From: Streptomyces iakyrus
GTDB taxonomy: Bacteria > Actinomycetota > Actinomycetes > Streptomycetales > Streptomycetaceae
Direction: 5' to 3'
Assembly: GCF_000717055.1 (NCBI RefSeq)
Contig: NZ_JNXI01000002.1
Span: 504,188 to 568,187 of the forward strand
Length of the DNA: 64,000 bases
Shown: positions 1-64,000 of the stretch, piece after piece
Position numbering within the stretch: the stretch's first letter is position 1
Layout of the letters: every line of letters begins with the position of its first letter
Position numbers and translations under genes: made by a program
The notes under the pieces: model-generated
What the model was told of the DNA's origin: nothing
The model's input: only the letters and a program-made list of their open reading frames with translations
Databases searched by the model: none

Positions 1-58
1 ACCAGGTGATAGACACAGCGGGATCACAGTTCCTGTCCGCCAGCAGGAAGGTTTCCCC

Positions 59-1465
59 ATGACCGCATCCGGTCACTCCGCGACACGACGTCAGATGCTC
101 GCCGGAACGGGCGCCCTGGGCCTCGGGATCGCGTTCTCCGGTGCCCTGTCCGAACTCTTCGCCGGCACCGCGTCCGCACAGGGCCTCGGCCGCACCGGCT
201 ACGGCCCGCTCGTCCCCGACCCGAAGGGCGTCCTGGACCTGCCGGAAGGTTTCCGCTACCGGATCCTCTCCCGCGAGGGGGACGAACTCCGGTCCGGAGA
301 GGGCCGGGTGCCCTCCAACCACGACGGCATGGCGGCCTTCGGAGGCAGAGGCGGCCGGGTCCACCTGGTCCGCAACCACGAGAACCGCGCCGACGGCAAG
401 GTCCCGGTCCCGGCCGTCGAGGGCCTCACCTACGACCCGGCCGGCAAGGGCGGCTGTACGGCCCTGACGGTGGACTCCCACAACCGGGTCCTGTCGGAAC
501 GCGTCGCGATCGCCGGTACGGCGGTGAACTGCGCGGGCGGCCCCACCCCTTGGGACACCTGGCTGACCTGTGAGGAGACCGAGGACAAGGCCGGGACCAA
601 CGGCTACACCAAGGACCACGGCTTCATCTTCGAGGTCGACCCGGCCGACCCGCACCGCACCGGGGCCGTGCCGCTGACCGCGATGGGCCGCTTCGCACAC
701 GAGGCGATCGCGGTCGACCCGCGGCGGGGCGTGGTCTACGAGACCGAGGACGCCTTCGAGAAGCCCTTCGGCCTCTTCTACCGCTTCCTCCCGGACCGGC
801 CGCTGGGCGGCAGGGGTTCGCTGCGCGCGGGGGGCCGGCTCCAGGCCATGCGCGTGCCCGGGGTGCCGGACCTGTCCTCCATCCAGGACGTCGGCGCCGA
901 GTTCGACAAAATCGAGTGGGCCGACGTCCCGGACCCGCAGGCCGCGCAGACGCCGATCCGGTTCCAGGACTTCGGCCGCAAGGGCATCACGCACGCGCAG
1001 AAGCTGGAGGGCTGCTACTGGGGCGGCCGTTCGGTGTACTTCGTGTCCTCCTTCGCCCGCCGGTCGGACGGTTCGGCCGCCGACCACTTCGGGCAGGTCT
1101 GGCGCTACGACCCGGAGCGCCGCCGGCTCACCCTGGTCATCGTCTTCGGCCCGGCCACCGATGTGCAGCTGCCGGGCGAGTCGCCGGACAACATCTGCCT
1201 GGCGCCGAGCGGCGGTCTCATGGTCTGCGAGGACGGCGAAGGCGCCCAGCACGTCTACGGGGTCACCCGGCGCGGCGAGGTCTACGCGATGGCGCGCAAC
1301 CGGCAGGCGATCACATCAGCCGCTGACGCGGCGGGCGGCACCGAGCAGCAGCCCGAGTGGGGTGAGTTCGCCGGGGTGACCTTCTCCCCGGACGGCGACA
1401 CGATGTATGTCAACTGCTACCGGCCCGGCACCACGTTCGCGGTGACGGGCCCCTGGCGCCGCTAG
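59..1465 (+). CDS. Tat-exported PhoX-like (DUF839) protein
   Basis: The 468-residue protein opens with a twin-arginine signal: Arg10-Arg11 followed by QMLAG, a hydrophobic stretch, and an ASA cleavage site near residue 40. The remainder matches the PhoX/DUF839 family, whose characterised members are secreted Ca2+/iron alkaline phosphatases with a beta-propeller fold; family-type segments seen are NHDGMAAF, LVRNHE, CAGGPTPWDTWLTCEE and SPDNICLAP. An extracellular role in releasing phosphate from organic phosphates is inferred from the family. The start is supported by AGGAAGG a few bases upstream. The next gene encodes a broken polyphosphate kinase, so a phosphate theme is possible but unproven. 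Many Streptomyces DUF839 proteins have no demonstrated substrate, so PhoX activity itself is uncertain. Confidence 0.85.
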   Translation: MTASGHSATRRQMLAGTGALGLGIAFSGALSELFAGTASAQGLGRTGYGPLVPDPKGVLDLPEGFRYRILSREGDELRSGEGRVPSNHDGMAAFGGRGGRVHLVRNHENRADGKVPVPAVEGLTYDPAGKGGCTALTVDSHNRVLSERVAIAGTAVNCAGGPTPWDTWLTCEETEDKAGTNGYTKDHGFIFEVDPADPHRTGAVPLTAMGRFAHEAIAVDPRRGVVYETEDAFEKPFGLFYRFLPDRPLGGRGSLRAGGRLQAMRVPGVPDLSSIQDVGAEFDKIEWADVPDPQAAQTPIRFQDFGRKGITHAQKLEGCYWGGRSVYFVSSFARRSDGSAADHFGQVWRYDPERRRLTLVIVFGPATDVQLPGESPDNICLAPSGGLMVCEDGEGAQHVYGVTRRGEVYAMARNRQAITSAADAAGGTEQQPEWGEFAGVTFSPDGDTMYVNCYRPGTTFAVTGPWRR

Positions 1466-1552
1466 CCGGCGCTCCGCCCGGCCGGGGCGGCGGGTGCGAA
1501 GCCCGGCGCCCCGCCCGGACCGTCGAGGCACTCACCCGCGAAGGGGGCCCCG

Positions 1553-2447
1553 GTGACCCACAAGGACAGCACCTCGCTGCGGGAGCGGCTGCGCCTGCCC
1601 ACCGGTGAGCCGGTCGACCTGGCCCGGCACGACGCCGCCGGCACCCCCGCCGGCCCGCACGGCAAGGCGGCGGGCAAGGCCGCCACGGCCCGGACCGGCG
1701 AGCGCCTCGCCGTCCTCCAGGAACGGCTGTGGGCGGCCAGCACCAAGGGCGACCGGCGCCGCGTGCTGCTGGTGCTGCAGGGCATGGACACCAGCGGCAA
1801 GGGCGGCACGGTCAAGCACGTCATCGGCCTGCTCAACCCCTCCGGCTGCCGTATCACGGCGTTCAGGGCGCCCACCGCCGAGGAGCGCTCCCACCCCTTC
1901 CTGTGGCGGGTCGAGCAGGCGCTCCCGATCCGCGGCGAACTGGGCATCTTCGACCGCTCCCTCCCCCGCTCTCGACTTCGCTCGAGCGGGCGGTGCCCCC
2001 ATCGAGGACGTGCTGATCACCCGTGTCCGGGAGCTCGCGCCCGCCCCCGAGATCGCCCGGCGCTACGAGCAGATCAACCGCTTCGAGCGCTCCCTCGCCG
2101 ACGACGGCACGACCCTGATCAAGTGCTTCTTGCACCTGTCCTCCGAGGAGCAGCGCCGCCGGCTGCTCAAGCGCCTCGACAAGCCGGAGAAGCGCTGGAA
2201 GTTCGCCGCGTCCGACATCGACGACCGCGCCCTGTGGCCGGCGTTCCAGGAGGCCTACGAGATCGCCCTGGAGCGCTGCGGCACCTCGTACGCACCCTGG
2301 TACCTGATCCCGGCCGACCACAAGTGGTACCGCAACTGGGCGGTCAGCACGCTGCTCCTGGAGCACTTCGAGGAGCTGGATCCGCGGTACCCGAAGGCCG
2401 ACTTCGACGTGGCCGAGTGCCGGAAGCGGCTGCTGGAGCGGCCCTGA
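1553..2447 (+). pseudogene. ppk2: Polyphosphate kinase 2, disrupted by a repeat insertion
   Basis: PPK2 enzymes transfer phosphate between polyphosphate and nucleotides. The first 136 codons (GTG start at 1553) carry the Walker A motif [10 protein letters not shown] at residues 77-86 and reach GIFDRS, the start of the Walker B segment. In intact homologues this continues as HYEDVLI. Here 43 bases of repeat DNA (1961-2003) stand where about 6 bases for His-Tyr would be, a net gain of 37 bases, so the rest ([13 protein letters not shown] through [13 protein letters not shown] to the end) lies in another frame from 2004 to 2447. The C-terminal half is otherwise well preserved, suggesting a recent event. 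Upstream translation runs on past the insertion in the wrong frame, so a functional kinase is not expected. Confidence 0.88.
1961..2003 (-). repeat. Short R1-family repeat fragment inside ppk2
   Basis: The 43 bases read, on the minus strand, as a G-rich arm, the core GCTCGAGCGAAG followed by TCGAGAGC, and a GGGGGAG arm. The same core and arms occur at the end of both large R1 copies (about 44022-44072 and 53146-53195), with a few substitutions. It is imperfectly palindromic. It sits exactly between the FDRS and EDVL codons of ppk2 and destroys the frame. No clear target duplication is visible. Confidence 0.82.
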
Positions 2448-2515
2448 TCGACCCGCCCGGTCTGTGGAGCGAACCGTCCGACACTGAAGCCGGCGGACGG
2501 GGGTACTCGGCGGCC

Positions 2516-4033
2516 ATGAGCGAGAAGCAGCAGGTCAGCAGCTCGTACTGGCTGGAGACGGCACCGGACGGCCGCCACCCCGCCCTCACGGAGGACGTGG
2601 AGGTCGACGTGGCGGTGATCGGCGCGGGGATCGCCGGACTGTCCACGGCGTGGGAGCTGACGCGGGCCGGGCGGAGCGTGGCCGTACTGGAGGCCGGACG
2701 GGTCGCGGCCGGCGTCACCGGGCACACCACCGCCAAGGTCACCGCCCTGCACACGCTCGTCTACGACAAGCTGCGGCGCACCCGCGGCCCCGAGGGCGCG
2801 CGGCTGTACGCGCGGTCGCAGTCGGAGGCGATCGAGCACGCGGCCCGGATCGCCCGGGAGCTGGGCGTGGACTGCGAGTGGGAGACCCGGAGCGCCTACA
2901 CCTACGCCGTCGACGAGAGCCGCGTGGAGGAGCTGCGCGCCGAGGCACGGGCCGCGGCCGAGGCCGGGCTGCCCGCCTCGTTCGTCACGGAGACCGGGCT
3001 GCCCTTCGAGGTGGCGGGCGCCGTCGAGGTCACCGGGCAGGCCCAGTTCCACCCCCGCAAGTACCTGCTGGCCCTCGCCGCCGACCTGGTCGAACGCGGC
3101 GGGCACATCTACGAGGACACCACCGTCCTCGGCCTGGACGAGGGCGAGCCGTGCAGGCTGTCGACCACGACCGGGGCGACGGTCCGGGCCCGGGACGTCG
3201 TCGTCGCGACGCACTACCCGATCTTCGACCGGGCCCTGCTCTTCGCCCGCCTCTCCACGCGCCGCGAGCTGGTCGTCGCCGGGACGATCCCGGCGGACCG
3301 GGACCCGGACGGCATGTTCATCACGCCCGACGAGGACACCCGCTCGGTGCGCACCGCACCCCACGAGGGCGACCGGCGGCTGCTCATCGTCACTGGTGAG
3401 CACTTCACTCCGGGCACGAGCGACCCGCGGGCCCGTTTCGAGCGCCTCACCGCCTGGGCCACCGGCCACTTCCCGGACCTGGAGGTCACCCACCGGTGGG
3501 CCACCCAGGACACCGAGCCCACGGACACCGTGCCGATGGTCGGCCCGCTGCACCCGGGCACCCGGCACGCCTACGTGGCCACCGGCTTCGGCGGCTGGGG
3601 CATGACCGGCGGCATCATGGCGGGCCGGCTGCTGAGCGCGCAGATCACGGGCGAGCAGTGCGAGTGGAGCGGGCTGTACGACCCGCGCCGCGTGAAGCCC
3701 GCACTGCGGGAGGCGCCGACGTTCCTCAAGACGCAGGCCAAGGTCGCCGGACACTTCGTGGGCGACCGGCTGCGGCCCTCCCCGCCCGTGGAGTCCCTGC
3801 CGCCCGGCGAGGGCGCGGTCGTCCGGGCCGACGGCCACCGGGTCGCGGTGTACCGGGACGACGACGGCGGACTGCACGCCGTCTCCGCCCGCTGCACCCA
3901 CCTGGGCTGCCTGGTCGACTTCAACGCCGCCGAACGCGCCTGGGAGTGCCCCTGCCACGGCTCCCGTTTCGACACGGACGGCAAGGTGATCCAGGGCCCG
4001 GCGACCAAGCCCCTGGAACAGCGGGACCTGTGA
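2516..4033 (+). CDS. FAD-dependent oxidoreductase with C-terminal Rieske domain
   Basis: This 505-residue cytosolic protein has a DAO-type FAD fold with the dinucleotide-binding motif [10 protein letters not shown] at about residues 34-43 and the second FAD segment ([27 protein letters not shown]) in the C-terminal third of that domain. A Rieske [2Fe-2S] domain follows, with CTHLGC at residue 460 and CPCHG at residue 478, supplying two Cys and two His ligands. DAO-Rieske fusions are common in actinobacteria; the substrate is unknown. The ATG at 2516 was chosen because the family starts just before the YWLET segment. The reading frame is open further upstream, but that stretch is the frame-shifted ppk2 DNA. 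No clear operon partner is seen. Confidence 0.87.
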
Positions 4034-4061
4034 GGGCCCGCCCCGGGCCTACGCTGGACGT

Positions 4062-4241
4062 ATGAGCGAGGACGACTACTGCCTGATCGACGCGACCAGG
4101 CCGCCCCTTGCGGACGGTCCGCCGTACGCGGAGTGCGTGCTGTGCCGGGAGCCGACGGAGCACCCCGAGTCGTACAAGGGCATCACGCTCTGCCCCGCCT
4201 GCGAATGGCAGGAGGCACAGCGCACCGCCTGCTCAGGGTGA
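4062..4241 (+). CDS. Small zinc-ribbon-like protein (59 aa)
   Basis: A short ORF starting ATGAGCGAGGAC encodes 59 residues with two CxxC pairs, CVLC at 25-28 and CPAC at 44-47, separated by 15 residues, plus extra Cys at 7 and 57. This spacing is typical of a small zinc ribbon, so structural zinc binding is inferred. There is no clear ribosome binding site; TACGCT lies just upstream of the ATG, so a leaderless transcript is possible. Its 3' end overlaps by 9 bases the convergent ABC pseudogene. The codon use and acidic N-terminus look like a real Streptomyces gene, but the function is unknown and no family name can be given. Confidence 0.6.
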
Positions 4242-4626
4242 TCTGCGGGAGGCCAGCGCTCCGGCCAGGGCCAGCGCCGCGGCCGTGACCAGCGCCGCCC
4301 CGGCCAGGGGCAGCAACGGCAGCGGCACCTCGCCCTGCCGCGAGCCGGTCACCAGGCCCTGCACGGCCGCCTGGGCGGGTGAGCCGGTGGCGACCAGGGA
4401 CAGCAGCGCCGCGAGCAGCAGGGCGAGGACGGCCGGTGACGCGGCCCTCGCTGGGGGCGTCGATGCCGGCGAGCAGCCGCAGCAGGGTGGACTTGCCGCT
4501 GCCGTTGGCGCCCTCGATGCGGACGAGCCGGCCCGGAGCCACCGCCAGGTCCACACCGCGCAGCACCCAGCGGCCTCGCAGGCCGTAACGGCGGCCCGCG
4601 TTCCGCAGGCACAGGTCGGGTCGCAT
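4233..4626 (-). pseudogene. Deletion-fused remnant: ABC ATPase N-terminus joined to permease C-terminus
   Basis: From the ATG at 4626 the minus strand reads a normal ABC ATPase N-terminus: [15 protein letters not shown], Walker [18 protein letters not shown], then [10 protein letters not shown]. At about 4430 this homology stops. In another frame the sequence becomes a hydrophobic protein end ([17 protein letters not shown], then [22 protein letters not shown]) typical of the last membrane helices of the partner permease, ending at TGA 4235-4233. The Q-loop, signature and Walker B of the ATPase and most of the permease are missing. The simplest reading is one deletion from inside the ATPase gene to near the end of the adjacent permease gene, joined out of frame. 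No functional transporter can result. Confidence 0.78.
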
Positions 4627-4668
4627 GCGGCCATCCTGCACGATCTTCCGGCTGGCACACTGGGATTC

Positions 4669-5433
4669 GTGAGTGAAGACCCGACGACGCCCGTGAGCGA
4701 CAGTCCCTTCCGGTCCGAGCCTTCGGCGCGCGACGAGGCGCCTCAGTTCGTGCTGCCACTCGTCGTGCGGATCGAGAAGGCGGAGCCGCCGGCGCGCACG
4801 GACGCGCTGGAGACGGCCGCGCGGGCCGTGCTGACGATCCTGGCCGACGAGCGGTCGGCCGGTGCGGGCGAGTGGGCCGGGGCGATGCGGGACTGGCAGG
4901 ACGCCCGGATCCGCAAGGTGGTGCGGCGGGCGCGCGGGGCCGAGTGGCGGCGGGCCGAGGCGCTGCCCGGCATCACGGTCACCGGCAAGTCGGCCGAGGT
5001 GCGGGTCTTCCCGCCCGTCCCGCTGGACGGCTGGCCCAAGGACCTGGCCAGGCTCCAGGTGTCCGGCACCGACCTGGACGACCCGGAGCCGCCGGTGGAC
5101 GCGGACCCGGCCGCCCCCGTGCTGTGGCTGAACCCGGACCTCGGCATGTCGGCCGGCAAGGCGATGGCCCAGGCGGGCCACGCCGCCCAGCTCGCCTGGT
5201 GGGAGCTGTCCGACGAGGAGCGGGCCGCCTGGCACGACGCGGGCTTCCCGCTCGCCGTCCGCACCGCCGACCCGGCGCGCTGGTCCGGAGTCACGGGCGC
5301 CGGGCTGCCGTTGGTGCGCGACGCGGGCTTCACGGAGATCGCGCCCGGCTCGTGCACGGTGGTCGCGGACCACCCGGCGCTGCGCCGGGAGCCGCACGGG
5401 CCCGGCCGCGCGGCGTCCACCCGTTCGGAGTAG
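4669..5433 (+). CDS. Peptidyl-tRNA hydrolase, PTH2 family
   Basis: The 254-residue product contains the PTH2-type segment [25 protein letters not shown] in its middle and [18 protein letters not shown] near the end. PTH2 enzymes cleave peptidyl-tRNA to recycle tRNA; the family is best known from archaea and eukaryotes, but actinobacteria carry a version with a long N-terminal extension like this one. The GTG at 4669 (VSEDPTTP) is chosen because the frame upstream runs through the antisense ABC remnant. No strong Shine-Dalgarno is visible. Whether this protein is a true hydrolase or only shares the fold is not settled; a canonical Pth would be expected elsewhere in the genome. Confidence 0.75.
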
Positions 5434-5503
5434 CCGCAGGCGCGCCGGTCCCGGACGAATGCTCCAGTGGGGTTACCAGCCGAACCGACCCCCGGAGGCA
5501 GCC

Positions 5504-5965
5504 ATGACCAGCGCCGCGCCCCCTCCCCCCGCCCCGCCGGCCCCCGATGACCGGACGCCCGGCGGCTCCGGCCCGGGCGGTTCCGGCGACCCGCTGGCGG
5601 CCGGGGGGCTCGCTCTCGGCGGCATCCTGATGGTCGTCTACGGCCTGTTCGCGGTGCTCCAGGGCATTGCGGCGATCGCCGGCGACGAGGTGTACACGAG
5701 CTTCGGCCAGTACTCGTTCGAGTTCGACCTGACCGCGTGGGGCTGGATCCACGTGATCGTCGGCGCGCTCGTGGTGGCGGCCGGGCTCGGCCTGTTCACC
5801 GGGGCCGCCTGGGCGCGGGTGGTGAGCGCGGTCGTCGTCGGCCTGGCGCTGATCGCGAACTTCCTCTGGCTGCCGTACCAGCCGTTCTGGTCGATCATCA
5901 TGATCGTGACCGGTCTGTTCGTCCTCTGGTCGGTGTTCAACTACCGCCCGGCCCGCCCGATGTAG
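5504..5965 (+). CDS. Four-helix membrane protein (DUF7144-like)
   Basis: The 153-residue protein begins with a Pro/Gly/Ala-rich cytosolic tail of about 35 residues and then has four predicted membrane helices: LALGGILMVVYGLFAVLQGI, IHVIVGALVVAAGLGLFTG, WARVVSAVVVGLALIANFL and SIIMIVTGLFVLWSVFN. This is the usual architecture of a small actinobacterial membrane family often labelled DUF7144. The ATG at 5504 follows GGAGG at 5494-5498; an earlier in-frame ATG at 5459 lacks this. The product ends 16 bases before the convergent K+ channel-like gene. The function is unknown. Confidence 0.7.
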   Translation: MTSAAPPPPAPPAPDDRTPGGSGPGGSGDPLAAGGLALGGILMVVYGLFAVLQGIAAIAGDEVYTSFGQYSFEFDLTAWGWIHVIVGALVVAAGLGLFTGAAWARVVSAVVVGLALIANFLWLPYQPFWSIIMIVTGLFVLWSVFNYRPARPM

Positions 5966-5980
5966 GGCACGCCTCCTCGG

Positions 5981-6553
5981 TCAGGGCGGCGGCGGGCGCC
6001 TCTCGCGCTCCGCGACCACCGCGTGCATCCGCCGGGACAGCGCGGTGGCCGCCGCCGTGAGGAAGACGAACGTGTACAGGATCTGGGCGACTGCCACCAG
6101 CCGGGCCTCCTGCCCGCGCGGGGCGATGTCGCCGTAGCCGACGGTCGCGAGGGTGACGACGGTGAAGTACAGCGCGTCGACCCGGGTGCGCAGGCCGGTG
6201 AACTGTCCCGGCTGCTGCGCGAGGGCGTAGTACCCGGACGAGAAGACCAGCACGGCCAGGCACATCAGCAGCGAGATCATGATGCCCGACCGGGCCTGCG
6301 GCTTCTCCAGCACGATGTCGCGCACATGGCGCAGCAGCAGCGCGGCCACGAGCGCCAGGCACAGCACGAACAGCGGCCAGCCCAGCCACGGGCGGTCGGC
6401 GCCGAGGCGCTCCAGCGGCAACAGGAAGTAGGCCGTGACGCCTGCCACGAGCAGGGCCCCGGCCACGATCCGCAACCGGCGGACGGCGGCGGCCCGGGAT
6501 TCCGGTTCCCGCTTCCGCGCGGCGCGGTGGGGCTGCTCGCTGCCTCCGGACAT
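5981..6553 (-). CDS. Ion channel-like protein with K+ selectivity filter
   Basis: This 190-residue membrane protein has helices at about 30-46, 59-75, 91-112 and 153-172. Between the last two lies the pore loop [18 protein letters not shown], with the K+ selectivity filter TVGYGD at residues 137-142. It therefore resembles the two-helix pore module of bacterial K+ channels (Ion_trans_2 family) with two extra N-terminal helices. No cytosolic RCK/TrkA domain is present. It likely mediates passive K+ flux across the cytoplasmic membrane. The start ATG at 6553 gives [10 protein letters not shown]; the basic N-terminal tail is unusual only in length. Confidence 0.82.
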
Positions 6554-6733
6554 AGGACCGGTCTACGGCGTCTCGGGGCGGGACGCGACCCGTGCGCCTC
6601 CGTCGGTGGCGACGGGCGCGGGGCCCCGAACCTCAAATGTTGCTCTGAAGGAGGGCGGCATGCGGTTCGGGGGCGGGCGGCTGGGCCATACCCCCCTCAC
6701 GTTCGAGCAACGGGCCGGGTGGAGGAGGGGACG

Positions 6734-8272
6734 ATGGAGCGACTGGGGACGGGCATCGGGTGGCGGCCGGAGATCGCGGACGCCGTGGAGCGGATGCCGG
6801 GGATCGACTGGGTCGAGGCGGTGGCCGAGAACGTCTGCCCCGGGCACCTGCCCGACTCGCTGCGGCGGCTGCGCGAGGGCGGGGTCACCGTGGTGCCGCA
6901 CGGCGTGTCGCTCGGCCTCGGGGGCGCGGACCGGCCCGACGCGGGCCGGCTGACCGCACTGGCCGAGCGCGCCGAGGCGCTGGGCTCCCCGCTGGTCACC
7001 GAGCACATCGCGTTCGTTCGGGCGGGCGGTCCGCTGACGGCCTCCCCGCACCTGGAGGCCGGCCACCTGCTGCCCGTCCCCCGCACCCGGGACGCCCTGG
7101 ACGTCCTGTGCGAGAACGTACGCATCGCGCAGGACGCGCTGCCGGTGCCGCTGGCCGTGGAGAACATCGCCGCGCTGATCGGCTGGCCGGGCGAGGAGAT
7201 GACGGAGGGCCAGTTCCTGTACGAGCTCGCCGACCGCACGGGCGTCCGTCTCCTCATCGACGTGGCCAACCTGCACACCAACCACGTCAACCGCGGCGAA
7301 GGCCCCTCCAAGGCCCTCGCCGAGCTGCCCCTGGAGGCCATCGCCTACGTCCACGTCGCCGGCGGCTTCGAGCGCGACGGCGTCTGGCACGACAGCCACG
7401 CCCACCCGGTCCCCCGGCCGGTCCTCGACATCCTCACCGACCTCGCCTCCCGCGTCAGCCCGCCGGGCGTCCTGCTGGAACGGGACGAGAACTTCCCGGC
7501 ACCGGCGGAGCTGGAGCACGAGCTGAGCACGATCCGCCGGGCGCTGGAGGCGGGCGCCGTCGAACGCGTGAAGGCGGAACTGCGTGCGGCGGCCGGAACA
7601 GGGCCCGGCCGCCGGGGCGATGAACTGTTCGCGGCCGCCGGGGCCGGACGGCGGGAAGCGGCCGGGGGCGGCGGCGGAGAGCTGCTCGTGGAGGCCGGCG
7701 CCGCGCGGCAGGAGGGTGCCCGGAGCGTCACCGGCGGGCCCGGGACCGGGGCGGTACGGCGGGGCGATGAGACCGGGGCGGTGCGGCGGGGCGATGAGAC
7801 CGGGGCGGCCGGGGCGACACGGGGCGCCTTCGGCCGGCCCCACCAAGAGGAGGTCGACGGCGCCCGGCAGCGGCTCGCGCTGGCACAGGCGGCGCTGCTG
7901 TCGGCGCTGGTCGCGGGGACGCCCGTGCCCGAGGGGTTCGACCGGGTGCGGATCGGCGTACAGGCGAGGGCGCTCGCCGCGAAGCGGGCGGACGTCGTGG
8001 CCAAGGTCGCGCCCGAGCTGCCGGTGATCCTCGGCGACGGGTACCGCACGGCGTTCCTCGGCTACGCCCAGACCCACCCCATGACCTCCGGGTACCGGCG
8101 TGACGCCCTGACCTTCGCCGAGCACCTGCTGTCCACCGGGCGCCCCGGGGACACGGGGGCACGGCGGGAGCTGCGGGATTGGTGGCTGGACCGGTCGGGC
8201 CCGGCGCCGCGCTCCTCGCGGCCTGCCCACCGGCTCGCCCGCGCCACGCGCCGGGTGCTGTCGCGGCGGTGA
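6734..8272 (+). CDS. MNIO (DUF692) enzyme fused to a DUF2063/BufC-like partner domain
   Basis: Residues 1 to about 280 form a DUF692 TIM barrel of the multinuclear non-heme iron oxidative enzyme (MNIO) family. Likely metal ligands are visible in [46 protein letters not shown] and HDSHAHPV. Characterised MNIOs modify Cys or other residues of ribosomal peptides and need a partner protein. After a low-complexity linker (about 295-370, with a 27-bp tandem repeat) comes a helical domain: [54 protein letters not shown]. This resembles the N-terminal DUF2063/HvfC/BufC partner domain, so enzyme and partner appear fused. The start ATG follows GGAGGAGGGG. The substrate is not evident; a TIGR04222-type gene lies about 4.8 kb downstream. 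Confidence 0.8.
7748..7801 (+). repeat. 27-bp tandem repeat in the MNIO linker
   Basis: Two adjacent 27-base units (7748-7774 and 7775-7801), differing at one base, encode GAVRRGDET twice, and a third partial unit follows. The unit length is a multiple of three, so copy number can change without shifting frame. It lies in the flexible linker between the MNIO barrel and the C-terminal partner-like domain. Confidence 0.9.
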
Positions 8273-8301
8273 GGGGTGAGGTGCCCCGGGCCCCTCACCC
8301 C
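8273..8301. terminator. Bidirectional hairpin between convergent genes
   Basis: GGGGTGAG (8273-8280) pairs with CTCACCCC (8294-8301) across a GC-rich loop. It overlaps the stop of the minus-strand permease and directly follows the stop of the MNIO gene, as expected for a shared terminator of two convergent genes. No U-tract is present, which is usual in Streptomyces. Confidence 0.55.
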
Positions 8302-9779
8302 TGCCCCGAAGCCCCGGCCTTCCCCGGCACCGCGTCGCCCGCCGGGGCGTCACCGCGGCCGTAGTGGTGCGTGGTGAACATGTAGAGCAGGCCGGTGCCC
8401 AGCACGATCGCACCGCACAGCAGCACGATCCAGTTCTCCCACCAGGGCTTCTCCGGGGTGCGGGCCCAGCAGATGTTGACGATGGCGAAGACGCCGTAGG
8501 CCAGCGCACCGATGTTCACCGCGAGGCCCCAGCGGCCCAGGGTGAACTCCCCCGCCGGGCGCCACCCCTTGAGCCGGGCGCGCAGTGCGGCCAGGACCAC
8601 CATCTGGAACGAGCCGTAGATGCCGAGGATCGCGAACGAGACGATGTTGGTGAGGGCGTCCTCGGAGGCCAGTGAGGCGAAGGCGATGAGCAGCGGCACC
8701 GCCGCGGAGACGAACAGGGCCCAGCTCGGCACCGCACGGGCGTGGACGAACCGCCGCAGCAGCCGGTGCCCGACGATCATCTCGTCACGGGCGTAGGAGT
8801 AGATGAGCCGCCCGGCCGCCGCCTGGAGGCTGATCGTGCAGGACAGGAAGGAGATCAGCACCACGGCCATCACCAGCCGCGCCCCGGTCTCGCCCATGGC
8901 GTCGTACAGCACGTCCACCACCGGGTCGGCCTGTTCGCCCGAGATGACCGCGTTGTAGTCGGTGACCGACAGCAGCAGCGACATACAGGTGAACGTGGCC
9001 GCCGCGCCGCCGATGTAGATGGTGCGGCGCATCGCCTTGGGGATGACCCGGCCCGGGTGCTCGACCTCCTCGGCGGTGTCGCCGCACGCCTCGAAGCCGT
9101 AGTACTGGTAGAAGCCGATGATGGCAGCGGCGAGGAAGACCGGCAGATAGGAGCCGTTCCCTTCGGTGCCGTAGGTATCGAAGATGACGCCGATGTTGTG
9201 GTGGCGGTGGGTGGCCAGCAGGTAGATGCCCACGACGAGGGCGCCGATGAGCTCGCCCGCGAAGCCGATGATGGCGGCCGCCGACAGGGCCTTGGTGCCC
9301 AGGTAGTTGATGAGGATGGCGACGACGATGAGCACGGCCGTGCACAGCACGGTGGTGTGCACGGTCGGGTCGAAGCCGAAGAGGATGGCGATGTAGGGCC
9401 CGGCGCCGTAGGCGACCGAGGTGATGGTCACCAGCAGCGCCCACATGTACACCCAGCCGGTCATCCAGGCCCAGCGCTTGCCCCACAGGCGCCGCGCCCA
9501 GGGGTAGACGCCGCCGGCGATGGGGTACTGCGCGACGACCTCGCCGAAGATCAGCGCGACCAGGAACTGGCCGCAGCCGGCGAGCACGAACGCCCAGATC
9601 ATGGGCGGTCCGCCCTCGGCGAGCGCGGTGCCGAAGAGCGTGTAGGTGCTGACCACCGGGGAGAGGTAGGTGAAGCCGAGGGCGAAGTTGGCCCAGGGGC
9701 CCATGTCCTTGCGGAACTCGGAGCCCGGCTCGCCGCCGGGGACGCCGGCCGCCGGAGCGGGAGGCTGCGTGCCGGTCAC
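8295..9779 (-). CDS. APC-superfamily permease of the betaine operon
   Basis: The 494-residue protein has about 12 hydrophobic segments and the APC N-terminal pattern NFALGFTYLSPVVSTYTLFG, with the conserved Glu-containing segment LIFGEVVAQYPIAGGVYPWA typical of amino acid/amine permeases. It is the last gene of a minus-strand operon: its GTG start overlaps the stop of the GMC oxidoreductase gene (GTGA). The adjacent choline-oxidising enzymes suggest that it imports choline or a related quaternary amine or ethanolamine-like compound. That is inferred from context only; the sequence does not fix the substrate. Confidence 0.82.
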   Translation of the reverse strand: MTGTQPPAPAAGVPGGEPGSEFRKDMGPWANFALGFTYLSPVVSTYTLFGTALAEGGPPMIWAFVLAGCGQFLVALIFGEVVAQYPIAGGVYPWARRLWGKRWAWMTGWVYMWALLVTITSVAYGAGPYIAILFGFDPTVHTTVLCTAVLIVVAILINYLGTKALSAAAIIGFAGELIGALVVGIYLLATHRHHNIGVIFDTYGTEGNGSYLPVFLAAAIIGFYQYYGFEACGDTAEEVEHPGRVIPKAMRRTIYIGGAAATFTCMSLLLSVTDYNAVISGEQADPVVDVLYDAMGETGARLVMAVVLISFLSCTISLQAAAGRLIYSYARDEMIVGHRLLRRFVHARAVPSWALFVSAAVPLLIAFASLASEDALTNIVSFAILGIYGSFQMVVLAALRARLKGWRPAGEFTLGRWGLAVNIGALAYGVFAIVNICWARTPEKPWWENWIVLLCGAIVLGTGLLYMFTTHHYGRGDAPAGDAVPGKAGASGQG

Positions 9780-11332
9780 CGCTGCGCCTTCCGTCCCGCG
9801 GTGATCAGGTCGGCCGCGCGTTCGGCGGCGAGCAGCACGGTCACCATCGGGTTGATGGTGGGCATCGTCGGGAACACCGACGCGTCGACGATCCGCACGC
9901 CCTCGAAGCCCCGCAGTCTCAGCTCGGGGTCGCAGACGGCCGCCGGGTCGTCAGCGGCGCCCATGCGGCAGGTGCCGGCCGGGTGGTAGACCGTGTGGGC
10001 CGCACGGCGTCCGTACTCCGACAGGTCGGTGTCGGAGACGACGTCCGGGCCGGGCGCGACCTCGCGGACGAGCCAGTCGCGCAGCGGGTCGGTCGCCGCG
10101 ACCTCGCGGGCCACCTTCAGCCCGTCCACGAGGGTGCGCTCGTCATGGCCCCCGGGGTCGGTGAAGTACCGGAAGTCCAGGGCGGGATGCTCGGCGGGGT
10201 TGTTGCTGCGCAGCCACATGCGGCCGGTGGAGCGGGCCCGCGGCACGTTCGGCGTCATGCACACCCCGTGCCGCGGTACGGGGTAGCCCAGGCGTTCGGT
10301 GTTGACGGTGAACGGCACCTGGTAGAAGTGGAACATCAGGTCGGGGCGCGGCTGGCCCTTGTCGCGGCGCAGGAACAGGCCGGCGTCGGAGTCCATCGCG
10401 GAGTTGGGCGGCAGCGGTCCCGCGGTCTCCCAGACGATCACGGACTCGGGGTGGTCCAGCAGGTTCTCCCCGACACCGGGCAGGTCGGCCCGCACCTTGA
10501 TGCCCAGGGCGCGCAGGTCGTCGGCCGGTCCGATGCCGGAGAGCAGCAGCAGGCGCGGGGTGTCGATGGCTCCGGCGCACAGCAGGAGTTCGCGCTCGGC
10601 GCGCACGGTCGCGGCTTCGCCGTCGGCGCCCCGCACGGCGACCCGCGTCAGCCGGCCCGACTCGTCGGGGATCAGCCGGTGGGCCCAGGTCTCCAGCTTC
10701 AGCGTGAGGTTGGGCCGGTCCAGCACCGGGTGGAGGTAGGCGACGGACGCGGAGGAGCGCAGGTTGCCCTCCGGCTGATAGGCCAGGGAGAAGAACCCGG
10801 CGCCGTCGGCGAAGGGTTCGGCGTTGAAGTCGTCGACGACGGGGACGCCGAGGGCGCGGGAGGCGGCGGTGACGAAGTCCTTGGCGATGGGATTGCGGTC
10901 GGCCTCGGCCACCGGGACGATCTGCGTGAGCAGCCGGTCGCGGTAGGGCAGGATCGTCGCCGGGTCCCAGCCGGCGCAGCCGTGGCTCACCCAGTCGTCC
11001 AGGTCCTGCGGCAGCGGCAGGAAGCTGATCAGCGTGTTGTGCGAGGAGCAGCCGCCGAGCACACGGGCCCGTGAGTGCAGGATGTGCGAGTTGCCGCGCG
11101 GCTGCTCGACGGTGGTGTAGCCGTAGTCGAACTCCGAGCCGAGCAGGTTGATCCAGTTGCGCAGGCGCAGGATGCGCTCGTCGCCCACGTCGCTGGGGCC
11201 GCCCTCGATGACGCAGACGCGGCAGTCGGGGTCCTCGCTCAGCCGGGCGGCGAGCACGCAGCCGGCGGTGCCGCCGCCGACGATGACGTAGTCGTAGGCG
11301 GACTCGGCGCCGTGCGCGGGAGTGGTGGCCAT
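9776..11332 (-). CDS. betA: GMC oxidoreductase, probable choline dehydrogenase
   Basis: This 518-residue FAD enzyme starts with the GMC ADP-binding motif YVIVGGGTAGCVLAARLSED, followed by the GMC signature RARVLGGCSSHNTLI and the second signature GAIDTPRLLLLSGIGP. The C-terminal catalytic segment HTVYHPAGTCRMG and the final INPMVTVLLAAERAADLI are intact. Together with the aldehyde dehydrogenase just upstream and the permease just downstream, it probably oxidises choline to betaine aldehyde for glycine betaine synthesis. GMC enzymes act on many alcohols, so the substrate rests on context. The ATG at 11332 has AAAGG upstream; 29 bases separate it from the aldehyde dehydrogenase stop. Confidence 0.8.
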   Translation of the reverse strand: MATTPAHGAESAYDYVIVGGGTAGCVLAARLSEDPDCRVCVIEGGPSDVGDERILRLRNWINLLGSEFDYGYTTVEQPRGNSHILHSRARVLGGCSSHNTLISFLPLPQDLDDWVSHGCAGWDPATILPYRDRLLTQIVPVAEADRNPIAKDFVTAASRALGVPVVDDFNAEPFADGAGFFSLAYQPEGNLRSSASVAYLHPVLDRPNLTLKLETWAHRLIPDESGRLTRVAVRGADGEAATVRAERELLLCAGAIDTPRLLLLSGIGPADDLRALGIKVRADLPGVGENLLDHPESVIVWETAGPLPPNSAMDSDAGLFLRRDKGQPRPDLMFHFYQVPFTVNTERLGYPVPRHGVCMTPNVPRARSTGRMWLRSNNPAEHPALDFRYFTDPGGHDERTLVDGLKVAREVAATDPLRDWLVREVAPGPDVVSDTDLSEYGRRAAHTVYHPAGTCRMGAADDPAAVCDPELRLRGFEGVRIVDASVFPTMPTINPMVTVLLAAERAADLITAGRKAQR

Positions 11333-11361
11333 GCCGTGCCTTTCGTGCGGTGTGGCGTGGA

Positions 11362-12828
11362 TCAGCCCTTGAACCAGCCGGAGGGGGCGGGGGCGAGGTT
11401 CTGGTAGATGTGCTTGGCCTCCTGGTACTCGCGCAGCCCCGTCGGGCCGAGTTCGCGTCCGACGCCGGAGCGGCCGAAGCCGCCCCACTCGGCCTGCGGC
11501 ACGTAGGGGTGGAAGTCGTTGATCCACACGGTGCCGTGCCGCAGTCGCTGGGCCACGCGCTGGGCGCGGCTCGCATCCGAGGTCCACACGCCGCCGGCGA
11601 GGCCGTAGCGAGTGTCGTTGGCGAGTTCCACCGCCTCGTCCTCGGTGCGGAAGCGTTCGACGGTGACGACCGGGCCGAAGACCTCCTCCTGGACGATGCG
11701 CATGGACCGGTCGCAGTCGGCGAAGATCGTCGGCAGCAGGAAGAAGCCGTCGGCGAGGGCGGGGTCGTCGGGGCGGGTGCCTCCGGTGACGAGCCGGGCG
11801 CCCTCCTCCTTGGCGACGGCGATGTAGCCCTCGACCTTCTCGCGGTGCTCGGCAGAGCTGAGCGGGCCGCTCTCGGTGCCCTCGTCGAGGCCGTTGCCGA
11901 GGCGGATCGCCCGGGCGCGGTCTGCATAGGCCTCGACGAACCGGTCGTGCAGGGAGTCCTCGACGAGCAGGCGTGAACCGGCCGAGCAGACCTGCCCGGA
12001 GTGCAGGAAGGCCGCGTCGAGGGCGTAGTCGACGGCGGCCTCGAAGTCGGCGTCGGCGAAGACGATGTTGGGGTTCTTGCCGCCCAGTTCCAGGGCGATG
12101 TTCCGCGGCCCGTCGGCGGCACTGGCCATGATGGCCCGTCCGGTGTTCAGGCCGCCGGTGAAGGAGACCAGGTCGACGTCGGGGTGGGCGGTCAGGGCCG
12201 CGCCGACGGTCGCCCCGGAGCCGAGCACGAGGTTGGCGACGCCGGGCGGGGCGCCGGCCTCCTCGATGAGCCGGATCATGGCGATCGTGGTGAGCGGGGT
12301 GGTCTCGCTGGGCTTGAGGACGAAGGTGTTGCCGGCGGCGAGCGCGGGCGCGACCTTCCAGGAGGCCTGCAACAGGGGGTAGTTCCAGGGGGCGATGAGC
12401 GCGCACACGCCGACGGGCTGGTAGACGACGCGGCTGAGGACGTCCGGGCCGACGTCGACGACCCGGCCGCCGTCCTTGCCCGCGAGTTCGGCGTAGTAGC
12501 GGAAGGCGTTGGCCACGTCCTCCACGTCGATCCGGGCCTCGGTGAGGGTCTTGCCGGTGTCGAGCGTCTCGGTGCGTGCGATGTCCTCCCGGTCGCGCAG
12601 CAGCAGGTCGTGGACGCGCAGCAGGAGGTCGGCCCGGCGGCGCGAGGGGGCGTTCGCCCAGTCCTCCTCGGCGAAGGCGCGCCGGGCGGCGCGCACGGCG
12701 CGGTCGACGTCGGTGGCGTCGGCCTCGTCGACGGTGGTGACGACCGAGGCGTCATAGGGGTTGATCACGTCCCGGCGCCCGCCGGCCGCCGCCTGTGTCC
12801 ACGCGCCGTCGATGTACAGCTCACCCAC
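11362..12828 (-). CDS. betB: Aldehyde dehydrogenase, probable betaine aldehyde dehydrogenase
   Basis: The 488-residue NAD(P)-dependent aldehyde dehydrogenase shows the expected motifs: IAPWNYPLLQASWKVAPALAAGN, the catalytic Glu in ALELGGKNPNIVF, and the catalytic Cys in HSGQVCSAGSRLLVE. The GQVCSAGS form is common in betaine aldehyde dehydrogenases. The start is GTG at 12828 (VGELYIDGAW), placed 7 bases after GGAGG (12840-12836); upstream in-frame starts lack this. It is the first gene of a three-gene operon with a GMC oxidoreductase and a permease, consistent with conversion of betaine aldehyde to the osmoprotectant glycine betaine. No BetI-type regulator gene is adjacent. Confidence 0.82.
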   Translation of the reverse strand: MGELYIDGAWTQAAAGGRRDVINPYDASVVTTVDEADATDVDRAVRAARRAFAEEDWANAPSRRRADLLLRVHDLLLRDREDIARTETLDTGKTLTEARIDVEDVANAFRYYAELAGKDGGRVVDVGPDVLSRVVYQPVGVCALIAPWNYPLLQASWKVAPALAAGNTFVLKPSETTPLTTIAMIRLIEEAGAPPGVANLVLGSGATVGAALTAHPDVDLVSFTGGLNTGRAIMASAADGPRNIALELGGKNPNIVFADADFEAAVDYALDAAFLHSGQVCSAGSRLLVEDSLHDRFVEAYADRARAIRLGNGLDEGTESGPLSSAEHREKVEGYIAVAKEEGARLVTGGTRPDDPALADGFFLLPTIFADCDRSMRIVQEEVFGPVVTVERFRTEDEAVELANDTRYGLAGGVWTSDASRAQRVAQRLRHGTVWINDFHPYVPQAEWGGFGRSGVGRELGPTGLREYQEAKHIYQNLAPAPSGWFKG

Positions 12829-13100
12829 CGCGGGGCCTCCTTCGCGTCCGTCCGGAGCCCGATCGGCCCGACGGTCAGCAACATGGCCCATCGGGCGGGC
12901 GGCGGCCACGGGGCGCACCGCCGCGACGGCGTCCGGACGGCCCAGAGGACCCGGCTGGGCTAGTCGCCCGGGCCATGATGCCCGCCACCCACTTACAGAA
13001 CGCCACCAGAGGGAAACGGAACGTCACGTACCGACAACACTCCGTCCGGATTGTGAACGAGGCATGGTGTTTTCGGGACGGTGTCACATACAAACAACAT

Positions 13101-13871
13101 ATGCTCTGGGTTCTTTTCCTCCTGGCGGCCTGGGCCGTGGCCGGCACCGCGTGTACACGCCTGTGCCTGGCCGCCGTTCGGGCCGCGGCCGTGGACGCGG
13201 ACACCGGCCGGGGTCGTGAACTCACGCTGTACGAGGCGGCGTTCCTCTCCGGCGGCCCCCGGCGGGTCGCCGACGTGACCCTGGTCGCCATGGCGCGCCA
13301 GCGCCGTCTGCTGCTGGCCCACACCGGCTGGGCGACGGTCGTCGACCCGCGCGGGCGGGACGAGATGGAGCAGTCGGTGATAGGCGCCATCGGCCCCGAA
13401 GGGCAGTCCCGGATCGCGCCGGTGCGGGCCACGGCCGCGACGGCGGAGGCGGTGCGCGGGATCGCCGAGGGGCTGGAGCGCGCGGGGCTCGCGGTGCCGG
13501 ACAGCGCCCGCACGACGGTCACGGCGGCCGTACGGCAGGTGCGGGTCGCGGCCGTCGCCGTCCTCGGGCTGGGCGCGGCCGCGCTGCTGACGCCCGCTCC
13601 GCCGGACATGCCGCGGCACCTGGTCGCCCTGTGGTTCGCGCTGCCCCTGGCCCTGGCCCTGAGCTGCCTGGCCGTCGCGCGGGTCGAGATCCACCCCTAC
13701 TCGCGCTGGGCCTCCCCGGCCGGACAGCGGCTGCTCGGCGGGCTGACCCGGACCGCCGACGGCGCCGCCGACGACCGCACGTACCTCACGTCGGTGGCCG
13801 TGCGGGGCGTCGGCGCGATCGGCGAACCGGAGCTGCGGGCCGCGTTCGCGCACCGCGAGCCGCACGACTGA
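13101..13871 (+). CDS. TIGR04222-type membrane protein
   Basis: The 256-residue product has an N-terminal helix (MLWVLFLLAAWAVAG), then the pattern LTLYEAAFLSGGPRRVADVTLVAMARQRRL, seen in the TIGR04222 family, and two helices near residues 150-195. It ends with SVAVRGVGAIGEPELRAAFAHREPHD. From memory, TIGR04222 proteins usually continue into a Gly/Cys-rich tail after the GxxAIxDPxLRAA segment and often neighbour DUF692 genes; here the tail is absent. The ATG at 13101 fits the family N-terminus but has no clear ribosome binding site; upstream ATGs at 12975 and 12978 are in frame. It is divergent from the betaine operon. The function is unknown; a link to the MNIO enzyme at 6734 is inferred. 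Confidence 0.65.
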   Translation: MLWVLFLLAAWAVAGTACTRLCLAAVRAAAVDADTGRGRELTLYEAAFLSGGPRRVADVTLVAMARQRRLLLAHTGWATVVDPRGRDEMEQSVIGAIGPEGQSRIAPVRATAATAEAVRGIAEGLERAGLAVPDSARTTVTAAVRQVRVAAVAVLGLGAAALLTPAPPDMPRHLVALWFALPLALALSCLAVARVEIHPYSRWASPAGQRLLGGLTRTADGAADDRTYLTSVAVRGVGAIGEPELRAAFAHREPHD

Positions 13872-13985
13872 CCGACCGGGGGCGCACAGGCGCATCGGGC
13901 ACGACACCGGCGGACGGTGCTTGCCTTCCCCCCGCACCGGACGAAACATCCCTTTCGTCGCCACCGTGCACCGAAGGGATACGCG

Positions 13986-15590
13986 ATGAGAGCCGCCCTC
14001 CTCTACTCGGCCGCCGGGTCCTTGCTGTTGAGCACTCTCACCGCGGCCCCGGACACCGAGGACCGCACGGGGGCGGCCGAACGACGCGGCACCGCCGTGG
14101 CCGCCGCGCGCGCGAAGGCGGCCGGTGTCGCCTTCGGCCCGTGCCCCGACGCGCAGGACCTGCCGGGCAGCATGCAGTGCGGCACGGTGAGCGTCCCGCT
14201 GGACTACGCCCGCCCCGACGGCCGGCAGATCGAGCTCTCCGTCAGCAGGGCCCGCGCCACGCGGAAGGACCCCCACAACAGCAAGCACAAGGTCCCCCGG
14301 CAGGGCGCCCTCGTCCACAACCCGGGCGGTCCCGGCGCCACCGGCCTGTACTTCCCGCTCATCGGCCTGCTCCCCGAGTGGAAGCGGATCGCGGCCGCCT
14401 ACGATCTCGTCGGCTACGCCCCGCGCGGGGTAGGCCGTTCCGCGCCGCTGTCGTGCAAGGACCCGAAGCAGTTCTTCGACGGGCCCTCGCAGGCGCCGTC
14501 CCGCCCCTCGGAGTCGTACAAGCGGGAACGCGTCGCGCAGGCGCGGGCGTACGCGCGCGGCTGCGCCGAGCGGACCGGCGACGCGCTGCGGCACTACCAC
14601 TCGCTGAACAACGCCCGTGACCTCGACGTGCTGCGCGCCGCGCTCGGCGAGGAGCGGCTGACCTTCATGGGCTCGTCGTACGGCACCTACTTCGGTGCCC
14701 TGTACGCGACGCTGTTCCCGGCGCACGTACGGCGGATGGTGTTCGACTCGGTGGTCCACCCCGGCCCCGGGCGGATCTGGTACCGCAACAACCTCGCCCA
14801 GTCGGCGGCGTTCGAGCGCCGCTGGGCGGACTTCCGGGCGTGGATCGCCCGGCACGACGACGTCTACGGGCTGGGCGGCACCGCGCGGGAGGTGCTGCGC
14901 AGCTACGAGCGGGCGAGCGCGAGGCTGGCCGCCGAACCGGCGGGCGGGAAGGTCGGACCCGGGCAGTTGCAGTCGGCGTTCCTGCAGGCCGGGTACTACG
15001 ACGACCAGTGGCCGCACCGCGCGCACGCGCTGTCGGCGTACCTCAAGGGCGATCCCCGGCCCCTGGTCGAGCAGGCGGCGCAGCACCCGGAGGCGGCGGC
15101 CGAGGCGGAGAACTCACGCGCGGTCTACCTCGCCGTCGAGTGCAACGACGCGCCCTGGCCCACGGACTGGCGGGTGTGGGACCGGGACAACACCCGGCTC
15201 GCGCGGGTGGCGCCCTTCGAGACCTGGAACAACGTGTGGACGAACCTGCCGTGCGCCTACTGGAAGGCGCCCCGGCAGCGGCCGCTCGACGTCGGCACCG
15301 GGCCGGGCGAGCTGCCGCCGACGCTGATCCTGGCCGCCGAGCGGGACGCCGCCACGCCGTACGACGGCGCCCTCGAACTGCGCGACCGCCTCGCCGGTTC
15401 GGTGCTGGTGACGGAGCGGGACGCCGGGGCCCACGGCCTGGTGGGCGGCCCGAACGCCTGCGTCAACGGCCACCTGGAGGCCTACCTGCTGGAGGGGCGG
15501 CTGCCGGGACGGCGCGCGCAGTGCGCCCCGCACGCTGAGCCGAAGCCGACGGCCCCGGACCGGTCCGGGACCGCCGAACGCATCCGCTGA
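13986..15590 (+). CDS. Secreted alpha/beta-hydrolase, Tap-type tripeptidyl aminopeptidase (S33)
   Basis: The 534-residue protein has a hydrophobic N-terminal signal, the family segment VHNPGGPGATGLYF, the oxyanion-side GRSAPLSC, and the nucleophile elbow FMGSSYGTYFGALYA with Ser231. The Tap/SlpD-type C-terminal domain follows, with ERDAATPYDGALELRDRL (Asp) and DAGAHGLVGGPNACVNGHLEAYLLEGRLP (His). Streptomyces Tap-family enzymes remove tripeptides from secreted proteins. No lipobox Cys is seen at the signal end, so secretion rather than lipid anchoring is likely. The ATG at 13986 follows GAAGGG. The stop codon abuts the convergent hemQ stop with no gap. Confidence 0.85.
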   Translation: MRAALLYSAAGSLLLSTLTAAPDTEDRTGAAERRGTAVAAARAKAAGVAFGPCPDAQDLPGSMQCGTVSVPLDYARPDGRQIELSVSRARATRKDPHNSKHKVPRQGALVHNPGGPGATGLYFPLIGLLPEWKRIAAAYDLVGYAPRGVGRSAPLSCKDPKQFFDGPSQAPSRPSESYKRERVAQARAYARGCAERTGDALRHYHSLNNARDLDVLRAALGEERLTFMGSSYGTYFGALYATLFPAHVRRMVFDSVVHPGPGRIWYRNNLAQSAAFERRWADFRAWIARHDDVYGLGGTAREVLRSYERASARLAAEPAGGKVGPGQLQSAFLQAGYYDDQWPHRAHALSAYLKGDPRPLVEQAAQHPEAAAEAENSRAVYLAVECNDAPWPTDWRVWDRDNTRLARVAPFETWNNVWTNLPCAYWKAPRQRPLDVGTGPGELPPTLILAAERDAATPYDGALELRDRLAGSVLVTERDAGAHGLVGGPNACVNGHLEAYLLEGRLPGRRAQCAPHAEPKPTAPDRSGTAERIR

Positions 15591-16322
15591 TCAGGCCAGA
15601 GAGGCGACCAGCTCGGCGATGTCCTTGCGGCGGCCCGTGTAGAACGGCACCTCCTCGCGGACGTGCATACGGGCCTCCGAGGCGCGCAGGTGACGCATGA
15701 GATCGACGATGCGGTACAGCTCGTCGGCCTCGAAGGCGAGGATCCACTCGTAGTCGCCGAGGGAGAACGAGGCGACGGTGTTGGCGCGCACGTCCGGGTA
15801 GCCGCGGGCCATCTTGCCGTGGTCGGCGAGCATGCGGCGGCGGTCCTCGTCCGGCAGCAGGTACCAGTCGTAGGAGCGCACGAAGGGGTAGACGCTCACG
15901 TAGTCGCGGGGCGTCTCGTCGGCGAGGAACGCCGGGATGTGCGCGCGGTTGAACTCGGCGGGGCGGTGCAGCGCCATGTTCGACCAGACGGGCTCCAGGG
16001 CGCGGCCCAGCTTCGTCCGGCGGAAGAGGTTGTACGCCTCCTGCAGCGCGTCGCTGGTCTCCGCGTGCCACCAGATCATGAGGTCGGCGTCGGCGCGCAG
16101 GCCCGAGACGTCGTACGTGCCGCGGATCGTCACGTCCTTGGCGGCGAGCTGGTCGAACAGCTCCTGGACCTCTCCGGCGTACCCGGCGCGGTCCTCGGGG
16201 AGGACGTCCTTCAGCTTGAAGACGGACCAGAGCGTGTAGCGGATGACCTCGTTGAGGTCCTTGGCCAGCTTGCCCTTGTTCGGGATCCTGCCGGACTCGG
16301 GGGTAGGGGCGTCGTTGCTCAT
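15591..16322 (-). CDS. hemQ: HemQ/ChdC coproheme decarboxylase (chlorite dismutase family)
   Basis: The 243-residue protein matches actinobacterial Hem[76 protein letters not shown] (containing the proximal His) and [24 protein letters not shown]. HemQ converts coproheme III to heme b by two oxidative decarboxylations, the last step of the coproporphyrin-dependent pathway. The ATG at 16322 is 4 bases after the hemY stop, so the two genes are co-transcribed and probably translationally coupled. The Clr-type Arg for true chlorite dismutase activity is not expected in this clade. Confidence 0.93.
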
Positions 16323-16326
16323 GGCC

Positions 16327-17772
16327 TCATTCTCCCGCTCCGCCGTGCAGGCTCTGCACCGGGTGGGCGGTGAGCTGCTCCACACCGCGCAGGTCGCCCT
16401 GGACCTGGTCCACGGCCGCGTACGCGCTCGCGATGCAGGCCGGGATGCCGACGCCGTCGTACGCGGCACCGCAGACGGCGAGGCCGGGGAGGCGGGCGAC
16501 GTGCTCGCGGATGCGGGACACGCGCGCGTGGTGGCCGACGGGGTACTGGGGCAGGCCGTCGTCCCAGCGGGTGACGCGGGTGGCGACGGGTGTGGCGTCG
16601 AGGCCGGTCGCCGCCTTCAGGTCCTGCCGGGAGACGTCGGCCAGCTCGCTGTCGTCGCGCTGGAGGATCTCCGTCTCGCCGTACCGTCCGACGGAGGTGC
16701 GCAGGACGACCAGGTCGGGGTTCTCGTCGGCGATCCAGCCCCATTTCTGCGAGGCGAAGGTGGACGCCTTGATGGTGTGTCCGTCGACCGGCGGCACGAG
16801 GAAGCCGCTGCCGTCGGGCAGGGCCGTCCCGGCGCGGCGGTAGGCGAGGGTGATCAGGGCCATGGAGGCGTACTCGACGCCGTCGAGCTCGGCGGCGGCC
16901 GCCGGGTTCTCGGCGCGCAGCAGCCGGGCGGCGGCAGGGGCCGGGGCGGCGAGGATCACGGCGTCCGCGCGCCACTCCCGCTCCCCGGAGCGGACCTGCC
17001 AGCCGCCCTCGGGCGTGCGGCGCAGCTCCGTCACCGGCGTCCGGGTCAGGATCTCGCCGCCACGCGCCCGGACCGAGTCGGCCACCGCGAGCGGCAGGGT
17101 GCCGATGCCGCCCCGGATGCCCATGAAGACCGGGCCGGTCTGCTGGGCGACGGCGGCCTTGGCCTGGAGCTCGCGGACCCCTTCCGTCAGGGAGGTGTGG
17201 GTGCGGGCCGCCTGGAAGAGCTGCGGGACGGCCGAGCGCATGGAGATGCGGTACGCGTCGCCCGCGTAGACCCCGCCCAGCATGGGCTCCAGCAGGCGGT
17301 CGACGACCTCGCGGCCGAGGCGCTCCGCCACGTACTCCCCCACCGCCACGTCGTCGCCGACCTCGGTGCGGGGCAGCTCGGCGTCCCGCTCGATGCGGGC
17401 GAGGCCCTCCTCGGAGACCACACCGGCCAGGGCGGACGCAGTTCCGGGCACGCCCATCACATGCCCCTTGGGGAAGGGACGCAGGGCGCCGCGGGTCCAG
17501 AGCGAGGCGGTCGCCGTGGCCGGGGGCTGGAGGCGGTCGGCGAGGCCCACCTCGCGCGCGAGCGCCACCGCCTCGAGGCGGCGGGCCAGCATCGACTCGG
17601 CGCCGAGGTCCACGCGCGCACCCGCGACCTCCCCGGGCAGCAGCTTGCCGCCGACCCGTCCGGAGGCCTCCAGCACGGTCACCCGCGCCCCGCGCTCCAG
17701 CAGCCGGTGCGCGGCGGCCAGCCCCGCGATGCCCGCCCCGATGACGACGACCTGCCCTTGAACTTCGCGCAT
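16327..17772 (-). CDS. hemY: Coproporphyrinogen III / protoporphyrinogen oxidase
   Basis: This 481-residue FAD protein begins [29 protein letters not shown] and has the HemY/PPOX features [46 protein letters not shown] and the C-terminal [21 protein letters not shown]. In Gram-positive bacteria HemY oxidises coproporphyrinogen III to coproporphyrin III, supplying the ferrochelatase and then HemQ. Its direct coupling to hemQ supports that role rather than the classical protoporphyrin route. The gene is divergent from the DUF4349 lipoprotein gene with a 157-base shared upstream region. Confidence 0.92.
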
Positions 17773-17929
17773 GGCCCCAGCCTCTCAGACCCCACCGGCG
17801 GCGTCGCCGCGCCCCGGTGTCCTTCACGAGTCCCGACCGTGACCGCATCGGAACCGTCCCGGGCCAAACGTCCGGCCCCGTCCGGGCGTCGAAGAAGCGT
17901 CAGCAGAATCGACCCCGGGGGATGCCCGC

Positions 17930-18913
17930 ATGCGCACACGACGATCCGTACGACGCCTCGCCCCGGCCCCGGTGGCCCTCCTGCTGGCCGCCGGCCTCGC
18001 GCTCACGGGGTGCAGCGCCGGGGACGACGCCTCGGGCGGCAGCAACTCCGCCGCCGACCGCGGGGCGGACCACAAGGGCGTCTCGGGCGAGGCCGCCCCG
18101 GGCGGCACCGCGAGCGGAGCCAAGGCCACGGCACCGCCGAAGCTCACCGCCGGCCACATCATCCGTACGGCCTCCCTGACCGTGCAGGTCAAGGACGTCC
18201 CGAAGGCCTTGGAGCAGGCCCGCACCGGCACCGAGAACGCGGGCGGCTACGTCGGCAACGAGACCACCACCCGGGACGCCGAGGGCCATGAGCGCACCCG
18301 GGTCGTGCTGCGGGTGCCCGTCGAGAAGTACGACGAGGTCCTCGCCGAACTGGAGGGCACCGGCAAGCTGCTCGACCGCAGCGCGAAGGCCGAGGACGTC
18401 ACCGACCAGGTCGTGGACGTGCAGAGCCGCATCACCTCGCAGCGTGCCAGCGTGGCCCGGATCCGCGAGCTGATGGACCGGGCCGGCAAGCTCAGCGACG
18501 TGGTGACCCTGGAGGGCGAGCTGAGCACCCGCCAGGCCGACCTGGAGGCGCTGCTCGCCCGGCAGGAGTCCCTGAAGGACCGCACCAGCCTGGCCACCAT
18601 CACCCTGTCGCTGTCGGAGACCCCGGTGAAGAAGGCGGCCAAGGACGACGACCCCGGGTTCGTGGACGCGCTCGCGGGCGGCTGGGACGCGTTCGTGACG
18701 ATGCTGCGCTGGCTCGCGGTGGCCATCGGCGCCGTGCTGCCGTTCGCGGCGGCGGCCGCGCTGATCGTCCTGCTGTGGGTGAGGGTCGTACGCCCCCGCC
18801 TGCCGCGGCGTCCCGCACCCGCCGCCACGCCCGTGACGACCGCGATGGGGCCGCTGCCGACGGCCCGCCCGGCACCGGAGGCACCCTCGTCGAAGCCCGG
18901 CGGGCAGGACTGA
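17930..18913 (+). CDS. DUF4349 lipoprotein
   Basis: The 327-residue protein has a lipoprotein signal (VALLLAAGLALTGCSAG, lipobox Cys near residue 28), a Ser/Gly/Ala-rich spacer, and then the DUF4349 domain: IRTASLTVQVKDV, GGYVGNETTTRD, VVLRVPVEKYDEVLAEL. A coiled-coil region follows (EDVTDQVVDVQSRITSQRASVARIRELMDRA). A membrane helix at about 255-285 precedes a Pro-rich basic C-terminal tail. It is therefore tethered at the membrane outside with a cytosolic tail. The function of DUF4349 is unknown. It is divergent from hemY and 27 bases from the next oxidoreductase gene. Confidence 0.82.
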   Translation: MRTRRSVRRLAPAPVALLLAAGLALTGCSAGDDASGGSNSAADRGADHKGVSGEAAPGGTASGAKATAPPKLTAGHIIRTASLTVQVKDVPKALEQARTGTENAGGYVGNETTTRDAEGHERTRVVLRVPVEKYDEVLAELEGTGKLLDRSAKAEDVTDQVVDVQSRITSQRASVARIRELMDRAGKLSDVVTLEGELSTRQADLEALLARQESLKDRTSLATITLSLSETPVKKAAKDDDPGFVDALAGGWDAFVTMLRWLAVAIGAVLPFAAAAALIVLLWVRVVRPRLPRRPAPAATPVTTAMGPLPTARPAPEAPSSKPGGQD

Positions 18914-18940
18914 AATGCCGCGCTCCCGTAGCGTGTTCGC

Positions 18941-20329
18941 ATGAACATGAGCGGTGCACGGGAGCGACTGGTCGTCATCGGCGGCGACGCCGCGGGCATG
19001 TCCGCGGCGTCGCAGGCGCGCCGCCTGAAGGGCCCCGACGAGCTGGAGATCGTGGCGTTCGAACGGGGCCACTTCACGTCGTACTCGGCGTGCGGCATCC
19101 CCTACTGGGTCGGCGGCGACGTCACCGACCGGGACCGGCTCATCGCCCGCACCCCCGAGGAGCACCGCGCCCGGGACATCGGCCTGCGGCTGCGCACCGA
19201 GGTGACGGAACTGGACCTCGACGGGCAGCGGGTGCGCGCGCGTGAGGTCGACACCGGCGAGGAGTCCTGGACGTCGTACGACCGGCTCGTGATCGCGACC
19301 GGCGCCCGGCCGATCCGGCCCGACATGCCCGGGGCCGACGCGGCCGGGGTGCACGGTGTGCAGACGCTGGACGACGGCCAGGCGCTCCTCGACACGCTGG
19401 AGGGCACGCGGGGCCGCCGCGCGGTGGTCGTCGGGGCCGGCTACATCGGTGTGGAGATGGCCGAGGCCCTCATCAACCGCGGCTACGAGGTGACGGTCGT
19501 CAACCGCGGCAGCGAACCCATGTCGACCCTCGACCCCGACATGGGCTGCCTGGTGCACGAGGCCATGGAGGGCCTGGGCATCACGATGGTCAACGACGCC
19601 GAGGTCACGAAGATCCTCACCGGCGACGACGGGGCCGTGCGGGCGGTGGTCACACAGGACCGCGAGTTCCCCGCGGACGTGGTCGTGCTCGGCATCGGCG
19701 TCAGCCCTGAGACCACCCTCGCGAAGGCCGCCGGCCTCCCCCTCGGCCCGCACGGCGGCCTCCTCACCGATCGCGCGATGCGGGTGCGCGGCCACGAGAA
19801 CATCTGGGCGGGCGGCGACTGCGTCGAGGTCCTCGACCTGGTCTCCGGCCAGGAGCGGCACATCCCGCTCGGCACCCACGCCAACAAGCACGGCCAGGTC
19901 ATCGGCACCAACGTCGGCGGCGGCTACGCCACCTTCCCGGGCGTGGTCGGCACGGCGGTCAGCAAAGTCTGCGACCTGGAGATCGCCCGCACGGGCCTGC
20001 GCGAGAAGGACGCCCACCGGGTGGGCCTGCGCTTCGAGTCGGTCACCATCGAGTCGACCAGCCGCGCGGGCTACTACCCGAACGCCTCCCCCATGACGGT
20101 CAAGATGCTCGCCGAGCAGCGCACGGGCCGCCTGCTCGGCGTGCAGATCGTCGGCCGGGAGGGCGCGGGCAAGCGGGTCGACATCGCGGCGGTCGCCCTC
20201 ACCACGGGCATGACGGCGGAACAGATGACGGCCCTGGACCTCGGCTACGCCCCACCCTTCTCCCCGGTCTGGGACCCCGTCCTGGTGGCGGCCCGCAAGG
20301 CGGCGGCGAAGGTGCGCGGTTCGCTGTGA
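18941..20329 (+). CDS. Pyridine nucleotide-disulfide oxidoreductase, CoA-disulfide-reductase-like
   Basis: This 462-residue flavoprotein has the FAD motif VVIGGDAAGMSAASQARR, a single redox Cys in SYSACGIPYWVGG (as in CoA disulfide reductases and NADH oxidases rather than the CxxxxC of glutathione reductase), the NAD motif VVVGAGYIGVEMAE, and the second FAD segment NIWAGGDCVEV. The C-terminal dimerisation domain is complete. It probably reduces a low-molecular-weight disulfide, or oxygen, with NAD(P)H; Streptomyces uses mycothiol and CoA, so the disulfide partner is unclear. TAGCGT lies about 7 bases before the ATG, so a leaderless transcript is possible. Confidence 0.82.
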   Translation: MNMSGARERLVVIGGDAAGMSAASQARRLKGPDELEIVAFERGHFTSYSACGIPYWVGGDVTDRDRLIARTPEEHRARDIGLRLRTEVTELDLDGQRVRAREVDTGEESWTSYDRLVIATGARPIRPDMPGADAAGVHGVQTLDDGQALLDTLEGTRGRRAVVVGAGYIGVEMAEALINRGYEVTVVNRGSEPMSTLDPDMGCLVHEAMEGLGITMVNDAEVTKILTGDDGAVRAVVTQDREFPADVVVLGIGVSPETTLAKAAGLPLGPHGGLLTDRAMRVRGHENIWAGGDCVEVLDLVSGQERHIPLGTHANKHGQVIGTNVGGGYATFPGVVGTAVSKVCDLEIARTGLREKDAHRVGLRFESVTIESTSRAGYYPNASPMTVKMLAEQRTGRLLGVQIVGREGAGKRVDIAAVALTTGMTAEQMTALDLGYAPPFSPVWDPVLVAARKAAAKVRGSL

Positions 20330-20351
20330 GACGGGCGGCTCCGTGCCCACA

Positions 20352-20420
20352 GAGGGGCGGGGCTGCATCGATGTGCGGCTCCGCCGCGTGGGCGCGGACG
20401 GCCACGACGAACCCGCACCC
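20352..20420 (+). repeat. R2-family dispersed repeat, copy a
   Basis: About 69 bases containing the core ATCGATGTGCGGCTCCGCCG, then GGGCGCG and CCACGACG. The reverse complement of 32481-32552 matches it along almost its whole length with few changes. It lies in the gap between the oxidoreductase stop and the convergent small gene. Such elements are common between Streptomyces genes and are GC-rich imperfect palindromes; their role is unknown. Confidence 0.8.
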
Positions 20421-20452
20421 GGCGACCGCCCCCGCGCCCCGACGGCGAAGCC

Positions 20453-20785
20453 CTACGCCGTCCCCGCCGTACCGGTGATCCGGTCGATCGCCTGCCGCGC
20501 CTGCTCCGCCGGCGGCCGTGACGGCAACGAGGACACGGAAGCCGGCGCAGCCGTCACCGCCGGCGGCTGCTCCCCCGCCGGCTTCGCGTGCGAGGCCACC
20601 CGGGTCGACCGCAGCCGGTGACTCACCGCCTCCTCCAGCGTCACGGGCCGCCGCATCTGGGTGGCCAGCCGCCCCGCCTCCTGGCCGAGGCGTGCCACGT
20701 CCTCCCAGGGCAGCCGCACCACCAGCGTCAGCTCCGCCTCGCCGTCGGGCAGTGCGTGCATCGCGGGAGTAACTCGGTCGTTCAT
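20453..20785 (-). CDS. Small hypothetical protein (110 aa)
   Basis: The product reads MNDRVTPAMHALPDGEAELTLVVRLPWEDVARLGQEAGRLATQMRRPVTLEEAVSHRLR and then a Pro/Ala-rich tail. The first half looks like a small alpha/beta or helical domain, with a pattern (VTLEEAVSHRL) reminiscent of DNA-binding or antitoxin-like small proteins, but no family can be named. The ATG at 20785 is chosen because GAGGAA lies upstream; an in-frame start at 20875 exists. It is a single gene opposite the MFS remnant. Confidence 0.5.
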   Translation of the reverse strand: MNDRVTPAMHALPDGEAELTLVVRLPWEDVARLGQEAGRLATQMRRPVTLEEAVSHRLRSTRVASHAKPAGEQPPAVTAAPASVSSLPSRPPAEQARQAIDRITGTAGTA

Positions 20786-20977
20786 CGCCTGTTCCTCACG
20801 TCGGCCCCGCGACCCGCCTTCCCCGCGCCGCGGGCGGTTGCCGAGACATACGCACGCGTGGACGACTGCGTTCACCGGCGCCCCCTCCGGTGCCGCACAG
20901 GTGTCGGAAATCCTTCGGATCCTCCTCCTGGATGTCGGTTCCCCGGGCTCCGCGGGCTGTGGCTGGCCCCTGCCGTG

Positions 20978-21256
20978 GACTGGCTGAAAATCTCACAACT
21001 GTCGTGGATATCCGACGCGTTCGTCCTGCCCATGGCGGCCCTCATCCTGACCGCCGGTGTCTTCGGAGACGTGCACGGCCGCAAGAAGGTCTTCCAGGCG
21101 GGCCTGGTGTTCGCCGCCGCAGGGGCGACCGTGGCGCTGTGCGCGCAGTCGGTCCAGGTGCTGTGGGCGGGGCAGGCACTGGCCGGGCTGGGGGCGGCCG
21201 CGCTGCTGCCCACGACACTGGCGCCGATCAGCCACGCGGTGCCCGACCATCACGTG
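20978..21256 (+). pseudogene. MFS transporter fragment
   Basis: This frame encodes DWLKISQLSWISDAFVLPMAALILTAGVFGDVHGRKKVFQ and then two more hydrophobic helices ending ALLPTTLAPISHAVPDHH. This is unmistakably the second to fourth helices of a 14-TM drug-efflux MFS protein, including the G-D-x-x-G-R-K-K-x loop-2 motif. The first helix upstream is unrecognisable and everything after about helix 4 is missing. The homology stops at about 21256, where a different gene remnant begins in another frame. It is a deletion scar, not a functional transporter. Confidence 0.78.
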
Positions 21257-21260
21257 ACAC

Positions 21261-21425
21261 GAACACTTCGGCAACGACGTCGTCGCCGCCACCCTGCATC
21301 CGAGCACCGGCGACCTCTACCGCTACCTCAGCGGCACCATCGGAGCCCTGGACGGGGTCCGCTCCGCCGAGACCACCCTCACGCTGCGCCAGGTCAAGCA
21401 GCTCGCCTACGAGCCCGCCCGATGA
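21261..21425 (+). pseudogene. Lrp/AsnC regulator C-terminal fragment
   Basis: Immediately after the MFS fragment, in a different frame, the sequence reads FGNDVVAATLHPSTGDLYRYLSGTIGALDGVRSAETTLTLRQVKQLAYEPAR and stops. This fits the end of the Lrp/AsnC ligand-binding (RAM) domain, as in DLYRYLSGPLGxLEGVRxVETxLTLRxVK. The helix-turn-helix half is gone. An MFS gene and an Lrp-type regulator gene were probably neighbours, and one deletion removed the end of the first and the start of the second. Confidence 0.75.
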
Positions 21426-21453
21426 GGGAGGGCGAGGGCGCCGGGGACCGTCG

Positions 21454-22521
21454 TCAGCGGGCCGTCCGCGTGTGGACGTACTCCACCAGCCGGGTCAGCG
21501 CGTCCGGGTCGGTGGACGGCATGACGCCGTGGCCGAGGTTGAAGACGTGGCCCTCCAGGTCCTTCGCCGACTCCAGGACCTCGCGGGTCTTGGCCTCGAC
21601 GGCCTCCGTCGGGGCGAACAGCACGGTCGGGTCGAGGTTGCCCTGGAGGGCCTTGCCGGGCCCGACGCGGCGGGCGGCCTCGTCCATCGGCACGCGCCAG
21701 TCGACGCCGACGACGTCCGCGCCGGCCTCGCTCATGAGCGGGAGCAGTTCGCCGGTGCCGACCCCGAAGTGGATGCGCGGGACGCCGTAGCCGGCCACGG
21801 CATCGAAGACCTTCGCCGAGGCGGGCAGCACCGAGCGGCGGTAGTCGACGGGGGCCAGCGCACCGGCCCAGGAGTCGAACAGCTGCACCGCCGAGGCGCC
21901 CGCCTCGATCTGCACCTTCAGGAACGCGGCGGTGATGTCCGCGAGGCGGTCGAGCAGGTCGGCCCACAGCTCGGGGTCGCCGTACATCATCGCCTTGGCG
22001 TTCTCGTACGTGCGGGACGGGCCGCCCTCGACGAGGTAGCTGGCGAGGGTGAAGGGGGCGCCGGCGAAGCCGATGAGGGGCGTGGCGCCGAGCTCGCGGG
22101 TGAGCAGGCCGATGGCCTCGGTGACGTAGGAGACGTCCTCGGGGGTCAGGTCGCGCAGCTGCGCGAGGTCGGCGCGGGTGCGGATCGGGTGCTCGACGAC
22201 CGGGCCGACGCCGGGCTTGATGTCGAGGTCGATGCCGATGGCCTTGAGCGGGACGACGATGTCGCTGAAGTAGATCGCCGCGTCCACGCCGTGCCGGCGC
22301 ACCGGCTGGAGGGTGATCTCGGTGACCAGTTCGGGCCGCATGCAGGATTCGAGCATCGGGATGCCCTCGCGCACCTTGCGGTACTCCGGCAGTGAGCGCC
22401 CGGCCTGCCGCATGAACCACACCGGCGTGTGCGGTACGGGCTCGCGCCGGCAGGCCTTGAGGAAGGCGGAGTCGTACGCGGCGGACGGCTGCTGGGCCCT
22501 GGGGGCGTCGTTGGCACTCAC
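21454..22521 (-). CDS. hemE: Uroporphyrinogen III decarboxylase
   Basis: The 355-residue enzyme shows both UroD signatures: the N-terminal [19 protein letters not shown] and the internal [17 protein letters not shown]. The catalytic Asp lies in [17 protein letters not shown], and [12 protein letters not shown] and [16 protein letters not shown] are also present. It converts uroporphyrinogen III to coproporphyrinogen III, the substrate of the HemY encoded 4 kb away. The start is GTG at 22521 ([10 protein letters not shown]); the ribosome binding site is weak. It is divergent from the DUF3000 gene with about 100 bases between. Confidence 0.95.
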
Positions 22522-22623
22522 GGGGCCAAGTTTCGCACGCCGCCGGACAGCACTATTCAGCCCCTGGAGAGGCGCGGGGTGTCTAGCCCCGCACCCGGGC
22601 TCCGGTCCCCGTAATCTTCCCGC

Positions 22624-23298
22624 ATGGCTGCGGCTCAGGGACGACTGTCGGACGGCGCTGGCGGTATGGACGAAGCGAAGGACACCGAGAACGACCGGCG
22701 GGAGGCGGACTCCGCCCCGCCGCCCTTCCGGGCCGCCGTCGACGCGCTGAGGGCGGCTCGGCTGCGGCCCCAGATCGAGGTCGAGCCGACGCCCGCGCCG
22801 AAGCGGCTCGCCCCGTACTCCTACGCGCTGGAGGCGGCGGTCGTCGACGGCGACCAGGACCTGGCCGACGGCCGGCTGGTGCTGCTGCACGACCCGGCCG
22901 GGCACGACGCCTGGCGGGGCACGTTCCGGCTGGTGACGCTGGTGCGTGCGGAGCTGGAGCCGGAGATGGCGGCGGATCCGCTGCTGCCGGAGGTGTGCTG
23001 GTCGTGGCTGACCGGCGCGCTCCAGGCGCGCGGGCTGACCTACGGGGAGCCGAGCGGCACCGTCACGCGCGCGAGCTCCCACTACTTCGGCGGGCTGTCC
23101 GCGCGACCGGCCGCCTCGCAGATCGAGATCCGTGCGTCGTGGACGCCGCGCGAGGGCCTGGGCGGGGTCCCGGACACGGCCGCGCATCTGGCGTCCTGGT
23201 GCGATCTGCTCGCCCAGATCGCGGGGCTGCCCCCGGCCGGTCCGGGCGACGCGTCCGTGGTGACGCTCCCCCAGCGGCGAGGGCCGCAGTCCCGCTGA
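22624..23298 (+). CDS. DUF3000 family protein
   Basis: The 224-residue cytosolic protein has the actinobacterial DUF3000 layout: [85 protein letters not shown] and SSHYFGGL. The function is unknown. It is conserved between hemE and RNase D in many streptomycetes (from memory). TAATCT lies 6 bases before the ATG, consistent with a leaderless transcript. A strong hairpin follows the gene. Confidence 0.82.
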
Positions 23299-23350
23299 CC
23301 GGCCCTCGTAACACCCCCTGGGCCCGCTGATCGACCTCTGATCAACCCTT

Positions 23351-23387
23351 GACCGCCTCGCACTGATCGACCTTGTGCGGGGCGGTC
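23351..23387 (+). terminator. Hairpin terminator after the DUF3000 gene
   Basis: Thirteen bases starting GACCGCC (23351-23363) pair, with one mismatch, with those ending GGCGGTC (23375-23387) across an 11-base loop, 53 bases after the stop codon. It is the best terminator candidate for the gene. The rest of the 364-base gap up to 23662 holds several TGATCGACC-like repeats and the upstream region of the response regulator, with no gene seen. Confidence 0.6.
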
Positions 23388-23534
23388 AACCATGTCCTGC
23401 CGACGATCACACCTGAGTACCCCTCTTGGCCGAATCACTTTGTCGATACGGCCACTTTCGACCGCGTACCGACGCAGATCGAAACCGTTCCACCTTCGAA
23501 TGATCGACCGCGTGTCCGAATTGCGCGGATTGTT

Positions 23535-23550
23535 ATCACTGAATCGTGAT
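23535..23550 (+). promoter_or_regulatory. Inverted repeat upstream of the response regulator
   Basis: ATCAC and GTGAT flank a 6-base spacer in an unusually AT-rich patch, about 115 bases before the regulator's GTG. It could be an operator or promoter element. There is no direct evidence for the binding protein; autoregulation by the adjacent response regulator is one possibility. Confidence 0.3.
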
Positions 23551-23662
23551 CATTCTCTAAAGGCGGACGGGTTCGGTGCCGAAGACGACTGTGACCTTGA
23601 AAGCACGGTTCGTCCCGGCTTCACCCCCACGAGCCGGCCCCGTCCCGCACCCAGGAGGCCTG

Positions 23663-24325
23663 GTGTCCGTTCTCCTCGAGCAGCCCGCAAGCCTGGTCGC
23701 CTACCGCCCGAACAAGCCGACCGCCATGGTGGTCGTGGCCGACCCGCGCGTCCGCTCCACCGTCACCCGCCATCTGTGGGCGCTCGGTGTGCGCGACGTC
23801 ATCGAGGCCTCGTCCATCGCGGAGGCTCGTCCCCGCATCGGCAACCCCCGTGACATCTGTGTCGCCGACGTCCACCTGCCGGACGGTTCCGGCCTCACCC
23901 TCCTGTCGGAGACCCGCGCCGCGGGCTGGCCCAACGGGCTCGCCCTCTCCGCCGCCGACGACATCGGCGCCGTGCGCAACGCACTCGCCGGCGGGGTGAA
24001 GGGATACGTCGTCACCGGCACCCGTACCAACGTCGGGCTCCCCACCCGGCCGGGCGCCGCCCCCATCGGCGCCGCCGCCGCGCGACTGCACCGCCGCCCC
24101 CCGGGTGCCCCGAGCCACCCGGGCGGCTACCGCGAGCTGTCCGGCCGCGAGGTCGAGGTGCTGCGGCTGGTCGCGGAAGGCCAGTCGAACAAGGCGATCG
24201 GCGTCTCGATGGGCCTGTCCGCCCTGACCGTCAAGAGCCACCTCGCCCGCATCGCCCGCAAGCTCGGCACGGGCGACCGCGCCGGCATGGTCGCGGTGGC
24301 GCTGCGGACCGGGATCATCCACTGA
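23663..24325 (+). CDS. Orphan NarL/LuxR-type response regulator
   Basis: The 220-residue protein has an N-terminal receiver-like domain (MVVVADPRVRSTVTRHLWALG; probable phospho-acceptor Asp in CVADVHLPDGSGL; ALSAADD; Lys in GGVKGYVVTG). After a Pro/Ala-rich linker comes a LuxR helix-turn-helix: YRELSGREVEVLRLVAEGQSNKAIGVSMGLSALTVKSHLARIARKLGTGDRAGMVAVALRTGI. The acidic pocket is reduced to one Asp in the ADP segment, so phosphorylation may be atypical. No histidine kinase gene is adjacent, hence orphan. The GTG at 23663 is preceded by AGGAGG at 23653-23658; an ATG at 23576 in frame lacks this. Confidence 0.85.
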   Translation: MSVLLEQPASLVAYRPNKPTAMVVVADPRVRSTVTRHLWALGVRDVIEASSIAEARPRIGNPRDICVADVHLPDGSGLTLLSETRAAGWPNGLALSAADDIGAVRNALAGGVKGYVVTGTRTNVGLPTRPGAAPIGAAAARLHRRPPGAPSHPGGYRELSGREVEVLRLVAEGQSNKAIGVSMGLSALTVKSHLARIARKLGTGDRAGMVAVALRTGIIH

Positions 24326-24360
24326 CCCGCTCCGCCGTGACCCTTCGTGACCCCACCCGC

Positions 24361-24395
24361 ACGTGAACGGGACCGGCCGTCGGCCCCGTTCACGT
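24361..24395 (+). terminator. Hairpin terminator after the response regulator gene
   Basis: A 15-base arm starting ACGTGAACGGG pairs, with one mismatch, with the arm ending CCCGTTCACGT across a 5-base loop, 35 bases after the stop codon. This is a strong factor-independent style hairpin without a U-tract. Confidence 0.7.
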
Positions 24396-24451
24396 CACGC
24401 ACGGTTCGCGAACCCGCCGCTTCCCCGACATGACTGGTTTGCGACCCTCGG

Positions 24452-24485
24452 GCGCCCGTCGACGGAACGTTCCGTCGGCGGGCGC
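24452..24485 (+). promoter_or_regulatory. 34-bp near-perfect palindrome upstream of RNase D
   Basis: The sequence is symmetric around AACGTT, with inner 18-bp perfect core CGACGGAACGTTCCGTCG and outer GCGCCCG/CGGGCGC arms; only one symmetric pair fails. It has no loop, so it resembles a protein-binding site more than a terminator hairpin. It lies 26 bases before the RNase D start, where a repressor would block transcription. The binding protein is unknown. Confidence 0.5.
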
Positions 24486-24511
24486 TGTCCATACATGGAT
24501 ACCCTTGACAG

Positions 24512-25801
24512 GTGACCGACGCCCACGACACCGCAGCAGACAGCTCACTGCGAACCACCGGAGGCGCCCCTCCGGACGACGGCGGATCTTCTGTTACGGA
24601 GGCGCCGATCCCCTTGCTTGAGCCGCGAGAGGGCATTCCGCCCGTCATCGCGGACGAGGCCGCCCTGGCCCGGATGATCGCCGCCTTCGAGGCGGGATCG
24701 GGGCCCGTCGCCGTCGACGCCGAGCGCGCGTCCGGCTACCGCTACGGGCAGCGCGCCTACCTCGTGCAGCTGCGCCGCGAGGGCGCCGGAACGGCCCTGA
24801 TCGACCCCGTGGCCTGCCCCGACCTGTCCGCCCTCGGTGACGCCCTGTCCGGCGTCGAGTGGGTGCTGCACGCCGCCACCCAGGACCTGCCCTGCCTGCG
24901 CGAGATAGGCATGGTGCCGACCCGGCTGTTCGACACGGAGCTGGCCGGGCGGCTCGCCGGGTTCCCCCGGGTCGGGCTCGGCGCGATGGTCGAGAGCGTG
25001 CTGGGCTTCGTCCTGGAGAAGGGGCACTCCGCCGTCGACTGGTCGACCCGGCCCCTGCCCGAGCCCTGGCTGCGCTACGCGGCGCTGGACGTCGAGCTGC
25101 TCGTCGACCTGCGCGACGCGCTGGAGAAGGAGCTGGACCGGCAGGGCAAGCTGGAGTGGGCCCGCCAGGAGTTCGACGCGATCGCCTCGGCTCCCCCGCC
25201 CGAGCCCCGCAAGGACCCATGGCGGCGTACGTCCGGCATGCACAAGGTGCGCCGCCGGCGGCAGCTGGCCGTCGTACGGGAGCTGTGGCAGACCCGGGAC
25301 CGGATCGCCCAGCGGCGGGACGTCTCGCCGGGCAAGGTGCTCGGGGACGCGGCGATCGTGGAGGCGGCGCTGGCCCTTCCGGCCAATGTGCACGCCCTGG
25401 CCGCGCTGAACGGTTTCGGACACCGCGTGGGCAAGCGGCAGCTGGAGCAGTGGCAGGCGGCGGTGGACCGGGCGAAGGCGCTGAGCGAGGCCCAGCTGCC
25501 GCAGCCGGGGCAGCCGGTGACCGGGCCTCCGCCGCCGCGCGCCTGGGCCGACAAGGACCCCGCGGCCGCAGCGCGGCTGTCCGCCGCCCGGGCCGGGGTG
25601 TCGGCGCTGGCCGAGCAGGTCGGCATGCCGCAGGAGAACCTGATCACCCCGGACACGGTGCGGCGGGTGTGCTGGGAGCCGCCGGCGGTGGTGGACGCGG
25701 AGTCCGTCGCGGCGGCGCTGGCCGGGCACGGTGCCCGGCCGTGGCAGGTGGAGCAGGTGACCCCCGTGCTCGTGGAGGCGCTGTCCGTCAAGGAGGCCTA
25801 A
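24512..25801 (+). CDS. rnd: Ribonuclease D with HRDC domain
   Basis: The 429-residue protein has a DEDDy 3'-5' exonuclease domain: ExoI PVAVDAERASGYRYG (Asp and Glu), ExoII LHAATQDLPCLREIG, and ExoIII LRYAALDVELLVDLRDAL with the Tyr-x3-Asp signature. An HRDC domain follows (LAVVRELWQTRDRIAQRRDVSPGKVLGDAAIVEAAL) and then a C-terminal region that ends DTVRRVCWEPP and VEQVTPVLVEAL. It is likely to trim the 3' ends of stable RNAs. The GTG start at 24512 is 6 bases after TACCCT, suggesting a leaderless transcript. The gene ends 15 bases from the convergent sugar permease gene. Confidence 0.9.
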   Translation: MTDAHDTAADSSLRTTGGAPPDDGGSSVTEAPIPLLEPREGIPPVIADEAALARMIAAFEAGSGPVAVDAERASGYRYGQRAYLVQLRREGAGTALIDPVACPDLSALGDALSGVEWVLHAATQDLPCLREIGMVPTRLFDTELAGRLAGFPRVGLGAMVESVLGFVLEKGHSAVDWSTRPLPEPWLRYAALDVELLVDLRDALEKELDRQGKLEWARQEFDAIASAPPPEPRKDPWRRTSGMHKVRRRRQLAVVRELWQTRDRIAQRRDVSPGKVLGDAAIVEAALALPANVHALAALNGFGHRVGKRQLEQWQAAVDRAKALSEAQLPQPGQPVTGPPPPRAWADKDPAAAARLSAARAGVSALAEQVGMPQENLITPDTVRRVCWEPPAVVDAESVAAALAGHGARPWQVEQVTPVLVEALSVKEA

Positions 25802-25816
25802 CCGCCGGCAGGGCGT

Positions 25817-26647
25817 CTACTTCGTGGCTCCCCGGGTGAAACCGTTGTAGATGAACCGCTGGAGGAACAGGAAGACGACCAGCGTGGGGACGATGACGAG
25901 GATCGCTCCCGCCGAGATCGTCTCCCAGTGGGCGCCGAACGGGCCCTTGAAGCGGAACAGCGACGTCGAGATCACGCCAAGATCTTCGGAGGGCATGTAG
26001 AGGAAGGGGATGTAGAAGTCGTTGTAGACGGTGATCCCCTTCACGATCACGACCGTCGCGATCGCCGGTTTCAGCAGCGGGAAGATGACCTTGCGGTAGA
26101 CGGTGAAGGCGTTGGCGCCGTCGATGCGGGCCGACTCGTCCAGGGAGACCGGGATCGAGCGGACGAACTGCAGGAAGATGTAGATCGAGACGATGTCGGT
26201 GCCCATGTAGAGGGCGATCGGCGCCCAGAGGCTGTCGAACATGCCGAAGCTGTTGACGATCTGGAAGGTGGCCACCTGGGTGGTCACGCCGGGGACCAGC
26301 GCGGCGATCAGGAACAGGGCCAGGACTAAGGCGCGGAAACGGAAGCGGAAGCGGTCGATGGCGTAGGCCGTCATCGAGCCGATCAGGACCGTGCCGCCGA
26401 TGGCGACGACCAGGATGACGGCCGTGTTGCCGAAGGCCGAGAGCATCCGGCCGTCCTGGAACGCCGTCACGTAGTTGTCGAGGTGGAACGGGTCGTCCGG
26501 CAGCGCGAGCGCGCCACTGCCGTCCGCCATCTCCCTCTCCGACTTCAGGGACGTCAGGAACACCGCGGCCAGCGGGAGCAGGACCAGCGCGGTCGCGGCG
26601 ATCAGCGACAGGTACACGAGGACGCGGCTCACCGCGCGGCGGGTCAT
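25817..26647 (-). CDS. Carbohydrate ABC transporter permease (MalG type)
   Basis: The 276-residue inner-membrane protein has six helices and the EAA-loop equivalent VSLDESARIDGANAFTVYRKVIFPLLKPAIATV, where it contacts an ATPase. No ATPase gene is in this operon; Streptomyces sugar importers of this CUT1 class commonly share the multitask ATPase MsiK. Its ATG overlaps the stop of the MalF-type gene (ATGA). It is the third gene of a binding protein-permease-permease operon divergent from a beta-mannosidase, so import of beta-mannosides or manno-oligosaccharides is likely. Confidence 0.87.
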   Translation of the reverse strand: MTRRAVSRVLVYLSLIAATALVLLPLAAVFLTSLKSEREMADGSGALALPDDPFHLDNYVTAFQDGRMLSAFGNTAVILVVAIGGTVLIGSMTAYAIDRFRFRFRALVLALFLIAALVPGVTTQVATFQIVNSFGMFDSLWAPIALYMGTDIVSIYIFLQFVRSIPVSLDESARIDGANAFTVYRKVIFPLLKPAIATVVIVKGITVYNDFYIPFLYMPSEDLGVISTSLFRFKGPFGAHWETISAGAILVIVPTLVVFLFLQRFIYNGFTRGATK

Positions 26648-27594
26648 ACGAGGTCCGCCTTGTCGTCGGGGGCGAGGCGCCGCTGCACCCAGGTCACCGC
26701 GAGGACGATCAGCAGCAGCACGACCGCGGCCGCCGAGGCGAGCCCCGTCTTGTTGAACTGGAACGCCAGCTTCACGGTCTGGATGACGAACGTCTCGGTG
26801 CCGGTCGCGCCGCCGGTCATGATGTAGGGGATCTCGAAGACCGAGAGCGAACCGGAGATCGAGAGGATCACCGTCAGGCTCAGGACCGGTTTGATGCCGG
26901 GCGCGATGATGTGGCGGAACTGGTGCCAGCGGTTCGCGCCGTCCAGTTCGGCCGCCTCGTACAGCTCCCCGGGGATCGACTGGATCGCGCCCAGGAAGAG
27001 CACGAAGTTCAGGCCCAGGTAGCGCCAGACGGAGACGGCGGCGAGAGAGGTGTTCGCCGACTCCGGGGTGCCCAGCCAGGCGCGGTCCGTCTGCACGCCG
27101 AGCAGGCTCAGCACCGAGTCGAGGGTGCCGCCGTCCTGGAAGAAGTAGAGGAAGACGAAGCCGATCGCGACGCCGTTGATCAGGTACGGGAAGAACAGCA
27201 CGCCCTTGAAGAAGTTCCGGAAGCGGACGTCGAAGCTGAGGATCGTGGCGAAGTAGAGCGCAGCCACGATCTGGATCACGGACGCCGCCAGGTAGTAGCC
27301 GCTGACCCAGAAGACCTCGAACAGCTCGGAGCGGGTGAAGAGTTCGGTGTAGTTCTCGGCGCCCGTGAAGTTCAGTTCGGGGCTCACTCCGTCCCAGTCG
27401 GTGAAGCTGTACGCGACCATGTTGGCGATCGGCGCGTAGGTGAAGACGATCAGGAGAGTGAGCGGGGCGAGCAGGAAGAGCCAGGGGGTGGCCCCGCGCC
27501 ACAGGCGTGCCGGGCGCGGGGCGGGTGCCGGGGCCGGGGCGGAGGCCGCCCCCGCGGCTGCCTTGACGGCCGCCGTCTCGGTCGTGCCCGTCAT
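26644..27594 (-). CDS. Carbohydrate ABC transporter permease (MalF type)
   Basis: This 316-residue protein has a Pro/Ala-rich cytosolic N-terminus, a first helix (WLFLLAPLTLLIVFTYAPI), the family segment YSFTDWDGVSPELNFTGAENYTELF, and the EAA loop GELYEAAELDGANRWHQFRHIIAPGIKPVLSL. It pairs with the MalG-type permease downstream. The start ATG at 27594 overlaps by one base the stop of the binding protein gene, so the three genes are translationally coupled. A longer N-terminus from 27627 is possible but would overlap the upstream gene. Confidence 0.87.
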   Translation of the reverse strand: MTGTTETAAVKAAAGAASAPAPAPAPRPARLWRGATPWLFLLAPLTLLIVFTYAPIANMVAYSFTDWDGVSPELNFTGAENYTELFTRSELFEVFWVSGYYLAASVIQIVAALYFATILSFDVRFRNFFKGVLFFPYLINGVAIGFVFLYFFQDGGTLDSVLSLLGVQTDRAWLGTPESANTSLAAVSVWRYLGLNFVLFLGAIQSIPGELYEAAELDGANRWHQFRHIIAPGIKPVLSLTVILSISGSLSVFEIPYIMTGGATGTETFVIQTVKLAFQFNKTGLASAAAVVLLLIVLAVTWVQRRLAPDDKADLV

Positions 27595-28907
27595 CAGTAC
27601 CCCAGCGACTTCTGGGTCTCGGTCCACTTCTCACCGAGGCCGTCCAGGTAGTCGTCCGGGTCGCCCTTCCGGGCGCCGCGGGCCATGTCGACGAGTTCCT
27701 TGCGGTAGTCGGGCTTGTTGATGCCGACCTCGGACTGGTTCTCGAGGGTCTTCAGCTCGGCGCCCTTGCTGTCGTCGAGGTCGAGGAGCTTGACGCCCGC
27801 CTCCTCGTACGGCTTCAGCATGCCGGGCAGCGGGGCGTCCTTGAGCGGGGACAGCGCCAGGTTGTCCCGCGCGTAGCCGGACTTGTCGGTGAACCAGTCG
27901 ATCCAGGCGCGGGCGGCCTGCTTGTGCTCGGAGTGGATGTTGACGGCCTGGTTGTAGTCGGGCGACGTCACCGCGCAGAACGTGCCGTCCTTCTGGGCGG
28001 GGAAGGGCATGAACCCGATGTCGTCCGGGTCGGCGCCGGCCTGCTTCGCCGCGCCCTGCATCTGGATGACCGCCCAGGATCCGAGCCACATGGTGGCGAT
28101 CTCGCCCTTGGCCAGCTTGGGCTTGGACGCCTCCCAGTTGGTCGTCGTCGGGTCCTTCTCTGCGAGCCCCTCGTGCACGATGTCGTACAGCAGGCCGTCC
28201 GCCACCCGCAGTTCGCCGCCCTCGGCCCAGGGGTTGCCCTCGGCCCACCTGGTGGTGGCCTGCTCGTCGCAGCTGACCGAGCCCCGGACGCCCGTCCACT
28301 GGCTGAGCGGCCAGCCGTCCTTGAAGTTGGTGTAGTAGGGCACCGCGTCGGTCTTCGACTTGATGGCCTTGAGGCCGGCGAGGAACTCGTCCGGTGTCGT
28401 GGGCCAGTCGGTGACCCCGGCCTGGCCCCACACCTTCTTGTTGTAGATGAACCCGGGGACCGCGCCGAGCGGGCTCTGGCCGTACACCTTGCCGCCGACG
28501 GCCGTGTAGTCGGTGAAGCGGTACTTCTCGCTCCGCTCGTCCTTGCCGCCCAGGGAGGCGAAGAACCTGGGGTAGTCCTTCTTCTCGATCACCGCGGGGA
28601 TCATGAGGACGTCGCCGTAGTTCTCCGTGTTCATACGGATCTTTACTTCGCCCTCGTAGTCGGTGATGCCGTCGAACTCGACCTTCACCTTCGGATACGT
28701 CTTGTTGAACTCGGCGGCGTACTTCTTCATCGTCCCGTCCTGCACGAGGTCGGTCCGGTGGGTGAGGACGGTGATGGTTCCGTCGGCCTTGGAGGGATCG
28801 TCGGGCGCCTTCGCGTCGGCGCCCTCGGCAGGGCCACCGGAGCCGGTGCAGCCGGAGGCCAGCAGGGCGGCGCCCACGGCGAGGGCGAGGAGGGTACGGC
28901 GGTTCAT
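27594..28907 (-). CDS. Sugar-binding lipoprotein of the mannoside ABC transporter
   Basis: The 437-residue extracytoplasmic solute-binding protein (SBP family 1) has a lipoprotein signal, MNRRTLLALAVGAALLASGCTGSGG, with lipobox ASGC. It then shows the CUT1 binding-protein pattern: ITVLTHRTDLVQDGTMKKYAAEFNKTYPKVKVEFDGITDYEGEVKIRMNTENYGDVLMIPAVIEKKDYPRFF. It would capture a sugar outside the cell and deliver it to the two permeases. ATG 28907 is preferred over ATG 28913 because GGAG is better spaced from it. Paired operator-like sites lie upstream, between this gene and the beta-mannosidase gene. Confidence 0.88.
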   Translation of the reverse strand: MNRRTLLALAVGAALLASGCTGSGGPAEGADAKAPDDPSKADGTITVLTHRTDLVQDGTMKKYAAEFNKTYPKVKVEFDGITDYEGEVKIRMNTENYGDVLMIPAVIEKKDYPRFFASLGGKDERSEKYRFTDYTAVGGKVYGQSPLGAVPGFIYNKKVWGQAGVTDWPTTPDEFLAGLKAIKSKTDAVPYYTNFKDGWPLSQWTGVRGSVSCDEQATTRWAEGNPWAEGGELRVADGLLYDIVHEGLAEKDPTTTNWEASKPKLAKGEIATMWLGSWAVIQMQGAAKQAGADPDDIGFMPFPAQKDGTFCAVTSPDYNQAVNIHSEHKQAARAWIDWFTDKSGYARDNLALSPLKDAPLPGMLKPYEEAGVKLLDLDDSKGAELKTLENQSEVGINKPDYRKELVDMARGARKGDPDDYLDGLGEKWTETQKSLGY

Positions 28908-28989
28908 GTGCATCAGCTCCGTTCGCGGAGGGGAACTCGGGACGGACGAGCACGTGCGGTATGGCTGGTTCGGAACTCTGGCAGCGTGT

Positions 28990-29005
28990 ACTCAACCGGT
29001 AAAGT
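28990..29005. promoter_or_regulatory. Candidate LacI-type operator 1
   Basis: CTCAACCGGTAAAG is an imperfect inverted repeat centred on CCGG, of the kind bound by LacI/GalR regulators. It lies about 80 bases upstream of the ABC transporter operon. A related site occurs 60 bases away, next to the beta-mannosidase gene, and the LacI-family gene at 31437 is the likely regulator. Confidence 0.5.
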
Positions 29006-29049
29006 CCCAATCCCGCCAACGATGCGAAACCGTCACACGACTCTTCACT

Positions 29050-29063
29050 GGACCGGTTAAGGG
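29050..29063. promoter_or_regulatory. Candidate LacI-type operator 2
   Basis: GGACCGGTTAAG reads as CTTAACCGGTCC on the other strand and shares the AACCGGT core with the site at 28990-29005. It ends just before the GGGAG ribosome binding site of the beta-mannosidase gene, so binding would block that transcript. Confidence 0.5.
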
Positions 29064-29070
29064 AGTGCGC

Positions 29071-31440
29071 ATGCTGGAGGCGACACCGCTCGGCGAGGGA
29101 TGGATCCTGCGACACGACTCGGACACGCTGCCCGCCGTCGTGCCGGGATGCGTGCACACCGACCTGATGGCCGCGGGGGTGATTCCGGACCCGTTCCTCG
29201 GCCGGAACGAGACCGAGGTCGCGTGGGTGGGGCGCCGGGACTGGACGTACGAGCGGGAGATCGGCGACTCGGAGGGGCAGGAGCAGACAGACCTGGTCTT
29301 CGACGGGCTCGACACCGTCGCCGAGATCTCCCTGGACGGGCGGCTGCTGGGGAAGGTGCGCAACATGCACCGCTCGTACCGGTTCGACGTGACGGGCCTG
29401 TCCGGGCGGCTGTCCGTGCGGTTCGTCTCCGCCTACGCCGAGGCCGAGGCCGTGCGGGGCCGGGTGGGCGAGCGGCCCGCCGCCTACGCCGAGCCCTACC
29501 AGTACTTGCGCAAGATGGCCTGCTCCTTCGGCTGGGACTGGGGGCCGACCCTGGTGACGGCCGGGATCTGGCGGCCGGTGCGCCTGGAGCACTGGTCGAC
29601 GGCCCGGATCGCGCGGGTCCGCCCGCTGGTCACCGTCGAGGACGGCTCGGGCGTCGTGGAGCTGGCCGTCGACGTCGAGCGGACCCGGGTCGAGGCACCG
29701 CTGGCGGTGGAGGCGTCCGCCGCGGGGGTGCGGGCGCGGGCCGAGATCGAGGGGTCCGGCGGGGTCGTACGGCTGCGGGTGCCGCACGCGCGGCTGTGGT
29801 GGCCGCGCGGATACGGCGAACAGCCGCTCTACGACGTGGAGTTGAAGCTGATGCACGGCGAAGAGGCGCTGGACGTGTGGCGGCGGCGGATCGGCTTCCG
29901 GACCGTGGAGCTGGACCGGCGGCCCGACGCGCACGGCACGGGCTTCACCCTCGTCGTCAACGGTGAGCGGCTCTTCGCACGGGGCGTCAACTGGATCCCC
30001 GACGACGTCTTCCCGTCCCGGATCACCCGAGAGCGCTACCGGGAGCGGCTGGAGCAGGCAGCCGGCGCGGGCATCGATCTCGTCCGGATCTGGGGCGGCG
30101 GGATCTATGAGAGCGAGGACTTCTACGACGCCTGCGACGAACTCGGGCTGCTGGTCTGGCAGGACTTCCCGTTCGCGTGCGCGGCGTACCCGGAGGAGCA
30201 GCCGCTGCGCGGCGAGGTGGAGGCCGAGGCGCGGGAGAACGTCGTACGGCTGATGCCGCACCCGTCGCTCGTGCTGTGGAACGGCAACAACGAGAACCTG
30301 TGGGGCTTCCGGGACTGGGAGTGGGAGCCCCACCTGGCCGGGGACTCCTGGGGCGAGGGCTACTACCTGGGCGTGCTGCCGCGTGTGGTGGCCGAGTTGG
30401 ACCCGACCCGGCCGTACACCGCGGGCAGCCCCTGGTCCGGGTCCTGGGACCACCACCCGAACGACCCGGCGCACGGCACCCACCACTCGTGGGAGGTGTG
30501 GAACCGGCAGGACTACGCAGACTACCGGCTGAGCGTGCCGCGGTTCGTCGCCGAGTTCGGCTGGCAGGCGCCGCCCGCGTACAGCACGCTGCGCCGGGCA
30601 CTGCCCGGGGAGGAGCTCGCGCCGGACTCCCCCGGCGTCCTGCACCACCAGAAGGCGGACGACGGCAACGGCAAGCTGGAGCGGGGGCTCGCACGGCATT
30701 TCGCCGTGCCGGACGGGGACTTCGACCGCTGGCACTACCTCATGCAGCTCAACCAGGCGCGGGCGGTCGCGGCCGGGATCGAGCACTGGCGCTCCCACTG
30801 GCCGGTCTGCGCGGGCACGGTCGTCTGGCAGCTCAACGACTGCTGGCCGGTGACGTCCTGGGCGGCGATCGACGGGGACGGCCGGGAGAAGCCGCTTTAC
30901 CACGAGCTGAAGCGCCTGTACGCGGACCGGTTGCCGACGTTCCAGGTGCGCGACGGCGAGCTGGTGCTGGCCGCCGTCAACCAGGGGCCGACCGAGTGGC
31001 GGGGAACTCTGACCCTGCGGCGGTCGTCCGTCGAGGGCGAGGTGCTGGGCCGGAAGGACGTGGACCTGGCGGCCGGGAGACGGGCCGTGGCCCGTGTCGG
31101 CGTGCCGCGGGAGCTGGTGCCCGCCGGGCCCGGGGAGTTCCTGGTCGCGGACGTCGACAGGCTGCGGGCGCTGCACTTCCCGGTGCCCGACCGTGAGGTG
31201 CCCTACCCCGTGCCGGAGTTCGACGTCGGGCTCACGCCGGGCGGCATCACGGTGACCGCCCGCACCCTCGTCCGGGACCTGCTGCTCCAGGCCGACCGGC
31301 TCGACCCCGGGGCGCGGGCCGACCGGGGGCTGGTCACGCTGCTGCCGGGCGAAGAGGTGACCATCGGGGTGCGCGGCTGGAAGACTCCGGACGCGAAGAC
31401 CGCCCGTTCGGCCCTGTACTGCGTGGAGCCCATCCGATGA
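29071..31440 (+). CDS. Beta-mannosidase (GH2)
   Basis: The 789-residue enzyme has the GH2 layout: a sugar-binding jelly roll (VPGCVHTDLMAAGVIPDPFLGRNE), an immunoglobulin-like domain and a TIM barrel. The acid/base Glu408 lies in VLWNGNNEN and the nucleophile Glu495 in PRFVAEFGWQAPP. RMACSFGWDWGP and CAGTVVWQLNDCWPVTSWA are typical of bacterial beta-mannosidases. There is no signal peptide, so it acts in the cytosol on imported manno-oligosaccharides. The ATG at 29071 follows GGGAG. Its stop overlaps the LacI regulator gene, so both are in one operon, divergent from the transporter. Confidence 0.92.
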   Translation: MLEATPLGEGWILRHDSDTLPAVVPGCVHTDLMAAGVIPDPFLGRNETEVAWVGRRDWTYEREIGDSEGQEQTDLVFDGLDTVAEISLDGRLLGKVRNMHRSYRFDVTGLSGRLSVRFVSAYAEAEAVRGRVGERPAAYAEPYQYLRKMACSFGWDWGPTLVTAGIWRPVRLEHWSTARIARVRPLVTVEDGSGVVELAVDVERTRVEAPLAVEASAAGVRARAEIEGSGGVVRLRVPHARLWWPRGYGEQPLYDVELKLMHGEEALDVWRRRIGFRTVELDRRPDAHGTGFTLVVNGERLFARGVNWIPDDVFPSRITRERYRERLEQAAGAGIDLVRIWGGGIYESEDFYDACDELGLLVWQDFPFACAAYPEEQPLRGEVEAEARENVVRLMPHPSLVLWNGNNENLWGFRDWEWEPHLAGDSWGEGYYLGVLPRVVAELDPTRPYTAGSPWSGSWDHHPNDPAHGTHHSWEVWNRQDYADYRLSVPRFVAEFGWQAPPAYSTLRRALPGEELAPDSPGVLHHQKADDGNGKLERGLARHFAVPDGDFDRWHYLMQLNQARAVAAGIEHWRSHWPVCAGTVVWQLNDCWPVTSWAAIDGDGREKPLYHELKRLYADRLPTFQVRDGELVLAAVNQGPTEWRGTLTLRRSSVEGEVLGRKDVDLAAGRRAVARVGVPRELVPAGPGEFLVADVDRLRALHFPVPDREVPYPVPEFDVGLTPGGITVTARTLVRDLLLQADRLDPGARADRGLVTLLPGEEVTIGVRGWKTPDAKTARSALYCVEPIR

Positions 31441-32471
31441 CGGCAACGCCGACCCCTCGCGTCACCATCAAGGACGTCGCCGCGCGCGCCGGTGTGTCCA
31501 AGGGCGCGGTGTCCCTCGCCTTCAACCACAAGCCGGGGCTGTCGGAGGCCACCCGGGACCGGATCTTCCTCGCGGCCCGGGAGCTGGGCTGGTCGCCGAG
31601 CCTCACGGCGCGGACGCTGGCCGGGTCGCGGGTGGACGTGGTCGGTCTCGCCGTGTGCCGGCCGGCGCGGGTGCTCGGCCTCGAACCCTGGTACATGGAG
31701 TTCGTCTCGGGTGTACAGAGCGTGCTGACCGAGCACTCCAGTTCGCTGCTGCTGCGGCTGGTACGGAACATGGACGAGGAGGTGGGCGTCCAGGAGACGT
31801 GGTGGCGGGGGCGGCAGATCGGCGGGTCGATCCTCGTCGACTTCCGGGCGGACGATCCGCGGGTGGCCATGACAGAGCGGCTCGGGATGCCGGTGGTCGC
31901 CGTCGGGCACCCCTCGCTGACCGGGGGACTCACCTCGGTGTGGACGGACGACGCCACGGCCGTGACGGAGGCGGTGCGGTACCTGGCCGCGCTGGGGCAC
32001 CGGCGGATCGCCCGGGTGGGCGGGGCGGCGGACCTCGGGCACACGGCGATCCGGACGGCGGCGTTCGACGAGACGGCGGGGGCGCTGGCGCTGGCCGGGG
32101 CCTGGCAGGTGGCGACGGACTTCTCGGGGGACGCGGGGGCCCGGGCGACGCGGTCGCTGCTGACGGCGGCGCCGGCCGACCGGCCGACCGCGATCGTGTA
32201 CGACAACGACATCATGGCGGTGGCGGGTCTTTCGGTGGCGGCGGAGATGGGGCTGCGGGTGCCGGAGGACGTGTCGCTGCTGGCGTGGGACGACTCGCAG
32301 CTGTGCCGGCTGACGCATCCGACGCTTTCGGCCATGAGCCATGACGTGCACGGTTTTGGAGCGGATGTGGCGAGGACACTGTTCTCGGTGATCAGCGAGG
32401 GTGAGGGTGGGTCCCATCCTGTGCCGACACCGGTGCTGACGCCTCGGGGGTCCACAGCGCCGCCTCGGTGA
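31437..32471 (+). CDS. LacI-family transcriptional regulator
   Basis: The 344-residue protein has an N-terminal LacI helix-turn-helix (VTIKDVAARAGVSKGAVSLAFNHKPGLSEATRDRI) with the hinge SLTARTLAGSR, followed by a periplasmic-binding-protein-like effector domain (VVGLAVCRP, TAIVYDNDIMAVAGLSVAAEMGLRVPEDVSLLAWDDSQLCRL). Its ATG overlaps the beta-mannosidase stop (ATGA). It probably represses both the mannosidase operon and the divergent ABC operon through the AACCGGT sites at 28990 and 29050, released by a mannoside. The effector is inferred. Confidence 0.88.
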   Translation: MTATPTPRVTIKDVAARAGVSKGAVSLAFNHKPGLSEATRDRIFLAARELGWSPSLTARTLAGSRVDVVGLAVCRPARVLGLEPWYMEFVSGVQSVLTEHSSSLLLRLVRNMDEEVGVQETWWRGRQIGGSILVDFRADDPRVAMTERLGMPVVAVGHPSLTGGLTSVWTDDATAVTEAVRYLAALGHRRIARVGGAADLGHTAIRTAAFDETAGALALAGAWQVATDFSGDAGARATRSLLTAAPADRPTAIVYDNDIMAVAGLSVAAEMGLRVPEDVSLLAWDDSQLCRLTHPTLSAMSHDVHGFGADVARTLFSVISEGEGGSHPVPTPVLTPRGSTAPPR

Positions 32472-32480
32472 GCGCCGTTC

Positions 32481-32552
32481 GGGGGTGCGGGTGCGTCGTG
32501 GCTGGGCGCGCCCGCGCGGCGGAGCCGCACATCGATACGGCCCCGCGCCCCT
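32481..32552 (-). repeat. R2-family dispersed repeat, copy b
   Basis: The reverse complement of this stretch matches 20352-20420, sharing ATCGATGTGCGGCTCCGCCG, GGGCGCG and CCACGACG. It lies directly after the LacI gene. Just beyond, CCCCGC and GCGGGG flank an A-containing loop (32541-32563), so the element may also end the transcript. Confidence 0.8.
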
Positions 32553-32617
32553 GAAAAGCGGGGCGTCGCACCACCCGGAGGTGTGACCTTCGCCGCTCCC
32601 CCCGCCAGGACTGTGCA

Positions 32618-32638
32618 GCTACGTTACCCATAAGTAGC
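32618..32638 (+). promoter_or_regulatory. Inverted repeat in the fadAB upstream region
   Basis: GCTAC and GTAGC flank an 11-base AT-rich centre that includes GTTACCCATAAG. It lies about 70 bases before the fadA start. TetR-type regulators of fatty-acid genes in actinobacteria use GTTAC/GTAAC-like arms, so an operator is plausible, but this is not proof. Confidence 0.35.
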
Positions 32639-32644
32639 ATGGGC

Positions 32645-32660
32645 CTGAGCGCGCGCTCAG
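32645..32660 (+). promoter_or_regulatory. Perfect 16-bp palindrome before fadA
   Basis: CTGAGCGCGCGCTCAG is a perfect palindrome, 46 bases before the fadA start and 6 bases after the preceding inverted repeat. It could be a regulator site or part of a leader stem. No cognate regulator gene is nearby. Confidence 0.4.
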
Positions 32661-32706
32661 CGCATCGCAGCAGCAATGCAGATCCTGACCCTGGAGGAGA
32701 GCCATC

Positions 32707-33924
32707 GTGCCTCGTACCGTCAGGGACGTCGTCTTCGTCGACGGCGTCCGCACCCCGTTCGGCAAGGCGGGCCCGAAGGGCATCTACCACGAGACCCGTG
32801 CCGACGACCTCGTCGTGAAGGCGATCCGGGAGCTGCTGCGCCGCAACCCCGGTCTCGACCCGAAGAAGATCGACGAGGTCGCCATCGCCGCGACCACGCA
32901 GATCGGTGACCAGGGCCTGACCATCGGCCGCACCGCCGGGATCCTCGCGGGTCTGCCGCAGTCCGTGCCGGGCTACTCCATCGACCGCATGTGCGCCGGC
33001 GCCCTGACCGCCGTCACCTCGGTCGCCGGTTCCGTGGCCTTCGGCGCCTACGACATCGCCATCGCGGGCGGTGTCGAGCACATGGGCCGCCACCCCATGG
33101 GCGAGGGCGTGGACCCCAACCCCCGGTTCGTCTCCGAGAAGCTGGTCGACGAGTCCGCCCTGTTCATGGGCATGACCGCGGAGAACCTGCACGACCGCTA
33201 CCCGCAGATCACCAAGCTGCGCGCCGACGAGTACGCCGTGCGCTCCCAGGAGAAGGCCGCCAAGGCGTACGCCAACGGCAAGATCCAGGCCGACCTGGTG
33301 CCGGTCTCGGTCCGCCGTACCAACGCCGAGGCCGGTGAGACGGGCTGGGGCCTGGTCACCGCCGACGAGCCGATGCGCCCGGGCACGACCCTGGAGAACC
33401 TCCAGGGCCTGAAGACCCCGTTCCGCGTCCACGGCCGGGTCACCGCCGGTAACGCGGCCGGTCTGAACGACGGCGCCACCGCCTCGCTGATCGCCTCCGA
33501 GGAGTTCGCGCGGGAGAACGACCTCCCCGTGAAGATGCGCCTGGTCTCCTACTCCTTCGCGGGCGTGGAGCCGGAGGTCATGGGCTACGGCCCGATCCCG
33601 GCGACGGAGAAGGCGCTGGCCCAGGCGGGCCTGTCGATCTCCGACATCGGCCTGTTCGAGATCAACGAGGCCTTCGCCGTCCAGGTCCTGGCCTTCCTCG
33701 ACCACTACGGCATCGCCGACGACGACGAGCGCGTCAACCAGTACGGCGGCGCCATCGCCTTCGGCCACCCGCTGGCCTCCTCCGGCGTCCGCCTGATGAC
33801 GCAGCTGGCCCGCCAGTTCGAGGAGCAGCCGCACGTCCGCTACGGCCTGACCACCATGTGCGTCGGCTTCGGCATGGGCGCGACGGTCATCTGGGAGAAC
33901 CCGCACTTCGAGGGGGACAAGTGA
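32707..33924 (+). CDS. fadA: Acetyl-CoA acyltransferase (thiolase)
   Basis: The 405-residue thiolase has the acyl-enzyme Cys96 in IDRMCAGALTAV, the family segments MGRHPMGEGVDPNP, NEAFAVQVLAF and NQYGGAIAFGHPLASSG (catalytic His), and the C-terminal LTTMCVGFGMGATV (second Cys). It performs the last step of fatty acid beta-oxidation, releasing acetyl-CoA. GGAGGA precedes the GTG start at 32707. The fadB GTG overlaps its stop (GTGA), the usual arrangement for the two subunits of a bacterial beta-oxidation complex. Palindromic sites upstream suggest repressor control. Confidence 0.93.
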   Translation: MPRTVRDVVFVDGVRTPFGKAGPKGIYHETRADDLVVKAIRELLRRNPGLDPKKIDEVAIAATTQIGDQGLTIGRTAGILAGLPQSVPGYSIDRMCAGALTAVTSVAGSVAFGAYDIAIAGGVEHMGRHPMGEGVDPNPRFVSEKLVDESALFMGMTAENLHDRYPQITKLRADEYAVRSQEKAAKAYANGKIQADLVPVSVRRTNAEAGETGWGLVTADEPMRPGTTLENLQGLKTPFRVHGRVTAGNAAGLNDGATASLIASEEFARENDLPVKMRLVSYSFAGVEPEVMGYGPIPATEKALAQAGLSISDIGLFEINEAFAVQVLAFLDHYGIADDDERVNQYGGAIAFGHPLASSGVRLMTQLARQFEEQPHVRYGLTTMCVGFGMGATVIWENPHFEGDK

Positions 33925-36050
33925 GCACCACCGCCGAGCTTCTCAAGCAGGCTTCCGAGCTGTTCCCGGACGAGGTCGTCACAGTTGCGCACGTACGCCA
34001 CTTCGACCTCCCCCTCGGTGCCGGGCGCTTCGCCCTGATCACCCTGGACAACGGCCACGACCACACCAAGCCGACCACCTTCGGCCCGGCCTCGCTGGCG
34101 AACCTGAACACCGCCATCGACCAGGTCGAGAAGGAGGCGGCGGACGGCGAGATCATCGGCGTCGGCATCACCGGCAAGCCGTTCATCTTCGCGGTCGGCG
34201 CCGACCTCAAGGGCGTGGAGATCCTCAAGGAGTACGAGCACGCGCTCGCCATCGGCAAGGGCGGCCACGAGGTCTTCAAGCGGCTGTCCCAGCTGGCCGT
34301 GCCGACCTTCGCGTACTACAACGGCGCCGCGATGGGCGGCGGTGTCGAGGTCGGTCTGCACTGCACCTACCGCACGGTCTCCGCGGCCCTCCCGGCGTTC
34401 TCGCTCCCCGAGGTCTTCCTCGGCCTGGTGCCCGGCTGGGGCGGCTGCACGCTGCTGCCGAACCTGATCGGCCCCGAGAAGGCCGTCTCGGTGATCATCG
34501 AGAACAGCCTCAACCAGAACAAGCAGCTCAAGGGCAAGCAGGTCTACGAGCTCGGGATCGCCGACGCGATCTTCGAGGGCGCGGACTTCCTGGAGCAGTC
34601 GCTGATCTGGACCGCCGCCGTCCTCAAGGGCGAGCTGGAGATCGAGCGCCCGGTCATCGACCGCGGCGAGGCCTGGGACCAGGCCGTCGCCAAGGGCCGC
34701 TTCATCGCGGACTCCAAGGTGCACGGCGCCGCCCCGGCCGCCTACCGCGCCCTGGACATCATCGCCGCCGCCAAGAACGGCGACCTCCAGCAGGGCTACG
34801 ACGCCGAGGACAAGGCCCTCGCGGACCTCATCATGGGCGGCGAACTGCGCTCCGGCATCTACGCCTTCAACCTGGTGCAGAAGCGCGGCAAGCGTCCCGC
34901 CGGCGCCCCGGACAAGTCCCTGGCCCGCCCGGTCACCAAGGTCGGTGTCGTCGGCGCCGGTCTGATGGCCTCCCAGCTCGCGCTGCTGTTCCTGCGCCGC
35001 CTGGAGGTCCCGGTCGTCCTCACGGACATCGACCAGGAGCGCGTCGACAAGGGTGTGGGCTACGTCCACGCCGAGATCGACAAGCTGCTCGGCAAGGGCC
35101 GGATCAACCAGGACAAGGCCAACCGTCTCAAGGCGCTGGTGTCCGGTGTGCTGGACAAGGCCGAGGGCTTCGCGGACGCGGACTTCATCATCGAGGCCGT
35201 GTTCGAGGAGATCGGCGTCAAGCAGCAGGTGTTCGCGGAGGTCGAGGCGGTCGCCCCGGCGCACGCCATCCTCGCGACGAACACCTCCTCGCTGTCGGTC
35301 TCCGAGATGGCGTCGAAGCTCAAGAACCCCGAGCGGGTCGTGGGCTTCCACTTCTTCAACCCGGTCGCGGTCCTCCCGCTGCTGGAGATCGTGCGCGGCG
35401 AGAAGACCGACGACGCCTCCCTGGCCACGGCCTTCGCCGTCGCCAAGAAGCTGAAGAAGACCGCGGTCCTCACCAAGGACGCCCCGGCGTTCGTCGTGAA
35501 CCGCATCCTGACCCGCTTCATGGGCGAGATCCAGAACGTCATCGACGAGGGCACCCCGGTCGAGGTGGCCGAGAAGGCCGTCGAGCCGCTCGGTCTGCCG
35601 ATGTCGCCGCTGGTCCTGCTGGAGCTCGTCGGCCCCGCGATCGGTCTGCACGTCTCGGAGACCCTCAACCGGGCCTTCCCGGACCGCTTCACGGTCTCCC
35701 CGAACCTCGCGGCCGTCGTCAAGGCGGGCAAGCGCGGCTTCTACGTCTACGACTCCGGCAAGCCGGAGCTGGACCCCGAGGTCGCCGCGCTGCTGAAGCA
35801 GGGCGACACCGTCCTGACGGAGGAGCAGGTTCGCGACCGTGTGCTCGACGCGGTGGCGCAGGAGATCGGCATCATGCTCGACGAGGGCGTCGTCGCCGAG
35901 GCGCAGGACATCGACCTCTGCCTCATCACGGGCGCCGGCTGGCCCTTCCACCTGGGCGGCATCACGCCGTACCTGGACCGCGAGGGTGTCTCCGAGCGCG
36001 TGAACGGCAAGAGGTTCCTGGCACAGGGCGTCGCGAGCGTCCCGGCGTAA
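33921..36050 (+). CDS. fadB: 3-hydroxyacyl-CoA dehydrogenase / enoyl-CoA hydratase
   Basis: The 709-residue multifunctional protein has an N-terminal crotonase domain (GVGITGKPFIFAVGADLKGVE; oxyanion segment NGAAMGGGVEVGLHCTYR; catalytic-type Glu in FSLPEVFLGLVPGWGG) and then an NAD-binding 3-hydroxyacyl-CoA dehydrogenase domain (KVGVVGAGLMASQLA; ATNTSSLSV; VGFHFFNPVAVLPLLEIV). A C-terminal helical domain with GKRGFYVYD completes it. It hydrates enoyl-CoA and oxidises the 3-hydroxyacyl-CoA, passing 3-ketoacyl-CoA to FadA. The GTG start overlaps the fadA stop. Confidence 0.93.
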   Translation: MSTTAELLKQASELFPDEVVTVAHVRHFDLPLGAGRFALITLDNGHDHTKPTTFGPASLANLNTAIDQVEKEAADGEIIGVGITGKPFIFAVGADLKGVEILKEYEHALAIGKGGHEVFKRLSQLAVPTFAYYNGAAMGGGVEVGLHCTYRTVSAALPAFSLPEVFLGLVPGWGGCTLLPNLIGPEKAVSVIIENSLNQNKQLKGKQVYELGIADAIFEGADFLEQSLIWTAAVLKGELEIERPVIDRGEAWDQAVAKGRFIADSKVHGAAPAAYRALDIIAAAKNGDLQQGYDAEDKALADLIMGGELRSGIYAFNLVQKRGKRPAGAPDKSLARPVTKVGVVGAGLMASQLALLFLRRLEVPVVLTDIDQERVDKGVGYVHAEIDKLLGKGRINQDKANRLKALVSGVLDKAEGFADADFIIEAVFEEIGVKQQVFAEVEAVAPAHAILATNTSSLSVSEMASKLKNPERVVGFHFFNPVAVLPLLEIVRGEKTDDASLATAFAVAKKLKKTAVLTKDAPAFVVNRILTRFMGEIQNVIDEGTPVEVAEKAVEPLGLPMSPLVLLELVGPAIGLHVSETLNRAFPDRFTVSPNLAAVVKAGKRGFYVYDSGKPELDPEVAALLKQGDTVLTEEQVRDRVLDAVAQEIGIMLDEGVVAEAQDIDLCLITGAGWPFHLGGITPYLDREGVSERVNGKRFLAQGVASVPA

Positions 36051-36213
36051 CGCGTTACCCCTGAGGGGGGTGGGGCGTACGGTAACAATCCGTGCACCCG
36101 CCCCCCTCTCTGCATGCCGCCACAGATAGGATCCTCACACAATCCGACCATTGCTTACCTGACTCTGACGGTCTCCACCCCCAGACCGCCGGGTGTCCTC
36201 GAAGGAGTCCTGC

Positions 36214-37653
36214 GTGGCGTCCCCTCGTCGCCGAACACCCCGACGCCGGGTCTGGCCCAAGATCAGGCTCCTGCTCCTCGTGGCGGTGGTCGCCGCAGGC
36301 GGCACGGCGCTCTATCCCGTGTGGAAGGCCGCGAACCCGGACCCGCCCGAGCTGAAGGTCCGCTACCGGACCGACACCCCGGCGACGGCGACGGCGGCCA
36401 AGCCGTCGCTGGAGGTCTTCAACGACACCGGCAAGCCACTGCCGTTGAGCGATGTGACGCTCCGGTACTGGTTCACCGCCGACGGCTCCGCGTCGTACGC
36501 CTTCAACTGTGTCAACGCCGTGTTCGGCTGCTCCAACGTCGCCGGTCGGATCGTAGCGATGAACAAGCCCACGGACACCGCGGACCACTACCTGGAGGTC
36601 CGGTTCACGGCCGCCGCGGGTGACCTGAAGCCCGGCGCCAACAGCAAGGGCATCGACCTCCAGCTCTTCCGCACCGACCACAAGAAGCTGAAGCAGTCCG
36701 ACGACCGCTCCTTCGACGCGGAGATGACCAGCTACAAGGAGGCGGAGAACGTCACCGCCTACAAGCGGGGCGTCCTCGCCTGGGGCGAGGAGCCGGACGG
36801 CACCAAGGCGAGCGACGAGAAGAAGACGGCGGCGAAGTCCGCGCCCGAGCCGCTGCCCGCCCTGCCCGCCGGGGTGCTGTTCGACGACTTCACCTATCAG
36901 GGCCCCAAGGACCCGGCCCTGTTCAAGCACGGCTGGCTGGTCCGCACCAGCAAGGGCGGCCCGGGCGTCGAGAACACCTGGTCGGCGAAGGGCGTCAGCT
37001 TCCCCACCGCCGAGGGCGCGCACGCCGGCGGCCAGGTGCTGAACCTGCGGGCGAGCACGGACGGCACCAAGGCCGGGACGCGGCAGGCGAGCCTCGGCAC
37101 GGCCGCCAGCAAGTTCCGCGACGGCACCTACGCGGCCCGCATCCACTTCAGCGACGAGCCGACCACCGGGGACGCCGGCGACCACGTCAACCAGACCTTC
37201 TACACCATCGGCGGCACCGGCTCGAAGTACAGCGAGCTGGACAACGAGTACATGCCGAACGGCGGCTGGGGCCGGGCCGGCCCCAAGCTCGACACCGTGA
37301 CCTGGTACGACCACAAGACCAACGACCGGGTCTACGAGACCACGAACAAGAGCCTCGACACCTGGCACACCGTGCTGATCAGGGTGAAGGACGGCGTCGT
37401 CGCCTACTGGCTCGACGGCAAGAAGCTTTTCCTCAGCAACGGCAAGTACGCCCCGCGCGCGGACATGTCCGTGAACTTCAACCACTGGTTCATCGATCTG
37501 CCGTTCGAGGGCGAGCGCGCCTGGGACATGAAGGTGGACTGGCTCTACTACAACGCGAACGACACCCTGTCGGCGAAGCAAGTGCAGTCCGCTGTCGAGG
37601 ACTTCACCGGCGAGGGTGTGAACTACTTCGACACGGTTCGGGAGTCCCGGTGA
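36214..37653 (+). CDS. Membrane-anchored CBM3 plus GH16-like protein
   Basis: The 479-residue protein has a basic N-terminus, a single signal-anchor helix (IRLLLLVAVVAAGGTALYPVW), a CBM3-like domain (about 45-195: KPSLEVFNDTGKPLPLSDVTLRYWFTADG, VEVRFTAAAG-like strand, FDAEMTSYKEAENVTAYKRGVLAWGEEP) and a Lys-rich linker. A laminarinase-like jelly roll follows, with a GH16-style ExDxE motif (Glu341-Leu-Asp-Asn-Glu345). It would bind and possibly cleave a beta-glycan outside the cell. GTG 36214 is chosen because AAGGAG is 6 bases upstream. The downstream deacetylase gene overlaps its stop, and both converge on a hyaluronan-synthase-like gene, suggesting work on the same polymer. Confidence 0.7.
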   Translation: MASPRRRTPRRRVWPKIRLLLLVAVVAAGGTALYPVWKAANPDPPELKVRYRTDTPATATAAKPSLEVFNDTGKPLPLSDVTLRYWFTADGSASYAFNCVNAVFGCSNVAGRIVAMNKPTDTADHYLEVRFTAAAGDLKPGANSKGIDLQLFRTDHKKLKQSDDRSFDAEMTSYKEAENVTAYKRGVLAWGEEPDGTKASDEKKTAAKSAPEPLPALPAGVLFDDFTYQGPKDPALFKHGWLVRTSKGGPGVENTWSAKGVSFPTAEGAHAGGQVLNLRASTDGTKAGTRQASLGTAASKFRDGTYAARIHFSDEPTTGDAGDHVNQTFYTIGGTGSKYSELDNEYMPNGGWGRAGPKLDTVTWYDHKTNDRVYETTNKSLDTWHTVLIRVKDGVVAYWLDGKKLFLSNGKYAPRADMSVNFNHWFIDLPFEGERAWDMKVDWLYYNANDTLSAKQVQSAVEDFTGEGVNYFDTVRESR

Positions 37654-39137
37654 GGAACAGTCGGTCCGGCGCCCACAGGCACGCCGCCGAGGCAACGGAG
37701 AACAAGCCGGTGGTGAGCAGGCGCTCCGCCCTGCTGATGGGCGGTACAGGAGGCGTCGCCATGGCCGGCGGCGGCGCGTGGCTGGGCAAGGTGGTGGCAC
37801 AGCCCGCCGCCGCCCCGGCCGCCGGGGCCGGCATCGGAGGCCTCACCACGCCTCCCCTCTACGCTCCCTCCGGCCGCCGCCCCAAGTACCGCCGGGCCAG
37901 TTGGTCCCAGCAGTTCCAGTCGGGCCACGGCTGGACGCCCGGGGGCACCGGCACCGCGTCGGCCGAGGCTAACGACACGTCCGCCTTCGTCCGCGGCACA
38001 CAGTCGGTCCGGGTGACCACCAACGGCACCGGCAAGCAGAGCTACGTCCGCAGGACGGGCATGCCCGCGATGAGCCTGACGGGCAAGATGATCCGGCTGG
38101 TCTTCCGCGTCGACGACGTGACGAACCTGGCCAAGTGCGTCTTCTACCTGGGCAGCGGTTCCCTCGCGAACCACTTCGCCTGGACGCACCACGTGCACTC
38201 CAAGACCTCGGCGAACTACGTACAGTCCGGGGAGTGGGTGACCGTCCACCTCCAGTGGGCGGACGTCAACGCGGCGGCGGGTACGTACTCCATCGGCGCC
38301 AGTGGCAAGCCCTCCACGAAGACCGGCTTCACCGACATGTCCTTCGCCGTGTACGACAACGCGGGCGGCCCGGTGACCTACCGGCTCCAGGCCGTGGAGC
38401 TGATACCGGACACCGTCTCGGTCTTCCCCAAGGGCGTCGTCTCCATCACCTTCGACGACTCCCACAAGTCGGTCCACGACCTGGCCCGGCCGGTCATGGA
38501 CCGCTTCGGCTTCCCCGGCACGGTCTACAACATCGCCGACGCCATCGGCACCGGCAGCTTCCTGACGCTCGACCAGATGCGGTCGATGCAGGACTTCTCG
38601 GGCTGGGAGATGGGCGGCCACTCGTACGCGAACGCCGTCCACACGGCCAGCTACCCCAAGCTCACCGCAGAGCAGGCCGACGACGACTTCCGCAAGCTGC
38701 GCGAGTGGCTGGTCTCCAACGGCTTCACCAGCGAGCACTTCGCCTATCCGCACGGCGCGTTCCAGAAGACCTCCGACGGGGTCCCGGTCGACCAGATCGC
38801 GAGCCGGCACTTCACCACGGCCCGGTCGATCATCTCCGAGACCATCGAGTCGTTCGCCCCGGCGATGCCGTACCGCCTCAAGGCGCTGACGGGCATCAAC
38901 GACGGTACGGGCATCGGCGGTACGGCCCTGTCGAAGCTGACGGGCGCGGGCGGCAAGCTCGACCGGTGCGTGAACAACGGCGACTGGCTGATCCTGTGTC
39001 TGCACAAGGTCGTCGACGGCGCTCCCAAGACGAGCACCGAGATCGGCACCGCGGGCCTGGAGGCGCTGATGAAGGCGATCGAGGACCGGGACATCCCGGT
39101 GCTGACGGTCGAGGAGGCCATGGCCTCCTACACCTGA
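37650..39137 (+). CDS. Secreted polysaccharide deacetylase (NodB/CE4 type)
   Basis: The 495-residue protein carries a Tat-like signal (SRRSALLMGGTGGVAMAGGGAWLG). It then has a carbohydrate-binding-like beta domain (about 80-250, FQSGHGWTPGGTGTASAEANDTSAFVRGTQSVRV) and a NodB homology domain. There motif 1 is SITFDDSHKSVHD, motif 2 HSYANAVH and motif 3 FAYPHGAF. CE4 enzymes remove N- or O-acetyl groups from polysaccharides using Asp and two His as metal ligands; the motif 2 spacing here is unusual. Its GTG overlaps the stop of the CBM3-GH16 gene (GTGA). A strong terminator separates it from the convergent glycosyltransferase. Confidence 0.8.
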   Translation: MRNSRSGAHRHAAEATENKPVVSRRSALLMGGTGGVAMAGGGAWLGKVVAQPAAAPAAGAGIGGLTTPPLYAPSGRRPKYRRASWSQQFQSGHGWTPGGTGTASAEANDTSAFVRGTQSVRVTTNGTGKQSYVRRTGMPAMSLTGKMIRLVFRVDDVTNLAKCVFYLGSGSLANHFAWTHHVHSKTSANYVQSGEWVTVHLQWADVNAAAGTYSIGASGKPSTKTGFTDMSFAVYDNAGGPVTYRLQAVELIPDTVSVFPKGVVSITFDDSHKSVHDLARPVMDRFGFPGTVYNIADAIGTGSFLTLDQMRSMQDFSGWEMGGHSYANAVHTASYPKLTAEQADDDFRKLREWLVSNGFTSEHFAYPHGAFQKTSDGVPVDQIASRHFTTARSIISETIESFAPAMPYRLKALTGINDGTGIGGTALSKLTGAGGKLDRCVNNGDWLILCLHKVVDGAPKTSTEIGTAGLEALMKAIEDRDIPVLTVEEAMASYT

Positions 39138-39175
39138 GGCCTGGCCCGCCCGCACGCCCAGCGCCCGAACGCACA

Positions 39176-39207
39176 AGAGAGGGGCGGCCCCCCGGCCGCC
39201 CCTCTCT
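39176..39207. terminator. Bidirectional terminator between deacetylase and glycosyltransferase
   Basis: A perfect 14-bp stem, AGAGAGGGGCGGCC (39176-39189) with GGCCGCCCCTCTCT (39194-39207), encloses a CCCC loop. It lies between two convergent genes, 39 bases after the deacetylase stop and 16 bases before the glycosyltransferase stop. Confidence 0.85.
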
Positions 39208-39222
39208 CCGTTGCTCGCGGCT

Positions 39223-40992
39223 CTACCAGCCGCCCTGCCCGTAACCGCCCTGGCCCTGTCCGTGGCCCTGCTGCCACGACGGGTCCTGCGGCGGATAACC
39301 GCCCTGCTGCGGGACGTGGCCGCCCTGCCCCGGGTACTGCTGCTGGTACGGGTCGTGGTGGCCGGGGTATTCGCCCTGCCACTGCTGCTGGCCGGCCGGC
39401 GCCGGAGCCCCCCAGCTGACGCGCTGCTGCGGAACGGCGGCGTGCTGCTCCTCGTCGTAGCCGGGGATCGGCTGCGGCTGGGAGGGGATGCCGCCCGCCG
39501 GGCGGGGCCGGGTGCGCAGCGCCACGCCCTCCAGACGCATCAACTGGAGCGTCTCGGTGACCTTCTTGTCGGAGTACGGGTCCTCTTCCTCGAAGATCTC
39601 CGTCACGTCGTGCTCGTGGTCGCCTGCCACGGACACCTCGACACCGCCCTGGCGGGTGCCCCAGCTGCCCTTGTGCAGGGTGAACAGGGCGTAGAAGCGC
39701 AGCGGCGTCAGCAGCGTCAGCTGGATGACACCATAGATCGGCGCGAGCAGGAACATGCCGAAGCGCTTGATGAAGCCCATGCCGCGGCGCGGGAAGTCGA
39801 GGTAGCGCACATTGCGCAGGTAGCCCATCAGGACCATGAAGACCAGGTAGTCACCGATGTGGTTGACGAACTGCTGGGGCTTCATGATGGGCAGGATGAC
39901 CATCGAGTAGAACATCGCCGAGCCGAAGACCAGCCACAGCGCGAGCTCCATGCAGGTCAGCCAGAAGGCCGGCCGGTACTTCTTCTGGTGGCGGAACGCC
40001 CACAGCGACTCGCGGAAGAAGGACTTGTTCCAGCGCACCTGCTGGCGCAGGAAGTGCGGCAGCTTCTCGGGGACGGCCGTGTAGCCGACGGCCGTCTCCT
40101 GGAAGACGACCTGGCCCTCCATCAGGCAGTAGTTGGTCATGCGGCGGTCGTCGCCGAAGACGGCCGGCTTGCCCAGGAACTGCTGGTTGAGGAAGTCCGG
40201 CAGGTACTTGCGCACCAGCGTGCCGCGGTACGCGGAGAGCGCGCCGCAGCAGCACAGGACCGACTTCAGCCGGGAGTAGGCGGCCCGTTCGAACAGGAAC
40301 GAGTTGCCGTAGCGCAGGTCCTGGAGGCGGGTGAAGATGTTGCTGTCGTGGTTGAGCGCCAGCACCATGCCGGTGGAGGCCATGATCTTCTCGTCGGCCA
40401 GCGGCAGCAGCAGCTCGCGCACGGTGTCCCGGGACAGCACGGTGTCCGAGTCGACGCAGAGGAAGATGTCGGAGTACGGCGCGGCCTCGAAGCCCAGCGC
40501 CAGCGCCTCGCGCTTGCCCTTGTTCTCGGGCTGGACGCTGACGGTGTACTTGACGCCCTTGGCCTCGAACTCGCGGCGCAGCTTCTTGGCCGCCCGGATA
40601 CCGGAGTCGTTGGCGCTGGCGTCGTCGATGATGTGGATCTCGTTGGGCAGGCGGCTCTGCGCGAGGAGGCTGCGCATGCCCTGCTCGAACATCACCGGGT
40701 CCTCGTTGTAGATCGGGATGACCGCGGTGACCCAGGCGTTCTCCAGGTACTCCAGTTCCTCCCGCCCGGCCTTGGCCGGACGGTAGAAGAGGGCGCCGAA
40801 CATCTTCAGGGCCAGCAGGCCCATGGCACCCATCGAGTACAGGTGCAGCGAACCGGCGTCGAGCCGGGTGGCGATCAGCGCGGCCAGGCCCAGGAAGACG
40901 AAGTACGAGACCTTCAGATGCCGCCGCTTCCGGTGCGCTCGACGCCCACCGGACTCGACGGCACCGGGTATGAACGTATCTTCGGAAGTCAC
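39223..40992 (-). CDS. Hyaluronan-synthase-like membrane glycosyltransferase (GT2)
   Basis: The 589-residue processive GT2 enzyme has two N-terminal helices, a cytosolic catalytic domain and about four C-terminal helices. Key motifs are VIPIYNEDP, DSDT (181-184), GDDRRMTN (280-287) and QQVRWNKSFFRE (317-328). The last is the QxxRW motif in the form seen in class I hyaluronan synthases. The final 75 or so residues are a Gln/Gly/Pro/Tyr-rich cytosolic tail. It likely polymerises and exports a GlcNAc- or uronic-acid-containing polysaccharide. Its start overlaps the stop of the UDP-sugar dehydrogenase gene (ATGA), which would supply one precursor. Confidence 0.8.
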   Translation of the reverse strand: MTSEDTFIPGAVESGGRRAHRKRRHLKVSYFVFLGLAALIATRLDAGSLHLYSMGAMGLLALKMFGALFYRPAKAGREELEYLENAWVTAVIPIYNEDPVMFEQGMRSLLAQSRLPNEIHIIDDASANDSGIRAAKKLRREFEAKGVKYTVSVQPENKGKREALALGFEAAPYSDIFLCVDSDTVLSRDTVRELLLPLADEKIMASTGMVLALNHDSNIFTRLQDLRYGNSFLFERAAYSRLKSVLCCCGALSAYRGTLVRKYLPDFLNQQFLGKPAVFGDDRRMTNYCLMEGQVVFQETAVGYTAVPEKLPHFLRQQVRWNKSFFRESLWAFRHQKKYRPAFWLTCMELALWLVFGSAMFYSMVILPIMKPQQFVNHIGDYLVFMVLMGYLRNVRYLDFPRRGMGFIKRFGMFLLAPIYGVIQLTLLTPLRFYALFTLHKGSWGTRQGGVEVSVAGDHEHDVTEIFEEEDPYSDKKVTETLQLMRLEGVALRTRPRPAGGIPSQPQPIPGYDEEQHAAVPQQRVSWGAPAPAGQQQWQGEYPGHHDPYQQQYPGQGGHVPQQGGYPPQDPSWQQGHGQGQGGYGQGGW

Positions 40993-42260
40993 AGCTTGAC
41001 CACCCGCGGATGGTCGGCGGATTTGCCCCGGGTGTCGAAGAGCGCCCGGGCGCGGTCGGCCAGCTCGTCGAGGTCTATCTCGCGGTGCGGCTGGAGCAGG
41101 ATCGTCAGGTCGGCGGCCTCGGCGGCGGCGAGGTAGTCCCCGGCCCGCTCGACGGGGTCACCGCCGACGCGCCAGTCCTCGACGCGCGGATCGAAGTAGA
41201 CGAGTTCGGCACCACGCGCGAGGAGGTTCTCCGCGACGGCCAGGGCCGGGCTCTCGCGCTGGTCGGAGATGTCCGGCTTGTAGGTGACGCCGAGCAGCAG
41301 AACCCGGGAGCCGCGCACGGCCTTGCCCTGGTCGTTGAGCAGATCGGCGGCGCGGTTCACCACGTGCACGGGCATGCGCTGGTTGATCTCCTGCGCCAGC
41401 TCCACGAACCGGAACGGGATGCCCAGCGAACGCACCTTGTACGAGAGGTAGTTGGGGTCGATCGGGATGCAGTGCCCGCCGACGCCCGGGCCGGGGTAGA
41501 ACGGCGCGAACCCGAACGGCTTCGTGGAAGCACACCGGATGGCGTCCCACAGATCGACGCCGATCTCGCGGCAGAACATCGACATCTCGTTGACGAGCGC
41601 GATGTTGACGTGCCGGTAGGTGTTCTCCAGCAGCTTGGCCATCTCGGCCTCGCGGGTGCCCTTGGCCTCGACGACCCGGTTCACGAACCGCTCGTAGAGG
41701 GCGCGGGCGGCCTTGGTGCAGTCGGCCGTGATGCCGCCGACGACCTTGGGGGTGTTCTCCAGGCCGAAGGAGGGGTTGCCCGGGTCGATGCGCTCGGGCG
41801 AGAAGGCGAGGTGGAAGTCGATGCCGACCCGCAGGCCCCCGGCCTCCAGACGCGGCCGGACCACCTCGTCGGTCGTGCCCGGATAGGTCGTGGACTCCAG
41901 GACCACGAGCGTGCCGGCGGTGAGGTGGGCGGCGATGTCGTCGACGGCGGCGTGCACCGCGCCGAGGTCCGGGGCTCCGTGCTCGGTGAGTGGCGTGGGG
42001 ACACACACCACGACAGCGGCGGCGCCGGCGATCACGTCCGCCCGGTCGACGGCCTCGAAGCCCTGCTCCAGCATGGCGCGCACTTCGGCGTCGGTGATGT
42101 CGTCGACGTGTGAACGGCCGGCGTTCAGTCCGTCGATCACCCGTCGGCTGCGGTCGAGACCGACCACCTTCAGGCCCGCGGCTGCGGCAGAACGTGCCAA
42201 CGGCAGCCCCACGTAACCGAGTCCGACAACGACAAGATCCACCGTGGAGGATCTGCTCAC
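40989..42260 (-). CDS. Nucleotide-sugar dehydrogenase, UDP-GlcNAc 6-dehydrogenase (WbpA) type
   Basis: The 423-residue NAD-dependent enzyme has the N-terminal motif VVVGLGYVGLP, LESTTYPGTTDE, FSPERIDPGNP, AEMAKLLENTYRHVNIALVNE, and catalytic Cys264 in PGPGVGGHCIPIDPNYLSYK. That catalytic segment (GGHC) is typical of the WbpA/TviB/WecC branch, which oxidises UDP-N-acetylhexosamines, whereas UDP-glucose dehydrogenases usually have GGSCFPKD. UDP-GlcNAc or a close relative is therefore the better substrate guess. GTG 42260 follows GGGGA; an in-frame ATG at 42311 adds 17 residues. It is the first gene of the operon with the glycosyltransferase. Confidence 0.83.
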   Translation of the reverse strand: MSRSSTVDLVVVGLGYVGLPLARSAAAAGLKVVGLDRSRRVIDGLNAGRSHVDDITDAEVRAMLEQGFEAVDRADVIAGAAAVVVCVPTPLTEHGAPDLGAVHAAVDDIAAHLTAGTLVVLESTTYPGTTDEVVRPRLEAGGLRVGIDFHLAFSPERIDPGNPSFGLENTPKVVGGITADCTKAARALYERFVNRVVEAKGTREAEMAKLLENTYRHVNIALVNEMSMFCREIGVDLWDAIRCASTKPFGFAPFYPGPGVGGHCIPIDPNYLSYKVRSLGIPFRFVELAQEINQRMPVHVVNRAADLLNDQGKAVRGSRVLLLGVTYKPDISDQRESPALAVAENLLARGAELVYFDPRVEDWRVGGDPVERAGDYLAAAEAADLTILLQPHREIDLDELADRARALFDTRGKSADHPRVVKL

Positions 42261-42417
42261 GACATCATTCCCCAACCCCGTTGCCAAGGCGTCGGCCAGA
42301 CGCTGTAGCAACCGGCCCCCCGAGCAAATCGAACAAGTCCGATGAGGTTAACAATACCTTCACCTTTTGACCATGTTCACCCGAGGTGCGCCTTGTCACG
42401 CACACATCTGTACAACC

Positions 42418-42449
42418 CTTGACACACCTCGTGTGTCTGGTGCGTCAAG
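42418..42449. terminator. Hairpin between the beta-propeller gene and the dehydrogenase operon
   Basis: CTTGACACACC (42418-42428) pairs with GGTGCGTCAAG (42439-42449) with one mismatch across a 10-base loop. On the minus strand it lies 41 bases after the stop of the upstream gene, so it probably ends that transcript. The remaining AT-rich gap to 42300 should contain the promoter of the dehydrogenase-glycosyltransferase operon. Confidence 0.55.
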
Positions 42450-42489
42450 AGCCACAAAAGGAAGTGATCCGTTCCGGGTCCGGCGGAGG

Positions 42490-43509
42490 TCAGATCTCCC
42501 GCCAGGCCTCCAGCGCGAGCCCCGGCTCGTCCTTGCGCCGGGTGAGCAGCACGGTGCCCGTAGAGGGCGACTGGGAGGCCGCGACGACCTCCCCGTGCTC
42601 GTCGAGCGCCACCGACACCACGGCGTCCGCGGGCAGCCGGGGCCCGGACTCGGTCCACCAGGCACCGGCCGGCTCCTGCTCGGTGGGATACGCGGCGAAG
42701 GCGACCCTGCCGCTCGCCGACCGCTGCGCGAGCACGGTGCAGTCGTGCCCCTCGATCTCACACCGTACGGCGGAGACCGGGCCGGGTCCTGCGGACGTGA
42801 GGAGGGTCGCCGGCTTCTCACCGGGGCGCCAGGCGCACAGGTCCCCCGAGGTGTCGGTGAAGAAGAGGGTGGTGTGCTCGGCGGACGTGGCGAGCGCGCG
42901 CAGGGTCCCCGGGCGCACGGGCGCGTCGACGCCCTCGGTCTGCACCGGCCTCTTCCCGTCCCCCTCCTGCCGCCAGTGCAGGATTCCGCCGGGGACGGCG
43001 GCGTACAGCTCCACCAGCCCCGACTCCCCCGTCACCGCGGCCAACTCGCCCTCGACGTCGTGCCCTTCGAGGTTCTGCCAGGAGCTCCAGCCACCCTTGA
43101 CCTTCTGGTTGCGCAGGCTGACCCCGCCGTTGCCGTTCCGGACGAAGACGTAGCCGCGCCCCACGCCGTCGACGGCGACGGCCGGCGGGCCCGTCCGGTC
43201 GCCCTTCTGGTCCGGGTGCCCGATCGGGACCCAGTCCAGGGCCGCGAGCCCGGGCCGGAAGTGCGTGGAGTGCACGAGCCCCGACTCCCCGGGCACGGTG
43301 GGCCGCCACGCGGCCAGGTGGGCGTACCCGTCCCGGCCCTGACCGAGCGCCGCGCCCGGGTGCAGCTTCTGGCTGCCGCCGACGGGGCGGGGGACGTCCT
43401 CCCAGGGGCCGGCGGGGCCGCGTTCCGCACGGCACAGGACGGCGTCGCCGGAGGGCAGGTAGACGGTGAGGCGGCCGTCGCGGCCGCGGATGAGCCAGTC
43501 GCCGTTCAC
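42490..43509 (-). CDS. Hypothetical beta-propeller-like protein
   Basis: The 339-residue protein shows repeated short beta-strand units of the kind VxLRNQKVKGGWSSWQNLEG, GGILHWRQEGDGK and GDLCAWRPGEK. These resemble tectonin/PLL-type or sialidase-like propellers. There is no signal peptide or membrane helix, so it appears cytosolic unless exported another way. The family could not be named. The GTG start at 43509 has a weak ribosome binding site. It lies upstream of, and in the same direction as, the polysaccharide dehydrogenase operon, but is separated from it by a hairpin. Confidence 0.55.
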   Translation of the reverse strand: MNGDWLIRGRDGRLTVYLPSGDAVLCRAERGPAGPWEDVPRPVGGSQKLHPGAALGQGRDGYAHLAAWRPTVPGESGLVHSTHFRPGLAALDWVPIGHPDQKGDRTGPPAVAVDGVGRGYVFVRNGNGGVSLRNQKVKGGWSSWQNLEGHDVEGELAAVTGESGLVELYAAVPGGILHWRQEGDGKRPVQTEGVDAPVRPGTLRALATSAEHTTLFFTDTSGDLCAWRPGEKPATLLTSAGPGPVSAVRCEIEGHDCTVLAQRSASGRVAFAAYPTEQEPAGAWWTESGPRLPADAVVSVALDEHGEVVAASQSPSTGTVLLTRRKDEPGLALEAWREI

Positions 43510-43591
43510 CTGTTCACTTTATGCGGCCGACGGGGCCCGGCGCGCCCGCCCGGCCCCGCACGGCGCCCATCCACCGTGCGACCCTGGCCAC

Positions 43592-43963
43592 ATGAACGCC
43601 CACACGCCTGTCCTGGTCGTCGTCGACGCGGCGAACGTCGTCGGGTCGGTGCCGGACGGCTGGTGGCGGGACCGCCGGGGTGCGGCGGAACGGCTGCGGG
43701 ACCGGTTGGCGTCGGAGGGGGTCCCCGCCGTCTCCGGCCCGGTGGAGATCGTCCTGGTGGTGGAGGGGGCGGCGCGGGGAGTGGAGTCCGTGCCGGGGGT
43801 GCGGGTGTCGTCCGCCGCGGGCAGCGGAGACGACCACATCGTCGAGGTGGTGGCGTCGGCCGGTGACCGTTCGGTCCTGGTGGTCACGGCGGACCGGGAG
43901 CTGCGGAGGCGGGTCGGGGAGCTGGGGGCGGAGGTGACGGGGCCGCGGTCTGTTCGTCCGTAG
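43592..43963 (+). CDS. NYN/PIN-like domain protein (123 aa)
   Basis: The protein begins VLVVVDAANVVGSVPDGWWRDRRGAAERLRDRLASEGV, continues with PVEIVLVVEGAARGVE, and ends with GSGDDHIVEVVASAGDRSVLVVTADRELRRRVGELGAEVTGP. This is the NYN/PIN-type nuclease arrangement with acidic residues at DAAN, GDD and TADREL, so a small RNase is possible. The whole domain is present in a minimal form. The ATG at 43592 is used. The substrate and partner are unknown. Confidence 0.72.
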   Translation: MNAHTPVLVVVDAANVVGSVPDGWWRDRRGAAERLRDRLASEGVPAVSGPVEIVLVVEGAARGVESVPGVRVSSAAGSGDDHIVEVVASAGDRSVLVVTADRELRRRVGELGAEVTGPRSVRP

Positions 43964-43999
43964 GTACTCGGCGAGGGGGCTGAGGTCGGGTGGGTTCGC

Positions 44000-44250
44000 A
44001 GCCCGGCGGAGCGGGGTGCCTCCCCCAAGCTCTCGGCTTCGCTCTAGCAGGGGGACCCCCACGCCCACCCGTGCCGCCCCAGGCGGCACGCATGCCCGCA
44101 GCCAGGACAGAGCGCGCCCGCACCCGCCGTCCTACGCAAGGGGACGTGTCGGGGGTGTCCGCCCGCAGCGGTTGGCGCGTCAACGCCAGTCAGTCGGCGT
44201 CCGACCCCATCGCGCCGTTCCGAGGACGGACACCCCCCGGCGCGGCCTCG
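44000..44250 (-). repeat. R1 repeat, copy A (about 250 bp)
   Basis: The reverse complement of this stretch matches 52962-53217 over its full length, at roughly 85% by eye. Shared blocks are GGGGTGTCCGTCCTCGGAAC, GACTGACTGGCGT, GACGCGCCAACCGCT, GACACGTCCCCTTGCGT, GCGGGCATGCGTGCCGC and, at the end, GAGCGAAGCCGAGAGCTTGG. It fills the 312-base gap between the NYN gene and the convergent permease gene, where no gene is seen. The same end block is inserted in ppk2. Short ORFs inside it are GC-rich chance frames. Confidence 0.88.
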
Positions 44251-44275
44251 GGCCACCCCCACGCGAAGGCGGAGC

Positions 44276-45790
44276 CTAAGCCCTGCCGCCGCCCGCGCTC
44301 GGCTGCTCCTCCCCCACCTCGCCGCGCGCCAGGCGGCTGTGCGTGCGTCCGTACAGGAAGTAGACGAGGAAGCCGGCCGCCATCCAGATGGCGAAGCGGA
44401 CCCACGTCTCGGCGGGAAGGTTGATCATCAGCCACAGGGAAGCGCAGACCGACAGGATCGGGATCACCGGCACCCACGGGGTGCGGAAGGCCCGGGGCAG
44501 GTCGGGGCGGGACTTGCGGAGGATGATCACGCCGATGGCGACGACCACGAAGGCGAACAGCGTGCCGATGTTCACCAGGGCGGCGAGCTCGGTCAGCGGC
44601 GTGAACCCGGCGAGGACGGCGATGATCACGCCGAGCAGGATGGTCGGCCGGTGCGGCGTCTTGAATCGCGGGTGGACGCGCGAGAAGAACCGCGGCAGCA
44701 GTCCGTCCCGGCTCATCGCGAAGAACACCCGGGTCTGGCCGAGCAGCAGGATCATGCAGACCGTGGTCAGGCCGACCGCGGCGCCGAAGCTGATGAAGCC
44801 CGCGAACCACGGATGCCCCGTCGCCTTGAACGCGTCGGCCAGCGGCGCGTCGACGGACAGCTCGCTGTAGTGCTGCATGCCGGTGACGACGATCGACACG
44901 AGGACGTACAGCGTGGTGCAAATTGCGAGGGAGCCGAGGATGCCGCGGGGCATGTCACGCTGGGGGTTCTTGGTCTCCTCGGCGGCCGTGGCCACCACGT
45001 CGAAGCCGATGAAGGCGAAGAACACGACCGAGGCGGCGGTGAAGATGCCCATCACGCCGAAGTTGGAAGGAGCCCAGCCGAACATGAGCTGGATCAGCGG
45101 GGAGTCGAGACTCGCCCCGGCCTCCACGGGCTGCTCCTTCGGGATGAAGGGGTCGTAGTTGTCACCCTTGACGAGGAACGCACCCGCGATGATCACGACG
45201 AGGACGACCGTCACCTTGATGGCGACGACCAGCGACGTGATCCGCGCGGACAGCTTCATGCCGAGCACGAGGATGCCGGTGAGGACGAGGACCAGCGCGG
45301 CGGCGAGGATGTCGAAGCCGAAGGCGTCGGCGCCCTCCCGGCTCCCCAGGCCCGCGGGCATCGTCCAGCCCGCGTTGTCCATGAGCGACTGGATGTAGCC
45401 GGACCAGCCGACGGCCACCACCGCCGTACCGAGCGCGAACTCCAGGACGAGGTCCCAGCCGATGATCCAGGCGGGCAGTTCACCGAGGGAGGCGTAGGAG
45501 AACGTGTAGGCGGACCCGGCGACCGGGACCGTGGACGCGAACTCGGCGTAACAGAGGGCGGCCAGGGCGCACGCGACGCCGGCCGCCACGAAGGCCAGAG
45601 CCGTCGCGGGCCCGGCGTTGTCCTTGGCGACCGTGCCGGTGAGTACGAAGATGCCGGTACCGATGATCACACCGACGCCGAAGACGGTCAGATCCAGCGC
45701 TGACAAGGACTTCTTGAGCGCGTGCTCTGGCTCCTCGGTGTCGAGGATGGACTGCTCGACCTTCTTCGTCCGGAAGAGGGTACTGCTCAC
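44276..45790 (-). CDS. APC-family amino acid permease (cationic amino acid transporter type)
   Basis: The 504-residue permease has 12 predicted helices and typical APC segments: SALDLTVFGVGVIIGTGIFVLTGTVAKDNAGPATALAFV, YAEFASTVPVAGSAYTFSYASLGELPAWIIGWDLVLEF and FFAFIGFDVVATAAEETKNPQRDMPRGI. These match the CAT (SLC7A1-like) branch, so uptake of Lys/Arg or other amino acids is likely. GTG 45790 (VSSTLFRTKK) is preceded by GGGAGG; a start at 45841 would lack this. It is flanked by the strong terminator at 45873 and the R1 repeat. Confidence 0.85.
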   Translation of the reverse strand: MSSTLFRTKKVEQSILDTEEPEHALKKSLSALDLTVFGVGVIIGTGIFVLTGTVAKDNAGPATALAFVAAGVACALAALCYAEFASTVPVAGSAYTFSYASLGELPAWIIGWDLVLEFALGTAVVAVGWSGYIQSLMDNAGWTMPAGLGSREGADAFGFDILAAALVLVLTGILVLGMKLSARITSLVVAIKVTVVLVVIIAGAFLVKGDNYDPFIPKEQPVEAGASLDSPLIQLMFGWAPSNFGVMGIFTAASVVFFAFIGFDVVATAAEETKNPQRDMPRGILGSLAICTTLYVLVSIVVTGMQHYSELSVDAPLADAFKATGHPWFAGFISFGAAVGLTTVCMILLLGQTRVFFAMSRDGLLPRFFSRVHPRFKTPHRPTILLGVIIAVLAGFTPLTELAALVNIGTLFAFVVVAIGVIILRKSRPDLPRAFRTPWVPVIPILSVCASLWLMINLPAETWVRFAIWMAAGFLVYFLYGRTHSRLARGEVGEEQPSAGGGRA

Positions 45791-45872
45791 GGGGTACCTC
45801 CCACGCTTGTCGTCCTCGACATGATCGAGAGGGGGCACCATCCGTATGCCCCGGCAGGGGCGGATTCACGCC

Positions 45873-45918
45873 AATGGGCCGGTTTCACCACCCTTCACGG
45901 TGGTGAAACCGGCCCATT
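45873..45918. terminator. Strong terminator after dxs
   Basis: A perfect 20-bp stem (arms 45873-45892 and 45899-45918, inner GGCCGGTTTCACCACC) encloses the 6-base loop CTTCAC. On the minus strand it starts 8 bases after the dxs stop. It separates dxs from the permease gene downstream. Confidence 0.9.
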
Positions 45919-45926
45919 CAGCGGTG

Positions 45927-47849
45927 TCAGTCGCGCGCGGACTCCACGGCGCCCGCTGCGGACTGCTCATAGCGGCCGTCGAGCCGGGCGACCAGCCCGG
46001 TCACCTGACGGGCGATGTCCGGCGCGGTGAGCCCGATCTCGGCGAGGACCTCGGCACGCGAGGCGTGGTCGAGGAAGCGCGGCGGGATGCCGAAGTCACG
46101 CAGCGGCACATCCACACCCGCGTCACGCAGCGCCTGCGCGATCGCCGAGCCGACGCCGCCCACGCGGCTGTTGTCCTCGACGGTCACGACCACGCGGTGC
46201 TCCTCGGCGAGCGGGGCCATGGCCTCGTCGACGGGCTTGACCCAGCGCGGGTCGACGACCGTCGTGGAGATGCCCTGCTTGTCGAGCAGGCCGGCGATCT
46301 CCAGGCACATCGGCGCGAGGGCGCCGACGGAGACCAGCAGAACGTCCGGCCGGTCGGTGCCGGGCTCGCGCAGCACGTCCATGCCGCCGACGCGGCGCAC
46401 GGCCGGTACGGCGGGGCCGACGGCGCCCTTGGAGAAGCGGACCACGGTCGGCGCGTCGTCGACGGCGACGGCCTCGCGCAACTGCGCGCGCACCTGGTCG
46501 GCGTCGCGCGGCGCGGCCAGCCTCAGGCCGGGCACGACCTGGAGGATCGACATGTCCCACATGCCGTTGTGGGAAGCCCCGTCGGTGCCGGTGACCCCGG
46601 CCCGGTCGAGGACGAAGGTGACGCCGCACTTGTGCAGGGCCACGTCCATCAGCACCTGGTCGAAGGCGCGGTTGAGGAATGTGGCGTACACGGCGAACAC
46701 CGGGTGCACGCCGCCGGTGGCCAGGCCGGCCGCGGAGACGGCTCCGTGCTGCTCGGCGATGCCGACGTCGTAGACCCGCTTGGGGAAGCGTTTGGCGAAC
46801 TTGTCCAGGCCGACCGGCTGGAGCATGGCGGCCGTGATGGCGACGATGTCCTCGCGCTCCTCGCCGAGCTTGACCATCTCCTCGCCGAACACGGACGTCC
46901 AGTCGGCGCCGGAGCTGGCGATCGGCAGGCCCGTGTCGGGATGGATCTTGCCGACGGCGTGGAAGCGGTCCGCCTCGTCCTGGAGGGCCGGCTGGTAGCC
47001 GCGGCCCTTCTCGGTGAGGCAGTGCACGATGACCGGCCCGCCGAACCGCTTGGCCTTGGCGAGCGCGGACTCCAGGGCCTCCAGGTCGTGTCCGTCGATC
47101 GGTCCGACGTACTTCAGGCCGAGGTCCTCGAACATGCCCTGCGGGGCGATGAAGTCCTTCAGCCCCTTCTTCGCGCCGTGCAGGGTGTCGTAGAGCGGCC
47201 GTCCGACGACGGGAGTGCGCTCCAGGACCTCCTTGGTGCGGGCGAGGAACCGCTCGTAGCCGTCGGTGGTGCGCAGGGTCGCCAGGTGGTTGGCGAGGCC
47301 GCCGATGGTCGGGGCATAGGAGCGCTCGTTGTCGTTGACGACGATGACGAGCGGGCGGTCCTTGGCGTCGGCGATGTTGTTCAGCGCCTCCCAGGCCATG
47401 CCGCCGGTCAGCGCGCCGTCACCGATCACGGCCACGACGTGGTCGTCGCGCTCCATGATCTGGTTGGCCTTGGCGATGCCGTCGGCCCAGCCGAGGACGG
47501 TCGAGGCGTGCGAGTTCTCGATGACGTCGTGCTCGGACTCGGCCTGTGAGGGGTAGCCGGACAGGCCGCCCTTCATCTTCAGCTTCGAGAAGTCCTGGCG
47601 GCCGGTGAGCAGCTTGTGGACGTAGGACTGGTGGCCGGTGTCCCAGAGCACCTTGTCCTTGGGCGAGTCGAAGACCCGGTGCAGGGCGATGGTGAGCTCC
47701 ACCACGCCGAGGTTGGGGCCGAGGTGACCGCCGGTCTTGGAGACCGCTTCGACGAGGAAGCTGCGGATCTCCTCCGCCAGCTGGTTCAGCTCCTCCAGGT
47801 TGAGCCGGTCCAGATCGCGCGGTCCCCTGATACGGGTCAGCAGCGGCAC
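45927..47849 (-). CDS. dxs: 1-deoxy-D-xylulose-5-phosphate synthase
   Basis: The 640-residue thiamine diphosphate enzyme catalyses the first step of the MEP isoprenoid pathway from pyruvate and glyceraldehyde-3-phosphate. Seen are [48 protein letters not shown] (catalytic His), the ThDP motif [20 protein letters not shown], the transketolase pyrimidine domain [19 protein letters not shown], and the C-terminal domain. GTG 47849 follows AAGGAGG. Transcription ends at the hairpin at 45873-45918. It is monocistronic as far as can be seen. Confidence 0.96.
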
Positions 47850-47982
47850 CCGTGCCTCCTTGCAGTAGAGCTGTTGCCGGGCTTGTCGAGTCTAATGTTC
47901 CGCCTTCGCGGGCGGCGCCGAGGCTGTGCGTCGTACGTCACGCGTTCGGCTCTACCCATGGTGCGCCACCCCTACGACACAG

Positions 47983-48015
47983 CTGTGCCCGGTACCTGAG
48001 AGGTACCGGGCACAG
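47983..48015. terminator. Terminator after xylH
   Basis: A perfect 15-bp stem (47983-47997 with 48001-48015, inner GTGCCCGGTACCT) encloses a GAG loop. On the minus strand it begins 17 bases after the xylH stop, so it ends the xylFGH transcript before the dxs promoter region. Confidence 0.88.
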
Positions 48016-48031
48016 AGGGTGTTCCCCGGCG

Positions 48032-49324
48032 CTACGCGCGCCCTGCGGTCTTCTGCGTCTTGCGGGTGACGGCGTCGATGACGACCGTGGCCAGCAGCAC
48101 ACCACCGGTGATCATGTACTGCACTGGGGAGGCGATGCCCTCCAGGGCGAGGCCGTACTGGATCGACACGATCACCAGGACACCGAGCAGCGCGTTCCAG
48201 GTGCGTCCACGGCCGCCGAACAGCGACGTGCCGCCGATGACCGCCGCGGCGATCGCGTTCATCAGCAGGTCACCGCCGCCGGCGCCCTGGTTGGCCGCCG
48301 CGATCTTGGAGGCGATGAACAGGCCGCCCACCGCAGCGAAGGTGCCGGAGATCGCGAACACCGAGATCCGGACCATCTCCACGTTGATGCCGGCCCGGCG
48401 GGACGCCTCGACACTGCCGCCGAGCGCGAACACCTTCCGGCCGTACGAGGTACGGCGCAGCACGAAGTCCGTGACCAGCAGCACCGCGATGAAGATCACC
48501 ACGGCGAGCGGCAGGCCCTTGTACTGGTTGAAGACGATGGCGACGGTGAAGGCGAGCACCGCCAGCAGCACGGTCCGCACGATGGTCTCGCTCAGCGGCC
48601 GCGACGGCACACCGGCGGCCTCGCGGCGCCGGTTGCCGAGGAAGGAGCTGAGGAAGAACCCGGCGGTCACCACCGCGGCCAGACCGTAGGCGGCGGCCAC
48701 GTCGGAGAAGTAGTAGCTGGTCAGCTGGGCCACGACCCCGTCGGGGTCGAGGTTGATGGTGCCGTTGTCGCCGAGGATCTGGAGCATGAAGCCGTTCCAG
48801 AACAGCAGACCGGCCAGCGTGACGGCGAAGGCGGGCACGCCGATCTTCGCGAAGAAGAAGCCGTGCAGCACGCCGGCGACCGTGCCGGTGAGGATGGCCA
48901 GCACGAAGGCGAGCCACTCGTTCATGCCGTTGGTGACGTTCAGCACCGCGAAACTCGCGCCCGCCACACCGGAGACCGAACCGACCGACAGGTCGATCTC
49001 GCCGAGCAGCAGCACGAACACGATGCCGACGGCGATCATGCCCGTGCCGACCATGGCGACGGACATGTCGGACAGGTTGCCCGCGGTGAGGAAGTTGGAG
49101 TTCAGGCTCGTGAAGATGAGCCAGATGATCGCCAGGCCGATGACGACCGGGATGGAGCCCAGGTCACCGGACTTCATCTTCCGCTTGAACTCGCTGACGT
49201 AGCCCTTGAGGCCCTGCTCGCGCACCAGCAGCCGGGGGTCGACCACGGTGACGGCGGCCTTGGCCGCCTCGGGGTTCTCCACGACGTGGTCGTCCGGAGC
49301 CGCGGAGGTCTTGTCGATGCTCAC
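48032..49324 (-). CDS. xylH: Xylose ABC transporter permease
   Basis: The 430-residue BPD_transp_2-type permease has about ten helices. Family segments include AGNLSDMSVAMVGTGMIAVGIVFVLLLGEIDLSVGSVSG, FAVTLAGLLFWNGFMLQILG, GRKVFALGGSVEASRRAGINVE and MNAIAAAVIGGTSLFGGRGRTWNALLGVLVI. The length and the long insert around residues 200-270 match XylH rather than the shorter RbsC. GTG 49324 follows GGAGG at 7-base spacing and overlaps the xylG stop (GTGA). It forms the membrane channel of the D-xylose importer with XylF and XylG. Confidence 0.9.
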   Translation of the reverse strand: MSIDKTSAAPDDHVVENPEAAKAAVTVVDPRLLVREQGLKGYVSEFKRKMKSGDLGSIPVVIGLAIIWLIFTSLNSNFLTAGNLSDMSVAMVGTGMIAVGIVFVLLLGEIDLSVGSVSGVAGASFAVLNVTNGMNEWLAFVLAILTGTVAGVLHGFFFAKIGVPAFAVTLAGLLFWNGFMLQILGDNGTINLDPDGVVAQLTSYYFSDVAAAYGLAAVVTAGFFLSSFLGNRRREAAGVPSRPLSETIVRTVLLAVLAFTVAIVFNQYKGLPLAVVIFIAVLLVTDFVLRRTSYGRKVFALGGSVEASRRAGINVEMVRISVFAISGTFAAVGGLFIASKIAAANQGAGGGDLLMNAIAAAVIGGTSLFGGRGRTWNALLGVLVIVSIQYGLALEGIASPVQYMITGGVLLATVVIDAVTRKTQKTAGRA

Positions 49325-50103
49325 TTGGAAACCTCCCCGTTCGTGCGCGCCGCACGGCGGGTCACGGCGTTGTCGGTGGCGCCGGTGATGGCGGAGATGA
49401 TCTCCTCCTGCGAGGTCGACTTGACCTCGAAGACGCCGTTGTTGCGGCCGAGGCGCAGCACGGCGACCTTGTCCGCGACGGCCTTCACGTCGGCCATGTT
49501 GTGGCTGATGAGGATCACGGCGTGGCCGCGCTCGCGCAGCCGCTCGACCAGGTCGAGGACCTGTGCGGTCTGCTCGACGCCGAGGGCGGCGGTGGGCTCG
49601 TCGAGGATGACCAGCTTGGGCTCGCCGAGCATGGAGCGGGCGATGGCCACGGTCTGGCGCTGACCGCCGGAGAGCGAGGCGATCGGGATGCGCACGCTGG
49701 GGATGCGGATCGACAGCGTGTCGAGCAGCTCGCGGGAGCGGCGCTCCATCTCCACCTCGTCCAGGACGCCGCGCTTGCGGATCTCCCGGCCCAGGTAGAG
49801 GTTGCCGACGACGTCGATGTTGTCGCAGAGCGCGAGGTCCTGGTAGACGGTCGCGATGCCCAGGTTCTGGGCGTCGTGCGGCTTGGTGATCTGGACGGAC
49901 CTGCCGTCCCATTCGATGACGCCCTCATCGATGGGGTGCACGCCGGCGATCGTCTTGACCAGCGTGGACTTTCCGGCTCCGTTGTCGCCGACCAGGGCGA
50001 CCACTTCACCGGCGTGGACCTCAAGCTCTACGTCGGTGAGCGCCTGAACGGCACCGAACCGCTTGGAGACCCCGCGCAACGCCAGCACGGGCGTAGCGGA
50101 CAC
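49321..50103 (-). CDS. xylG: Xylose ABC transporter ATP-binding protein
   Basis: The 260-residue ATPase has a single ABC domain: Walker A GDNGAGKSTLVKTIAG, signature LSGGQRQTVAIARSML, Walker B LVILDEPTAALGVEQT, and H-loop ILISHNMADVKAVAD. The E. coli XylG has two such domains in one chain of about 510 residues; this actinobacterial form has one and would act as a dimer. GTG 50103 is chosen because AAGGAG lies 9 bases upstream; an ATG at 50112 sits too close to it. It lies 198 bases after xylF with two hairpins between. Confidence 0.9.
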   Translation of the reverse strand: MSATPVLALRGVSKRFGAVQALTDVELEVHAGEVVALVGDNGAGKSTLVKTIAGVHPIDEGVIEWDGRSVQITKPHDAQNLGIATVYQDLALCDNIDVVGNLYLGREIRKRGVLDEVEMERRSRELLDTLSIRIPSVRIPIASLSGGQRQTVAIARSMLGEPKLVILDEPTAALGVEQTAQVLDLVERLRERGHAVILISHNMADVKAVADKVAVLRLGRNNGVFEVKSTSQEEIISAITGATDNAVTRRAARTNGEVSK

Positions 50104-50170
50104 GTGAACCATCTCCTTCGCCGCCTGACCCGGCGGGAGGTTGTGCAGAAGGGTGGGAGGAGTGATCACT

Positions 50171-50215
50171 CCGGCGCCCCGCGTAGCTTGCGGGGCTGAT
50201 GTGGCGGGGCGCCGG
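50171..50215 (-). terminator. Hairpin 2 between xylF and xylG
   Basis: A 12-bp stem, CCGGCGCCCCGC with GCGGGGCGCCGG, encloses a 21-base loop that can form a smaller inner hairpin (CCCCGC/GCGGGG). With the hairpin at 50251 it probably attenuates read-through or protects the xylF mRNA, leaving more binding protein than permease and ATPase. Confidence 0.6.
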
Positions 50216-50250
50216 AGGAACTCGGGGGCGAACCGGTCCCCGCATGGAGT

Positions 50251-50277
50251 CACGGGAGTCCGGCTCGGACTCCCGTG
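50251..50277 (-). terminator. Hairpin 1 after xylF
   Basis: A perfect 12-bp stem, CACGGGAGTCCG with CGGACTCCCGTG, encloses a GCT loop, 24 bases after the xylF stop. This is a partial terminator or mRNA-stabilising hairpin inside the xylFGH operon. Confidence 0.7.
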
Positions 50278-50301
50278 CCCCACGGGGGACTTGGCGGCTT
50301 C

Positions 50302-51414
50302 TTACTTGAGGCCGATCTTGTCGCAGGCGGCCTTGTACTTGCCCGTGCAGATCTCGTTCACGGTGTAGATGCCGTCCTTGATGACGGTGTCCTTGATGTT
50401 GTCCTTGGTCAGCGAGACGACCGGGACGAGGACGGAGGGGATGGCCTTGGTGGTCGGGCTGTCGACCTTGTCCTTGGCGATCGAGTCGAGCGACTTGCCC
50501 TGGGCGAGGGCGACGGCCATCTCGGCCGCGACGTCCGCCTCCTGCGGGTAGGGCTTGTAGACGCTCATGTACTGCTCACCGGTGACGATGCGCTGCACAC
50601 CGGCGAGTTCGGCGTCCTGGCCGGTGACCGGGATGTCGGCGATGCCGGCGGCCTTCAGGGCGGTGATGATGCCGCCCGCCATGCCGTCGTTGGCGGAGTA
50701 GACGCCGACGATCTTGTCCTTGCCGAGGGCGGAGATGGCGCCTTCCATGTTGGCGTTGGCGTTCTCCGGCTTCCACTCCTTGGTGTCGTACTCGCGGCCG
50801 ATCTTCACCTTGCCGTCGAGCACGGAGTGCGCGCCCTTCTTGAACTGGGCGGCGTTCGGGTCGGTGGAGGACCCGTTCATCATGACGATCTGGCCGTCCT
50901 TGGCCTTGTCGCCCAGGGCCTTCAGCAGGGCCTCGCCCTGGGTCTTGCCGACGGTCTCGTTGTCGAACGAGGTGTAGGCGTCGATCGGGCCCTCGGCCAG
51001 GCGGTCGTAGGCGACGACGGGGATGTCGGCGTCCTTGGCCTTCTTCACCGCGCCGGCGATCGCCTTGGAGTCGACGGCGTCCACGATCAGCACGTCGACC
51101 TTGTTCGACACCATCGTGTCGACCTGCTGGTTCTGCTTGGCGGCGTCCTGGTTGGCGTTGGCGTAGACGACCTCGCCCTTGCCGTTGGTGAGCTCCTTGA
51201 CCTTCTCCTCGATGAGGGGACGGTCGAACTTCTCGTAACGGGCGGTCGCGTTCTCGGGAAGGAGCAGGCCGACCTTGATGTCGTCGCCCTTCTTGGCGGA
51301 CCCGGTGGAGTCGGCGTTGTCGCCCGACTCCTTGGCGCTGCCACAGGCAGCAAGCGAAACAGCCATCGCACCGGCGGCAAGAGCAACAGCGGCGCGACGC
51401 ATACGCGTGTTCAC
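50302..51414 (-). CDS. xylF: Xylose-binding lipoprotein
   Basis: The 370-residue periplasmic-binding-protein-like (Peripla_BP_4) protein has a lipoprotein signal ending in the lipobox LAAC, then DDIKVGLLLPENATARYEKFDRPLIEEKVKEL, VVYANANQDAAKQNQQVDTMVSNKVDVLIVDAVDSKA, IPVVAYDRLAEGPIDAYTSFDNETVG and AGIADIPVTGQDAELAGVQRIVTGEQYMSVYKPY. These are close to XylF of D-xylose importers. It captures xylose outside the membrane. The GTG start at 51414 follows GGGAGG. ROK7B7-type regulation from the adjacent gene is expected. Confidence 0.92.
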   Translation of the reverse strand: MNTRMRRAAVALAAGAMAVSLAACGSAKESGDNADSTGSAKKGDDIKVGLLLPENATARYEKFDRPLIEEKVKELTNGKGEVVYANANQDAAKQNQQVDTMVSNKVDVLIVDAVDSKAIAGAVKKAKDADIPVVAYDRLAEGPIDAYTSFDNETVGKTQGEALLKALGDKAKDGQIVMMNGSSTDPNAAQFKKGAHSVLDGKVKIGREYDTKEWKPENANANMEGAISALGKDKIVGVYSANDGMAGGIITALKAAGIADIPVTGQDAELAGVQRIVTGEQYMSVYKPYPQEADVAAEMAVALAQGKSLDSIAKDKVDSPTTKAIPSVLVPVVSLTKDNIKDTVIKDGIYTVNEICTGKYKAACDKIGLK

Positions 51415-51511
51415 TTCAGAAACCTCCCTGACGAGGCCGCGACATTGCGGCCGAGGTGGCTGGAAGTCAACTCGGCCACACGTGCGACGTCAAGAAGTAA
51501 ATCCTTAACGA

Positions 51512-51529
51512 GATGGCAACGGTGCCATC
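51512..51529 (-). terminator. Hairpin between rok7B7 and xylF
   Basis: GATGGCA and TGCCATC form a 7-bp stem with an ACGG loop, 6 bases after the regulator's stop codon. On the minus strand it is followed by an AT-rich stretch (about 51495-51511). It may end the regulator transcript; the xylF promoter should lie between it and 51430. Confidence 0.45.
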
Positions 51530-51535
51530 CGTTCT

Positions 51536-52747
51536 CTAAGTGAAGGCAGGAGTGACTGCCTGAAGTGCACTGGGAGCCGTCCCGTCCAAAAGGGTCGAAT
51601 CACCCATCTCGCTGAGGGCGAGGGCGAGCGCTCCGAGCACTTCCGCACGGCCGCCGAGGGCACCGGGGAGAACGGACAACTGGCGTGCCGCGCTGGGGAT
51701 GGCGTAGCGGCCGACGGACTCCCGGATCGGCCCGAGCACCAGCTCACCGGCCTCGGCGAGATCACCGCCGAGGACCACGCGGCTCGGGTTCAGCAGGTTG
51801 CAGAGATTGGCCACTCCACTGCCGATGTGGCGGCCGACGTCGGCGATCACCCGACGGCAGCCCGGGTCTCCGTCCCGCGCCAGCCGTACGACGCCCTCCA
51901 TGGTCAGATCGGTGCCGTGACTGGACTGGAGGAGCGGGAGCACGTAGCGCGCGGCCGCGAAGGTCTCCAGGCAGCCGCGGTTTCCGCAGCGGCAGACGGG
52001 GCCGGACTCATCGAGTGTAATATGCCCGATTTCTCCTGCGGTGCCGCCCGGGCCGCGGTAGATCTTGCCGCTGATCACCAGGCCGGCGCCGACACCGCTG
52101 GCGACCTTGATGTAGGCCAGGTCGCGGACGCCCCGGCCGCTGCCCCAGACCATCTCGCCGAGGGCGCCGAGGTTGGCGTCGTTGTCCACGTGCACGGGGA
52201 CGCCGAGGCGGCCGCGGAGCTCCTCGGCGGGCTTGGTGCCGGTCCAGCCGGGGAGGATCGCCGTCGAGCCGAGGGTGCCGGATTCGACGTCGATGGGGCC
52301 GGGGACGCCGAGGCCGACGCCGGCGATCTTGGAGCGGTCCACGCCGGTGGCTTCGATCAGGCGGGTGACCAGCTGTTCCGCGCGGTCGAAGCCCTGGGTC
52401 GACGAGGCGTCGACGTCGAGGGGCTCGGACTCCTCCGCCAGGACCTGGTGGGCGAGGTTGCCGATGGCGACGCGGAGGTGGGTGTGGCCGAAGTCGACGC
52501 CGATGACGATGCCGGCGTCGCCGCTCAGCGACACGCTGCGGGCCCTGCGGCCGCCGGCGGAGGTCGGCGTGACCTCGACCGTGCCACCGTCCTTCAACTC
52601 CCGGACGATGTTGGAGACCGTCGCCGCGGACAGGCCTGTCGTCCGCGCGATCTCGGCCTGGGTGAGGGAGCCCGCCAGGCGCACGGCACGTACGACCCGC
52701 TCCAGGTTGGCTCGGTGCAGCGATGACTGCGACCCCGGAGTCTCCAC
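51536..52747 (-). CDS. rok7B7: ROK-family transcriptional regulator (Rok7B7 type)
   Basis: The 403-residue regulator has an N-terminal MarR-like helix-turn-helix (LTQAEIARTTGLSAATVSNIVRELKDGGTVEV) and a ROK kinase-like domain: VIGVDFGHTHLRVAIG, AGVGLGVPGPIDVESG, and the zinc-binding ROK signature GHITLDESGPVCRCGNRGCLETFAA. Rok7B7 of S. coelicolor links xylose transport, carbon control and development. GTG 52747 is preceded by AGGAGG at 5-base spacing; a TTG at 52798 would add 17 residues without a ribosome binding site. It sits between ngcEFG and xylFGH, both plausible targets. Confidence 0.9.
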   Translation of the reverse strand: METPGSQSSLHRANLERVVRAVRLAGSLTQAEIARTTGLSAATVSNIVRELKDGGTVEVTPTSAGGRRARSVSLSGDAGIVIGVDFGHTHLRVAIGNLAHQVLAEESEPLDVDASSTQGFDRAEQLVTRLIEATGVDRSKIAGVGLGVPGPIDVESGTLGSTAILPGWTGTKPAEELRGRLGVPVHVDNDANLGALGEMVWGSGRGVRDLAYIKVASGVGAGLVISGKIYRGPGGTAGEIGHITLDESGPVCRCGNRGCLETFAAARYVLPLLQSSHGTDLTMEGVVRLARDGDPGCRRVIADVGRHIGSGVANLCNLLNPSRVVLGGDLAEAGELVLGPIRESVGRYAIPSAARQLSVLPGALGGRAEVLGALALALSEMGDSTLLDGTAPSALQAVTPAFT

Positions 52748-52961
52748 GACGACCTCCTGCGCACGGGGCCGCTTCGATGAGACCCCGTCTATGTCCAACT
52801 AGTGAACTCTAAGCTGAGCCGTTCGGGTTGCCTCCCGTCAAGAGGTTGAACTGATTCCGCGGTGTGTGCGGCTCGTCGCGGAGCGCTATGTGGGGGTACG
52901 CGCTTTCTGACTGTGCGGCTTGGCAGGGGTGCGCGTCTTCGCCTGCTCGCCGGTGGTGGGT

Positions 52962-53217
52962 CGGGGCCGCGCCGGGGGGTGTCCGTCCTCGGAACGGCGC
53001 GATGGACCTACTTACCGACTGACTGGCGTCGACGCGCCAACCGCTGTGGGCGGACACCCCCCGACACGTCCCCTTGCGTCGTCCGGCGGGTGCAGGCCGC
53101 CCGAGCTGCGGGCATGCGTGCCGCTGGGGGGGCGGCACGGGTGGGCGATGGGGGTCCCCCCTGCTCGAGCGAAGCCGAGAGCTTGGGGGAGGCACCTCGT
53201 CGCGCCGAGCTGCGCAA
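52962..53217 (+). repeat. R1 repeat, copy B (about 255 bp)
   Basis: This is the inverted partner of 44000-44250, with the same blocks in the same order on the opposite strand. It fills most of the 499-base gap between the ngcG stop (53247) and the rok7B7 start (52747). The rest of that gap (52748-52961) should hold the regulator's promoter; no gene is seen there. Inside the element GGTGTCCGTCC and GGGCGGACACC can pair, so an RNA copy would be structured. Confidence 0.88.
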
Positions 53218-53246
53218 CGCCCCGGCCCCGGCCCCACCGGCCCGGG

Positions 53247-54170
53247 CTACTTCAGCGCACCCGCCGTCAGCCCCTGCACCACCTGGCGCTGGAAGATGAT
53301 GTACGCCGCCAGCACCGGCAGCATCGCCATGACCAGACCCGCGAACAGGCCCGACCAGTCGCCCTTGTAGCCCTGGCTGACCGCCAACTGCACCAGCCCC
53401 TGCGTGAGCACCCGCTTGTCGGGGTCGGTGTTCAGGACCGTCGGCAGCATGTACTGGTTCCACTGCCCCAGGAAGTTGAAGATGCCGACGCTGATCAGGC
53501 CCGGCTTGGCCATGGGGAGCATGATCTGGAAGAACGTGCGGCTGTGGGAGGCCCCGTCGACGAACGCCGCCTCAGCGATCGACGTCGGCAGCGTGCGGAA
53601 GAACGCCGTCAGGAAGAAGACCGTGAACGGCAGCGAGTAGGCGATGTAGACGAGGATCAGGCCGTGGATGGTGTTCAGCAGGCCCATGTTGTTCACGACG
53701 TAGAACAGCGGGACCAACGCGAGCATGATCGGAAAACTCATGCCGCCGATGAACAGGTAGTAGATGAACCGGTTGCCCGGGAACTCGAAGCGGGCCAGGA
53801 CGTAGGCCGCCATGGAGCCGAGGACCAGGGTGCCGATGAGTGAGCCGCCCACCACGAGCACCGTGTTGAGGAAGTAGTCGCTCATGTTGGCCTGGGTCCA
53901 CGCCCGCGACCAGTTGTCGAAGTGCAGGGAGTCCGGGAGCGACCAGGGGGAGCTGAAGATCGAGCGGTCGTCCTTGAAGGACGTCATGACCGCCCAGAGC
54001 AGCGGCATGACCACCATGAACGCCCAGATGACCAGGACGCCGTGGGAGAAGACGTTGAGGACGGTGCCCTCTTTCTTCTCCTTGGGGGGTGCCGGCGGCC
54101 GGACGTCCGTCTTGGTGATCGGGGCTCCGGACTCCGCCGGCAGCGGCGCGGGGGTTTCGGTCGTCTTCAT
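53247..54170 (-). CDS. ngcG: Carbohydrate ABC transporter permease NgcG-like
   Basis: The 307-residue MalG-type permease has a Pro/Lys-rich cytosolic N-terminus of about 35 residues, six helices, and the EAA loop TSIAEAAFVDGASHSRTFFQIMLPMAKPGLISVGIF. It is the last gene of a binding protein-permease-permease operon; 3 bases separate it from the MalF-type gene. With NgcE upstream, import of N-acetylglucosamine or chitooligosaccharides is likely. No ATPase is encoded; MsiK is the expected shared energiser. Confidence 0.85.
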   Translation of the reverse strand: MKTTETPAPLPAESGAPITKTDVRPPAPPKEKKEGTVLNVFSHGVLVIWAFMVVMPLLWAVMTSFKDDRSIFSSPWSLPDSLHFDNWSRAWTQANMSDYFLNTVLVVGGSLIGTLVLGSMAAYVLARFEFPGNRFIYYLFIGGMSFPIMLALVPLFYVVNNMGLLNTIHGLILVYIAYSLPFTVFFLTAFFRTLPTSIAEAAFVDGASHSRTFFQIMLPMAKPGLISVGIFNFLGQWNQYMLPTVLNTDPDKRVLTQGLVQLAVSQGYKGDWSGLFAGLVMAMLPVLAAYIIFQRQVVQGLTAGALK

Positions 54171-54173
54171 CGG

Positions 54174-55100
54174 TCAGTACTCCAGCCGCTCGCGACGGCC
54201 CAGCCGCATCACCACGGCGGCGAAGGCCAGCGTGACGACGAGCAGGGCGACACCGATGGTGGTGGCGTAGGCGGCCTGCCCGTCACGGAACGCCTTCTGG
54301 TACACGTACAGGACCATGACGGTGGTCGAGTAGTCGGGACCGCCCGGCCCGGTCGTCATGATCTGCACGACCGCGAACGACTCGGCGCCCAGGGCGAGGA
54401 TGCCCATGTAGACCCAGCCGGACTGCACCGTGTCCCAGAGGAGGGGCAGGGTGACCCGGAAGAACGTGGTGACGCGGTTCGCGCCGTCCAGCAGCGCGGC
54501 CTCGTACATCTCCGCCGGGATGGAGGCCATGCCCGCGGAGAAGAGGACGACGAAGAAGCCGACCGTCGACCAGACGAGGACCGCCATCACCGCCCAGAGG
54601 GCCAGATCGGGGTCGCCCAGCCACAGGGGCTGGACGTCGTCCAGGCCGATGCCGCGCAGCAGCGAGTTGAGCGCGCCGCTGTCCGGGTTGTACGCGAACG
54701 CGAACAGCAGCGCGACGATGGCGATCGAGAGGACCTGCGGGAAGAAGTAGACGATCTTGTAGAAGGAGGAGCCGCGGACACCGGTGATCACCGGGCCGTT
54801 CTTCCTCTTTCTGCCGCCCACGTTGATCATGAAGGCGAAGAACAGCGCGAGGCCGATCGTCACCACCGGCAGCAGGAGGGCGAACAGCAGGCTGTGCTGC
54901 AACGACTTCCAGAAGATGTCGTCGTCGAGCATCCGGCTGTAGTTGTCGAAACCGACCATCTTGAATTCGGGGCTCAGGCCGGTCCAGTCCGTGAACGAGT
55001 AATAAATGGACTGGATGAACGGCCAGACCACGAAGAGCGCGTACAGTCCCAGGGGCAACGCCAGGAACCCCACGATGAACCGGTACTTGCCGTGCTGCAT
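54174..55100 (-). CDS. ngcF: Carbohydrate ABC transporter permease NgcF-like
   Basis: The 308-residue MalF-type permease has six helices, the segment YYSFTDWTGLSPEFKMVGFDNYSRMLDDDIFWKSLQHSLLF, and the EAA loop AEMYEAALLDGANRVTTFFRVTLPLLWDTV. ATG 55100 is preferred because GGAG sits 5 bases upstream; a GTG two codons earlier is too close to it. It forms the permease pair with the NgcG-like protein. Confidence 0.85.
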   Translation of the reverse strand: MQHGKYRFIVGFLALPLGLYALFVVWPFIQSIYYSFTDWTGLSPEFKMVGFDNYSRMLDDDIFWKSLQHSLLFALLLPVVTIGLALFFAFMINVGGRKRKNGPVITGVRGSSFYKIVYFFPQVLSIAIVALLFAFAYNPDSGALNSLLRGIGLDDVQPLWLGDPDLALWAVMAVLVWSTVGFFVVLFSAGMASIPAEMYEAALLDGANRVTTFFRVTLPLLWDTVQSGWVYMGILALGAESFAVVQIMTTGPGGPDYSTTVMVLYVYQKAFRDGQAAYATTIGVALLVVTLAFAAVVMRLGRRERLEY

Positions 55101-55143
55101 CGCCACTCCGGTGCCGTGTGCGGAATTTGGTTTTCCGGTGCCG

Positions 55144-56598
55144 TTACTGGTGCTTGTAGTGCTTGATGGAATCGTCCTTGGCGGTCTCGTCGGCGAAGGC
55201 CTGGATCTTCTTGATGGCCTCGGCCGGGGTCACGCGGCCGGCCATCATCTCGCCCAGCCCGGAGACGCCGATCTTCTCCTTCTGCAACTGCACGTACCAG
55301 TCCTGCATACGGGGATTCACCACGTTCTCACCGGCCTTGTCCAGGGCCGCGACGCCGGATTTCAGACCGGGAGTGAGGGCGATGCCGTCGGTGCCGCCGT
55401 TGTAGGCGGTCAATGACTTCACCTTGCCGGTGAAGTTCTTGGAGGATGCCTCGCTGAGCATGATGCGCAGTTGCTCCATGCCGCCGGCGGCGTTCTTCGC
55501 CTTGGCCGGGACGATGAAGGGCTCGCCGCCGGAGGCCCAGATGGTGCCGAAGGGCATCTTGTCGGAGGAGTCGAGGCCGGTGGGCGCGGAGACGGCCAGG
55601 TTGAAGTCCTCGGGGATGACGTTGGCCGACTCGTTCTCCACCCAGGAGCCGTTCGGGATGAACAGCGCCTTGCCCTCGGCCCACGCGGTCTGCGACTGGA
55701 TGTGGTCCAGGCCCGGGGTGCCTTTGAGGACGTAACCCTTCTTGTACAGCTCGTAGTACGCGTCGAAGCAGGCCTTGACGGCCGGGTGCTTCCAGGCGTT
55801 GGGCTCCAGGTTGTCGATGGCGTCGAGGACTTCACGGCCCCCGACCTTGCCGATCATCGGGTAGAGCGAGAAGGGGAGGTAGTACGGGTATTTGCCCGCG
55901 TACGTCCAGCCCGCCATGCCCTTCTTCTTGGCCTTCGCGCAGACGGCGAGCATCTGGTCCCAGGTCTCGGGGTACTGCTCGTCGAGCGAGTCCAGGGCCT
56001 TCTGCGAGTACCAGACGCCGTAGACCGTGTAGGCGTAGTACAGGATCCAGACCTTCTCGCCGTCGAACTGGCCCATCTCCACGATGCCGGGGCGCAGCGT
56101 GTCGCGGACCTTCTTGGCCGGGTCGTCGTAGGAGGGCGCGTCCAGCAGCGGGGTGAGGTCGGTGAGCTGGTTCTTGCCGACCAGGACGCCCATGTCCATC
56201 TGCTCGGCGCCGGAGTTGTCGATGAGGTCCGGCGGGGTGCCCTGGTTGAAGCGCGGCTGGAGGGTGGACTGGATCTTCTGGGTGGCGGAGAACTTCACCG
56301 ACGCCTTGGGGAAGTTCTTCTCGTAGATCTTCACGGCGTCCTCGGCGTACTCCTTGCCGAAGCCGCCGTCGAACAGGACGAATTCCATGCCGGCCGTGTC
56401 GTTGACGGCGAGCGGGTTCTTCGCGGTCTTCTTGCCGGCCTTGGCCTTGTCCCCGCTGTCGTCGCCGCCGCTGCTGGCGCAGGCGGACAGGAAGCTCATG
56501 GTGGGGACGGAGATCAGCCCGAGCGCGGCGGACCGTTTGATCAGATCACGGCGGCCGACACCCTCGGTGCCGTGGTTCTCGGCGGAAGTGGATCCCAT
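55144..56598 (-). CDS. ngcE: N-acetylglucosamine/chitooligosaccharide-binding lipoprotein NgcE-like
   Basis: The 484-residue binding protein has a Tat lipoprotein signal (VGRRDLIKRSAALGLISVPTMSFLSACAS, lipobox LSAC) and the NgcE-type body: EFVLFDGGFGKEYAEDAVKIYEKNFPKASVKFSATQKIQSTLQPRFNQGTPPDLIDNSGAEQMDMGVL and KVWILYYAYTVYGVWYSQKALD. NgcE proteins of Streptomyces bind GlcNAc and/or chitooligosaccharides; sequence alone does not tell which. ATG 56598 follows GAGG. A DasR-like dre site lies 140 bases upstream, supporting GlcNAc-linked control. Confidence 0.85.
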   Translation of the reverse strand: MGSTSAENHGTEGVGRRDLIKRSAALGLISVPTMSFLSACASSGGDDSGDKAKAGKKTAKNPLAVNDTAGMEFVLFDGGFGKEYAEDAVKIYEKNFPKASVKFSATQKIQSTLQPRFNQGTPPDLIDNSGAEQMDMGVLVGKNQLTDLTPLLDAPSYDDPAKKVRDTLRPGIVEMGQFDGEKVWILYYAYTVYGVWYSQKALDSLDEQYPETWDQMLAVCAKAKKKGMAGWTYAGKYPYYLPFSLYPMIGKVGGREVLDAIDNLEPNAWKHPAVKACFDAYYELYKKGYVLKGTPGLDHIQSQTAWAEGKALFIPNGSWVENESANVIPEDFNLAVSAPTGLDSSDKMPFGTIWASGGEPFIVPAKAKNAAGGMEQLRIMLSEASSKNFTGKVKSLTAYNGGTDGIALTPGLKSGVAALDKAGENVVNPRMQDWYVQLQKEKIGVSGLGEMMAGRVTPAEAIKKIQAFADETAKDDSIKHYKHQ

Positions 56599-56737
56599 GC
56601 TCAAGTCCTCGCCTTCTCCAGGACTCAGGCGGTGAACCGGATCCTCCCCGGCACCGCGATCGGGTCAAGCTGGGTCGTGCAGGAAAGTGCGGGTGGTGAC
56701 GTGCGGGCACTGAAGTGCGGATCGTGTGAAGCGTCCG

Positions 56738-56753
56738 ACAGGTATAGTCCACT
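56738..56753. promoter_or_regulatory. Candidate DasR-responsive element (dre)
   Basis: ACAGGTATAGTCCACT matches 13 of 16 positions of the dre consensus ACTGGTCTAGACCACT (consensus from memory). It lies between ngcE and the GH92 gene in the 382-base intergenic region 56599-56980. DasR is the GlcNAc-responsive GntR regulator of Streptomyces and controls chitin and GlcNAc genes, which fits the neighbouring ngcEFG operon. Confidence 0.6.
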
Positions 56754-56943
56754 TCCCGCCAGCGGATCAAGATCGAACGCAAGGTTGGCCGTGGGTCTTA
56801 TCCGAGTTGAGACCTCGCGGAAGTATGAGTGACCTGCGGGCGCTCCGCCGGAAATATCCCGGTCACCGCGCCCGAATGCCACAGGCAACACCCTTGACAC
56901 TCCCCGCCACTTGGGCAACTACTGGTCCTTGCGCATCGAAGGT

Positions 56944-56955
56944 GACAACGTTGTC
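56944..56955 (+). promoter_or_regulatory. LacI-type operator GACAACGTTGTC before the GH92 gene
   Basis: A perfect 12-bp palindrome with a central CG, in the typical LacI-family operator form, lies 25 bases before the GH92 start and about 45 bases after TTGACA (56894-56899), a possible -35. It differs from the AACCGGT sites of the beta-mannosidase unit, so another LacI-type regulator, not encoded in this window, is probably involved. Confidence 0.55.
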
Positions 56956-56980
56956 CACTGCGCAGGGAGGGTACCCGTTG

Positions 56981-59900
56981 ATGCAGCGGAAAGCTCGGCA
57001 CAGATGGGGTTCGGCGGTCGTGTCGGCGACCGCCTTCGCTTTGGCCCTGGGTTCGCAGGGCGTTGCGGTCGCACTGCCGCAAGCCCCTGATCGACCCGAT
57101 CGGGGGTTCGCGTCCTCGTTCGAGGCGGACGACCCGCTTCCGGACTGGCTGAACACCGTCGATACCGGTCCCGACGGCGCCAAGCGCGCCTCGGGCGTGG
57201 ACGGCGGCTACAGCAGCGGCATACCGGGCAATGTGACGGACCAGGTCACGGAGGTCCGGGCCAGCGCCGAGAACACGGGCGGCGGCGAGGTGAAGGAGAA
57301 CCTGGTCGACCTCGAACCGAGCACCAAGTGGCTCACCTTCGAGCCCACCGGCTGGGCCGAGTTCGACCTGGACAAACCCGTCAAACTGGCACGTTACGCA
57401 CTGACGTCGGCCAATGACGCCGAAGAGCGCGACCCCAGGGACTGGACCCTGAAGGGTTCGGCCGACGGCAAGGAGTGGACGACGCTCGACACCCGCTCCG
57501 GCGAGAGCTTCGCGGAGCGGTTCGAGACCAAGACGTACGACCTCGCCGAACCCGGCGAGTACCGGCACTTCCGGCTGGACGTCACCGGGAACAACGGCGG
57601 CGGCATCCTCCAGCTCGCCGACCTCCAGCTGTCCACGGGCGGCGGCGAAGGGCCGGTCCCGCAGGACATGCTCTCCCTGGTCGACCGCGGCCCGAGCGGC
57701 TCCCCCACCGCCAAGGCGGGCGCCGGGTTCACCGGGAAGCGGGCCCTGCGGTACGCCGGACGGCACACCACCGACGGGCGGGCGTACTCGTACAACAAGG
57801 TCTTCGACGTCAACGTGGCCGTCGGCCGGAACACCCGGCTGGCCTACCGGATCTTCCCGTCGATGGCGGACGGCGACCTCGACTACGACGCCACGAACGT
57901 CTCCGTCGACCTCGTCTTCACCGACGGCACCCACCTGAGCGATCTGCGCGCCACCGACCAGCACGGTTTCCCGCTCACCCCGCAGGGGCAGGGCGCGGCG
58001 AAGATCCTCTACGTCAACCAGTGGAACGACGTGGCCTCGCGGATCGGGTCGGTCGCTGCCGGCAAGACCGTGGACCGGATCCTGGTGGCGTACGACTCCC
58101 CCAAGGGCCCGGCGAAGTTCCGGGGCTGGCTGGACGACGTGACCATCGAGTCCGTCGCCCCCGAGCGGCCGAAGGCGCATCTGTCGGACTACGCGGTGAC
58201 GACCCGGGGCACCAACTCCAGCGGCGGCTTCTCACGCGGCAACAACTTCCCGGCGACGGCGGTGCCGCACGGCTTCAACTTCTGGACGCCGGTGACCAGC
58301 GCGGGCTCGCTGAGCTGGCTGTACGACTATTCGCGGGCCAACAACGCCGACAATCTGCCGACGATCCAGGCGTTCAGCGCGAGTCATGAGCCCAGTCCCT
58401 GGATGGGCGACCGGCAGACCTTCCAGGTGATGCCGTCCGTCGCCTCCGGCACTCCGGACCTCGGCCGGGAGGCGCGGGAGCTGGCCTTCAGGCACGAGAA
58501 CGAGACGGCGCGGCCGTACTACTACGGGGTGCGGTTCGAGAACGGGCTGAAGGCCGAGATGGCGCCGACCGACCATGCGGCGGCGCTGCGCTTCACCTAC
58601 CCCGGCGACGACGCGAGCGTCCTCTTCGACAACGTGACCGACCAGGCCGGTCTCACGCTCGACAAGGAGAACGGGGTCGTCACCGGCTACTCGGACGTGA
58701 AGTCCGGGCTGTCGACGGGGGCGACCCGGCTGTTCGTCCACGGCGAGTTCGACGAACCCGTGACGGAGGGCGGCTCCAGCGGCGTCAAGGGCCATCTGCG
58801 CTTCAAGGCCGACGACCGGACCGTCACCCTGCGCCTGGCCACCTCGCTGATCAGCCTCGACCAGGCCAAGGACAACCTGCGCCAGGAGATCCCGGAGGGC
58901 AGGTCCTTCGAGGCGGTGAAGAAGAGCGCCCAGCGGCAGTGGGACCGGCTGCTCGGCAAGGTCGAGGTCGAGGGCGCGACCCCCGACCAGCTGACGACGC
59001 TGTACTCCAGCCTCTACCGGCTGTACCTGTACCCGAACTCCGGGTTCGAGAAGGTCGACGGCACGTACCAGTACGCCTCGCCGTTCTCCCCCATGCCGAA
59101 GCCGGACACCCCGACGCACACCGGCGCGAAGATCGTCGACGGCAAGGTGTACGTCAACAACGGTTTCTGGGACACCTACCGGACGACCTGGCCCGCGTAC
59201 TCGTTCCTGACCCCGTCCCGGGCGGGTGAGCTGGTCGACGGGTTCGTGCAGCAGTTCAAGGACGGCGGCTGGACCTCCCGCTGGTCCTCCCCCGGCTACG
59301 CGGACCTCATGACGGGCACCTCCTCGGACGTGGCGTTCGCGGACGCGTACGTCAAGGGCGTCGACTTCGACGCGAAGGCAGCCTATGAGGCGGCCGTGAA
59401 GAACGCGACGGTCGTGCCGCCGAAGCCGGGCGTCGGCCGCAAGGGCATGGCCACCTCCCCCTTCCTCGGCTACACGAGTACCGAGACGCACGAGGGCCTG
59501 TCCTGGGCGCTGGAGGGCTACCTCAACGACTACGGCATCTCCCGCATGGGCCGGAAGCTGTACGAGGAGACCGGCGAGCGGCGCTACAAGGAGGAGTCGG
59601 AGTACTTCCTGGACCGCGCCCGGGACTACGTGAACCTCTTCGACGCGAAGGCGGGCTTCTTCCAGGGCCGGAACGCGAAGGGCGACTGGCGGGTGGAGTC
59701 CGCGAAGTACGACCCGCGGGTGTGGGGCCACGACTACACCGAGACCAACGGTTGGGGCTACGCCTTCACCGCCCCGCAGGACAGCCGGGGCCTGGCGAAC
59801 CTCTACGGCGGCCGCAAGGGCCTCGCCGACAAGCTCGACGCGTACCTCTCCACCCCCGAGACGGCCTCCCCCGAGTTCGTCGGCTCCTACGGCGGTGTCA

Positions 59901-60778
59901 TCCACGAGATGACCGAGGCGCGGGACGTGCGGATGGGCATGTACGGGCACTCCAACCAGGTCGCCCACCACGCCCTGTACATGTACGACGCGGCCGGGCA
60001 GCCCTGGAAGACGCAGAAGAACGTCCGCGAGGTGCTGTCCCGGCTGTACACCGGCAGCGAGATCGGGCAGGGCTACCACGGCGACGAGGACAACGGCGAG
60101 CAGTCGGCCTGGTACCTGTTCTCCGCGCTCGGCTTCTATCCGCTGGTGATGGGCAGCGGCGAGTACGCCATCGGCTCGCCCCTGTTCGCGAAGGCGACCG
60201 TGCACCTGGAGAACGGGCGCGAGCTGGTGGTGAAGGCGCCCCGGAACAGCGCGCGGAACGTCTACGTGCAGGGGCTGAAGGTCAACGGCCGGACCTGGTC
60301 GAAGACCTCCCTGCCGCACGCGCTGGTCGCCAAGGGCGGTGTCCTGGAGTTCGACATGGGCCCGCGGCCGTCGTCCTGGGGCACGGGCGGGCATGCCGCG
60401 CCCGTGTCGATCACCCGGGACGACGAGGTGCCGACGCCCCGTGCGGACGTGCTGGAGGGCGACGGTGCCCTGTTCGACGACACGTCGGCGACGGACGCTG
60501 CGGTGACGTCCGTGGACCTGCCGGTCCGGAAGGGCGCCGAGGCGGTCCAGTACACGCTGACGTCGTCGGCGGACCGGGCGAAGGCACCGGACGGCTGGAC
60601 GCTCCAGGGCTCCTCGGACGGTGAGACCTGGCAGACGCTGGACCGGCGCTCCGGGGAGTCCTTCGCCTGGGACCGGCAGACCCGTGCGTTCTCGGTGAAG
60701 TCACCGGGTACGTACGAGAGGTACCGCCTGGTCCTCGACGGTGAGGCGACCCTGGCGGAGGTCGAACTGCTGGGCTGA
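56981..60778 (+). CDS. Secreted GH92 alpha-mannosidase with F5/8-type domains
   Basis: The 1265-residue protein has a signal peptide ([19 protein letters not shown]), an F5/8-type C (discoidin) domain at about 85-220 ([32 protein letters not shown]), a jelly roll, and the GH92 module. The latter shows [43 protein letters not shown] and the catalytic-type [31 protein letters not shown] second discoidin-like domain ends the protein. GH92 enzymes are Ca2+-dependent exo-alpha-mannosidases, often acting on fungal or N-glycan mannans. ATG 56981 follows GGGAGG. The GH67 gene starts 20 bases downstream. Confidence 0.9.
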
Positions 60779-60798
60779 ACAACCGAGTTGGGGGTCTC

Positions 60799-62790
60799 GT
60801 GCCACTTCCCGTGCCCGTCCTGCCCGAGGGTGTCGACCCGGCCTGGCTGCCGCCCGCCGCCTTCCGGGCGATCGGTGGCCGCCGGACGCTGATCCGGGGG
60901 GCGGCTCCCCTGGTGGAGACGGTGCACGGGGAGGTGGCTCAGGCCTGCCGGCGGTTCGGGGGCCGGGTCGAGCGCGACGCCGTACCGGACGGCGCGTACG
61001 ACCTGGTCCTCGGCCTCGGCGCCGACGGTCCGGAACTCCTCGGCGAGGAGGGGTTCACCTGCGCGCGGGAGGGCGGCACGACGACCGTCACCGCCTCCGG
61101 CGGACGCGGACTGCTGTACGGGCTGTTCCATGTCGTACGCCTCGGGGAGGCGGCCTTCACCGGCGAGCACGCGAGGCAGACCCACCGTCCCGCACTCGCC
61201 CTGCGCATGCTCGACCACTGGGACAACGTGGCCGTGCACCCGGTCATGGGCCAGGTGGAGCGCGGGTACGCCGGCGGTTCGCTGTTCTGGGACGACGGGC
61301 GGGCGCGCGGCGACCTGGAGCGGGTGCGGGCCTACGGACGGCTGCTCGCGGCGTGCGGGATCAACGCCGTCGCCGTCAACAACGTCAACGTGCACGCCAC
61401 CGAGGCGCGCCTGCTGACCGACCGCATCGGTGAAGTGTCCGGCATCGCCGCGGCGTTGCGGTCCTACGGCATCCGCACCCACCTGTCGGTCTCCTTCGCC
61501 GCACCGGTCACGCTGGGCGGGCTGCCCACCGCGGATCCGCTGGACGGGGCGGTGCGCGACTGGTGGGCCGGGGCGACGCGGCGGGTGTACGAGGCGATAC
61601 CCGACTTCGGCGGGTACGTGGTGAAGGCGGACTCGGAGGGGCAGCCGGGGCCGTTCGCGTACGGCCGTAGTCACGCCGAGGGGGCGAACCTGCTGGCGGC
61701 GGCGCTGGAGCCGTTCGGGGGCACGCTGCACTGGCGGGCGTTCGTCTACGACCACCGCCAGGACTGGCGGGACCGCACGACCGACCGGGCCCGGGCCGCG
61801 TACGACCATTTCGTGCCGCTGGACGGGGAGTTCGCCGGCAACGCCGTACTCCAGGTGAAGCACGGGCCGATGGACTTCCAGGTGCGTGAGCCGGTCTCGC
61901 CGCTGATCGGTGCGATGCCGCGGACCCGGCTGGCGGTGGAACTGCAGGCCACCCAGGAGTACACCGGGCAGCAGCGGCATGTGTGCTGGCTGGGGCCGAT
62001 GTGGAGTGAGGTCCTGCGGTTCCGGCCCGAACACGACCGGTCGGTCGGCGCGTTGGCCCGGGGCGGACTGGTCGCCGTGTCGAACGCCGGTGACGATCCG
62101 TTCTGGACGGGGCATCCGCTGGCGCAGTCGAACCTGTACACCTTCGGGCGGCTGGCCTGGCGGCCGGACGCCGAACCGCGCGCGGTGCTCGACGAGTGGA
62201 TCGGGCTCAGCTTCCCGGACGCGCCCCCGCAGGTGGCCGACGGGCTGCACGCCGTGCTCGACGGCTCCTGGCGGACGTACGAGAAGTACACCGCTCCCCT
62301 GGGCGTGGGCTTCATGGTGCAGCCGGGGCACCACTACGGGCCGAGCGTGGACGGCTACGAGTACAGCCCTTGGGGGACCTACCATTTCGCCGACCGGGAC
62401 GGGATCGGCGTCGACCGCAGTGTGGCGACCGGCACGGGCTACGCGGGCCAGTACGCCAAGCCGTGGGCCGAGCTGTACGAGTCGCCGGACACCTGCCCCG
62501 ACGAGCTGCTGCTGTTCTTCCACCACGTGCCGTACGGGCACACCCTGCACAGCGGCAAGACGGTGATCCAGCACATCTACGACACCCACTTCGAGGGTGT
62601 CGAGATGGTCGAGGAGGCCCGGTCGGTGTGGGCGTCCCTGGCCGGGCTGGTGGACCCGGCGCGTCACGCGCTCGTGGCGCAGCGCTACGAGGAGCAGCTC
62701 CGCGGCGCCCGCGAGTGGCGCGACCAGGTCAACAGCTACTTCTTCCGCAAGTCCGGGGTGCCGGACGGGCGGGGGCGGCGGATCTACTGA
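60799..62790 (+). CDS. Alpha-glucuronidase (GH67)
   Basis: The 663-residue enzyme matches GH67: [33 protein letters not shown], the acid Glu in [13 protein letters not shown], the Asp in [24 protein letters not shown] and the Glu in [14 protein letters not shown], ending with a helical dimerisation domain. It removes 4-O-methylglucuronic acid from glucuronoxylan oligosaccharides. No signal peptide is seen, so it is cytosolic and acts on imported aldouronic acids. The GTG start at 60799 is 20 bases after the GH92 stop, so both are in one operon. Xylose released with it would feed the xylFGH regulon. Confidence 0.92.
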
Positions 62791-63908
62791 AGGATCGCGA
62801 CGCCCAGGGGATCGAGGACCAGGGGTCCGCCCTGGTCCAGCCGTTTGCCGGTGAGCAGGTCGGTCGCGGCGGTGTGGGCGGTGAGGCGGGCCGGTTCGGG
62901 GGTGTGGTTGAGGAGGAAGAGCAGGCGGGTGCCGTCGGGGGTGACGCGGGTGGCGGTCTCCACCTCGGGGTGGCCGGCGTAGGGGCCGAGCAAGTCGTGC
63001 CGGGTCAGGATCCGGCGGACGACCGCCTCGACGCCCGGCCGGGCGAGGGCGGTGGCGACGTACCAGGCCTCGCCGCCGTGGTCGCCGACGGGGTTGCGGG
63101 TCACGGCCGGGGTGCCCGCGTAGAAGTCGGTGCCGTACGTGGCGACGGGCTCGGCGCCGCGCGGGAGCACGATCTCGAAGACGAGCCGGGCCTCCGTGCC
63201 CAGCTCGGGGACGGTCTGGGTGAACTCCGGCGGCCGGGCGTCCCCTTCGTCCACGCGGATGCCCATGAGGGGGGCGAGCGGCCCGGGGACGTCGGTGAGG
63301 AACGCGCGGTCGTGCTCGTCGACGCGGCCGGAGAGGAAGGTGGCCAGGACCGTGCCGCCGCGGGCGGCGACGGCTTCGAGGCGGGCGGCGAGGTCGCCCT
63401 TGACCATGTGGAGGGCGGGGGCGAGGACGACGTCGTAGGGCGTGAGGTCGGCGGTCTGCGGGATCACGTCCACGTCGGCGCCCGCCTCCCGGGCGGCCCG
63501 GTAGTAGGCGTGGACCACGTCCGGGTACTTCACCAACCGGGACGGACCGTCGGAGATCTCCAGGGCCCACCAGCTGTCCCAGTCGAAGAGGAGCGCGGTG
63601 CGGGCGGGGGTGCGGGCGCCGAGCGTCCGGTCTCCCAGGGTCTCCAGTTCCCGTCCCAGGGCGGCGACTTCGCGGAAGACGCGGGTGTCGTCGCGGCCCG
63701 CGTGGCCGATGACGGCCCCGTGGTACTTCTCGCAGGCGCCGCGGGAGGCGCGCATCTGGAAGTAGAGGGCCGCGTCGGCGCCGTGGGCGATGGCCTGGAA
63801 GGTGGCGAGGCGGAGTTCGCCGGGCCGCCGCAGCGGGTTGACGTCGCGGCAGGCCGTCGTGGACGGGGTCTGCTCCATCAGCCAGAAGGGGGTGCCGTCC
63901 TTAAGAGG
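62784..63908 (-). pseudogene. GH42 beta-galactosidase lacking its N-terminal half
   Basis: On the minus strand the frame runs DGTPFWLMEQTPSTTACRDVNPLRRPGELRLATFQAIAHGADAALYFQMRASRGACEKYHGAV. This is the end of the GH42 TIM barrel and contains the nucleophile-type Glu in WLMEQTPS. Then come the trimerisation domain (HAYYRAAREAGADVDVIPQTADL) and the final beta domain. The first 300 or so residues, including the acid/base Glu, are missing: a TGA lies at 63911-63909 and the DNA beyond shows no GH42 homology. Homology breaks at about 63905. The ATG at 63878 is an internal Met of the family. The stop overlaps the GH67 stop by 7 bases. Confidence 0.82.
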
Positions 63909-64000
63909 TCATCTCGATTGGTGGATCGAAGTGCCGGCGCCCCGGCGGACTGAGCCACTGGGTGCTGGTGCGACGATGCAGGGATGCGCGAGGTCAATGA
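63909..64000. other. Unassigned DNA beyond the GH42 break
   Basis: These 92 bases show no glycosidase homology on either strand. They contain GGATGCGCGAGGTCAATGA near the end, which could start a plus-strand gene (Met-Arg-Glu-Val-Asn). The abrupt loss of homology suggests the edge of an inserted element or a deletion endpoint. Too little sequence is available to identify it. Confidence 0.35.

Follow-up and report, generated by a model that had tools for sequence, protein, structure and literature searches.

In a 64,000-nucleotide stretch of the Streptomyces iakyrus genome (the window), an uninterrupted open reading frame of 512 amino acids (6734–8272, + strand) joins a MNIO domain and a partner-like helical domain in one chain. 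We read its product as a self-contained MNIO holoenzyme that would act on the tails of TIGR04222-family proteins, with an unlinked protein of the same genome as its best candidate substrate here, and assign this reading a probability of about 0.6.

The fused gene, its relatives and its neighbours

The gene consists of the following parts.

6721..6730, + strand: ribosome-binding site GGAGGAGGGG, strong, 5' of the ATG at 6734 (from the sequence)
6734..7558, + strand: MNIO (DUF692, PF05114) catalytic domain, residues 1–275 (PF05114 profile match, conserved ligands)
7559..7843, + strand: low-complexity repetitive linker, residues ~276–370 (tandem repeats)
7844..8269, + strand: C-terminal partner-like helical domain (PF26136), residues 371–512 (AF2 model, VIA-align, profile test, gene context)

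We compared the window with 100 further Streptomyces loci, which together represent 101 of the 141 genomes (out of 150) with a PF05114 match. The partner domain lies within the MNIO reading frame in 89 of these 101 loci, forms a separate downstream reading frame in 11 (a count that is enriched, as six loci were chosen because they had already been seen to be separate) and is cut by a contig end in one; fused or adjoining, it is found in 100 of the 101 loci examined. Because both domains share one reading frame in 89 loci, the fusion is neither chance nor a sequencing artefact. That it joins a MNIO to its partner is very probable. The rarity implied by the first-pass annotation has to be given up: fusion is the usual Streptomyces form among the loci examined and no peculiarity of the S. 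iakyrus genome, and the C-terminal domain has a Pfam family of its own, PF26136. The repetitive linker that had been described was found again as tandem repeats in the DNA, for example 27 bp repeated 2.4 times at 7744–7808 with a 97% match. Among the 89 fused homologues the spacing between the MNIO and C-terminal domain matches ranges from 19 to 172 residues.

Of the 296 genomes in a class-wide search, 53 have the C-terminal domain, and 25 of these are Streptomyces. From the 28 other genomes 20 loci were taken, all with a MNIO match beside the domain. The domain occupies a separate reading frame in 17 of them and the same one in three (L104, L105, L110), the MNIO match of L104 being split over frames. 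On a MNIO tree of 105 rows the label fused or separate takes five changes, of which the starred branches force at least two; the bootstrap had not converged. The first branch within Streptomyces, L237, has the separate form, which fits a separate ancestor, though the branch is long.

The following neighbours of the gene are of relevance.

5981..6553, − strand: ion-channel protein, divergent neighbour (PF07885); the upstream motif sits between this gene and the MNIO gene
8295..9779, − strand: amino-acid permease, convergent with the MNIO gene (PF13520); first gene separating MNIO from TIGR04222
13101..13871, + strand: TIGR04222 membrane protein without Cys-rich tail (TIGR04222 149 bits, cut-off 43)

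Outside Streptomyces, 13 of the 20 loci have a TIGR04222 match on the upstream side of the MNIO gene, and all 13 proteins carry at least three Cys in a Gly/Ser-rich tail; two of these matches are weak (L108, L111) and one lies across a gap of 1.4 kb (L107). The usual Streptomyces order is MNIO-partner, then a Cys-tailed TIGR04222 gene, then often a second TIGR04222 gene without Cys. In 92 Streptomyces loci the sequence extends 2.6 kb or more beyond the MNIO gene; a Cys-tailed TIGR04222 gene (three or more tail Cys) is present in 54 of them (44 fused, 10 separate), and the 38 lacking it are all fused. The clade of the window comprises 43 rows (support 100/97), and only L219 and L220 have a Cys-tailed TIGR04222 neighbour, with five of the other 41 rows cut by contig ends (L190, L195, L199, L207, L233). 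Outside this clade, the evaluable rows lacking one are L137, with a short tail and one Cys, and L216. Judged from these sequences, the linked Cys-tailed TIGR04222 gene that is usual in Streptomyces was lost in the lineage of the window.

The inspection of the gene neighbourhood proposed in the first-pass annotation did yield a TIGR04222 membrane protein in the window, but the linked Cys-tailed one is absent. The gene at 13101–13871 does not adjoin the MNIO gene: 5.6 kb of sequence with genes on the opposite strand separates it from the MNIO domain. Its product ends in ...ELRAAFAHREPHD, a tail with no Cys, and resembles the second TIGR04222 protein of the usual Streptomyces locus.

Several further observations concern this neighbourhood. 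The usual MNIO–TIGR04222 arrangement is split in the window by permease, GMC oxidoreductase-like and aldehyde-dehydrogenase-like reading frames (8295–12918, − strand), the latter two of which we take to resemble choline-betaine genes; L145 has a similar separation of 6.8 kb. In L132, L143, L151 and L152 a conserved protein of 255–269 residues (MRPRPPIKGRGIF...), presumably DUF4142-like, is encoded between the MNIO gene and the second TIGR04222 gene. These four loci have no Cys-tailed TIGR04222 gene, and in this part of the clade the protein occupies its position; being Cys-free, it was discarded as a Cys-tailed substrate. A peptide reading frame at 6660, shortly before the MNIO gene and with a good ribosome-binding site, was also rejected, as its ATG is not conserved in the close relatives L145 and L146. 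At 59–1465 (+ strand) the window encodes a PhoX-type alkaline phosphatase with a twin-arginine-like start.

The upstream motif and the unlinked Gly/Cys-tailed protein

The upstream regions of most MNIO genes compared have a motif in common, which recurs elsewhere.

6632..6649, + strand: motif CTCAAATGTTGCTCTGAA (consensus CTCAAATnnnnCTCTGAA), putative regulator site (genome motif search)
G000:C2:271595-272209 (S. iakyrus genome): unlinked TIGR04222-like protein, 205 residues; second motif copy 120 bases before
L289, L293, L297–L299, L303, L307, L312, L313, L316–L318, L320–L323, L325: motif spacers with hairpin and no reading frame

When the 9.1-Mb S. iakyrus genome was searched for CCTCAAATnnnnCTCTGAA with up to two mismatches, two sites were found, both exact (reversed control: one). 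The first is the window site; the second, at G000:C2:271475, stands 120 bases before the start of a gene located about 239 kb from the MNIO gene. The encoded protein matches TIGR04222 at positions 28–127 with 30.2 bits, below the cut-off of 43, and has a Gly/Cys tail (...YHYCGGGGGGCGGGGS) with the C-terminal end ...GGGGGGYHYCGGGGGGCGGGGS. The gene is situated between a catalase gene (PF00199) and an opposite-strand reading frame that we take to resemble glyoxylate carboligase; the catalase-side location would fit a redox theme and proves nothing.

In the 150 Streptomyces genomes the 14-letter core of the motif, with at most one mismatch, occurs at 207 sites in 136 genomes (reversed control: 2). 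Read in the direction of the gene, it lies no more than 260 bases ahead of the MNIO domain in 86 of the 89 fused loci, four of the 11 separate loci and the single unclassified one. Matches to the unlinked protein are present in 31 of the 150 genomes at E <= 1e-5, and 30 homologue loci were examined, 23 of them strong (L156–L178) and seven weaker (L179–L185). In 18 of the 23 strong loci the motif precedes the beginning of the match by 107–150 bases, and it is missing there in L157, L163, L164, L169 and L171; the gene of L171 (genome G027) is split in two, with a motif site ahead of the first piece. L157 (genome G009), the nearest relative by the unlinked protein (79%), has no motif, which counts against a strict pairing of motif and gene. 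At least one Cys is found within the last 30 residues in 19 strong homologues and none in the other four; the weaker matches mostly lack both motif and tail Cys.

Among the matches listed, 39 sites lie before neither a MNIO gene nor a homologue of the unlinked protein, and their loci were examined as well. Five precede TIGR04222-like reading frames with Gly/Cys tails (L291, L292, L302, L305, L327), as picked by a script that favoured Gly-rich tails, L292 being weak (E 1.8e-5). Another 17 have the S. iakyrus-type spacer, that is the motif and a GC-rich hairpin, with no such reading frame following. The remaining 17 are of no evident relation (16 with one mismatch, one exact at a contig end).

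From these data the unlinked protein emerges as the best substrate candidate in S. iakyrus, because the linked Cys-tailed TIGR04222 gene is gone and the same motif stands upstream of both genes; that it is the actual substrate we rate at slightly less than even odds. As the motif occurs only twice in the genome, the second time before the unlinked gene, and the linked gene is missing, the sequence suggests that enzyme and putative substrate are co-regulated from separate loci.

The main competing explanation is that the fused enzyme modifies an unrelated, unlinked peptide or protein, and that the link to TIGR04222 is ancestral and was lost in the lineage of the window. It would account for the 38 of 82 evaluable fused loci that keep the ligand residues in the absence of a Cys-tailed TIGR04222 neighbour, for the near absence of such neighbours from the clade of the window (two of 43 rows, with the five truncated rows named above) and for the presence of the unlinked candidate in just 31 of 150 genomes. 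Against it, an exact motif connects the enzyme with a TIGR04222-like Gly/Cys-tailed gene in S. iakyrus, and at least five more sites (the script-picked set above, one of them weak) stand before reading frames of the same kind. We consider this explanation unlikely, though it is the strongest competitor of TIGR04222-family tails as substrates.

The motif spacers have features of their own. In S. iakyrus (G000:C2:271475-272209; L328, L186) and at the 17 sites listed above, the spacer combines the motif with a stretch CTTCAAC...GGGCACATTCT and a strong hairpin rich in GC. Over 18 rows, five of the 13 predicted pairs of the spacer hairpin have both partners changed in at least one row. The spacer could possibly be a small RNA or a leader. 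An Rfam scan of four motif spacers gave nothing near the gathering score, and no common peptide was seen when the 17 spacers without a reading frame were inspected for small peptides. In the window, positions 6650–6720 contain a near-palindromic element like GGGGnCATnACCCC, besides a direct repeat with an 11-base period. Such an element recurs between the motif and the MNIO start in many of the relatives compared; repeat and element are perhaps an activator site plus an operator.

The partner-like domain and the catalytic domain

The last ~140 residues form a conserved domain of their own, classed as PF26136 (SCO6045-like C-terminal domain) in the precomputed database annotation of the window protein and its homologues. 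The AF2 model of residues 371–512 (pLDDT 91.5) is helical throughout with no strands, and hence no RRE part is predicted; the full-length model was set aside due to low confidence. The argument for a partner-like fold is based on three lines of evidence. First, in VIA-align ranks 1–4 for the domain model are TglI and MbnC; Foldseek alone gave no significant match for the domain. Second, the profile match of the domain to DUF2063 spans the whole DUF2063 stretch and scores above 60 of 60 shuffles. Third, the domain is fused to the MNIO domain in the window and encoded by the next gene, directly after the MNIO gene, in relatives. The DUF2063 signature (PF09836) itself was absent from the whole protein at E <= 1 and from the C-terminal domain alone at E <= 10; as a control, nine true DUF2063 proteins matched the same model. 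A genome-wide DUF2063 search gave nothing at the window locus, and weak matches only elsewhere (E 0.64 and 1.7).

A TglI/NGO1945-like fold without DUF2063 signature is what characterises PME-type 2 proteins, described in the accessible text of PMC12452194 as short DUF2063-like partners without a Pfam signature. As the C-terminal domain has neither this signature nor, in the model, an RRE, it resembles the PME-type 2 class more than BufC. The domain had been annotated as a DUF2063/BufC-like partner, to be checked with AlphaFold: the relation to MNIO partners is borne out by TglI and MbnC as best structural matches, and the BufC/RRE type does not agree with the missing signature and the all-helical model.

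The domain could also be a regulatory or structural appendage with a helical-bundle fold instead of a substrate-recruiting partner. This is improbable considering that its top structural matches are MNIO partners, that the profile match covers DUF2063 completely, and that its separate-gene form occupies the usual position of a partner gene.

For the catalytic domain, a profile search aligned PF05114 to residues 6–271 with 252.4 bits (E 5.7e-75, cut-off 25), the sole match at E <= 0.001 in the genome. The protein is 95% identical to its named counterpart from S. iakyrus, 94% to that from S. qaidamensis and 93% to that from S. collinus. Nine residues (E32, H56, H91, E143, D176, H207, D220, H222, E249) do not vary across an alignment of 12 rows, among them nine MNIOs encoded in DUF2063-type plasmid operons and two actinomycete MNIOs. 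They are likewise the same in 101 of 101 Streptomyces loci, even in the 47 for which no Cys-tailed TIGR04222 neighbour was detected. We take these His, Asp and Glu residues to be the iron ligands, going by the MbnB and TglH structures. The identification as a MNIO enzyme is thereby upheld, and none of the presumed metal ligands, whose loss had been named as grounds for rejecting it, is missing. The best NCBIfam model is the bufferin maturase BufB (NF050167); as its 170.4 bits fall below the cut-off of 310, the protein is a MNIO but not a BufB. An AP-endonuclease-like DNA repair enzyme, as the name endonuclease of several homologues and a weak PF01261 match (36 bits) over the same barrel would have it, is hardly credible in view of the PF05114 score and the invariant residues common to MNIOs of bufferin-type operons; the PF01261 match probably reflects the common TIM-barrel superfamily.

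Proposed mechanism and known systems

In our proposal, iron is bound by the N-terminal barrel, which oxidises residues in a protein of ribosomal origin. The helical domain at the C-terminus would stand in for a separate TglI or MbnC subunit by docking on the barrel and presenting the substrate, with the flexible linker as tether only. The likely ancestral order was TIGR04222 gene, MNIO gene, partner gene, and MNIO and partner would have merged in Streptomyces. The enzyme would probably act on Gly/Ser/Cys-rich tails at the C-termini of TIGR04222-family proteins and recognise these proteins via their folded N-terminal part; for such tails as substrates we see a little better than an even chance. 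Part of the N-terminal domain and a Gly-rich tail are common to the unlinked protein and the membrane TIGR04222 proteins, which would mean that the partner domain probably reads the N-terminal part and the barrel acts on the tail. In the clade of the window the linked substrate gene would have been lost and the unlinked relative kept under the same control. More tentatively, the MNIO operon of one Streptomyces clade would have parted with its substrate gene, the unlinked loci being tied only by the identical motif, here essentially a two-site regulon. The in vivo role is perhaps in redox or metal stress. If true, this would be a stress-induced enzyme that modifies the tail of a folded protein in trans and recognises that protein via its N-terminal domain, and the common motif offers a concrete unlinked candidate substrate that operon-based genome mining misses.

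The substrate had been called unknown. It is true that the usual linked candidate is lost here, but the substrate is not wholly unknown, because the association of MNIO, type-2 partner and TIGR04222 has been published: the accessible text of Antoine et al. (2025, PMC12452194) reports TIGR04222–MNIO–PME-type 2 clusters in Actinomycetota, with TIGR04222 proteins as putative MNIO substrates. Enzyme family and proposed substrate family are the same as in the window. The differences are that the window partner is fused, that the Streptomyces TIGR04222 gene is downstream and theirs upstream, and that the window TIGR04222 gene is distant and lacks a Cys tail, the Gly/Cys-tailed relative with the same motif being unlinked.

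The window protein is a member of the SCO6045 family (PF05114 + PF26136, UPF0276 / DUF692 domain-containing protein) and does not differ from it in its two-domain architecture, which is already visible in public annotation; it is no new kind of system. What we add is the interpretation of the C-terminal domain as a partner fused to the enzyme, the observation that the linked Cys-tailed TIGR04222 gene was lost and, as the new element, the motif found twice in the genome, the second time before the unlinked TIGR04222-like Gly/Cys-tailed gene. TglHI (3-thiaglutamate) and MbnBC (methanobactin) are likewise MNIO–partner pairs, and their partners match the C-terminal domain best, but they consist of two separate chains with known and different substrates. 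BufB, the closest NCBIfam model, works with BufC (DUF2063-RRE), from which the window partner domain differs by lacking both signature and RRE. MNIO|nitroreductase fusions are described in the accessible text of PMC12452194; there the added domain is an enzyme and not a partner. A MNIO–partner fusion was not found described in the literature searched, which included the accessible text of PMC12452194, PMC13174530, PMC12141560 and PMC4991794. Since MNIOs are typically more soluble in complex with their partner (PMC13174530, accessible text), a natural one-chain MNIO would be a handy starting point for biochemistry, and the gene is very common in Streptomyces. S. coelicolor SCO6045, namesake of the C-terminal family and by this PF26136 name the counterpart of the window gene, is listed as 3-fold induced by oxidative stress (Table 1 of PMC4991794).

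Two plasmid loci seen during the searches are of a different kind. In Streptomyces sp. NBC_01527 (L287, NZ_CP109396.1) an unfused MNIO gene is followed by genes for a FAD/NAD(P)-binding protein, a 2OG-Fe(II) oxygenase and an ABC transporter, possibly a different, peptide-making cluster. The Asticcacaulis excentricus plasmid (L280, NC_014818.1) carries two divergent MNIO + DUF2063 pairs within 4 kb, one of them with a DUF2282 (bufferin) gene.
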